From Clostridia bacterium (GTDB lineage Bacteria; Bacillota; Clostridia; Oscillospirales; Acutalibacteraceae): 38,372 bases of DNA. The translations under genes were made by a program, and so were the position numbers. Of this stretch, positions 1 to 38,372 are shown in pieces. A model generated the notes under the pieces. That model worked only from the letters and a program-made list of their open reading frames with translations, ran no database searches and was not told the DNA's origin. Location: contig JAFSCI010000040.1 in NCBI GenBank assembly GCA_017436815.1, positions 1 through 38,372 of the forward strand. The letters are read 5' to 3'. Within the stretch, counting starts at the first letter, position 1; each line of letters opens with the position of its first letter.

Positions 1-414
1 CATCTTCAAAATTCCAGAACTGTCTGAATAGTTACCATCAGAATCGAGTGACTGTATGCGGTAATCACCATGCACAACCATAGATCCTCCATTAAGCTCG
101 ATTGTGCCACCAGGTTGGAGAACATCACCATAGATAGTTAGTGTAAAACCATTTAGATCAACTATTCCGCCAGCTATTTCAAGATTTCTGTATGCAGTAT
201 CTTCGGTAAGTGTTATATTTCCAGAAGTCACAGCATCTTCTACTCCATCTGGAATTTCTACCGCCAAATTTGGCTCATCCAAAACTTGACCGGTTTCTTC
301 CGTAGCCTCCATAATAGTCTCGGCAACTGCATTTACTCCTATACACCACAACTCCGATATTACAGATAAAATCATCACTAAGCATACAATAAAAACCGAA
401 AATTTTTTAAGCAT
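1..414 (-). CDS. Secreted beta-ladder repeat protein, 5' part only
   Basis: The first 138 codons of a gene that runs off the left window edge. It starts at an ATG with GGGGGT upstream. Residues 1 to about 30 form a signal peptide (lysines, long hydrophobic stretch, then small residues around GVNAVAE). An acidic linker follows. From about residue 65 short strands recur with the pattern hydrophobic-D/E-L-N-G (VDLNGF, then IELNGG about 20 residues later) and matching I/V-x-G-D turns (IYGD, VHGD). This regular spacing suggests a parallel beta-solenoid or stacked-strand surface domain. I recall similar ladders at the N-terminus of large clostridial surface or RHS-type proteins, but that is inference, and the rest of the protein is not visible. 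It has its own promoter and is not part of the operon to its right. Confidence 0.75.
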   Translation of the reverse strand, partial: MLKKFSVFIVCLVMILSVISELWCIGVNAVAETIMEATEETGQVLDEPNLAVEIPDGVEDAVTSGNITLTEDTAYRNLEIAGGIVDLNGFTLTIYGDVLQPGGTIELNGGSMVVHGDYRIQSLDSDGNYSDSSGILKM

Positions 415-450
415 TTTATTACCCCCAAAGTACAAATTTTTACAAATAAC

Positions 451-479
451 ATTTTAGCACAATAGGTATTGTGTTGCAA
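451..479 (-). promoter_or_regulatory. Sigma-A type promoter of the secreted protein gene
   Basis: On the minus strand TTGCAA (474-479) and TAAAAT (451-456) are separated by exactly 17 bp, about 40 bp upstream of the start codon. The spacer consists almost wholly of a palindrome, listed separately. Confidence 0.6.
458..473. promoter_or_regulatory. Candidate operator inside the promoter spacer
   Basis: A perfect inverted repeat, CACAATA-GG-TATTGTG, lies between the -35 and -10 boxes and fills positions 458-473 of the 457-473 spacer. A repressor bound here would block RNA polymerase, which is the classic geometry of an operator. No regulator gene is adjacent, so the binding protein is unknown. 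Confidence 0.45.
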
Positions 480-498
480 TATAAAATTTTTAATAGTC

Positions 499-525
499 GT
501 AGGGGAGGGTCTCTGCGCCCTCCCG
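499..525. repeat. GC-rich palindromic repeat, copy 1
   Basis: GTAGGGGAGGG, a short loop, then CCCTCCCG: an imperfect hairpin. Copies at 555-583 and 731-757 share the same arms but differ in the loop. Copy 1 is inverted relative to the other two. The repeats stand out from the AT-rich surrounding DNA. Confidence 0.7.
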
Positions 526-554
526 AAAAATTCTCAAATCATTATAAATTCAAA

Positions 555-583
555 CGGGAGGGGACAGAGCCCCTCCCCTACGG
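555..583. repeat. GC-rich palindromic repeat, copy 2
   Basis: CGGGAGGGG, loop ACAGAG, CCCCTCCCCTACGG. Inverted relative to copy 1, 30 bp away, so copies 1 and 2 together can form a long hairpin. No coding potential was seen. Confidence 0.7.
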
Positions 584-610
584 TTTTATGCAATAATATT
601 GGTTAATACA

Positions 611-714
611 AGGGCGCGGGCGCGGGTGTCCGGTGGACACCTCTGCTAGAAGTAAGCGCCGACCGAAGCGGGAGCTGAGACAGTGGCGAAGCCGTTTAGG
701 GCGCCCGCACGTAC
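611..714. repeat. GC-rich non-coding element between repeat copies
   Basis: About 100 bp of markedly GC-rich DNA begins with GGGCGCGGGCGCGGG and ends in GGGCGCCCGCACGTACGG. It contains a perfect 7-bp inverted repeat, GGTGTCC-GGT-GGACACC, at 625-641. No start codon with a ribosome-binding site and no long frame is present. With the flanking palindromes it looks like a dispersed non-autonomous repeat. Together these fill most of the gene-free stretch 415-778; nothing else was recognised there apart from the promoter at 451-479. Confidence 0.5.
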
Positions 715-730
715 GGTTTGTATAAAAAAA

Positions 731-757
731 CGGGAGGGCATGGAAACCCTCCCCTAC
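731..757. repeat. GC-rich palindromic repeat, copy 3
   Basis: CGGGAGGG, loop CATGGAAA, then CCCTCCCCTAC. Same orientation as copy 2. It lies just downstream of the stop codon of the 191-aa lipoprotein gene (minus strand), so it may act as that operon's transcript end, though there is no long U-tract. Confidence 0.6.
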
Positions 758-778
758 TTTTTATTTGCGCTAATAAGT

Positions 779-1354
779 TTAATCTGTCCAGTTGTTTGTG
801 TCGGTTAAAACGGTGGCAGAAAGGAAATCGTTAATAAACACAAACTGCAAGCGGATATTATCAAAATTATAGGTTAGTATTTTTGCATCGCCTTCTACAA
901 AGGGTAAAAAGAAAAGCTGCTCGGATGTAGCGTCGGTTAAAGTACCCTCTGCCGAGATAGCATTTTTAACGTCCTGCGGCATAGCAATGCCAACCTCAAA
1001 ATCGTAGGCGGTATCAAAGCTTATAAGCACCGACACGCCGTTATCTTTTTTAGCTTTTTCGTAATAGTAAAGCACGTTGCCTGCATCGAGTCTGACAGTT
1101 AAGTTGCCTTCCATACGGTTAAGCTCTAAGATGTGGTCATGGCCGTCGTCATCGTCGGCAGGTCTGCCGCCCTCGTAATGCTTTTGTACCTGATCTTCGC
1201 TGGCGCCGAGGGCAAGTTCCATTTCGGGAATTTTGCCGAGCTTGGCGTAATATTCGACGTCTGTTGTATGGTTTGTTTTGTTTTCTTCGCCCTTACAGCC
1301 CACAAACGAGCAGGCTATAACGGCTACTAAAATTAAGCTTATTATTCTTTTCAT
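779..1354 (-). CDS. Putative lipoprotein of unknown function (191 aa)
   Basis: The N-terminus is a lipoprotein signal: MKR, a hydrophobic core, and cysteine 20 in the context FVGC, followed by a polar linker. The rest is a mixed sequence with no family I recognise. It contains an acidic/histidine patch (DDDDGHDH at about residues 67-74) that might bind a metal, but nothing proves this. The start is firm: AGGAGGT is well placed and the ATG overlaps the pncB stop as ATGA, so the two genes are translationally coupled. It is the last gene of the cotH-pncB operon. A role at the outer face of the membrane is all that can be inferred. Confidence 0.8.
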   Translation of the reverse strand: MKRIISLILVAVIACSFVGCKGEENKTNHTTDVEYYAKLGKIPEMELALGASEDQVQKHYEGGRPADDDDGHDHILELNRMEGNLTVRLDAGNVLYYYEKAKKDNGVSVLISFDTAYDFEVGIAMPQDVKNAISAEGTLTDATSEQLFFLPFVEGDAKILTYNFDNIRLQFVFINDFLSATVLTDTNNWTD

Positions 1355-2793
1355 TCTTTACCTCCGTGCTTATTAAGAAGTTCGGCTCTTTGATTCCATA
1401 GTTCTTGCGATAAATCTACATAATAGGCATGCGGTTTTTCAAAACGCTTAACCTCATCCCAAAGACTTTCAACCTGCTCTTTGCAGTACTTGGCAATATC
1501 CTTTACTGCGGGGCAGGTATAAACCTGTTTGCCCTTTTCCATAATTTTAACCTGCAGTTTTTTGGCAACAAAATCGGTAACGGTTTTGCGCTTCCAGGTG
1601 TATTCGGGGTGGAAAATCTCATAACCACAAGAATCGTCGATTTTCTCGTAATTTAAGGTGATTACGTCGGCTATAGCCTTGCCCGTTTCTTTATCGAACA
1701 AGCGCCACGGAATTTTTACGCCGGGAAGTGTGATTTTTGAAATATTCTCGCTTATTTTAATTCTGGGGGTTATAACGCCGTCTTTCTCTACTGCGGCAAG
1801 CTTATAAACACCGCCAAAAACGGCCTCTGACGAAGAGGTTATAAGTCGCTCGCCAACGCCAAAGCTATCTACTGCGGCGCCCTGCATAAGCATATCACGA
1901 ATAATATATTCATCAAGCGAATTTGAAACTATTATTTTACAGTCGCTATATCCTGCATCATCGAGCATTTTGCGCACCTTTTTAGTAAGATAGGTAATGT
2001 CACCGCTATCTATTCTAACACCCTTGGGTCTTGCACCGAGCGGTTTTAAAACCTCATCAAACACCTTTATGGCATTGGGCACGCCCGATTTTAAAACGTT
2101 ATAGGTATCTATAAGCAAGGTACACGAATTCGGGTACATTAAGGCGTAATTTTTAAATGCGGTATATTCGTCCTCAAAAAGTTGCACCCAGCTATGTGCC
2201 ATTGTGCCTGAGGGTGCAACGTCAAAATCCTTAGCAGATTTTACGCAAGCGGTACCAACGCAGCCGCCTATTATTGCAGCGCGTGCGCCGTAAATTGCGG
2301 CATCGTAACCGTGGGCGCGGCGTGAACCAAACTCTAAAACTGCTCTGCCCTGTGCGGCGGTTACAATTCGGTTTGCCTTAGTTGCTATAAGTGACTGGTG
2401 ATTTATGGTGAGCAACACCATTGTTTCCACCAAAAACGCCTGTATTGCAGGTCCTTTTACGGTTACAATAGGCTCCATCGGGAAAATAGGTGTACCTTCG
2501 GGAACTGCCCAGACGTCACACTCGAACTTGAAATCGGCAAGGTAGTCCAAAAACTCCTGACTGAATAAATTGAGCGAGGTTAAATACTCAATATCCTCCT
2601 CACTGAATGATAGGTTGTTAAAATATTCGATTAACTGCTCTAAACCTGCCATTATGGCAAAGCCGCCTTCGTCGGGAACACGACGGAAGAACATATCGAA
2701 ATAGGTAACGGTATCGCGCATATCGCTGTTCAAAATGCCGTTGGACATTGTCAATTCGTAAAGGTCCATCAACATTGAAAGATTTCTTTTCAT
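1351..2793 (-). CDS. pncB: Nicotinate phosphoribosyltransferase
   Basis: Joins nicotinate to PRPP to give nicotinate mononucleotide, the entry step of the Preiss-Handler NAD salvage route. The 480-aa length suits the family. Visible hallmarks are the N-terminal DLYELTM, the central EFGSRRAHG, GTMAHSW, and the phosphate-binding region GVRIDSGDI followed by the IIVSNSLDEY and SFGVGERL blocks. It starts at an ATG preceded by GGAG, 18 bp after the cotH stop, and overlaps the lipoprotein gene by 4 bp. NadE, which finishes the same pathway, is encoded at 23293-24039 in an unrelated operon. The pairing with a CotH lipoprotein is not a standard pathway link. Confidence 0.95.
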   Translation of the reverse strand: MKRNLSMLMDLYELTMSNGILNSDMRDTVTYFDMFFRRVPDEGGFAIMAGLEQLIEYFNNLSFSEEDIEYLTSLNLFSQEFLDYLADFKFECDVWAVPEGTPIFPMEPIVTVKGPAIQAFLVETMVLLTINHQSLIATKANRIVTAAQGRAVLEFGSRRAHGYDAAIYGARAAIIGGCVGTACVKSAKDFDVAPSGTMAHSWVQLFEDEYTAFKNYALMYPNSCTLLIDTYNVLKSGVPNAIKVFDEVLKPLGARPKGVRIDSGDITYLTKKVRKMLDDAGYSDCKIIVSNSLDEYIIRDMLMQGAAVDSFGVGERLITSSSEAVFGGVYKLAAVEKDGVITPRIKISENISKITLPGVKIPWRLFDKETGKAIADVITLNYEKIDDSCGYEIFHPEYTWKRKTVTDFVAKKLQVKIMEKGKQVYTCPAVKDIAKYCKEQVESLWDEVKRFEKPHAYYVDLSQELWNQRAELLNKHGGKE

Positions 2794-2811
2794 TATTTCG
2801 CATCTCCAAAA

Positions 2812-4467
2812 TCAGTAGGAATTAAATTCATCAAGCAACCATTTATTTCGGTTTTTAAGCCAATTTCTAAGATCGTCCACGTTAGCAACCAAGGTAGGCT
2901 TCGGTGTGTTTTCAAAAGCACTGCTTGTGGTAAAGGTCCAACCCGCAGTGGTAAAGTTGCGGTAAAACGACGCTTTATATTCGTTATAAAATTTATCGAC
3001 CATATTTTTGCCGAGCTCGTTATCCTCATAAGTATTTACAATCTGAGGCTGAAGCTCGTTATAGCGTGCTTTAACCAGTTTTTTAAACTCATTATTTTGC
3101 ATTAAGGTAACGTACCACGGGAACGAACGCTGACACCATAGTCCTTTATAGCTCGCGCCCAGATTGTTACCGCTCATATAGTCGGCATACGGCGCAAAGT
3201 TTGCGTTTGCATTACCCATAGATAAGTCAAAGTCCCAAACGGGTCCGGCGTAAACGATGGAATCTTTTATATAAAAGCGGGGCGATGAATAGTGGAAATC
3301 GAGCATTTTCAGATACTCGTTGGCAATATAGAAATTGACAAACGATTCTATATCGATATACTTTTTCATCTGATTTATATCGCCCGATTTTATTGCCGCA
3401 TCAGCATTATCGAGTATGGTTTGAAGCTTTTTCTTTTGTGCGGCTGTGGGTTTTTCAGGCTCGTTAACCTCAAAACGTGCGTTTAAAGACGAAGTTGTAA
3501 CGTAGGTTACATCGCCACCCGATTTTTCGGTTATCTCGATTAAAAAGTCGCCGTTTTCTACGTCTATATCTATGCGGTCTTTATTAGCCTCGACCTTCTC
3601 TGTAAGCAAATAGTTTCCTCTATACTGACCGTTTACGTACACGTCTACAAAGCGGTATTCGGCGCAGTATTTTACGCCTGCACGTTTAGAAAACTCTAAT
3701 GCTATGGCATTGCGAAGCAGAGTTTTATCGAACGCATTGGCCAGCAAATACCAGCCTCTGTCATCACCCATACCGAAAAGATTTTGTTTCTCAGAAAACT
3801 TTATATTATACGGTGCTTTGGCAAAATGTGCTGTGGTGTTACCTCTTATTCTTATTTGGGCAGAATTGTCTATAACCAGGGTATTAAGCGCACCGCTATG
3901 GTCTACCACCGAAACCTTTGCGCCAACGTAGCCGCCGTTAACGGTCGGGGCCTTATTGTACTCAATATAAACTGCCGAAATATCTGACGATAAATACTCT
4001 GGCTTGCTTATAGCATTGTTTAAATCTTTAACAATACTATCGACCTCTGACTGAGATGCGTTTTTGCGGTTTAGTGAATCTATAACGTTCACAAGCGCCG
4101 AAACCTGATTTTTGGTTCTGACACCTACGTATTTTTCATAACCCTTAGGGATAGAATTTTTAAGAGAATCGAGCTGAGAAAAATCGACCTTTTTGTTCTG
4201 AGTATTCCCCGTAACGCCACCGTTTTGATTATTTTGGCCCGATTGGTCGTTATTATTGGGAGTGTTTTGGTCGTTTTCGTTACCGCTCGGCTTATTGGTG
4301 CTTTGAGTGTTAGAAGGAACATCAAAATTCTCGTTATCGGCAGCAAGCTGCTCATCAGTCTGATTATAAAGCGATGATAAATCTATCTGCTGAGGCTTGC
4401 AGCCAGCAAATGATAAACAAATACATATTACTAATATAGTGGAAAGTGCCTTTTTAAAATTTATCAA
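2812..4467 (-). CDS. CotH-family lipoprotein (spore coat kinase-like)
   Basis: A CotH-fold protein carried on a lipoprotein anchor. CotH proteins are atypical kinases, and B. subtilis CotH phosphorylates spore coat proteins. Residues 1-23 form a lipoprotein signal with Cys23 (SFAGC). A low-complexity Asn/Gln/Pro linker spans about 55-95. A helical segment (about 110-155) follows, then the CotH domain with RIRGNTT, KAPYNIKF, the RGNYLLTEK block and the hallmark GPVWDFDL near residue 410. The start codon is TTG, with a GGGGGG ribosome-binding site; the only nearby ATG (4483) is out of frame. It is the first gene of an operon with pncB. The substrate is unknown, and a general surface-protein role is as likely as a spore coat role. 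Confidence 0.88.
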   Translation of the reverse strand: MINFKKALSTILVICICLSFAGCKPQQIDLSSLYNQTDEQLAADNENFDVPSNTQSTNKPSGNENDQNTPNNNDQSGQNNQNGGVTGNTQNKKVDFSQLDSLKNSIPKGYEKYVGVRTKNQVSALVNVIDSLNRKNASQSEVDSIVKDLNNAISKPEYLSSDISAVYIEYNKAPTVNGGYVGAKVSVVDHSGALNTLVIDNSAQIRIRGNTTAHFAKAPYNIKFSEKQNLFGMGDDRGWYLLANAFDKTLLRNAIALEFSKRAGVKYCAEYRFVDVYVNGQYRGNYLLTEKVEANKDRIDIDVENGDFLIEITEKSGGDVTYVTTSSLNARFEVNEPEKPTAAQKKKLQTILDNADAAIKSGDINQMKKYIDIESFVNFYIANEYLKMLDFHYSSPRFYIKDSIVYAGPVWDFDLSMGNANANFAPYADYMSGNNLGASYKGLWCQRSFPWYVTLMQNNEFKKLVKARYNELQPQIVNTYEDNELGKNMVDKFYNEYKASFYRNFTTAGWTFTTSSAFENTPKPTLVANVDDLRNWLKNRNKWLLDEFNSY

Positions 4468-4494
4468 AAGTATCGCCCCCCATTTATATATTTA

Positions 4495-4523
4495 ATAATA
4501 CTTTATTTTTACTATGATGTCAA
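4495..4523 (-). promoter_or_regulatory. Sigma-A promoter of the cotH-pncB operon
   Basis: On the minus strand a perfect TTGACA (4518-4523), a 17-bp spacer and TATTAT (4495-4500) lie just upstream of the TTG start. This is a vegetative promoter, which argues against purely sporulation-specific expression of the CotH protein. Confidence 0.75.
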
Positions 4524-4524
4524 A

Positions 4525-4557
4525 TAAAAAAGCGATGAGGCACGCCTCATCGCTTTT
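4525..4557 (-). terminator. Rho-independent terminator of groESL
   Basis: On the minus strand the stem AAAAGCGATGAGG / CCTCATCGCTTTT with a 4-nt loop is followed by a run of T. It begins about 10 bp after the groEL stop and directly abuts the cotH promoter. Confidence 0.9.
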
Positions 4558-4567
4558 AGGGTTAATA

Positions 4568-6506
<1,939 letters not shown>

Positions 6507-6531
6507 AATATGTTCCTCCATAAATATAAAC

Positions 6532-6567
6532 ATATAATTAGCACTCTGCGCAGAGTGCTAATTATAT
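6532..6567. promoter_or_regulatory. CIRCE-type HrcA operator, short spacer
   Basis: A 36-bp perfect palindrome centred between 6549 and 6550 contains both CIRCE half-sites, TTAGCACTC (6538-6546) and GAGTGCTAA (6553-6561). The spacer is TGCGCA, 6 bp, whereas canonical CIRCE has 9 bp. It overlaps the expected transcription start of groESL. The known repressor of such sites is HrcA, which is not encoded in this window. Confidence 0.85.
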
Positions 6568-6594
6568 TTTAGCCATATTTTTCTAAAAATCAAG
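6566..6594 (-). promoter_or_regulatory. Promoter of groESL
   Basis: Minus strand TTGATT (6589-6594), a 17-bp spacer and TAAAAT (6566-6571). The -10 box abuts the outer arm of the CIRCE palindrome, so HrcA binding would mask the start site. Confidence 0.65.
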
Positions 6595-6611
6595 TATTTT
6601 GGGTAATGTTT

Positions 6612-7544
6612 TCAAATTTTTAACAACTCTTTTTCCATGTATTTCTCAGCTACTGTTTTGGGAAGCAAAAAGTTTACTTTTTTGGCTACGAGCTCGAATT
6701 TTGCGTATGTACCGAGAGTTATTTCACCGTCAAGGTTAATAGGTATGGGCTTCTTGGAAATAATCTCCATACTCTTACACGAACCCACCTTGCAAAACGG
6801 TAAATTCTGATGCTTTCCCGCTTTGTAAGTGCCAAGGAATTTTAAAATTTTAGGCCTAGAAATTTTGTTTATGATTACGTATTCAAGCTTTTCATCAAAC
6901 GGAACGGCACTCGGAGCACTGTTATAGCCGCCGCCATACACGGGTCCGTTAGCGCATACGGCAAACAGACAGTCTTTCTCTCCAAAATCCTCACCGTCTA
7001 TTTTTATTTGTATGCGGTTGCCGATTTTGCCAAAAAATGTCTTTACTACCGATAAATTATATGCCAAAGGTCCGCTGACTAACGGCCACTTTTTAAATAT
7101 CTTCATATCGTTAGCTACGTTGGCATCCATACCAACCGAGCACTGATTTATGGCATACATATCGCCAGCCTTAATTAAATCGACCGGTATTGCGGTACCG
7201 TCTATTTGATTTTGCAGGTCTAAGAATGCGGCCTTATCGTTAAAATATTTTAAAAAATCGTTGGCCGAGCCACTTGGGAAAATAGCAAAAGTGGCATTAG
7301 AAAAGCCTACCATTCCGTTTAAAACTTCGAGCCCCGTGCCCTCGCCACCGCAAGCAAAAAAGGTAACGTCATCACCCTTTAAACACTCGTTTTTTACAAA
7401 CTGAGTGCTTTCTCCCGCCTGCTTTGTTATGTGCACGCTGTACTCTAAAGAGTTTTGTGCAAAGCACTCCTCAATTTTCGGTAATACGGTTTGCTCGTAT
7501 TTGCCCTTGCCGGCTATGGGGTTAACTATAAAAACATATCTCAT
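6612..7544 (-). CDS. Diacylglycerol/lipid kinase family protein (YegS/BmrU-like)
   Basis: Belongs to the DAGK catalytic-domain family, which phosphorylates lipid hydroxyls such as diacylglycerol with ATP at the membrane face. The 310-aa protein starts NPIAGKGK and has an ATP-binding loop at residues 66-70 reading GGEGT where the family normally has GGDGT. The next motif, at 90-97, is PSGSANDF instead of P-x-GTGNDF. The C-terminal half is the usual beta-rich domain (CANGPVYGGGYNSAPSA). The start chosen, ATG 7544, follows the methyltransferase stop directly, with GGTGGA upstream. The Asp-to-Glu change may alter metal or ATP handling, so activity is not assured. Confidence 0.85.
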   Translation of the reverse strand: MRYVFIVNPIAGKGKYEQTVLPKIEECFAQNSLEYSVHITKQAGESTQFVKNECLKGDDVTFFACGGEGTGLEVLNGMVGFSNATFAIFPSGSANDFLKYFNDKAAFLDLQNQIDGTAIPVDLIKAGDMYAINQCSVGMDANVANDMKIFKKWPLVSGPLAYNLSVVKTFFGKIGNRIQIKIDGEDFGEKDCLFAVCANGPVYGGGYNSAPSAVPFDEKLEYVIINKISRPKILKFLGTYKAGKHQNLPFCKVGSCKSMEIISKKPIPINLDGEITLGTYAKFELVAKKVNFLLPKTVAEKYMEKELLKI

Positions 7545-7545
7545 T

Positions 7546-8670
7546 TTATTTTCCACCATTATACATAAATAGTTGGCATTTTAACATTCCGTTATAGAGC
7601 TTGCGTTTTTTGTCGGCCTTTCTGCCAAAAAAGGTCTCGAACTCATCGTGGGGACTTATAATATAATATTTTTTAAAGTCTTGCTTTATGAATACCTGAC
7701 CCATAGTTTTGTAAAGCTGTTCGGCCTGCTTTAAGTCTAAAAGGCGTTCTCCGTATGGCGGATTTGTTACCACCAGGGTTCTGCCGTCTTGCATTTTAAA
7801 ATCGGCTACGTCGGATTGCCTTACGCTTATATATTTTTCCACACCCGCTTTTTTTGCATTAGCAAGGGTGAGCTCTACGGCTTTGGGGTCAATATCCGAG
7901 CCGTAAGCCTTAAAATCTATGTTGTGCTGAATAAGGTCGGTTGCCCTTAAGCGTTCGCTCTGCCATACGTGAGCATCTATAAATCCAAAACGCTCTGCCG
8001 CAAAATATCTGCGCAGTCCCGGAGCCGTTTTCGTGGCCATTAAAGCGGCCTCTATTAAAATTGTGCCCGAGCCACAGAAGGGATCGTATATTACGGTATC
8101 GGGATATATTCTTGCCAAGTCGCACATAGATGCGGCAAGTGTTTCTTTAATCGGAGCCTCGGTAGAGTTGCGGCGGTATGCGCGTTTATGAAGCGGCTCA
8201 CCGGAGGTATCTATCATAAGAGTAACGTGGTTTTTTAAAATTGAAAACCTTATTTTGTACTCGCAGCCCGTTTCGTTAAACCACGAAACCGAATACTTGT
8301 TTTTTAGTCGTTCGACCATTGCTTTTTTAACGATTTTCTGGCAATCGGGTATGCTGTGAAGGGCAGAATCTATACTCCAGCCGTTTACGGGGAAAGCATC
8401 TTCCTTGCCAATGTACCGCTCCCATTCCAAAGCCTTTACGCCCTGGAAAAGCTCTTCAAAGCTTTCGGCCTCGAACTCGCCTACGTTTATATAAATTCTT
8501 TCGCAAAAACGGGAGTTTATATTGGCTCTTGCCAATATATTAGCATCGCCGCTAAACAAAACTCTGCCGTTTTGCACCTGAATATTTTCTATGCCCATTC
8601 TTCTGAGCTCGCCTGCGGCAATACTTTCTGTACCGAACAGACAGGGCGCTACCATATTAAAAAGTTCCAT
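7546..8670 (-). CDS. THUMP-domain rRNA N2-guanine methyltransferase (RlmL/YpsC type)
   Basis: Predicted SAM-dependent methyltransferase acting on 23S rRNA. The 374-aa protein has an N-terminal ferredoxin-like/THUMP RNA-binding half (about 1-160) and a C-terminal Rossmann methyltransferase with DPFCGSGTILIEAAL as the SAM loop and the catalytic NPPYGERL motif. The exact rRNA position cannot be read from sequence. The start at 8670 (AAAGGAGA upstream) overlaps the fumarase stop by one base (TAATG), indicating coupling; a longer frame to 8706 lies inside that gene. The fumarase-methyltransferase-lipid kinase grouping appears to be a co-transcription unit without obvious functional logic. Confidence 0.9.
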   Translation of the reverse strand: MELFNMVAPCLFGTESIAAGELRRMGIENIQVQNGRVLFSGDANILARANINSRFCERIYINVGEFEAESFEELFQGVKALEWERYIGKEDAFPVNGWSIDSALHSIPDCQKIVKKAMVERLKNKYSVSWFNETGCEYKIRFSILKNHVTLMIDTSGEPLHKRAYRRNSTEAPIKETLAASMCDLARIYPDTVIYDPFCGSGTILIEAALMATKTAPGLRRYFAAERFGFIDAHVWQSERLRATDLIQHNIDFKAYGSDIDPKAVELTLANAKKAGVEKYISVRQSDVADFKMQDGRTLVVTNPPYGERLLDLKQAEQLYKTMGQVFIKQDFKKYYIISPHDEFETFFGRKADKKRKLYNGMLKCQLFMYNGGK

Positions 8671-9515
8671 TAAATCTCCTTTGTTATGTGACGTGTAACG
8701 TGACATCCTATGTTAACCGCTACGGGTAAACCTGCGATGTGGGTCGGGGCGGTTTTTATTTTTACGGCCAAAGCAGTGGTGTTTCCGCCAAAGCCCTGCG
8801 GGCCAATGCCCGTTTTATTGATAAGTTCTAATAATCTTTTTTCTAAATCGGCATAGTACTCGTCAGGGTTTTTAATATCTATATCCTCTATAAGAGCCTG
8901 CTTTGAGAGTAAAGCGCACTGCTCAAAATCACCGCCGATACCTACGCCCACTATTATTGGCGGACACGGATTTGCACCCGCACTTATAACCGTTTTCAGC
9001 ACAGAATCTATTATACCCTGCTCACCGTCAGAGGGTTTTAGCATAAAAATTTTGCTCATATTCTCACTGCCAAAGCCCTTGGGCGCTACCGTAATTTTTA
9101 CGTTGCTTCCGGGTACAATTTTGGTGTGAATTATAGCAGGGGTATTATAGCAAGTGTTGACTCTGTTTATAGGATCACTTACTACCGACATTCTTAAATT
9201 TCCGGTTGTATAGCCGTTTTTTACACCCAAGTTTACGGCATCTTCTAAAGCGCCGCCAACAAGATGCACGTCCTGGCCGAGTTCAATAAAAACAACCGCC
9301 ATTCCGGTATCCTGACAAATGGGGATATCAAGCTCTTTGGCGCATTTTAAGTTTTCTTCCAGGTCATTTAGCACCGATAAAGCCAACGGATTTTGCTCGG
9401 TATTTCGGGCCGATAAAACGGCATTTTTTACATCTTCAGGTAAAACCTTATTGGCGCTTATGCACATCTGCTCAACCGCTTTTGCAATAACGTTTACATC
9501 TAATTCTCTAATCAT
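8670..9515 (-). CDS. Class I fumarate hydratase, alpha subunit (orphan)
   Basis: The iron-sulfur half of a two-subunit class I fumarase or L-tartrate dehydratase. The 281-aa protein has the full subunit length and keeps the three cluster cysteines, C67 (PICQDTG), C184 (NPCPP) and C271 (GCHVTRH), plus GVGIGGDFE and [15 protein letters not shown]. The beta subunit, usually the next gene, is absent: the following gene is a methyltransferase. The beta subunit must be elsewhere in the genome or the pair has been split. It follows the terminator at 9532-9565 by only 16 bp, so transcription may depend on read-through. The tartrate dehydratase alternative cannot be excluded. Confidence 0.88.
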
Positions 9516-9531
9516 TATATCTCACTGTTTT

Positions 9532-9565
9532 TTAAAAAAATAGGCAGACTACTTGTGAGCCTGCC
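9532..9565 (-). terminator. Rho-independent terminator after the S1 protein gene
   Basis: Minus-strand stem GGCAGGCT / AGTCTGCC (8 bp, one G-U pair), loop CACAAGT, then TATTTTTTT. It closes the spoVB-to-S1 cluster. The next gene begins immediately after it with no visible promoter, so it may be partial. Confidence 0.85.
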
Positions 9566-9579
9566 GTAAATTTGTCATT

Positions 9580-10017
9580 TTACTTTGCCGAACCGCGTTT
9601 TGCACGGCGACTGTCGGCATTTTTGCGTTTTAAATCAGACATTTTTTCATCACTGGTCTGCTTGAATTTGCTCATCATATCTTCAAACGATGCGCCCTCG
9701 TTCTTTTTTGGCATCCATACAAATGAGTTGTCGGGCTTTGTGGTCTGACGCGGTGCCCTGGGGGTACGTTCTGCAGGTTTTTTCTCTTCTGCGCGTTTGA
9801 TGCTCAGCGATATTTTGCCGTCGTCACCAACGCTTAAAACCTTCATTTTTACTACATCGTTTTCCTTTACGTGCTCGCGGATTTCGCTTACGTACGTTCT
9901 GGCAACCTCCGAAATATGTACCATACCCGTTGCGCCGTTGCCTAAATCGACAAATACACCAAAATTTGTAATTCCGGTGATTTTGCCCTCTACAATTTCT
10001 CCCACCTGAAGCTGCAT
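9580..10017 (-). CDS. S1 RNA-binding domain protein (YabR-like)
   Basis: A 145-aa protein: an S1/OB-fold domain at residues 1-73 (VGEIVEGKITGITNFGVFVDL, shown here as VGEIVEGKITG and NFGVFVDL; GMVHISE; VKMKVLSV; KISLSIK) followed by a basic, disordered tail rich in K, R, P and S. Such proteins bind RNA or ribosomes; the precise role is unsettled. It is the last gene of the cluster and follows divIC, exactly as yabR follows divIC in B. subtilis. AGGAGG lies about 13 bp upstream of the ATG, with a closer AGGT, so initiation may be moderate. Confidence 0.88.
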   Translation of the reverse strand: MQLQVGEIVEGKITGITNFGVFVDLGNGATGMVHISEVARTYVSEIREHVKENDVVKMKVLSVGDDGKISLSIKRAEEKKPAERTPRAPRQTTKPDNSFVWMPKKNEGASFEDMMSKFKQTSDEKMSDLKRKNADSRRAKRGSAK

Positions 10018-10064
10018 AGACCTAAAATGTCCTCCTCAAAATTTGCATCTATAAAATATACAGG

Positions 10065-10343
10065 CTAATCGCCCGATATATCTATGTAAACCTGCTCGTC
10101 CGCATAGACGTAGCCAAGACGCTCTCTTGCCGCCTTTTCTATAATTGCGGCTTCGTCTCCGCTTTCTAATAAACGTGTAAGTTCATCTATTCTAAGCGAC
10201 GTTTGTTCCTCTACAGTTTTCCAATAATTAAGCTCATTGTTAGCTTCTGTAAGGTCTTTAAAAAGGCCGCCCATACTTATTATCATATAAATTGAAAAGG
10301 CCAAAACAGCCAGGCGTAAGAAAATACTGTTTCCTATACCCAT
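10065..10343 (-). CDS. divIC: Septum formation initiator DivIC/FtsB-like
   Basis: A 92-aa bitopic membrane protein: a short N-terminal cytoplasmic tail, one transmembrane helix (about residues 5-24), then an extracytoplasmic coiled coil (about 28-60) and the ARERLGYVYADEQVYI segment typical of DivIC/FtsB. These proteins stabilise the FtsL/FtsQ-type divisome complex that activates septal wall synthesis. The start chosen is ATG 10343 with GGAGAG upstream; the longer frame to 10379 has no such site. Identity is supported strongly by position between yabQ and the S1 gene. Confidence 0.88.
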   Translation of the reverse strand: MGIGNSIFLRLAVLAFSIYMIISMGGLFKDLTEANNELNYWKTVEEQTSLRIDELTRLLESGDEAAIIEKAARERLGYVYADEQVYIDISGD

Positions 10344-10391
10344 CTTTTTCTCTCCATTATCTATGTTTCGACAAATCACAGTAATTGTACA

Positions 10392-10856
10392 CTAAGCTTT
10401 TGTTTTATGCAAGAGTTTTTTACAAGAAAAAAACATATTTTTAAAAATTTCTACCGTTTTATTCAATAATACCTTGAATTTATCGCACAAAAACAGAAAA
10501 CACCTTGAAAATATGCCGTTTATAAGCCTTAAAAGACTCTTGCATTTTTCAAATAGCCATACCAACACTTTGAAAATTATAATCGACAAGCTTATTCTGC
10601 ATACAGCAAAGCCTATTATAATACCTAAAAACACGTAGGCCCTTATCTGTCCCTTAGTTGTGGCAATCAAAAGTAAAAAAGTTAAAACTGCCGATAGTGC
10701 GAAAAAGACTACGTCTTGTACAAAAACAGCTATAACCGAAGGTGATTGTACTTTGCGATAGCTTCTGAAAACATCGTAAATTATGCACAGAATGACACCC
10801 AGCGCCGCCGACAATAAAAACGACGTGGTCTGATTTGCAAGATCTATCTCCCACAT
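10392..10856 (-). CDS. yabQ: Sporulation protein YabQ
   Basis: A 154-aa membrane protein with about three to four hydrophobic segments in the first 100 residues (a SFLLSAALGVILCIIYDVFR-like start, here AALGVILCIIYDVFR; then FFALSAVLTFLLLIA; then FLGIIIGFAVCRI) and a basic C-terminal tail. YabQ in B. subtilis is made in the mother cell and needed for spore cortex formation. The ATG comes one base after the yabP stop and lacks a good Shine-Dalgarno sequence, so translation is probably coupled to yabP. Confidence 0.9.
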   Translation of the reverse strand: MWEIDLANQTTSFLLSAALGVILCIIYDVFRSYRKVQSPSVIAVFVQDVVFFALSAVLTFLLLIATTKGQIRAYVFLGIIIGFAVCRISLSIIIFKVLVWLFEKCKSLLRLINGIFSRCFLFLCDKFKVLLNKTVEIFKNMFFSCKKLLHKTKA

Positions 10857-10857
10857 A

Positions 10858-11133
10858 TTACTTAAATACCCGCTTTAAAAAGCCGGACTTTTGCGCAGAA
10901 TCGTTAACGTAGACTAAGGCGTAAATATCGGATGCGCAAATTTGCAGACTAAGTGTAGTAGCGTTAAAATTTTCAATTTTAAGTCCACTGCCCCTTACAC
11001 AAATCTGACCCATCACCGACTGCACGTGAATCTCATTCTCACTAAAAGAATCTACGTCTTTTATGCCGCTTAAGGTAAGCGCTTTACGGTTATTCATAAT
11101 AACGCTGTGCTCAGCCAAGGTATTATCAGCCAT
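10858..11133 (-). CDS. yabP: Sporulation protein YabP
   Basis: A 91-aa soluble protein of the YabP/YqfC family. The segment NRKALTLSGIKDVDSFSE followed by EIHVQSVMGQICVRGSGL is the family core; YabP is associated with spore cortex assembly. Its ribosome-binding site is GAGGG, 9 bp from the ATG. Upstream, 11134-11199 is AT-rich; a CATACCAT string at 11187-11194 resembles a sigma-E -10 box but has no matching -35 at the right spacing. Confidence 0.92.
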   Translation of the reverse strand: MADNTLAEHSVIMNNRKALTLSGIKDVDSFSENEIHVQSVMGQICVRGSGLKIENFNATTLSLQICASDIYALVYVNDSAQKSGFLKRVFK

Positions 11134-11199
11134 AACAAACCCGCCCTCTTAAAATAATCTATATAAAATTTATGTTAAAACGGGCTATGGTATGCATTA

Positions 11200-11442
11200 C
11201 TAATCAATAAGAGTATAAAGGTCTACGGCTTCTTCTTTTTTTACTACCTCTTTTACCGAGGTAACCTTTAGTTTTACCTGCCTTGTACCAAACGAAATTT
11301 CTATAACGTCGCCTTCCTTTACAATATAAGACGCTTTGGCAGGAAGTGAATTGACCGTTACTCTGCCTGCATCACAGGCTTCATTTGCAACGGTGCGACG
11401 CTTTATAATACGTGCTACCTTTAAATATTTATCTAATCTCAA
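11200..11442 (-). CDS. rqcP: RqcP/YabO, S4-domain ribosome quality control factor
   Basis: An 80-aa single S4 RNA-binding domain (MRLDKYLKVARIIKRR, then NEACDAGRVTVNS and VKEGDVIEI). In B. subtilis RqcP works with RqcH on stalled 50S subunits to add poly-alanine tails to trapped nascent chains. The start codon is TTG with AGGTGA upstream. It lies downstream of hup but beyond a hairpin terminator, so it probably receives only part of the hup transcript. Confidence 0.92.
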   Translation of the reverse strand: MRLDKYLKVARIIKRRTVANEACDAGRVTVNSLPAKASYIVKEGDVIEISFGTRQVKLKVTSVKEVVKKEEAVDLYTLID

Positions 11443-11446
11443 AATA

Positions 11447-11495
11447 TCACCTGAAAATAAAAATTTAAGCCGCCTATGCGCAGCATAAGCGGCTT
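11447..11495 (-). terminator. Terminator/attenuator between hup and rqcP
   Basis: A 13-bp stem with one mismatch, AAGCCGC-c-TATGC (11467-11479) pairing with GCATA-a-GCGGCTT (11483-11495), and a 3-nt loop. On the minus strand it is followed by AAATTTTTATTTT, a broken U-tract. It would let HU be made in large amounts and pass less transcript to the sporulation genes. Confidence 0.75.
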
Positions 11496-11505
11496 TTTGG
11501 AAAAA

Positions 11506-11778
11506 TTATTTTACAGCGTTCTTTAATGCTGCGCCAGCCTTGAAAGCGGGAGCCTTGCAAGCTGCAATTTTGATTTCCTGCTTTGTTCTGGGGTTGATAC
11601 CTGTTCTTGCGGGACGCTCACGTGTCTCGAAAGTACCAAAGCCGATAAGCTGAATCTTTTCGCCCTTCTTAAGTTCTTCTGTAACGATTTCTACAAAAGC
11701 TGCTAAAGCCTTGTCAGCATCCTTCTTAGAAATTTCTGCTTTTGCAGCCAGTGCTGCTACGAGTTCTGTCTTGTTCAT
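11506..11778 (-). CDS. hup: DNA-binding protein HU
   Basis: A 90-aa histone-like nucleoid protein that bends DNA non-specifically as a dimer. It matches HU along its length: MNKTELV start, GFGTFETRERPARTGINPRT in the DNA-binding arm, and the closing PAFKAGAALKNAVK. A strong GGAGGA ribosome-binding site precedes the ATG. Its position between mazG and rqcP differs from B. subtilis, but I recall the same insertion in clostridia. A TATAAA-rich stretch at 11790-11835 may hold a private promoter, but no convincing -35 box was found. Confidence 0.97.
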   Translation of the reverse strand: MNKTELVAALAAKAEISKKDADKALAAFVEIVTEELKKGEKIQLIGFGTFETRERPARTGINPRTKQEIKIAACKAPAFKAGAALKNAVK

Positions 11779-11837
11779 GATATGTTTCCTCCGAAAAATT
11801 TTTTATAAAAAACAGTTTAACTGCCTTTTTATACGAA

Positions 11838-12641
11838 TTAAATTTGCTTTGCCTTTTGCCAGAGCTCGTCCAGCTCTGCTTCAGACAAATTGCTAAGTGA
11901 TACGCCGTTTTCGTTCGCCATTTGCTCAGCTAAAGAAAACCTTTTAATAAACTTGTTTACAGCGCCTGTTAAAGCGTGTTCGGAATTTACCGAGCTTTTT
12001 CTTGCAACGTTAACTGCAGAGAAAAGCAAATCGCCGATTTCGTCTTCTATATTCTGTGCATCGGCAGATTTTAAAGCCTGTACAACCTCATCGGTTTCTT
12101 CCCTTAGCTTTAAAACGGCATCTGAAACGTCTTTAAAATCGTACCCTGCTTTTGCGGCACGCTTTTGGACCTTCTGAGCGCGAAGCAACGCAGGAAATGC
12201 CATTGGTACGCTACTGAGTGTGTCGGTAAAGGTCTCCTGGCTTTTTTCCTGCATCTTTATTTTATCCCAGTTATCAAGCACCTGCTCGGGTGTGTCGGCC
12301 TTAACCGACCCAAAAACGTGCGGGTGGCGCAGTATCAGCTTTTTGCTGATACCCGTTATAACGTCGGATATATCAAAGGTGCCGTACCCAGCCGCTATGT
12401 TAGAATGAAAAACCACCTGCAAGAGCATATCACCAAGCTCTTCGCAAATCATTGCGGGGTTGTCCAGATCTATAGCGTCGCAAACCTCGTAAGCCTCTTC
12501 TAAAGTATCATTACGAATGGACTTATGTGTTTGCTCAATGTCCCACGGGCAACCGCCGGGGGAACGAAGAATTTGCATAATTCGCAGCAAATCTTCAAAA
12601 GAATATTTTTCTTGCTGAGTATCTATATCTATTTTTACCAT
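11838..12641 (-). CDS. mazG: Nucleoside triphosphate pyrophosphohydrolase MazG
   Basis: Hydrolyses NTPs/dNTPs to monophosphates and pyrophosphate, a house-cleaning role. The 267-aa protein has two tandem MazG helical domains: the first with LRSPGGCPWD, LEEAYE and EELGDMLLQVVFH (the E-E-x-x-D metal site); the second with EETDEVVQAL and EDEIGDLLFSAVN. The B. subtilis relative YabN has an extra N-terminal tetrapyrrole-methylase domain that is absent here. ATG preceded by AGGTGA, 76 bp downstream of spoVB. Confidence 0.95.
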   Translation of the reverse strand: MVKIDIDTQQEKYSFEDLLRIMQILRSPGGCPWDIEQTHKSIRNDTLEEAYEVCDAIDLDNPAMICEELGDMLLQVVFHSNIAAGYGTFDISDVITGISKKLILRHPHVFGSVKADTPEQVLDNWDKIKMQEKSQETFTDTLSSVPMAFPALLRAQKVQKRAAKAGYDFKDVSDAVLKLREETDEVVQALKSADAQNIEDEIGDLLFSAVNVARKSSVNSEHALTGAVNKFIKRFSLAEQMANENGVSLSNLSEAELDELWQKAKQI

Positions 12642-12676
12642 ATAATCACCTAAAAATCAAGTATATTTTAAGCTTT

Positions 12677-12716
12677 TTGGCTAAAAGTTATAAATTTTAG
12701 GCCAAATTTTAGCCAA
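12677..12716. repeat. Inverted repeat in the spoVB-mazG gap
   Basis: TTGGCTAAAA (12677-12686) pairs with TTTTAGCCAA (12707-12716) around a 20-nt loop, beginning just after the spoVB stop. No U-tract follows on either strand, so it is not a standard terminator. On the minus strand TTATAA and TAAAAT with a 17-bp spacer overlap the distal arm and could be a weak mazG promoter. Confidence 0.45.
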
Positions 12717-12717
12717 A

Positions 12718-14394
12718 TTATCTTAGTATTTTGAGTTTTGTGAGCAACGAAGCTATCTTTTGGCCCTTAGGAAGACCTAAAACGTCATCTTTTTCTATTA
12801 CTCTTAAAACGATTATTGCAGCTACGTAAACCACTACGGCGGCAATTAAAGCCAGTAAAGTATCTATAATAGAGTTGCCCAGCACCTTAGCAACGCCCAT
12901 AGCCGTACTTGCGCATAAAAGCGATGCTATTAAAGGCTTTATGAAGGTAGACATTATGTTGGGCATTACGTGTGAAAATTTTACAAGGCATACAAAGTTA
13001 GCAATAGCAATATAAGCGTAGCAACAAAGTGTGCCGTAAGGAGCGCCCTTAATATTTACACTCGGAGTGCCAACGAGAACAAAGTTAACGATTATTTTTA
13101 TAAGCGCGCCGACTGCAATATTTATAACGGGGACTATCTGCTTGCCGATTGCCTGGAGCATATTGGTCATAGGAATTGTCAGTCCTGCAAGCGCTGCCGC
13201 AAAGCCTAAAACCGTTAAAAGCGGTGTTGATACCGCAACGTCGGTAGTATTGGAAGAATATAAAAAGCTTAAAATATTAAACGAAATAGCCGCCATACCA
13301 AGACCTGCGGGCAACGATATAAGCGAGGTTGTGCGAAGTATAGTTTCTATATTCTTTTTTACGCCTATTTTGTCTTCCTTGGCCCAGGACGTAACCAACA
13401 CCGGCAGAGCGCTTACGCCCAGCACCGAGGTTATTACGGGCACAAGATTATATATTGAATAAGCGTAGCCCTTGTAACAACCGTAAAGCGCGGTAGATAA
13501 ATCCTTAATACCGTTTTCACATTCGCTTATAAGCTGCGCATATTCACGAGCGAAAAACTCGGCGTGATCCTTAATGGCGTTAGAGAGCTGTATCTTGATC
13601 ATAAACACATCTATAAAGCCCGCTACGTAGGTAGCCATAGAGCCCAGAACAATCGGGATAGCAACGCTTAAAATTATTTTTAAGGTTTTCTTATTTGAGT
13701 AAGGCTCGGGGGACTCTGAAATCTGCTCATCTGTAAAGAAGCTTGACTGGCGTTTATATTTTATAACCAGATAGCCCGCTCCCAGAGCCGTACCGATTGT
13801 AATACCAAGCAGTGCGGCGGCAGAAGCATAAACAAGCGAGCCTGTAGTTTTCATAACAATAAGAGCCATACTGTAGCCGAGCAGTAATTTGCCGAGCGCC
13901 TCTATTACCGATGAAACGGCCGTAGGGGTCATATTGCGCATACCCTCATAATAGCCTCTGTAGGCCGACATTACACAGCAAAACAGCAGTGACGGTGTAA
14001 TACATATAATAGATGCTATTGCGCCCAGACTGTCGGTCGATTTTGCAAAGGGGTAAGACAGCGCGCACATTATTATAAAACCCGTAAGACCCGTTACCAA
14101 AAACATTCTTTTTGCAACCTTAAAGGTTGTAGCTACGTCTTTGTAACGGCATTTTGCAACGTTTTCGGCCACTATTTTAGAAATAGCTATGGGCAGACCC
14201 GCCATTGCAAGAGAGTATATCGGCAAATATAAATCGTACGCTACCGAATAATAACCCATTCCGACCGAGCCTAAAAGCTTGGTAAGCGGAATTTTATATA
14301 TTGCGCCAATAACCTTTACGAGCGCCGTTGCCAGCACCAAAATAAACGAGCCCTGCAAAAATGACTGCGGCGCTTTTGTTTTATTGTTTTTCAT
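12718..14394 (-). CDS. SpoVB/YabM-type polysaccharide flippase (MOP superfamily)
   Basis: A 558-aa integral membrane protein with about 14 hydrophobic segments. Members of this branch move lipid-linked wall precursors or polysaccharide units across the membrane; SpoVB is needed for spore cortex. The start, SFILVLATALVKVIGAIYKI (20 residues) followed by PLTKLLG and MGYYSVAYDLY, is typical of the SpoVB/YabM branch. The gene order spoVB-mazG-(hup)-rqcP-yabP-yabQ-divIC matches yabM-yabN-yabO-yabP-yabQ-divIC in B. subtilis, so YabM-like orthology is favoured over true SpoVB. ATG with AGGTGAAG upstream. Confidence 0.9.
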   Translation of the reverse strand: MKNNKTKAPQSFLQGSFILVLATALVKVIGAIYKIPLTKLLGSVGMGYYSVAYDLYLPIYSLAMAGLPIAISKIVAENVAKCRYKDVATTFKVAKRMFLVTGLTGFIIMCALSYPFAKSTDSLGAIASIICITPSLLFCCVMSAYRGYYEGMRNMTPTAVSSVIEALGKLLLGYSMALIVMKTTGSLVYASAAALLGITIGTALGAGYLVIKYKRQSSFFTDEQISESPEPYSNKKTLKIILSVAIPIVLGSMATYVAGFIDVFMIKIQLSNAIKDHAEFFAREYAQLISECENGIKDLSTALYGCYKGYAYSIYNLVPVITSVLGVSALPVLVTSWAKEDKIGVKKNIETILRTTSLISLPAGLGMAAISFNILSFLYSSNTTDVAVSTPLLTVLGFAAALAGLTIPMTNMLQAIGKQIVPVINIAVGALIKIIVNFVLVGTPSVNIKGAPYGTLCCYAYIAIANFVCLVKFSHVMPNIMSTFIKPLIASLLCASTAMGVAKVLGNSIIDTLLALIAAVVVYVAAIIVLRVIEKDDVLGLPKGQKIASLLTKLKILR

Positions 14395-14414
14395 TTCTTC
14401 ACCTTGATTTTGTT

Positions 14415-15119
14415 TTACTTAAGTAATTTGTTTACACACAAAACGAATTTTTCGGTTAGAGTAGCGGTTGAAAAGGTATTCATCTGCGAATAATCTGAGT
14501 ATGCATCGGCGCCTGCATCGTCAGAGACAATGCGAATTGCCACGAAGGGAGTATTTGTTAAATGGCCTATGTAGGCAACTGCGGCAGTTTCCATATCGCA
14601 GGCAACGGCGCTAAAGCGCTCTTTTAAAAGATCCCTTAAGGCTTCGTCGCTTACAAATTTATCTCCGCATACCATTGTGCCCGATTTTGCGCCCAGTTCC
14701 TTGCAAAAAACATCGGTCAAGGCTTTGTCGGCCGAATATATATACTCCTGCGCGGGCTTCTGGGCAAAATCGTAGCCAATGCCTGTAAGATCAAAGTCGT
14801 GCTCTAAAAATCTTGAGCCCAAAACAACCTGTCCGCGTGTTACACCGCTTATACCACCGCTCAGTCCCAGACTGACAAGTAAATCGGCGCCGTTTTCGGC
14901 CAAATGCATTGCCGCGGCAGTAGCATTTACCTTGCCAATACCGCAGCATATTGCTCTGACGTTTATAGTGTTTTGTCCATCTGAAAAATCTACCGCACAG
15001 CCGCTGCGGTTATAAAAGATTTCTTCTTTACCGCCGTTTTTTAAAGCATACTCTAAAAAAGGCTTGTACTCATCGGTATCGGCAATAACAAGGCCGATTT
15101 TTTTTATTTTTTTTTCCAT
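14415..15119 (-). CDS. 5'-methylthioadenosine/SAH nucleosidase family protein
   Basis: Cleaves the glycosidic bond of MTA and S-adenosylhomocysteine, releasing adenine, in the methyl-cycle salvage route. The 234-aa protein has the nucleoside phosphorylase/nucleosidase fold: Glu17 in the N-terminal strand-loop, SLGLSGG, the GIGYDFAQKP substrate loop, the ribose-binding ACDMETAAVA and the catalytic Asp in RIVSDDA. It is slightly divergent (LSGG instead of the usual VAGG), so a futalosine-type or other nucleosidase remains possible. Gap of 9 bp from the coiled-coil gene upstream, within the recJ-to-spoVB gene string. Confidence 0.85.
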   Translation of the reverse strand: MEKKIKKIGLVIADTDEYKPFLEYALKNGGKEEIFYNRSGCAVDFSDGQNTINVRAICCGIGKVNATAAAMHLAENGADLLVSLGLSGGISGVTRGQVVLGSRFLEHDFDLTGIGYDFAQKPAQEYIYSADKALTDVFCKELGAKSGTMVCGDKFVSDEALRDLLKERFSAVACDMETAAVAYIGHLTNTPFVAIRIVSDDAGADAYSDYSQMNTFSTATLTEKFVLCVNKLLK

Positions 15120-15128
15120 AATTTTCCC

Positions 15129-15401
15129 TTATTTATTCTGTTCGAGTTCGTCTTGTTTTAGCTTAATTTGCTTTTTTATAGCATCAATATTCTGTATTAC
15201 GCTATCAAGATTTATCTCTTCGCCCGATTTATAAGCATTATAATAAAGCTTACCGAGCAAGCGGTACTCTTTATTTAACTTGTTCTCGAGTGAAGCGATC
15301 TCCAGCTTTTGTTTGCCCGTATTTACGGCGTCGCCTGTTTTTTGGTAAGCAATTTCAAATATTTCTTTTGCTTTTTGAACGGTCTGGTCTAAAAATTCCA
15401 T
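15129..15401 (-). CDS. Small coiled-coil protein of unknown function (90 aa)
   Basis: A predicted mostly helical, charged protein with no signal peptide or membrane segment. Residues about 25-50 and 60-88 have coiled-coil spacing (ENKLNKEYRLLGKLYYNAYK; IKKQIKLKQDELEQ). I recall clostridial proteins with the same N-terminal helix followed by a zinc ribbon; here the sequence stops without any cysteine pair. Strong ribosome-binding site (GGGGAGA), 13 bp downstream of the kinase gene, so it is a genuine operon member. No function is proposed. Confidence 0.8.
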   Translation of the reverse strand: MEFLDQTVQKAKEIFEIAYQKTGDAVNTGKQKLEIASLENKLNKEYRLLGKLYYNAYKSGEEINLDSVIQNIDAIKKQIKLKQDELEQNK

Positions 15402-15414
15402 AAATCATTCTCCC

Positions 15415-16338
15415 CTATTCATATTTGCCGCCGGGTACAAACTCGCGTATTAAAGAATCCTGCGGCAAAAGTTCAAAATTCAGCGTTTCTATTTTCTCAA
15501 GCACTGACTTTGCCTTAATTATATAATCGTAATTTTCGGCAGTTTCGGGTAAGGTGCTAAGCATTTTCAAAATATTCTCTTTAAGCACCGAGCACTCAAA
15601 ACTGTGGAATGTGGAAATCTGAATATCGGCAGTATCTTTAAAGACGTACAGATGTTTTCTCTCACCCTCTGTAACACCCGTCCAGAGAGATAAAGTTCGT
15701 GTAATATCCGCGCCTCTGTAAAGCGAGTCACGGTTTATGCGGCGCATAAGTCGCATCTGTCGGCTTGTAAGCGCAACCGAGCCGTCATCGTTTAAAAGGG
15801 GCATATTTACACTTATATACATTTTTAAAACAGAAGATTTATCTATGCTTTCTATCATAACCGGGTTCAGCGCATGAAGGCCTTCTATAATAACAATGCC
15901 GCCGTTTTTAATGTCCAAATGCTTTGCATTTGGCTTTGAGCCCAACTTAAAATCGTAAATCGGCATATAGGATTCTCCGTCTGTTTGCAGAGCCTTTATG
16001 CAGCGGTTAAATTCGGGTATATTCAGAGAATAAACCGTTTCAAAATCAGGCTTGCCGTTTTCGCCTTTGGGCATCTGGTCGGGGTTAAGATAAAAATCAT
16101 CTAACGACACGACCTCGCAAAACAGACCGTTATCTCTTATATAATCACGCAGAATATGCGCCGTTGTGGTCTTGCCCGAGCCCGAGGGACCTGCAAGCAT
16201 AATTATTTTAATATTTTTGCTTATACAGGTTTCAGATACGTTTTTTATCTGAGTATGATATTCGTTCTCTACACTTTTAACAAAACCTTCAGCATCGGTT
16301 TTTATGGCAGAATTTATTTTACTTATTGTATTTATCAT
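15415..16338 (-). CDS. Uridine kinase-like nucleoside kinase
   Basis: A P-loop kinase of the phosphoribulokinase/uridine kinase family, predicted to phosphorylate a nucleoside. The 307-aa protein has the Walker A loop GPSGSGKTT at 50-58, SLDDFY, YDFKLGSK, IIEGLHALNP (Walker B region) and RLMRRINRDSLYRGA (lid). Clostridial relatives often carry an N-terminal TGS/threonyl-tRNA-synthetase-like part of about 250 residues; it is missing here, leaving the kinase alone. The start at 16338 overlaps hemZ by 20 bp and its purine-rich site (GGAAGG) is about 15 bp away, so the start is less certain than the gene. Confidence 0.85.
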   Translation of the reverse strand: MINTISKINSAIKTDAEGFVKSVENEYHTQIKNVSETCISKNIKIIMLAGPSGSGKTTTAHILRDYIRDNGLFCEVVSLDDFYLNPDQMPKGENGKPDFETVYSLNIPEFNRCIKALQTDGESYMPIYDFKLGSKPNAKHLDIKNGGIVIIEGLHALNPVMIESIDKSSVLKMYISVNMPLLNDDGSVALTSRQMRLMRRINRDSLYRGADITRTLSLWTGVTEGERKHLYVFKDTADIQISTFHSFECSVLKENILKMLSTLPETAENYDYIIKAKSVLEKIETLNFELLPQDSLIREFVPGGKYE

Positions 16339-17791
16339 AAAAATGGGATATCCCTTCCTTCCTCTCAATTATTTCTTCAAAGCGGGATATATATTCATAC
16401 GGGTATTTAAAGTTGAAAATGCGCTCTATATACGGACCGTTCGGCTCACGCAGTTTGGTAACGGCAGAAGCGCCGCAGGCTAAAACAGAATGGGTTTCAT
16501 CCATTATGTATATGTTGTAAAGTCCTTCGGTACCTTCCTTTGCATAGCCGACGTTTTCAAGATTGCCGACCGTTTTACTCTGGCGGTACATATAATAAGG
16601 CACTATGCCTGCTTGCTTTAGAGCCTTAAGAGCATAATCGACCATTTTAAGCGCTTCTTCGCCCAATGCTTTATCGGGGAAAAGCTTGTTTGCCGACATA
16701 TTTGACGAGCGCTTTAACGATAAGGTATGCACCGTTACGTTTTCGGGGTCGAGCTGGATTATTTTATCGACCGTTTTCTTGAAGCTGTCAAAATCATCAC
16801 CCGGAAGTCCTGCAATAAGGTCGGTATTTATAACCTTAAAGCCTACCTGTTTAGCCGTTTTATAAGCCTCAAAAAACTGCTCTACGGTATGCGCGCGGCC
16901 AATGTTGGCAAGCACCTCATCGTTTAAGGTCTGCGGGTTTATGCTTATGCGGTCTACGCCGAGATTTTTTAAAACCCCGAGCTTCTCGGCAGTTACGGTG
17001 TCGGGTCGACCTGCCTCTACGGTAAATTCCCTTAAAGTGCTCAGATCAAAATTATCTTTAATGCACGATATAAGGTCCTCTAACTGAACGTCGCTAAGGG
17101 TTGTGGGTGTGCCGCCGCCAATATAAATTGTTTCAAGCCGCAAGCTATTTTCTTTTGCCTTTTTGGCAGTTAAAATAAGCTCTTGCTTTAGTAAAGACAA
17201 ATATTCCTCTACAAGCTTGCCCGCTTTTTCTACCGAGTGCGATACAAACGAGCAATACGAGCACCTTGTAGGGCAAAACGGAATAGAAATGTAAAGGCTG
17301 AAAGAGTTTGGTTTTGAGAGCGCAGTTATTTTTTCTTCGGACTTAAAAGTCGTACTGCAAAGTCCGATTTTACCATCGCTGACAAGCAGCGAGTTTTTAA
17401 AATAATCTGCCGTAGCCGGCTCGCCTAAATTGCGGGTAAGCTTAGAATAAAGCTTTGCGGGGCGCACACCTGTTAGTATGCCCCAGGCCGATTCGTAGCC
17501 CGTTAAAGCTACAAAGCACTTATAAAGCATTACCGCAAGATTTCGCTCGCACTCCGAAGTATAATCTTCGGTTGTATTTAAAATCTCAATAGAATTTGTC
17601 TGCTCTTTTCCGCCAATAACCACTTTGCTTAAGAGAACAGTAGTTTTATCTCCTTTTTGAAGATGGGTTAAAATGTATTCGTCTGCGCTTGGAATTTGCT
17701 CCTCAAAACGAATAGCCTCGTACGGCATAAAAATTCTGCAGAGTTTTTCAAGCTCGTACCTAAATGAATGATTTACTGTTGCTAATATCAT
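16319..17791 (-). CDS. hemZ: Radical SAM protein HemZ (coproporphyrinogen dehydrogenase-like)
   Basis: A radical SAM enzyme of the HemN/HemZ group, 490 aa. The 4Fe-4S motif is C173-x3-C177-x2-C180 (FCPTRCSYC), followed by the SAM-binding GGGTPT and the HemN-like TVEAGRPDT. The ~160-residue N-terminal extension before the radical SAM core is typical of HemZ. No other haem gene is nearby; in clostridia this gene commonly sits after dtd and an MBL hydrolase, so its true substrate may differ from coproporphyrinogen. The ATG at 17791 overlaps the upstream stop as ATGA; a GTG two codons earlier is an alternative. Confidence 0.9.
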   Translation of the reverse strand: MILATVNHSFRYELEKLCRIFMPYEAIRFEEQIPSADEYILTHLQKGDKTTVLLSKVVIGGKEQTNSIEILNTTEDYTSECERNLAVMLYKCFVALTGYESAWGILTGVRPAKLYSKLTRNLGEPATADYFKNSLLVSDGKIGLCSTTFKSEEKITALSKPNSFSLYISIPFCPTRCSYCSFVSHSVEKAGKLVEEYLSLLKQELILTAKKAKENSLRLETIYIGGGTPTTLSDVQLEDLISCIKDNFDLSTLREFTVEAGRPDTVTAEKLGVLKNLGVDRISINPQTLNDEVLANIGRAHTVEQFFEAYKTAKQVGFKVINTDLIAGLPGDDFDSFKKTVDKIIQLDPENVTVHTLSLKRSSNMSANKLFPDKALGEEALKMVDYALKALKQAGIVPYYMYRQSKTVGNLENVGYAKEGTEGLYNIYIMDETHSVLACGASAVTKLREPNGPYIERIFNFKYPYEYISRFEEIIERKEGISHFYDKYNK

Positions 17792-18411
17792 ATGCACACC
17801 AGAAAATAATTGTTCTTTTTTTCGTTGTTTAAGGTTGAGGCTTCACCGTGGCCCGATAAAAGCCTGTAGTCCTTTTGTATATTTTTGAGCCTTTTTAAAG
17901 ATTCGCGCATTTTTTGGTCAGATCCGTTTGGAAAATCGGTTCTGCCAATGCTCATACAAAACAGAGTATCACCGCTGAACATAATATCGTCGACCAAATA
18001 TATTGTCGAGCCGTTTGTATGCCCGGGTGTAATCATAACGTCTATTTTGGTGCCGCCAAAATCAAGCTGCTCACCGTCGGTTACGGTAATATCGGGTGTA
18101 ACGGGAATTTGCATTTCACTGTTTTCGAAGGCGTTGTTAAGGCTTAAATCGGCATCTGAGAGCATTAAAGCGTCCTCTTTGCTTATTACAACCGTACAAG
18201 GAACGTACTCCTTAATTTTTGCAACCCCTAAAATGTGGTCAAAATGACCGTGAGTAAGCAAAATTACAAACTTTTTATTCGGGCGCAAATCTATAAGACT
18301 TTTTAGTTTACCGCTGAATTCACCAGGGTCTACAATAAAAGCAAACTCATCGTTTTCAAAAAAGTAGCAGTTTGAATAAAACCCAACCGGAAAAAGTGTT
18401 TTGACTTCCAT
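17788..18411 (-). CDS. Metallo-beta-lactamase fold hydrolase (glyoxalase II-like)
   Basis: A 207-aa MBL-fold hydrolase with the zinc motif THGHFDH (H54, H56, D58, H59), TPGHTNGS carrying the third-metal-site histidine, FSGDTLF with the bridging aspartate, and the final SGHGEASTL. Family members hydrolyse thioesters such as S-lactoylglutathione, but the substrate cannot be assigned. The start at 18411 overlaps the dtd stop by one base (TAATG). Together with dtd upstream and hemZ downstream it forms a tightly coupled trio. Confidence 0.9.
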   Translation of the reverse strand: MEVKTLFPVGFYSNCYFFENDEFAFIVDPGEFSGKLKSLIDLRPNKKFVILLTHGHFDHILGVAKIKEYVPCTVVISKEDALMLSDADLSLNNAFENSEMQIPVTPDITVTDGEQLDFGGTKIDVMITPGHTNGSTIYLVDDIMFSGDTLFCMSIGRTDFPNGSDQKMRESLKRLKNIQKDYRLLSGHGEASTLNNEKKNNYFLVCI

Positions 18412-18869
18412 TATAAATTTCCCCACTCGGTAGTATCGAGAATTAAGGTAACGGGGCCGTCGTTTAAGCTATTCACCTGCATATCGGCGCCGAACTGACC
18501 CGTTTGAACGTTTTGCACCTCGTTTATCTTTAACTGCTCGCAAAGGCGCTCGTAAAGCTCGTTGGCAGTTTTAGGCTCCATTGCATTAGAAAATGACGGG
18601 CGGTTTGAACGGTGTGTATCGGCACAAACAGTAAAATTGGATATTACCAGCGCCGAGCCGCCGATATCGAGCAAAGATAAATTCATTCTGTCGTTTTCAT
18701 CGGAAAATATTCTGAGTCTTGCAAGCTTTCGCGCCATTAAATCGGCATGGGCAGGTGTATCGATTGAGTAAACACCAAGTAAAATAAGAAGTCCCTTATT
18801 TATTGCGCCTATTTGTTTGCCGTCTACACTGACCGATGCAGAATGCACTCTTTGAATTATTGCTTTCAT
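18411..18869 (-). CDS. dtd: D-aminoacyl-tRNA deacylase
   Basis: Removes D-amino acids (and glycine mischarged on tRNA-Ala) from tRNA, a translation proofreading step. The 152-aa length is typical. The family's active-site motif, usually SQFTL, reads SNFTV at 77-81, keeping Thr80; the cross-subunit motif NDGPVT (G138, P139) is intact, as is NRPSF. The Gln-to-Asn change at 78 is mild. GAGGTG lies 5 bp before the ATG. The 87-bp gap from rel holds no clear promoter or terminator. Confidence 0.95.
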   Translation of the reverse strand: MKAIIQRVHSASVSVDGKQIGAINKGLLILLGVYSIDTPAHADLMARKLARLRIFSDENDRMNLSLLDIGGSALVISNFTVCADTHRSNRPSFSNAMEPKTANELYERLCEQLKINEVQNVQTGQFGADMQVNSLNDGPVTLILDTTEWGNL

Positions 18870-18956
18870 TTTTACACCTCGGGGTAGAGCAAATAACCCA
18901 GACTTAAGTTTAAAAAGGCGGATTTTTGCTCATACTTTGTTAAAATACTCGTTAAT

Positions 18957-21146
18957 CTACTGATTCATTCTTTCTACGCTGAATACTCCCGGAAGCTTAG
19001 AGAGTCGGTTCATAATGCTTTGTAAATGCTCTACGCTTTCAGCGCTTACAGTTACCGTTACTATGCAGTTGCCCGACTTTGCGGTTCGGCCGTTTATGGC
19101 GTGCATAGGAACACGCATATTGAATATGGCGGTAGTAATATCGAGCACCATACCGTCGCGGTTAACACCGCTGATCTGAAGCGAGGAGGTAAATATTTCT
19201 TTTACGGTTTCGTTCCAATGCGCCGCAACCCAGCGTTCAGGCTCGGCAGCTTCACTTATATTCTGCGGAACGTTCGGACAGTCGCACTTGTGTACCGAAA
19301 CGCCGTGACCACGGGTTATAAAACCAATAATGTCATCACCCGGAAGTGGCGCGCAACATCTTGAAAGCTTAATAAGGCAGTTGTCTATGCCGTCAACCAC
19401 AACGCCGTCTTTATTACCGCTGCGGCGAGGAGCCACAATTTCGGGTGCCTGGGCGGGTTTAGACTGATTAACAAGCTTTTGATACTCGTCTTTTATACGG
19501 CCGATTATTTTTGAGAGTATAATTCCGCCATAGCCGATATCGGCATAAAAATCTTCAACACTTGCACACTTTTGCTGTTGTGCAATGGTTTTAATAAAGC
19601 TTTCCTCTTTTTCATCATCAAGAACAATATTGTTGCGCTTAAGTTCTTTTTCAAGCTCGGCCTTACCGGTAATAATATTTTCTTCCCTGCGCTCCTTTTT
19701 GAACCAGTTTCTGATTTTGCTCTTGGCCTGGTTGGTAACCGCAACGTTTATCCAGTCGCGGCTGGGTCCTCTGCCCTGCTGGTTGGAGGTTAAGATTTCT
19801 ATAATCTCGCCGGTTTTTATAACGTGGTTTATGGGAACGATTTTTCCGTCAACCTTAGCGCCAACCATTTTTATACCAACGGCTGAGTGAATTGCAAAAG
19901 CAAAGTCTATAACCGTAGCGCCGTTGGGCAGGTTTATAACGTCACCTCTGGGGGTAACGGCAAAAACGTCGTCCTGAGATAAATCGACCTTGAACGAGCG
20001 AACAAGCTCGGATGCATCCTCGTTATCGTTCTGGGTTTCAATAATCTGACGTATCCAGGCAAGATAGTTATCCATCTTGTTGTCGTTAACAACGCCCGCT
20101 TTATATTTCCAGTGCGCCGCAATGCCGTATTCTGCAGTTTTGTGCATTTCGGTGGTGCGTATCTGAATTTCAAAGGGAATACACTCTCTGCCTATAACGG
20201 TGGTATGCAGCGACTGATACATATTGGGCTTGGGTGTAGAAATATAGTCCTTAAAACGACCCGGAATAGGACGGAACATATCGTGCATAAGACCTAAAAG
20301 GTTGTAGCAGTTTGTGACTGTATCGGTAATAATTCTTAAGGCATAAACGTCATAAATTTCATCAAAATCCTTGTTTTGAATAAACATCTTACGGTATATG
20401 CCGTGAATAGATTTTACTCTGCCCTCTATTACAAATTCCAAATCGGGCATATCGGTATGCAGAGTTGTTTCTATGCGCTGCTTTATGGAATTTAAAATAT
20501 CCTCTCTGTAAGGCTTTTTCAAAGAAAGCATCTGCTCAATTTCGTGGTACGCCACGGGGTCAAGATGCATTATTGCAAGGTCTTCTAATTCCTCTTTTAG
20601 AGCTCTGATACCGAGTCGGTGAGCAATAGGAGCGTAAATTTCTAAGGTTTCGAGCGACTTATCACGCTGCTTTTGCTCGGTTTGAGCATCTAGCGTGCGC
20701 ATATTGTGCAAGCGGTCGGCAAGCTTTATAATAATTACTCTTACGTCCTTTGCGGTTGCGAGAAGCATTTTTCTTAAATTTTCTGCCTGCTGCTCTTCAC
20801 GTGAGGAAAATGAAATTTTACCGAGCTTTGTAACGCCGTCAACAATAAGCGCAACGTCGTCGCCAAACTCCCCTCTTATCTGTTCTACCGTAATGGGAGT
20901 ATCCTCAACAACGTCGTGAAGCAACGCGGCTGCAACAGACTGGCTGTCGAGTCCGTAAGAAATAACCAGCATAGCAACCGAAAACGGATGAATATAATAA
21001 TCTTCACTCGATAAGCGCTTTTGTCCCTCGTGAGCGGTAACGCACATTGAAAAGGCACGGGTAATAAGGTCGGTATCAAAATTACCGCCCTGTTTTTCTA
21101 AAGCGCCCAAAAGCTGTTTTAAATTGTATTCGTGTTGGGGTTTCAT
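18957..21146 (-). CDS. rel: Bifunctional (p)ppGpp synthetase/hydrolase Rel
   Basis: Makes and degrades the stringent-response alarmone on starved ribosomes. The 729-aa protein has all domains in order: the HD hydrolase (H53; H77-D78 in LLHDVVEDT), the synthetase domain with KPNMYQSLHTTVIG, the TGS domain (about 385-445, VFAVTPRGDVINLP), a zinc-finger-like region with the CC and CDCPN cysteines, and a C-terminal ACT domain. Both catalytic halves look intact, so it is a true bifunctional enzyme. GAGGTGA overlaps the recJ stop, 4 bp upstream, showing coupling to recJ. Confidence 0.97.
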   Translation of the reverse strand: MKPQHEYNLKQLLGALEKQGGNFDTDLITRAFSMCVTAHEGQKRLSSEDYYIHPFSVAMLVISYGLDSQSVAAALLHDVVEDTPITVEQIRGEFGDDVALIVDGVTKLGKISFSSREEQQAENLRKMLLATAKDVRVIIIKLADRLHNMRTLDAQTEQKQRDKSLETLEIYAPIAHRLGIRALKEELEDLAIMHLDPVAYHEIEQMLSLKKPYREDILNSIKQRIETTLHTDMPDLEFVIEGRVKSIHGIYRKMFIQNKDFDEIYDVYALRIITDTVTNCYNLLGLMHDMFRPIPGRFKDYISTPKPNMYQSLHTTVIGRECIPFEIQIRTTEMHKTAEYGIAAHWKYKAGVVNDNKMDNYLAWIRQIIETQNDNEDASELVRSFKVDLSQDDVFAVTPRGDVINLPNGATVIDFAFAIHSAVGIKMVGAKVDGKIVPINHVIKTGEIIEILTSNQQGRGPSRDWINVAVTNQAKSKIRNWFKKERREENIITGKAELEKELKRNNIVLDDEKEESFIKTIAQQQKCASVEDFYADIGYGGIILSKIIGRIKDEYQKLVNQSKPAQAPEIVAPRRSGNKDGVVVDGIDNCLIKLSRCCAPLPGDDIIGFITRGHGVSVHKCDCPNVPQNISEAAEPERWVAAHWNETVKEIFTSSLQISGVNRDGMVLDITTAIFNMRVPMHAINGRTAKSGNCIVTVTVSAESVEHLQSIMNRLSKLPGVFSVERMNQ

Positions 21147-21150
21147 TTAG

Positions 21151-23163
21151 CTACTCACCTCTCAAATCTCTATATGTAGGCGAATTTGAAATATCGTTTT
21201 TATGCGCCGATAATACACGTTCTATAAAAGTAACATCGTCTTTTTTTGTGATTTTAATAAACTGTAATTCTCTTAAAATATCTACCGCTAAAAGTATTTT
21301 TGTGCAAGAAATAGTGTTAAGCAGCTCATTTACAAGTCTTTTAAGCGTTATGGGCCTGTCTATGCTTCTGAACACCGTTCCAACGTCCTCACGGGTTATA
21401 TGCGCAAGAGATTTATCGCTTAGTTTGCCTAAAACGTACCGGTCGTAAATTTCTTTTTCACGGTAGGCTTTTTCTCCGTCTGAGCCTGCGGCCTTTATGG
21501 CCTTTATCTGTACGCTCAGCTGCTTTTCGCCGTTATAGTAGTTTGTGCCTACAACTACGGCAATATCCACAGTGTCGCCCACCGCAAAGCCAAGCGAGTG
21601 CTCGTTAGTAGAGAACATTATGCCCGATAAAACCGACAATTCTTTTTTGAACAAAAGTCGCAGATGCTTGCCGTTACCAACAGGTGTTATGCGGTCTAAG
21701 GTTGCGCCATACACACCAAAAATTGGCATTGGGTTGCCTGCGCCGAAGGGGGCAAGAGTTTCTATAACCTCGGCCAAATCAAAATTGATTGCCGAAATCT
21801 TAAGCTTGCAGTCAAGCGTAAGCTCGGGTACGGGAAGGGGCATATGAGAGCAGTTCTGATTTATTTTTTCCCTGAACTGATCTACCAAATCGGCGTTTAT
21901 GGTAAGACCTGCCGCCTGCTCGTGACCGCCGAATTTAAGCGTCATATCCTTAACAGTACAAATAGCATCGAATATAGAAAAGTCCTTAACGCTTCTTGCC
22001 GAGCCAACCGCAAAGGTATCATCTGAGGAAAATACAATTACCGGACGCTTATATTTTTCGCAAAGGCGCGCCGCGCATATTCCCGTTACACCCTTGTGCC
22101 ATCCGCGGCCGCTTACTACAATTATTTTATCGGTCGCAAGGCGGTTCTGTTCAATAATCTGCACCGCTTCAGCCGTTATTTGCTGCTCTGTATTCTGGCG
22201 CAGGGTGTTTAAATTGTTTATTTTTTCAGCAAGAGAGTAGGCCTCAGTTTTATCGGTACAAATTAAAAGGTCAAAAGCATCTTTAGCGCTGCCCATACGA
22301 CCCGCTGCATTTATTCTGGGAGCGAGCATAAACGAAACCGAAGTTGCCGTAACCTCTTTGTCTTTATTGCCGCTAACGTCTAAAAGCGCCTTAATGCCAA
22401 GGTTATTAAAATCTCTTATAAGCGGCAAGCCGGCCTTTACTATAGCACGGTTTTCGCGAATAAGCGGCATAACGTCGGCAATGGTGCCAAGACAAACCAA
22501 ATCGGCATATTTAGGCAGCATTTCTTCGGGGTCTGCGCCCTCTAAAGCGCAAACGAGCATAAATGCAACACCAACACCGCTAAGCGCTTTAAATGCACTG
22601 TAATTTTCGTCTGAATACGGATCTATTACGGCTATGGCATTGGGGTTCTGGCCTGTGGGCAAATGGTGGTCGGTTACTATAACGTCAAGACCCAAAGAAT
22701 TTGCAACGTCGACCTCTCTTAAGGAGTTTATTCCGTTATCTACGGTTATTATAAGCTTTGTACCCGACTCTGCAACGGCCGCTATAGCATCGGCATTTAG
22801 TCCGTAGCCCTCGCTTAAGCGGTCGGGAATATGGCAGTCAACATTTGCGCCGCAAGAGGTCAAATACAAATACAGCACTGCAGAGGCAGAAATACCGTCA
22901 CAGTCGTAATCACCAAAAACCGTAATTTTTTCTTTTTGTTCTATGGCGGCCTTTATACGCTGAACCGCAACGGGCATTTGCGAAAATTCAAAGGGCGAGC
23001 ATAAAACAAGGTCGTCGGATATAAATTCTTCAAACTCGTACGGGTCGGTGTAGCCTCTTGACGATGCAATGAGCGCTAAAAACGGGTCGGCATCGCATTC
23101 GTCTGCCAACATTTTTGCAATCTGCTTATCGTACTGTGCTATGGTCCATTTTCTAAAATCCAT
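21151..23163 (-). CDS. recJ: Single-stranded-DNA-specific exonuclease RecJ
   Basis: A 5'-3' single-strand exonuclease of the DHH family used in recombination and repair. Within 670 aa the DHH motifs are complete: FGDYDCDGISA, TVDNGIN, VTDHHLPTG, CLGTIADVMPL, then the DHHA1 block GRGWHKGVTG and GGHEQAAG, followed by an OB-fold domain and a C-terminal extension of about 100 residues. It is the first gene of the long minus-strand operon; the ATG has GGAG about 10 bp upstream and a strong promoter lies 45 bp farther up. Confidence 0.95.
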   Translation of the reverse strand: MDFRKWTIAQYDKQIAKMLADECDADPFLALIASSRGYTDPYEFEEFISDDLVLCSPFEFSQMPVAVQRIKAAIEQKEKITVFGDYDCDGISASAVLYLYLTSCGANVDCHIPDRLSEGYGLNADAIAAVAESGTKLIITVDNGINSLREVDVANSLGLDVIVTDHHLPTGQNPNAIAVIDPYSDENYSAFKALSGVGVAFMLVCALEGADPEEMLPKYADLVCLGTIADVMPLIRENRAIVKAGLPLIRDFNNLGIKALLDVSGNKDKEVTATSVSFMLAPRINAAGRMGSAKDAFDLLICTDKTEAYSLAEKINNLNTLRQNTEQQITAEAVQIIEQNRLATDKIIVVSGRGWHKGVTGICAARLCEKYKRPVIVFSSDDTFAVGSARSVKDFSIFDAICTVKDMTLKFGGHEQAAGLTINADLVDQFREKINQNCSHMPLPVPELTLDCKLKISAINFDLAEVIETLAPFGAGNPMPIFGVYGATLDRITPVGNGKHLRLLFKKELSVLSGIMFSTNEHSLGFAVGDTVDIAVVVGTNYYNGEKQLSVQIKAIKAAGSDGEKAYREKEIYDRYVLGKLSDKSLAHITREDVGTVFRSIDRPITLKRLVNELLNTISCTKILLAVDILRELQFIKITKKDDVTFIERVLSAHKNDISNSPTYRDLRGE

Positions 23164-23207
23164 ACAAGTTACTCCGAAAAGATAATACTTACCTATTGTG
23201 AACTATT

Positions 23208-23236
23208 ATTGTACCACTTTTTATTTAAATTTTCAA
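23208..23236 (-). promoter_or_regulatory. Sigma-A promoter of the recJ-rel operon
   Basis: Minus-strand TTGAAA (23231-23236), 17-bp spacer, TACAAT (23208-23213). It is the only clear promoter found for the following run of closely packed genes. Confidence 0.75.
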
Positions 23237-23253
23237 GATATATATAAATATAT

Positions 23254-23288
23254 AAAAAAGACCGCCAATTCTAAAATCAGCAGTCTTT
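23254..23288 (-). terminator. Terminator of the GH43-nadE operon
   Basis: Minus-strand AAAGACTGC (23280-23288) pairs with GCGGTCTTT (23257-23265), with one G-U pair and a 14-nt internal segment, and is followed by a T run. It begins 5 bp after the nadE stop. Confidence 0.85.
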
Positions 23289-23292
23289 AAAA

Positions 23293-24039
23293 CTATTTAA
23301 TTGCGGTGTCTATATTCGGGTCGAAAACCGGCATAAGCTGGAGCTTAAACAAGTTTATTTTATGCAGATAATCAATTCGCTCTTTTTTGGCTTTATCTTC
23401 AATTTCGCCCGTTCTTATATAGCGGTCGAGCTCTGAATATTTAAAGCCTAATTTGTCTTCATCGGTCTTGCCGCAAAGTCCGTCGGACGGAACCTTTTCT
23501 ATAAGATTTTCGGGCAATTTTAAGTATCTGCCTATCTGCTTTACCTCGTCTACCGTAAGCTTGCTTAAAGGACTAAAATCGCCCACAGAATCACCGTAGC
23601 GTGTAGAATAACCAACCCAATCCTCCGACAAATTGCAGGTGTTTGCAACCCTGCCGTTTACACTTTGCGAGATAGCGTAAACGCACGACATTCTTATTCT
23701 TGGCGGAAGGTTAACTATGCTCTGTTCAGAAAGGCTTAAATCACTCGGCATTGCCGCTTTCAAGCCCTCTACCGCCGCCTTAATATCAACAACGTAGTGC
23801 TTTATACCAAGGTGACTGACAAGCTGATGTGAGCAGTCTATATCGCTCTGCTCACCGCACGGCATAAGCACGCCTATTACCCTGTCTTTGCCAAGAGCCT
23901 CTACGCAAAGTGCCGCAACAACGCTGCTGTCTTTTCCGCCCGAGATTCCAAGCACGGCATTGCAGTCTTTACCGTTTTTTTCAAAAAAGTCGCGTATCCA
24001 TAAAACGCAATTTTCGGTTACTTTTTTAACGTCAAACAT
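23293..24039 (-). CDS. nadE: Ammonia-dependent NAD+ synthetase
   Basis: Converts deamido-NAD to NAD with ATP and ammonia, the last step of NAD synthesis. The 248-aa protein has the PP-loop SGGKDSS at 33-39, RMSCVYAISQ, NLSEDWVGYSTRYGD, and the KVPSDGLCGKTDEDKLGF signature. The glutaminase domain of the larger type is absent, so free ammonia is used. The start follows the FAD-oxidoreductase stop by 3 bp, with GGAG from that gene's last codons as ribosome-binding site. It is therefore firmly the last gene of a carbohydrate/oxidoreductase operon, an unusual home for a housekeeping gene. Confidence 0.95.
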   Translation of the reverse strand: MFDVKKVTENCVLWIRDFFEKNGKDCNAVLGISGGKDSSVVAALCVEALGKDRVIGVLMPCGEQSDIDCSHQLVSHLGIKHYVVDIKAAVEGLKAAMPSDLSLSEQSIVNLPPRIRMSCVYAISQSVNGRVANTCNLSEDWVGYSTRYGDSVGDFSPLSKLTVDEVKQIGRYLKLPENLIEKVPSDGLCGKTDEDKLGFKYSELDRYIRTGEIEDKAKKERIDYLHKINLFKLQLMPVFDPNIDTAIK

Positions 24040-24042
24040 TTT

Positions 24043-25233
24043 TTACTCCATCTGTGCGGGCACTACCGCACCTGAATCTTTTAATCTTTGTTTTAATGCT
24101 TTAATATCTATTTTTGTTGGAGATGTGTTTTCTATGGCCGATAACGCTGCAGCAGTACCTGCCGCCTGCCCCATTGCCATACAGCTTGCCTTTACTCTTA
24201 AGGCCGAGTTGGTTTCGCGGTCACTCGATACACATCGGCCCGCTGTAATTAAATTTTTAAACCCTTTTGGCAGCATTGAAGTGTAACGAATCGTAGGGGT
24301 TACACCGCTTGTAATATACTTTATAAGAGCAGGTTCGTTTTCTCGGTGTATGTCTACAAACCAAAACGAGTAGCAAATCGAATCTTCAAAAACCTTACCC
24401 GCAACAAAGTCATCAACGTTCATACTTGTTATACCCTTTATTCGCCTGCCCTCACGCTGCGCTACCATTGGAGCCGACGCCATTATACCATTTTGGCCCT
24501 GATTCTTTAAATTCAGCATTTGCTCAAACAGCATTTTCCTTGCGGCTATATTGGCCATGGTTAAAGCATCTGAGTCGGTTGCATCCATTTTATTTACATG
24601 ATTATGATTATCGCCAAAATCAAGCACATAATCACCATTACCGATAACCGCAGGATAATACCGTATAGTACCAGGCTGGAAAGTACCATTGTTGTCGCCT
24701 GCATCAAAATTGGCGCCTGCAAATGCGCTTAAATCGCCGTCGCCCGTAGTGTCGATAAACACCTTGCTTTGAATGGTCTTAAGCCCCTGCTTTGTAGATA
24801 TTATAACATTTTTAATATGTTTTTCTCCATCTACTTGCTCAACATTTACATCTACAACGGGTTGAGAATAATAAATATCCACACCCTCGCTCAGCAGCAT
24901 ATCATCCATAACCTTTGCAGCAGCTACAGGGTTTACCTTTACAGAATACTGAGCATGATGAACATAGGGTGCATACATATCGGGAATTTCGGCAAAGCCG
25001 AGTTCTTCAAGCTTTTTTACAAACTCAAGACCTATTCCCTTAATTACCATTTTATCACCGCTTTTAAAAGGGTTATTAAACTGATCTATTGCGCAATTTC
25101 CACCAATCGTAAGTATTCCACCCGGGGTGAATTCTTTTTCTAAAACTGCAGTTTTAGCTCCCTGTCTTGCGGCAGCAACCGCAGCGGTAAAGCCTGCGCT
25201 GCCTAGTCCGCACACTACAACGTCGTATTGCAT
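24043..25233 (-). CDS. FAD-dependent oxidoreductase (FAD_oxidored family)
   Basis: A 396-aa flavoprotein. The dinucleotide-binding GxGxxG is G9-x-G11-x-x-G14, followed by AARQGAKTAVLEK. A second FAD contact is FIDTTGDGDLSAFAGA (about 163-178), and the C-terminus has GRCVSSDRETNSALRV and MGQAAGTAAAL, typical of the PF12831-type family found beside glycan-degradation genes. The substrate is not known for most members; a sugar or glycoside oxidation is plausible from context. It is a paralogue of the next upstream gene but lacks that protein's ~150-residue C-terminal domain. Ribosome-binding site GAGGTGA. No signal peptide, so cytoplasmic. Confidence 0.88.
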   Translation of the reverse strand: MQYDVVVCGLGSAGFTAAVAAARQGAKTAVLEKEFTPGGILTIGGNCAIDQFNNPFKSGDKMVIKGIGLEFVKKLEELGFAEIPDMYAPYVHHAQYSVKVNPVAAAKVMDDMLLSEGVDIYYSQPVVDVNVEQVDGEKHIKNVIISTKQGLKTIQSKVFIDTTGDGDLSAFAGANFDAGDNNGTFQPGTIRYYPAVIGNGDYVLDFGDNHNHVNKMDATDSDALTMANIAARKMLFEQMLNLKNQGQNGIMASAPMVAQREGRRIKGITSMNVDDFVAGKVFEDSICYSFWFVDIHRENEPALIKYITSGVTPTIRYTSMLPKGFKNLITAGRCVSSDRETNSALRVKASCMAMGQAAGTAAALSAIENTSPTKIDIKALKQRLKDSGAVVPAQME

Positions 25234-25242
25234 TTTATCACC

Positions 25243-27012
25243 TCAAAAAATCATAAAACTGAATATATTCGCTGTATTTGTACCGTAAGTTTTCCCCGGC
25301 ACAAATTCTATGCTTTTTACTGTATCTGCCACCGAAATTTTAACAAGGCGCTGGTGGTTATCGGTTACCGATACAGTCTTTATCTCACCGCTACTCAAAA
25401 CTATTTTTACCTCAAAATCGCAAAGCATGGTTTTGGGGATATATGCCTTCGGGAAAGAAAGCTTTATATTGTTGACCATGTGTCTGTGCAGCTTGTATTC
25501 ACGCTCGCTAAGAGTTTCACGGTTTAAGTCACTGTCGAAAACAAGCTTAATAAAATCGACGTATTCGCCGCTTTCAAATTCATACCTTGCAAACCCGCCA
25601 ATTTGAGCCACTGCACAGTTTGTATTATTCCCTACCTTGCGGTCGATACCGTTACGTAAATTTTCAGCATTCTCGAAATCAGAGATAAGAGTAGCATTTT
25701 TGGTTTTCTCAGGCACAAACGGACGAGTAAACGGCAGATAGCAATCGTCGGTCATAAGAGCGTTTTGAAGCTCGCTTATATGCTCTAAAACACCTCTTGG
25801 CAAAATATTTTTAGCCTTTGCAATGGCCGCCGCAGTACCTGCTGCCTGACCCAAAAGCGCACAGGTAGCCATTACTCTTGTAGAGCTCATTGCAGCGTGG
25901 GTAACACTTATGTTGCGACCCGCGAACATAAGATTTTTAATGTTTTTTGAATATAAGCATCTGTAAGGAATACCATACGGCGAGGGCGCCGGGTGGAAAA
26001 TGTTAGGCGCATCTTTACCGTATAAGCCTTTGGGATTATGGTCGTCCATAGTCCAGCCGCCATAGGCTATAATATCAAAGAATTTGCCCTCGGCCAAAAC
26101 GTCGTTTTCGGTCATTACAAGGTCGCCGATATATCTTCTGGATTCACGTTTGCCGGGTAGTATGCCGACAAAATCCAAATCGTAATTTTTGTTTTTTTCC
26201 TTTTGTGACGGGTCGTTTTTAACAAAGTCCCAAATACCGTAAACCGCCTTTAAAAGCTCATCTCTTATAATTTCGGTATCGTCTATGGTGTTCATAAGAC
26301 CGCCAAACTCAATAAACCAGAAATTTTCAAAATCGTTAGATAAATCGGGCATTCTGAACGGTAAATCTTTTTCGGTGAATTTCTTGGCCCATTTTGGCGG
26401 TATAAATTCGCGCTCATACGGGTATTCTCTTGCCTGAATTAAAAGGCTCATGCCCATTGTTTTTTTATCGGCCTTCTCAGGCGCTATGCTCTCGTTATAC
26501 TCATCTCTTGCCTCTCTGCCCTGCATAAACAAAGCATTTGATATGGGCGCTAAAATGCTATCTCCCGAGCAGTCTATAAAAATATCGGCCTTAATATCAA
26601 AAAACTTCTGTGTGGTGGTTTGCCAACACTCGACCGAGAGAATCGTATCATCCTCACATTTGCCACCAAGACACGAGCAATTAAGCAAAAGTGTAATGTT
26701 TGGCTCATTTTGAACCATTTCGAGTATAACGGTATCCCAGATATTATAATTTTTGTACGGATTTCGGTAGTAGTTGTTAAGCATAAGTTCTTCAATTATG
26801 CCTGTTTCGTGCATATTATCGCCATTAGCACCGCAAACCCACATACGTATCTCACTGGAGGCATTTCCGCCAAGCATAGGTCTGTCTTGCACAAGGGTTA
26901 CCTTTGCGCCGTGACGAGCTGCGCTTACTGCCGCTGCAACGCCCGAAAGGCCTCCGCCTACTACACAAATATCACTTAAAATGTGTTCGGTTTTAAAAAC
27001 ACTTTTTTCCAT
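25243..27012 (-). CDS. FAD-dependent oxidoreductase with C-terminal beta-sandwich-like domain
   Basis: A 589-aa paralogue of the downstream flavoprotein. G19-x-G21-x-x-G24 binds FAD, followed by the LGGNASSEIRMWVCGANGDN-type loop (about 48-67) and FIDCSGDSILAP. GRNISVTHAAMSSTRVMATC and LGQAAGTAAAIA close the FAD fold near residue 400. The remaining residues (about 430-589) are strand-rich (ARYEFESGEYVDFIKLVFDS, KTVSVTDNHQRLVKI) and resemble a discoidin/carbohydrate-binding sandwich; that is a guess from pattern. The ATG is 1 bp after the lipoprotein stop. Its substrate is unknown; it may act on the same sugar pathway as its partner. Confidence 0.88.
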   Translation of the reverse strand: MEKSVFKTEHILSDICVVGGGLSGVAAAVSAARHGAKVTLVQDRPMLGGNASSEIRMWVCGANGDNMHETGIIEELMLNNYYRNPYKNYNIWDTVILEMVQNEPNITLLLNCSCLGGKCEDDTILSVECWQTTTQKFFDIKADIFIDCSGDSILAPISNALFMQGREARDEYNESIAPEKADKKTMGMSLLIQAREYPYEREFIPPKWAKKFTEKDLPFRMPDLSNDFENFWFIEFGGLMNTIDDTEIIRDELLKAVYGIWDFVKNDPSQKEKNKNYDLDFVGILPGKRESRRYIGDLVMTENDVLAEGKFFDIIAYGGWTMDDHNPKGLYGKDAPNIFHPAPSPYGIPYRCLYSKNIKNLMFAGRNISVTHAAMSSTRVMATCALLGQAAGTAAAIAKAKNILPRGVLEHISELQNALMTDDCYLPFTRPFVPEKTKNATLISDFENAENLRNGIDRKVGNNTNCAVAQIGGFARYEFESGEYVDFIKLVFDSDLNRETLSEREYKLHRHMVNNIKLSFPKAYIPKTMLCDFEVKIVLSSGEIKTVSVTDNHQRLVKISVADTVKSIEFVPGKTYGTNTANIFSFMIF

Positions 27013-27013
27013 T

Positions 27014-27205
27014 TTAGTTCACCCAGTCACTAGGAATTGTAACCGATGCATTTGGTGTAGAGGGGATAATATTCTCTCCGTCGTCCTCGAACTGATCGAT
27101 ATCCACATAAGAGCTTGTACCCTGCTCTTTATCGTTATCGGAGCAGCCTGCAAAGCAGCTGAATATGAGGGCCGCCAAAAAGAATGCTAAGAACAGTTTT
27201 TTCAT
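27014..27205 (-). CDS. Very small predicted lipoprotein (63 aa)
   Basis: MKKL, a hydrophobic stretch and Cys18 in CFAGC give a lipoprotein signal, leaving a mature chain of only about 46 residues. That chain is acidic and disordered-looking (DIDQFEDDGENI) and ends PSDWVN. AGGTG lies 6 bp before the ATG at 27205. It sits between the GH43 gene (9 bp) and the FAD gene (1 bp), so it is an integral part of the operon. It could be a truncated remnant of a larger binding protein or a genuine small lipoprotein; the intact spacing on both sides favours the latter. Confidence 0.7.
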   Translation of the reverse strand: MKKLFLAFFLAALIFSCFAGCSDNDKEQGTSSYVDIDQFEDDGENIIPSTPNASVTIPSDWVN

Positions 27206-27214
27206 AATTTTCAC

Positions 27215-28108
27215 CTATATATCGGCTACAAGCGTGCCGTTTTGTTCCTTTACGGGTATAAAAATCGGAGTCTCGGGTATAGGGCCGAATGCCTCGTTGG
27301 GCGAATGCAAACTAAGGTACTTCTTGTTATCGAGCCCTGTAAAAATCATTCCGTGGCCGCCGTCTAGATTATTGTTCATTTCCTTTGAGTAGAGCAGTTT
27401 TTCTTCTTGTATCCATTCACCGTCTATCTTACCGTTTTTAGATTTGGCAATTCCTATGCAGTAATCGATAGAATTACTAAAGTTGGACCACAACATTAAA
27501 AGTGAGTTGTCTTCGCATTTATACAAAAAGCAGCCGTCGGTAACGTAGTGATTACTCCACTTTGGCGCATCGGCTCTGAAAAGCTCTTTGGGTTCGCTTA
27601 CAAAATGCGTTAAATCGTCCGATAACTGCGCTACCGCCATTGTGCCCATTTGCTCCGGCGCACTTACCCACTCGTGCACGAACACCATAAAGGGCGTGCC
27701 GTTTTCATCAACGTAAAGGGTGGCGTCTATGCAGTCCCAATCAGGCGGGGTTGCCGTGCCGTCGGTAATTTCATAAAACGGGCCTTCGGGAGAGTCGGAT
27801 TTAAAAATTGAACATCCCCTGCGGTTTGTAAGTGTTGAGTAATAAGTGGCAAAAAGGTAGAACTTTCCCTTGTATTTATGTACTTCGGGCGCCCAAAAAT
27901 TTTTAACAGCATTTTTCGGCAAAACCGCTAAGGGTTTTTCTACCATTTGCCAGTCGCCATCAAGTTTACCGCTTGTGTTTTTATAGCAAGTCCAAACGGT
28001 ATTGTCCCAACCGTCGTCGGTTACCCTGGTGCCGTACATATAATAAACGCCGCCGTCTACCAAAATAAACGGGTCACGAAGCTTCTTAATATCTGTTTTT
28101 ATAATCAT
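27215..28108 (-). CDS. Glycoside hydrolase family 43-like protein
   Basis: A five-bladed beta-propeller glycosidase, 297 aa, expected to act on alpha-L-arabinofuranosyl or beta-xylosyl linkages. Visible landmarks are the general base D12 (RDPF), WAPEVH (72-77), the pKa-modulating D128 (CIDATLYVDENG) and H252 (GGHGM). At the usual position of the general acid Glu the motif is TDGCFLY with D191; I recall this Asp in a GH43 branch with the LLMLWSNF and SLHSPNE motifs, also present here. No signal peptide, so it works on imported oligosaccharides. It is the first gene of the operon. ATG 28108 is preferred over the GTG at 28117. Confidence 0.88.
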   Translation of the reverse strand: MIIKTDIKKLRDPFILVDGGVYYMYGTRVTDDGWDNTVWTCYKNTSGKLDGDWQMVEKPLAVLPKNAVKNFWAPEVHKYKGKFYLFATYYSTLTNRRGCSIFKSDSPEGPFYEITDGTATPPDWDCIDATLYVDENGTPFMVFVHEWVSAPEQMGTMAVAQLSDDLTHFVSEPKELFRADAPKWSNHYVTDGCFLYKCEDNSLLMLWSNFSNSIDYCIGIAKSKNGKIDGEWIQEEKLLYSKEMNNNLDGGHGMIFTGLDNKKYLSLHSPNEAFGPIPETPIFIPVKEQNGTLVADI

Positions 28109-28132
28109 TAACTTCACTCACTTTCGTTCATT

Positions 28133-28161
28133 ATTTTATCATAATAAATGAAATTGTGCAA
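28133..28161 (-). promoter_or_regulatory. Promoter of the GH43 operon
   Basis: Minus-strand TTGCAC (28156-28161), 17-bp spacer, TAAAAT (28133-28138), about 25 bp before the GH43 start. The -35 box is embedded in a palindrome. Confidence 0.65.
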
Positions 28162-28166
28162 CAATT
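28152..28166. promoter_or_regulatory. Candidate operator in the AraC-GH43 divergent region
   Basis: AATTGT-GCA-ACAATT is a perfect inverted repeat that overlaps the -35 box of the GH43 operon. It sits between the divergent operon and the AraC gene. AraC proteins more often use direct repeats, so another repressor is possible. Confidence 0.4.
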
Positions 28167-28230
28167 AAACTACCTGCTTTCCCAAATATAAAAACATTGT
28201 GTAAATTTTTATTATTTTGTGTGAAAAATA

Positions 28231-28258
28231 TTGACATTTTTTGTTTTAATATTATAAT
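28231..28258 (+). promoter_or_regulatory. Promoter of the AraC-family gene
   Basis: Perfect TTGACA (28231-28236) and perfect TATAAT (28253-28258), 16-bp spacer, about 40 bp upstream of the start codon. Both boxes match consensus, implying strong constitutive potential unless repressed. Confidence 0.8.
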
Positions 28259-28296
28259 ATTTACTGTACTTTTTAAGAAATGCTCAGGAGACAGAT

Positions 28297-29142
28297 ATGG
28301 AACAAAATGTTTTTGAATTCAAAGAACAACCGGAAAAAATTGACCCGTATAAATATCCGTTTAATTTAGAAAAATGTGAGCTTACGCAAAGCATTAATCC
28401 ACACATAACCGTAACTCCCATTAGCCATAACTACATATTCGAATACATAGTAAAGGGCGAAGGCACCCTTATTTGTAACGATAAAGTGTATCACCTTGAA
28501 AAAGGCGATTTGTTTATTTTGGCAAAGGGCTCTAACTACCAGTATTTTCCCGATATTAAAAAGCCCTGGACCAAAATTAAATTTGCGGCCGACGGCATTT
28601 TAGTATCCAACCTTTTTGTGTCTTACAGTTTAACCGACGTTGTTGCCGTTAAGGGTTTTAACGGGGAGCGACTTTTTAAAGATATGCTTGATCTTTCGCA
28701 GAGTGAAATAAACGAAGAAAGAAAGATGCTTGCTCAGTCGCTTAAATTCCACGAAATTTTGCAACGTGTTTATATTACACAAAGCCGCAATTTACCTAAC
28801 GATACCGCAGCTGCAATCAGAAAAATTTTAGATACAAATCTTTATAAGTCCGACTTTTCTATGAAAGACGTTTCAACACTTCTGGGTCTTTCCAAGGCGC
28901 AAATAATAAATATTTTCAGAGAAAAATACAACAAAACACCTTACAAATACTTTATAGACCGTCGCATACAGTTGTCTGTTACAATGCTTCTTAATACCGA
29001 TATGTCGATTAAAGAAATTTCGGACACGCTCCATTTTTCCGACCAACACTACTATGCCAATGTGTTCAGAAAAAGCATTGGCACCTCTCCCAAGCAGTTC
29101 AGAAAAGAGCATATGGAAGTTTTCAAAAAATCTTCAAAATAA
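28297..29142 (+). CDS. AraC-family transcriptional regulator
   Basis: A 281-aa regulator with an N-terminal cupin-like ligand domain (about 20-120; YIVKGEGTLICND and HLEKGDLFILAKGS) and a C-terminal pair of helix-turn-helix motifs (about 180-275; KDVSTLLGLSKAQIINIFRE; MSIKEISDTLHFSDQHYYAN, then FRKSIGTSPKQFRK). This layout is typical of sugar-responsive activators. It is divergent from the GH43/FAD/nadE operon, which is the likely target. AGGAGA lies 8 bp before the ATG. A bidirectional terminator follows within 10 bp, so it is monocistronic. Confidence 0.93.
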   Translation: MEQNVFEFKEQPEKIDPYKYPFNLEKCELTQSINPHITVTPISHNYIFEYIVKGEGTLICNDKVYHLEKGDLFILAKGSNYQYFPDIKKPWTKIKFAADGILVSNLFVSYSLTDVVAVKGFNGERLFKDMLDLSQSEINEERKMLAQSLKFHEILQRVYITQSRNLPNDTAAAIRKILDTNLYKSDFSMKDVSTLLGLSKAQIINIFREKYNKTPYKYFIDRRIQLSVTMLLNTDMSIKEISDTLHFSDQHYYANVFRKSIGTSPKQFRKEHMEVFKKSSK

Positions 29143-29176
29143 ACAAAGAGCACCTTAAATTAAGGTGCTCTTTTGT
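29141..29176. terminator. Bidirectional terminator between araC-type gene and eno
   Basis: A near-perfect stem, GAGCACCTTAA / TTAAGGTGCTC, is flanked by A-rich and T-rich runs on the two sides. It serves the plus-strand regulator and the minus-strand enolase gene, which converge here. Confidence 0.9.
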
Positions 29177-29179
29177 TTT

Positions 29180-30442
29180 TTAAAATTTATTAAATTGGCT
29201 TCCGTAAAGCTCGTTTTCTATGCTTATAAGCCGGTTGTATTTTGCTACGCGCTCACTTCTTGCGGGCGCGCCGGTCTTAATCTGACCGCAGTTTAGCGCT
29301 ACGGCTAAGTCGGCAATCGTTGTGTCTTCGCTCTCTCCCGAGCGGTGCGACATAACGGTTTTATAGCCGTTTTGCTTAGCCATAACTATTACCTGTATGG
29401 TTTCACTTAAAGTGCCTATCTGGTTTGGCTTTATTAAAATTGCATTGGCACTCTTTTTGGTAAAGCCCTCTTTTAGTCGGTTTTTGTTGGTAACAAAGAG
29501 GTCGTCACCTACAAGCTGAACGTCGTTATTCAGTTTGTCGGTAATACCCTCCCAGCTTATCCAGTCCTCTTCTGCAAGAGGGTCTTCGAGCGAAAATATG
29601 GGATATTTTTTTACAAGCGCACACCAGTAATCCACAAGCTGCTTGCTGGTCATTTTTTTGGCTCGTTTGGGTAAAAAATACTCTCCCTCGCCCGACTGCC
29701 ACTCGCTTGCGGCGGCATCTAAGCAAATTTTAACTTCATTAGTCGAATAACCCGCCTTTTCGATAGCGTTTATTATATATTCAATAGCCGCTTCGTCGCT
29801 ACTGAGTTCAGGGGCAAATCCGCCCTCATCACCTACTGCAGTACTCTTGCCGTCGGCCTTTAAAATGTCGGCTAAAGTATGGTAAATTTCGCTGCCCGCT
29901 CTTACGGCCTCTTTGAAGCTCGGCGCACCAAGTGGGTATATCATAAACTCCTGAATATCTATATTGTTCGATGCATGCGCGCCGCCGTTTAAAATGTTCA
30001 TCATAGGCACGGGCATTCTGTACGAGCTGATACCGCCTACATACCTGTAAAGCGGCATTTTATAGTGCTCTGCCGCCGCTCTGCAAACGCTCAGCGATAC
30101 ACCAAGCAGCGCATTTGCGCCCAGCTTTGCTTTATTTTCGGTGCCGTCCAGTTTTATGAGTAAATCATCTACTAAAAATTGGTCAATGCAGCCCTGCTCT
30201 ATAAGCCTTGGCGCAATAATATCATTTATATTTTTTACGGCCTGTAATACACCCTTGCCGCCGTAACGCTTTTTGTTACCGTCACGCAGTTCTACCGCCT
30301 CGAAGGTGCCGGTCGATGCGCCCGACGGAACTATAGAAAATACTTCAGAGCCGTCAGACAAAACCACCTTTACCGCAACGGTTGGATTTGCTCTTGAATC
30401 TAAAACCTCATAGGCCTTTACACAACAAATTTTTGCCGACAT
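29180..30442 (-). CDS. eno: Enolase
   Basis: Interconverts 2-phosphoglycerate and phosphoenolpyruvate in glycolysis. The 420-aa protein keeps every catalytic landmark: [68 protein letters not shown] and [10 protein letters not shown]. The usual N-terminal SRGNPTV reads SRANPTV, a mild change. Slightly shorter than average (about 430). AAGGAGA is placed 5-6 bp before the ATG. It stands alone between a terminator and a divergent promoter region; no convincing -35/-10 pair for it was found in 30443-30520. Confidence 0.97.
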
Positions 30443-30518
30443 AAAAATTCTCCTTACTCTTTTTTATTAGGGTATCCAAATATTTACTGAATATTTAAAA
30501 ATTTCTTTAAAAAGGCTC

Positions 30519-30547
30519 TTCATTTTTTTGTTATTATATGATATAAT
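30519..30547 (+). promoter_or_regulatory. Probable promoter of the rlmB operon
   Basis: Perfect TATAAT (30542-30547) with a weak TTCATT (30519-30524) 17 bp upstream, about 30 bp before the rlmB start. Confidence 0.5.
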
Positions 30548-30576
30548 TAAATCACTTATATAAAATGGGTGTTATT

Positions 30577-31329
30577 ATGGAACAAAATCAAGTAAATTCA
30601 AACATTATTTTCGGCCGCAACGCCGTTTTTGAGGCGGTACGCTCTAACAGAGAAATCGACCGCTTATTAGTTGCACATCAAAATACATCGGGCTCGGTAG
30701 CTGCAATAATTGCAAAATGCAAGGAAAAAGGCATTTTAATAAAAGAGGTTCCCTCCTCTAAGCTCGACTTTTTGTGTAATAATCAAAACCACCAGGGTGT
30801 TGCCGCCATTATAGCAAATTTTGAGTACTGCAGCGTGCAGGATATTTTAGATGCTGCAAAGGAGAAAAATCACAATCCGTTTATAATTATTTGTGATGAA
30901 ATAGAAGACCCGCACAACCTAGGCGCAATAGTCCGCTCGGCCGAGGCCGCAGGTGCTGACGGAATTATTATTCCAAAGCGCAGAGCTGCATCGGTCAACG
31001 CAACGGTAGCAAAGTCGGCAAGCGGCGCACTCGAATATATGAAAATTGCAAGGGTCACAAACCTTGTTAATGAAATGGAATACCTAAAAAAGCAAGGTAT
31101 TTGGATATTCGGCGCCGATATGGGCGAGCCCAACTGGACAAAAACAGATTTTACAGGACCTGTAGCCATTGTAATCGGTAACGAGGGCAAAGGAATAGGA
31201 AGGCTCGTTTTAGAGCATTGCGACCAGGTCGTAAGCCTGCCTATGCTGGGTGAGATTAACTCGCTCAACGCATCGGTTGCCGCAGGTGTTTTAATGTACG
31301 AAGTAGTACGACAAAGAACACTCAAATAA
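30577..31329 (+). CDS. rlmB: RlmB-type 23S rRNA 2'-O-ribose methyltransferase (SpoU/TrmH family)
   Basis: A SPOUT methyltransferase, about 250 aa, predicted to modify a guanosine of 23S rRNA. Residues 5-80 are the SpoU substrate-binding domain (FGRNAVFEAVRS, QNHQGVAA). The catalytic half has the three SpoU motifs: DPHNLGAIVRSAEAAG, IVIGNEGKGIGRL and LPMLGEINSLNASVAAGVLM, which form the trefoil knot. The ATG at 30577 with GGGTG upstream is preferred over the ATG at 30565. First gene of an operon with the 1017-aa membrane protein and metG. Exact target base is inferred from family only. Confidence 0.92.
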   Translation: MEQNQVNSNIIFGRNAVFEAVRSNREIDRLLVAHQNTSGSVAAIIAKCKEKGILIKEVPSSKLDFLCNNQNHQGVAAIIANFEYCSVQDILDAAKEKNHNPFIIICDEIEDPHNLGAIVRSAEAAGADGIIIPKRRAASVNATVAKSASGALEYMKIARVTNLVNEMEYLKKQGIWIFGADMGEPNWTKTDFTGPVAIVIGNEGKGIGRLVLEHCDQVVSLPMLGEINSLNASVAAGVLMYEVVRQRTLK

Positions 31330-31352
31330 TCTTTAACGTATGGGAGATAACT

Positions 31353-34300
31353 ATGGGATGGTTTTCAAAAAAGGGTAAGGATATCGACGATATCGACGAC
31401 GGCTTTATCCTTACTGATGATATCGATTTAACAAAACCAAATAATCAAAGCCCTTCGGATCACAATAAATCTTCAAAGGGTATGGCTCCTCACGCCTTAA
31501 CGCCCGACGAGGTTTTACATAAAGGTCAGAATAAACCCAGCCAGGTTTACGAAACCGAGCAGATACCTATGTCTAGCGGAGAAAACGTTGACGTAAACCC
31601 CGCTACTGCTTTGCTTTATAAGCGTATGATGAAGTCTAAAGAGGCCGCTTTGGCTAAAAAGGAAGACAGCAAGCCTCAGCAAAATAATCCTGTTACATCG
31701 AGCCAATCTTACGTTATAAAGCCTTCGGTTAGTGATGAAGGCGCGCAAAATCCAAAAACCGAAGAAGTCAAAATCGCACCTGACGTAAAGGCGGATATTG
31801 AAAGGACCATTAACGAGCTTAAGGGCAACGACAAGCCCGAAGCTCCAAAGGCAGAGGTTAAGACTGCGGCTCCAAAAGCTGAGGCCGAAGTTCAAAAGTC
31901 AGAGCCCGAAACACCAAAGGTAGAAACTAAAGCTCCAAAGGCTGAACCCCAGGCTCCGAAATCAGAGCCCGAGGCCCCAAAAACCGCGCAGGTGGAAGAG
32001 CAGATCCAGCAAATGATAGAAGGGCTCAAAGAGGAGTTCAAAGAAGAAACCAATAACGGCGCATCGGCCAATAAAACGGTTGCAACCCAAAATGACAATT
32101 CCGATAAATCGAGCGACGAAAATTCTAACACCGCATCTTTGCTTTCACGCTGTATGCCGTATATTATAGACGATAACGGACATAATCACTCGGAAGATTT
32201 TCCGCCCGCCTACACCTTAGACAGTGTTGAAGATATTATAAGCGCTTTTGAAAATAAGGCCGCTAAGCAGGCAAGCCAAACCTACGGCACGTCCGTGCCC
32301 GATTTACATCCAAAAAACAACGCTTCGGCTGTAGCCGGTAAAAAGAGCGTGTTTAAATCTAAGCCACCGCAGAAAAAGCCGAACACTCCAGCCGAAACTT
32401 CGGTCGATATCAAAAAAGCCGCTCCCGACGGCAGCAAAGTAAACGACCAGACACGTGTCGAACACACAAAGCCCGAAAACAGCATAAAAACGTACCAGGC
32501 AAGCTTTTCGACAATAGATATCCCCATAATCGCCAAGAATAACGGTGAGCAATCCACAATAACGTTTGATATTAACGATATTCGCCGCGCCGCCAGCAGT
32601 GATCTTGGCGCAACAAAACAGATTGTTATAAGTGATATCGGCAAAGAAAAGCAAGAATCTATTGAGCAGTTTATAGCTGAAAAGAGCTCTGATTTTGATG
32701 AAATAATAGACGATCTTAACGGCTACACATGTTTTGATGACGCCAAACGAATTCGCGCTCAGCTTTATAAAACTAAGCGCAATAATCTTATAAAATTCTT
32801 TGTTACAGCAGTTTTAACCCTGTTTGTAACAATTATGCGTCTGCCCGTTTTTGATGAGTTACTGTCGGGAAAATCCGACGCTGTATTTCTTATAAGCAGC
32901 ATAGTGCTCTTGGTGCTGGCCATAGTAAACATAAAAACCTTACTTTCGGTCAAAAATATTTTTAAAGGCGCAAAAAACGCCGATCTGCCTGTTGCATTGT
33001 CGGTAATTTCCGTATTGCTGCACTCGGGTGTAACAATGTTGTTTTTTGATACTGCGCAGGTATTAAATTTAGTGCCGCTCGGCGCATTGGCTCTGTCTTT
33101 TTCATCGATGTGTGACTTTTTACACTCGGCCGAAATTACAGACAACTTCAGATTTATTGCCACACCCCAACAAAAGAATATTGCAGGAATTATAAAAAAT
33201 TCCGAGATATCTGAAAAAATCATCAGTACGGGTATTGAAGGCAAGCCGTATATAATTGCCCCACGCAAAACCGTAAACCTTTTAGGCTTTTTAAAGGCGG
33301 CAAATTCCAATAGCCACGCTGCCAAAAGAATACCTCTTATTACCGTTATAACCGTTGCGGCAGCTTTGGTAATAGGTGTCGCATCGTTCTTTATATTAGA
33401 TGATGTAAGCGCCGCTTTAAGCGCCTTTACAATTACTATGTGTCTTGGTTGCTCGCCGATTTCACATTTACTTGGCGCATTGCCGACCAAATGTATGTCA
33501 TCGCGCCTTGCAAACAACGACGCTATGATTTGCGGCTATGAAGCGGCAATGGAGGTCGAACCCGTAAACTGCGTTACACTCAGTGCCGCAGACCTGTTCC
33601 CAAACAATTCAATTGAGCTTATAAATTTAAAGGTTCTTAATAAAAACTCGCTTGATAAAACCTTCTTGGATGCCGCTTCAATTACGCTGAGCGCACAGAG
33701 TCCGCTTTACAATGTTTTTAAAGATATTGCAAAGTCCTACGACTCTCCTCTGCCGTATTGCGATAACGTAAAATACGAAGACAAAATGGGCGTTAGCGGT
33801 TGGGTAGACGACCGCCACATTTTCATTGGCAACCGCACACTTTTAGAGGCGCACTCAATTGCGGTTCCATCGGTTGAGGTTGACAAAAAAATACTTAAGA
33901 AGGGCTACTTCCCCGTTTACGTTGCCTGCAACGGCAAAGCCTTCGCACTGCTTATGGTAAGATACATTCCAAAAAAATCCATAAAGCACAAGCTTATGCG
34001 CCTTGCATCTATGGGAGTCACCTTCTACCTTAACAGCACCGATCCGAACATAAACACCAAAATGGTAATAGATTACTTTGGCCTTTTTGATGACTCGGTA
34101 TATTCATTAAAATCTGACCAGATTAAAGCGCTTAAAGAAGCCACCAACTACAAAGAAAGCTGTTTTGCTCCCGCCTGCTTTAAGGGTGGTATAGACGGAC
34201 TTCTGGCGGTAGTTATAGAGTCTATTAAACTAAAGACCTGCATTGGCGTTATGGGCGTGCTTAATATAATGTGTGTTATTTTGGGAATATTCGCATTTGC

Positions 34301-34406
34301 GTTTGCCGTTTTCTCGGGCAGCTTCTCTGTAATAACCACAACCATACTGTTAATCTGGCAGCTTGTATCGGCCGTAATAGGTCTGTTCTCACTGTTTATT
34401 AAATAA
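31353..34406 (+). CDS. Large membrane protein, degenerate P1B-ATPase-like core with disordered N-terminus
   Basis: 1017 aa. Residues 1 to about 475 are hydrophilic and low-complexity, with repeating PKAE/PKSE/PKVE units at about 160-215; two more conserved-looking acidic patches surround about 265-300 and 385-470. From 477 the protein is membranous and follows the P1B ATPase plan: two pairs of helices, a soluble loop shorter than a normal actuator domain, a helix pair with CSP (700-702) where metal pumps have CPC, then a P/N-domain-like part (MGVSGWVDDRHIFIGNRTLL matches the GxGVxGxVxG..VxxGN block), and two final helices. DKTGT is replaced by SAADLF (744-749), TGD by STD (895-897), and GDGxND is missing, so it cannot be phosphorylated as a pump. 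The match to P1B proteins is by eye. Ribosome-binding site GGGAGA. Function unknown. Confidence 0.8.
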   Translation: MGWFSKKGKDIDDIDDGFILTDDIDLTKPNNQSPSDHNKSSKGMAPHALTPDEVLHKGQNKPSQVYETEQIPMSSGENVDVNPATALLYKRMMKSKEAALAKKEDSKPQQNNPVTSSQSYVIKPSVSDEGAQNPKTEEVKIAPDVKADIERTINELKGNDKPEAPKAEVKTAAPKAEAEVQKSEPETPKVETKAPKAEPQAPKSEPEAPKTAQVEEQIQQMIEGLKEEFKEETNNGASANKTVATQNDNSDKSSDENSNTASLLSRCMPYIIDDNGHNHSEDFPPAYTLDSVEDIISAFENKAAKQASQTYGTSVPDLHPKNNASAVAGKKSVFKSKPPQKKPNTPAETSVDIKKAAPDGSKVNDQTRVEHTKPENSIKTYQASFSTIDIPIIAKNNGEQSTITFDINDIRRAASSDLGATKQIVISDIGKEKQESIEQFIAEKSSDFDEIIDDLNGYTCFDDAKRIRAQLYKTKRNNLIKFFVTAVLTLFVTIMRLPVFDELLSGKSDAVFLISSIVLLVLAIVNIKTLLSVKNIFKGAKNADLPVALSVISVLLHSGVTMLFFDTAQVLNLVPLGALALSFSSMCDFLHSAEITDNFRFIATPQQKNIAGIIKNSEISEKIISTGIEGKPYIIAPRKTVNLLGFLKAANSNSHAAKRIPLITVITVAAALVIGVASFFILDDVSAALSAFTITMCLGCSPISHLLGALPTKCMSSRLANNDAMICGYEAAMEVEPVNCVTLSAADLFPNNSIELINLKVLNKNSLDKTFLDAASITLSAQSPLYNVFKDIAKSYDSPLPYCDNVKYEDKMGVSGWVDDRHIFIGNRTLLEAHSIAVPSVEVDKKILKKGYFPVYVACNGKAFALLMVRYIPKKSIKHKLMRLASMGVTFYLNSTDPNINTKMVIDYFGLFDDSVYSLKSDQIKALKEATNYKESCFAPACFKGGIDGLLAVVIESIKLKTCIGVMGVLNIMCVILGIFAFAFAVFSGSFSVITTTILLIWQLVSAVIGLFSLFIK

Positions 34407-34428
34407 GCCTTTTTAGGAGGAATATATT

Positions 34429-36348
34429 TTGGAAAAGCAAAAATTTTATATTACCACCGCTATAGCGTATTCTTCACGCAAGCCACACATTGGCAACACC
34501 TATGACGTTGTACTTGCCGATGCTATAGCACGTTATAAAAGAACCAAGGGCTACGACGTTTATTTTCTTACCGGCTCTGACGAGCACGGTCAGAAAATAG
34601 AGCAGGAGGCTCTTAACAAGGGCGTTACTCCTAAGGAGTACGTAGATGAAGTATCGGGTGAAATCAAGCGTGTATGGGACTGTCTTAACGTTACCTATGA
34701 CCGCTTTATAAGAACTACCGACGCCGACCACGAGGATGCCGTTAAGAAAATATTTAAAAAGCTTTACGAGCAGGGCGATATTTACAAGAGCGAATACTCG
34801 GGCAAATACTGTGTTCCGTGTGAATCGTTCTTTACCGAATCTCAGCTTGTAGACGGCAAATGTCCCGACTGCGGCAGAGAGGTTACCGATGCTAAAGAGG
34901 AAGCATATTTCTTAAGACTCAGCAAATATCAGGACAAGCTACTCGAATATTACGAGAGCAATCCCGACTTCTTCAAGCCCGACTCCCGCCGCGCCGAAAT
35001 GGTAAACAACTTTATAAAGCCCGGTCTTGCCGACCTTTGCGTTTCACGTTCATCGTTTAAGTGGGGTATTCCCGTTGAGTTTGATGACAAGCACGTTATT
35101 TACGTTTGGATAGACGCTTTATCCAACTACATTACCGGTATAGGCTATAATCCCGACGGCAGCAGCGAGCAGTACAAACGCTTATGGCCTGCAGATTTGC
35201 ACGTTATAGGCAAAGACATTGTGCGCTTCCACACAATTTACTGGCCCATAATTTTAATGGCTTTAGGCGAACCGTTGCCCAAGCAGGTTTTGGGTCATCC
35301 GTGGCTGTTATTCGGTGAGGATAAAATGAGCAAATCAAAGGGCAACATTATTTATGCCGACGATCTTGCAAAGCGTTTTGGCGCAGATGCAGTTCGTTAC
35401 TATCTGCTTAGCGAGATGCCCTTTGCGCAAGACGGCACCATAACCTATGAAAACTTTATTGCGCGTTTTAATACCGATCTTGCCAACACAATAGGAAATC
35501 TTGTAAACCGCACCGTTGCTATGACAAACAAGTATTTTGACGGTAAGGTGGCTTACGTAAGCGAAGAAAATGAGCTTGATGACGATTTATTCGAAACAGC
35601 AGGCACCTGCGTAGAAAAGTACTTCAAATATATGGACACCTATAAGAACGCCGATGCCGTAGAGTCAATTATGACTCTGGCCCGTCGTTGCAACAAATAT
35701 ATTGATGAAACTACACCCTGGGTACTTGCAAAGAGCGAAGAAAACAAAACAAGACTCAACAACGTTTTATGCAACCTGCTTTCTTGCATAAGGGTTATTG
35801 GCGCAATGCTCACCCCCATCACACCCGAGTGCTGTGAATCTATAGCAGGCCAAATAAACGCTACACTTGATTTTGACGCTAAAGCCGTAAGAGAGTTCAG
35901 CGTTGGTCAGGCTCAGGTTCTATTTGCCCGCATAGATGCCGAAAAGGTATTAAAGGAGCTAAATGAAGAAATCGAAAAAGCCAAGCAGGCAGCAAAGCCC
36001 AAGGCAGAAAACGTAGCCACCATAAGCGAAATAGCAATCGACGATTTTGCAAAGGTTAATCTTATAACCGCAAAGGTTATTGCCTGCGAGCCCATACCAA
36101 AGGCCAAAAAGCTCTTAAAGCTCACCTTAGATGACGGCAGCGGTAAAAACCGCACGGTAGCAAGCGGTATTGCGCTGCACTACACACCCGATGAGCTTAT
36201 CGGAAAAACCGTAATAGTAGTTGCCAACCTGAAGCCCGCCACACTTTGCGGTGTAGAAAGCTGCGGTATGATTCTTGCGGCCGATGACGGCGAAAAGGTT
36301 AAGGTCATTTTTGCCGACGGTATAACTCCGGGCAGCAATGTAAGATAA
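34429..36348 (+). CDS. metG: Methionyl-tRNA synthetase
   Basis: Charges tRNA-Met. The 639-aa class I synthetase shows HIGN in the first 25 residues, a zinc knuckle with C128/C131 and C145/C148, the KMSKS loop KMSKSKGN from residue 299, the anticodon-binding helical domain, and a C-terminal EMAP-like tRNA-binding domain (about 535-639; KVNLITAKVIACEP, VASGIALHYTPDELIG). The start codon is TTG with a perfect AGGAGG 8 bp upstream; the next methionine is far inside the fold. Stop overlaps the tatD start (TAATG). Confidence 0.97.
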   Translation: MEKQKFYITTAIAYSSRKPHIGNTYDVVLADAIARYKRTKGYDVYFLTGSDEHGQKIEQEALNKGVTPKEYVDEVSGEIKRVWDCLNVTYDRFIRTTDADHEDAVKKIFKKLYEQGDIYKSEYSGKYCVPCESFFTESQLVDGKCPDCGREVTDAKEEAYFLRLSKYQDKLLEYYESNPDFFKPDSRRAEMVNNFIKPGLADLCVSRSSFKWGIPVEFDDKHVIYVWIDALSNYITGIGYNPDGSSEQYKRLWPADLHVIGKDIVRFHTIYWPIILMALGEPLPKQVLGHPWLLFGEDKMSKSKGNIIYADDLAKRFGADAVRYYLLSEMPFAQDGTITYENFIARFNTDLANTIGNLVNRTVAMTNKYFDGKVAYVSEENELDDDLFETAGTCVEKYFKYMDTYKNADAVESIMTLARRCNKYIDETTPWVLAKSEENKTRLNNVLCNLLSCIRVIGAMLTPITPECCESIAGQINATLDFDAKAVREFSVGQAQVLFARIDAEKVLKELNEEIEKAKQAAKPKAENVATISEIAIDDFAKVNLITAKVIACEPIPKAKKLLKLTLDDGSGKNRTVASGIALHYTPDELIGKTVIVVANLKPATLCGVESCGMILAADDGEKVKVIFADGITPGSNVR

Positions 36349-37136
36349 TGGATTTTAACTTTGCTACCGCACCACAAGGAAGTATATTCGACACCCACGC
36401 CCACTATGATGACGAGCGGTTCGACTCTGACAGATACGAACTGCTGGCCTCGTTAAAAAACAGCGGTGTTGGTGGCGTAATAAACTGCGCAGTTGACATT
36501 GAGTCCTCAAAAAACGTAATAAAAATAGCCGAGGATTTTGATTTTTGTTACTCGGCGGTAGGTTATCACCCCGAAAATTTACCCGACTCAAAATCGCTGG
36601 ACTTTGAAAAGCTATGTGAGCTTATAAAACACAAAAGTGTTGTTGCAATTGGTGAAATCGGGCTTGATTATTACTGGCATCAGGACAACAAGGACTACCA
36701 AAAACAGTCGTTTTTGTTGCAGACCGAATTTGCAATAAAAAATAATTTACCCGTAATCGTGCACGACCGTGAGGCCCACGCAGACACTTTAAGTATTTTG
36801 CAGGCCAAAAAACCTCGCGGAGTTTTGCATTGTTTTTCGGGCAGTGTCGAAATGGCCGAAAGCATACTAAAGCTTGGTATGTACATTGGCGTAGGCGGAG
36901 TTGTAACCTTTAAAAATTCAAAAAAATTAGCAGAAGTTGTAAAAAGCTTGCCGCTAAACAGAATTTTATTGGAGACCGATGCGCCCTATATGGCACCCGA
37001 GCCCTTCAGAGGCAAAACAAACAATTCGGCATATATTTTATTTGTTGCGAAAAAAATCGCCGAAATTAAGGGTGTTACCGAAACCGAGGTTTTAGAGCAA
37101 ACCTATCTAAACGCAAAAAATCTTTTTGGTGTTTAG
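36348..37136 (+). CDS. TatD-family metal-dependent hydrolase/DNase
   Basis: A 262-aa TIM-barrel hydrolase; family members show metal-dependent 3'-5' DNase activity. The metal ligands are visible in order: FDTHAHYDD (H17, H19), GEIGLDYYW with its glutamate, VHDREAH, LHCFSGS and the closing ETDAPYMAPEP. The ATG overlaps the metG stop by one base. The metG-tatD pairing is common in Firmicutes. TatD alternatives include D-Tyr-tRNA deacylase-like roles, not supported here. Confidence 0.93.
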   Translation: MDFNFATAPQGSIFDTHAHYDDERFDSDRYELLASLKNSGVGGVINCAVDIESSKNVIKIAEDFDFCYSAVGYHPENLPDSKSLDFEKLCELIKHKSVVAIGEIGLDYYWHQDNKDYQKQSFLLQTEFAIKNNLPVIVHDREAHADTLSILQAKKPRGVLHCFSGSVEMAESILKLGMYIGVGGVVTFKNSKKLAEVVKSLPLNRILLETDAPYMAPEPFRGKTNNSAYILFVAKKIAEIKGVTETEVLEQTYLNAKNLFGV

Positions 37137-37143
37137 TTTTGTG

Positions 37144-37149
37144 TATAAT
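37144..37149 (+). promoter_or_regulatory. -10 box candidate for the Asn/Gln-rich mini-gene
   Basis: Perfect TATAAT located 8 bp after the tatD stop and 46 bp before the mini-gene start. No good -35 box is at the expected distance. Confidence 0.4.
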
Positions 37150-37194
37150 AGCACCGCATTTTCAAATACTATTTTTGAAAGTGGGGTGAAAACC

Positions 37195-37299
37195 GTGAAC
37201 GATCAGAACAAGAACCAGAACAACCAGAATAACCAAAACAAAAACAACCAGAACCAGAATAAAAACCAGAATAACCAGAACAAAAATCAGAACTATTAA
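37195..37299 (+). CDS. 34-residue Asn/Gln/Lys mini-protein
   Basis: GTG start with AGTGGGGTG about 7-9 bp upstream, 35 codons including TAA, followed 17 bp later by a strong terminator. The product is built almost wholly from Asn (18), Gln (9) and Lys (4) in NQN, NNQ and NKN units, with one Asp near the start and a terminal Tyr. No signal peptide or membrane segment. Codons alternate between synonyms (AAC/AAT, CAG/CAA, AAA/AAG), which is more than a simple trinucleotide run. Prion-like or spore/stress-related roles can be imagined, but none is supported. It is too short for usual gene callers. Confidence 0.65.
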   Translation: MNDQNKNQNNQNNQNKNNQNQNKNQNNQNKNQNY

Positions 37300-37315
37300 T
37301 TTTTAAATAAATTAC

Positions 37316-37353
37316 AAAAAGATACCGCAGTTAAAAAACTGCGGTATCTTTTT
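37316..37353. terminator. Bidirectional terminator
   Basis: Perfect 12-bp stem GATACCGCAGTT / AACTGCGGTATC with an AAAA loop, flanked by five A on the left and five T on the right. Ends both the plus-strand mini-gene transcript and the minus-strand YitT transcript. Confidence 0.95.
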
Positions 37354-37364
37354 ATTTTTACTCT

Positions 37365-38216
37365 TTATTCAAAGCCGTTGCCGTTTACCTGGCTGGCTTC
37401 ACTTACTATAACAAAAGCCGAGGAATCTATACCCCTTACAATTTCCATTACCTTGCTTGCCTGGTGACGTCTTACAACACACATAAGCATTTGACGTTCT
37501 AAATTCGTATATGCACCCTTGGTTTTTATAAGGGTTACTCCCCTGTTTACGTTTTGCAGTATGCTTTTTGCTATAACGGTGTTCTCAGGCGAAATAACGT
37601 AAATCACCTTGCAGGTCTTTGCGCCGTAAATAACAAGGTCTATTACCTTTGTGCTGATAAACAGAGCAATAATCGTGTACAGCATACTCTCAAGACTTTT
37701 AAAAACAAGCGAATTAAGCAAAATAACGGCTAAATCTAAAATTAAAATACAGTTTCCTATAGAAAAAGCAGGCGCTTTTTTATTTATAATTTTTGCCAGA
37801 ATATCTATTCCGCCCGTAGTTGAGCCCTTGTACATAATAATACTTAGCCCTGCGCCCATTATAATTCCGCCAAAAATTGCGGCCAAAATAGGCTCTACGT
37901 AACGAGGGGTAAGATAAGCATCGGTAATATCAATCGCAACCGAAAAAATAACGGTTACAATGCTTGTTCTGACAATAAATTTTTTGCCGAAAATTATGGC
38001 GGCAGCCACAATTATAGGAACGTTTAAAGCAATTATTGAAAAGCCAATAGGTATGTTGATAAAGTAATTAAAGACCGTTGCAAGACCCGTTATTCCCCCG
38101 GCCGATAATCTTGCCGGGTTTATAAACATAACAAGTCCTACAGCATAAATTATACATCCTAAAGTGTAAAAACTGTAGTTACCAAGTTCCTTTAAAATAC
38201 CTTTTCGGCTTCGCAA
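37365..38216 (-). CDS. YitT-family membrane protein (DUF161/DUF2179)
   Basis: A 283-aa protein with five to six hydrophobic segments in the first 200 residues (the YitT membrane core, with INPARLSAGGITGLA, GSTTGGIDILAKI and ISTKVIDLVIYG) and a C-terminal DUF2179-like soluble domain (about 205-283; KCVVRRHQ-like pattern, here MLMCVVRRHQASKVMEIV, and DSSAFVIVSEASQVNG). Function in the family is not established; transport or membrane sensing is assumed. The start is a TTG with AGGGTGA 7 bp upstream; an ATG at 38221 is out of frame. Confidence 0.9.
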   Translation of the reverse strand: MRSRKGILKELGNYSFYTLGCIIYAVGLVMFINPARLSAGGITGLATVFNYFINIPIGFSIIALNVPIIVAAAIIFGKKFIVRTSIVTVIFSVAIDITDAYLTPRYVEPILAAIFGGIIMGAGLSIIMYKGSTTGGIDILAKIINKKAPAFSIGNCILILDLAVILLNSLVFKSLESMLYTIIALFISTKVIDLVIYGAKTCKVIYVISPENTVIAKSILQNVNRGVTLIKTKGAYTNLERQMLMCVVRRHQASKVMEIVRGIDSSAFVIVSEASQVNGNGFE

Positions 38217-38220
38217 AACA

Positions 38221-38238
38221 TCACCCTGCTTATAGGGT
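38221..38238 (-). promoter_or_regulatory. Hairpin sequestering the YitT ribosome-binding site
   Basis: ACCCT (38223-38227) and AGGGT (38234-38238) form a 5-bp stem around a 6-nt loop. On the minus strand the 3' arm is the AGGGTGA ribosome-binding site of the TTG-started yitT-like gene. It could reduce translation. Confidence 0.35.
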
Positions 38239-38258
38239 AACGAGAGTCGAACCCGTTA
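38237..38258 (-). other. tRNA T-arm-like hairpin
   Basis: Minus strand: GTAACGGG, loop TTCGACT, CTCGTTAC. The loop matches the conserved T-loop TTCRANY, and the stem pairs over 8 bp with one G-U. No D-arm, anticodon arm, acceptor partner or CCA is visible, so this is not a complete tRNA. It may be a tRNA 3'-fragment or attachment-site remnant. Confidence 0.4.
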
Positions 38259-38260
38259 CG

Positions 38261-38367
38261 CCTTAAAATCAATAATTTTTCACCTTTTCTTGCCTCATCA
38301 CTTGTAATACGTCAGTATTACTGCGTTCTTCGTCTTCGCCCTTTTAAAAAATTCTTTGATTTTAAGG
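38261..38367. repeat. MITE-like inverted-repeat element
   Basis: Perfect 12-bp terminal inverted repeats, CCTTAAAATCAA (38261-38272) and TTGATTTTAAGG (38356-38367), bound a 107-bp non-coding unit. It contains a second perfect palindrome, GTAATAC-GTCA-GTATTAC (38304-38321). GTCGAA occurs just outside both sides (38246-38251 and 38367-38372), as a possible duplicated target or attachment core. No transposase is present, and the window ends here. Confidence 0.5.
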
Positions 38368-38372
38368 TCGAA

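Follow-up and report, generated by a model that had tools for sequence, protein, structure and literature searches.

A clostridial family of P1B-type pseudo-ATPases with disordered heads, probably reused as membrane binding or scaffold proteins

A gene in DNA from a Clostridia bacterium of the Acutalibacteraceae encodes a member of a bacterial protein family that has the body of a P1B-type metal pump, has lost the catalytic motifs of such pumps and carries a long disordered head. On balance, the family probably descends from a P1B pump that turned pseudo-enzyme and was reused as a membrane protein for binding or scaffolding, a reading that draws on computed fold, loss of motifs, distribution, purifying selection in relatives, a shifted pattern of conservation and enrichment of a short motif in the heads. 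The original prediction, made from the letters of this DNA, had described a pump-like body without catalytic signatures behind a disordered head, and proposed that the protein could be a receptor, scaffold or regulator; its core observation is confirmed and its interpretation is supported, with such a role being one that the protein may have.

The window (the whole stretch of 38,372 nucleotides that was analysed) holds the gene as a single open frame of 1017 codons on the + strand, in agreement with the claim of an intact frame over 3 kb; it starts 23 bases past the end of rlmB and ends 22 bases ahead of metG. The features of the locus are as follows, the names of the membrane helices being assigned by comparison with CopA.

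30565..31329, + strand: rlmB, 23S rRNA G2251 2'-O-methyltransferase gene, the recurrent upstream neighbour (TIGR00186, E 1.4e-75)
31353..34406, + strand: pseudo-P1B-ATPase gene, 1017 aa (homology searches and predicted fold)
31353..32684, + strand: disordered head, residues 1-444 (charge-hydropathy plot; pLDDT mostly <50 in the model of a relative)
31839..31985, + strand: PKAE-like repeats, residues 163-211 (pattern positions in the protein)
32733..33158, + strand: membrane helices MA, MB/platform, M1 and M2, residues 461-602 (secondary structure of the model, hydropathy)
33159..33314, + strand: actuator domain remnant, residues 603-654, without TGE
33315..33518, + strand: M3-M4, residues 655-722, with CSP in place of CPC
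33582..33602, + strand: former phosphorylation site, residues 744-750, SAADLFP at the DKTGTLT position
33633..33968, + strand: N (former nucleotide-binding) domain, residues 761-872, the family's best-conserved part
33969..34190, + strand: second half of the P domain, residues 873-946, with STD at 895-897 for TGD and without GDGxND
34191..34403, + strand: M5-M6, residues 947-1017 (secondary structure of the model)
34429..36348, + strand: metG, methionyl-tRNA synthetase gene, the downstream neighbour (profile match)
36348..37136, + strand: tatD-family nuclease gene (profile match)

Structure prediction and fold comparison reveal a fold like that of LpCopA along the whole body, with the eight-helix topology of P1B ATPases across its length, which speaks for homology and not for catalysis; the P-type ATPase layout proposed for the body is borne out by the predicted fold, and an unrelated fold is ruled out. 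In sequence searches, the window protein matches LpCopA among PDB sequences (E 1e-7) and, weakly, the NCBIfam models for CopA (E 4.5e-11, residues 667-908) and for the heavy-metal ATPase subfamily, and a Pfam search with it gave no match of note. The same pattern is seen over the family: any single Pfam model matches at most 5 of 71 members, weakly, the NCBIfam CopA model gives a weak match in 42 of 48, and the NCBIfam matches of members are weak throughout and nearly all to pump models. In a tree of 13 + 20 rows, which carries a long-branch warning, the pseudo-pumps form one clade (support 100/99) apart from the canonical pumps in genomes of the order, which we take to be GTDB's Oscillospirales. 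Most likely, a P1B-type (CopA-like) pump became a pseudo-enzyme before the radiation of this order.

The loss of catalytic motifs extends throughout the family. Within the last 620 residues of 117 distinct members, DKTG[TS], GDGxND, CPC and SxHP[LIVM] each occur in none, and at the aligned sites TGD, D[KR]TG and GDG..[DN] are likewise absent from all 117, with the letters TGE found in the actuator loop of 2 members and [CST]P[CHST] at the M4 site of 1. Loose patterns anywhere in these residues are found in 10 members for TGD, 2 for TGE[SP], 1 for D[KR]TG, 3 for GDG..[DN] and 31 for [CST]P[CHST]. The tally derives from 124 proteins, reduced to 117 once identical bodies were removed. It leaves out L071, L074 and L083-L086, which gave no tblastn hit with the window body and whose genomes contain profile matches, as well as the truncated or disrupted L064 and L082, named loci whose 3' end is cut off or whose body falls below 565 aa, and L042 (G058), in which the pseudo-pump copy is interrupted by one in-frame TGA.

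At the old phosphorylation site, the family consensus is D-A-x-D-L-F-P-x-G; the window copy reads SAADLF and has serine in the aspartate column, which is D in 91 of the 117. The TGD position now reads T-x-D-P-N-(I/V)-T (STD in the window copy), with the D kept in 115 of the 117. The actuator loop of the window copy is cut to about 52 residues and lacks TGE, and its M4 metal motif is CSP, not CPC. Thus, the marks of a catalytic P1B ATPase, i.e. DKTGT, GDGxND, TGE in a full actuator, TGD, CPC and SxHP, are missing, and every one of the relatives compared lacks an intact phosphorylation motif, so that the proposed loss of catalytic signatures holds across the family. With no sequence motif left for autophosphorylation, dephosphorylation or the binding of metal, the pseudo-pump should not pump, as judged from sequence; the frequent retention of aspartate in the two columns mentioned means that some residual phospho-chemistry may remain in the family.

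What the family has conserved differs from what canonical pumps conserve. By the mean share of the commonest residue among the 117 pseudo-pumps, the N domain ranks highest (0.56), followed by the first (0.54) and second (0.46) parts of the P domain, the actuator remnant (0.43), and the membrane parts (0.36-0.42, with M3-M4 at 0.40). The ranking is reversed in 19 canonical P1B pumps from the order's genomes, in which the N domain is lowest (0.52) and M3-M4 (0.73) and the first part of the P domain (0.75) are high, the latter highest; the pseudo-pump set is more divergent than this control set, and the values are comparable in relative terms only. The membrane helices, with shares of 0.67-0.73 in the canonical pumps, are the least conserved part of the pseudo-pumps. 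The inversion holds for 12 pseudo-pumps from the control genomes (N 0.50, M3-M4 0.39), a subset of 18 intended rows from which the others had already been removed as identical. The control itself comprises the 19 of 20 canonical pumps that passed the motif filter, L177 being dropped as it lacks S.HP[LIV]. With the N domain at the top and the membrane parts at the bottom, the reverse of the order in canonical pumps, we interpret these results as a shift of selection from transport to the N domain. The dead pump body, which keeps from its ancestor the eight-helix membrane part, the shell of the P domain and a full N domain, probably serves as a membrane protein for binding or scaffolding, with the remodelled N domain putatively binding a ligand or a partner.

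The conservation of the N domain is also consistent with a ligand-gated receptor, in which this domain would still bind a nucleotide or another small anion and the P-domain/membrane body and head would change, reporting the state of the cell. In its favour, G813 and G826 are present in all 117 members and new residues have become common in the N-domain columns of W817 (W in 92), H822 (R in 89) and R828 (R in 94). The nucleotide-domain motif SxHP[LIVM] is, however, gone from every member, and the column aligned with the first glycine of CopA's GxG loop is G in only 37 of the 117; we regard a receptor of this type as unlikely, if not negligibly so. A non-canonical transporter or channel, moving its substrate without the DKTGT cycle, would fit with the retention of eight membrane helices and of the M4 proline column (P in 105 of 117), but the membrane helices are the least conserved part, unlike in real pumps, and CPC is absent throughout, which makes transport or channel activity very improbable.

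The lengths of 125 heads range from 10 to 1062 aa (median 384), with a composition rich in E, P, A and K. The charge-hydropathy plot places 122 of the 123 heads of at least 60 aa on its disordered side; when one relative (L141) is modelled at full length, its head is mostly below pLDDT 50. The proposal of a disordered head with PKAE-type repeats stands for the window copy, whose residues 1-444 lie on the disordered side, with PKAE-like repeats at 163-211; a tandem-repeat search reported no DNA tandem array in that repeat region. From pump topology, the head would be on the cytosolic side.

Many heads carry a short motif near the N terminus. In its strict form, [FYW][ST][LIVM][DE][DE][IVL][LIVM], it is present in 36 of 108 heads, a set for which the redundancy filter was weak (ungapped, first 60 residues), and in none in each of 200 shuffles; a broad form is found in 63 of 123 heads, a set that includes near-copies, compared with a shuffle mean of 0.035 and a maximum of 2. 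The strict form is missing from 72 of the 108 heads and the broad form from 60 of the 123, and the strict motif was not found at the N terminus of the window copy. Other clades have, by eye, islands of their own, A-P-H-A-L-T-P-D-E-L in the window's clade and KNLF in another. In the L141 model, which comes without inter-residue error, the motif forms a helix of its own in blocks of mean pLDDT 59 and 48; docking of this helix on the body, which may still occur, was set aside. Among 4517 six-frame ORFs, taken from partly overlapping loci and some of them spurious, 51 have a similar form within their first 90 residues; 48 of the 51 are the pseudo-pump and 3 read as its split N termini. Separate ORFs with N-terminal pieces of the pseudo-pump were observed at L091 and L093. 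At the DNA level, the motif has 12 matches in 60 genomes, compared with 2 for a reversed control pattern; by coordinates, 9 of the 12 lie in pseudo-pump heads and 3 within other proteins. As a genome-wide signal the motif was rejected, since 9 of 12 matches fall in the pseudo-pump gene itself. The long, presumably cytosolic head, which in many members bears a short amphipathic helix at its tip, could act as a tether that captures a cytosolic partner.

The family is close to universal among the sampled genomes of the order. A search with the window protein finds matches in 57 of 60 genomes, its own included (E 1e-3), the weaker second matches being ordinary pumps. A body profile built from 48 rows matches 275 of the order's 295 genomes at E 1e-45, and 219 of the 225 good ones (≥90% complete, ≤5% contaminated), with two matches in two genomes and one in each other matching genome. 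In a class-wide sample, 9/9 genomes of the order match nearly the whole profile at E 2.4e-93 or better; the 236 genomes from other orders reach E 4.3e-42 at best, and their matches, among those listed, are confined to approximately positions 212-507, a stretch that ordinary pumps have too. A phylum-wide sample searched at E 1e-45 gives matches in 3/3 genomes of the order and in 0/296 others. The named loci (the best 80 of 100) are from Caproiciproducens, Caproicibacter, Anaeromassilibacillus, Neglectibacter and many MAGs; Caproiciproducens faecalis belongs to the Acutalibacteraceae according to NCBI.

The locus is also conserved on one side. In 77 of the 80 named loci rlmB was found, always upstream and on the same strand, and the 3 loci without it are all cut contigs; it lies at most 500 bases from the called pseudo-pump start in 76 of the 77, the exception (L093, 1071 bases) having a split head. 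Of the 51 loci, counting the window, in which the body is matched and which share some genomes with the named set, 45 have rlmB adjacent, 3 have it 1.6-4.3 kb off and 3 show none, two of the latter at contig ends. Neighbour clustering over 125 loci gives 97 for rlmB and 29 and 14 for the next downstream clusters. A second conserved neighbour is rejected, as no downstream cluster exceeds 29 of 125; metG, sought beside the pseudo-pump in 56 other loci, was not found there.

Eight genomes with no pseudo-pump match were checked for rlmB. Six have no true rlmB as judged by the gap in E-values (best E 1e-8 to 1e-20, and nothing in G032), which may reflect an assembly gap or a joint loss, the two being indistinguishable. 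In G302 the contig ends within an ORF behind rlmB that reads as a pseudo-pump head, and in G005 rlmB is followed by 408 bases to the contig end without a pseudo-pump start. These cases together suggest that most absences may be assembly gaps. Profile searches of G005, G032 and G040 (the last only 55% complete) gave no full-length match, and G005 and G032 (1.3 and 1.0 Mb) are candidates for real gene loss.

The constancy of rlmB as neighbour, with others varying, and the shared absence in six of eight genomes could be taken to indicate that the protein partners RlmB or membrane-associated ribosome maturation and is kept beside rlmB for this reason. We give this only a slender chance: the joint absence may be a matter of assembly and the adjacency mere co-transcription, G005 has rlmB without a pseudo-pump start behind it, and L078 is without rlmB in the DNA fetched.

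Returning to the pseudo-enzyme reading, its retention by selection, as originally claimed for this gene, holds at the level of the family, given the distribution over the order and body dN/dS values of 0.016-0.127 in the 25 closest pairs of named relatives, a set without the window copy and with dS >1 in some pairs. Head values are 0.06-0.35 in the 22 of 25 pairs that were computable, from uncertain alignments. The window copy is itself one of the more divergent members, its closest relative found being about 33-35% identical over the body. Among the matches listed, no internal stop was found save in G058 and G543. A decaying pump copy, for which the loss of every catalytic motif and the restriction of the dN/dS pairs to relatives might speak, is hardly credible in view of its presence, nearly always in single copy, in 275 of 295 genomes, the purifying selection in 25 pairs and the stable locus, and is rejected for the family.

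A co-occurrence with sporulation genes, raised in the original prediction, did not hold up with SpoIVA, the sole sporulation gene tested, whose absences may be assembly gaps. SpoIVA was found in 257 of the 295 genomes of the order, 212 of these being among the 225 good ones; it is missing from at least 9 good genomes that have the pseudo-pump, and present in 5 of the 6 good genomes that lack a pseudo-pump match. Within the limits of assembly gaps, the two show no sign of coupling and the tie to sporulation is rejected. Elsewhere in the window, 2812-4467 (- strand) encodes a CotH-kinase-family protein (E 3.5e-38), SpoIVA not being found in the window's genome, which is 69% complete. A 550-aa protein resembling Cpn60/GroEL, which the ORF list starts at a TTG codon, is encoded at 4568-6220 (- strand; Pfam E 2e-78), adjacent FAD-dependent oxidoreductases of one Pfam family at 24043-25233 and 25243-27012 (- strand), and a short tandem repeat array of the AACCAGAAC type occupies 37207-37292.

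The signature of P-type ATPases is one phosphorylated aspartate motif, and its loss throughout the order in a family still under strong selection implies that the pump body itself is reusable. The pseudo-pumps provide a clean test case for the function of bacterial pseudo-enzymes and are likely an order-specific cell-biology protein of gut and fermentation bacteria (Caproiciproducens, Caproicibacter, Neglectibacter, Anaeromassilibacillus), with the head motif as a handle for finding the partner. A bolder proposal, to which we give somewhat less than even credence, is that this is the first bacterial P-type pseudo-ATPase family, fixed in the order's ancestor, in which the N domain would have become a sensor or docking module and the helix motif of the head would fish for a dedicated partner, making it an order-specific, probably important membrane hub tied to the rlmB operon. 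A search of the open-access literature found no bacterial P-type pseudo-ATPase family in print.

The closest known systems are the CopA-type P1B copper ATPases (LpCopA, 3rfu/4bbj; AfCopA), which have in common with the pseudo-pumps the eight-helix layout, the P and N domains and the overall fold. In contrast with CopA, the pseudo-pumps lack DKTGT, TGD, GDGxND and CPC, have a shortened actuator, carry a long disordered head with no metal-binding domain reported by Pfam, and conserve the N domain most, rather than the membrane and P parts. PopZ and ZipA are scaffold proteins with E/P-rich disordered linkers, and their combination of a charged, proline-rich disordered linker with a short binding element resembles the pseudo-pump head in outline. 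The apicomplexan guanylyl cyclase PfGC-beta (PMC6592433) carries a degenerate P4-ATPase-like domain; that protein is eukaryotic, of P4 type and a cyclase fusion, whereas the pseudo-pump is bacterial, P1B-like and has a disordered head, and we claim no homology beyond the superfamily. The existence of a degenerate P-type domain in such a cyclase, as described there (PMC6592433), makes the reuse of a pump body plausible.
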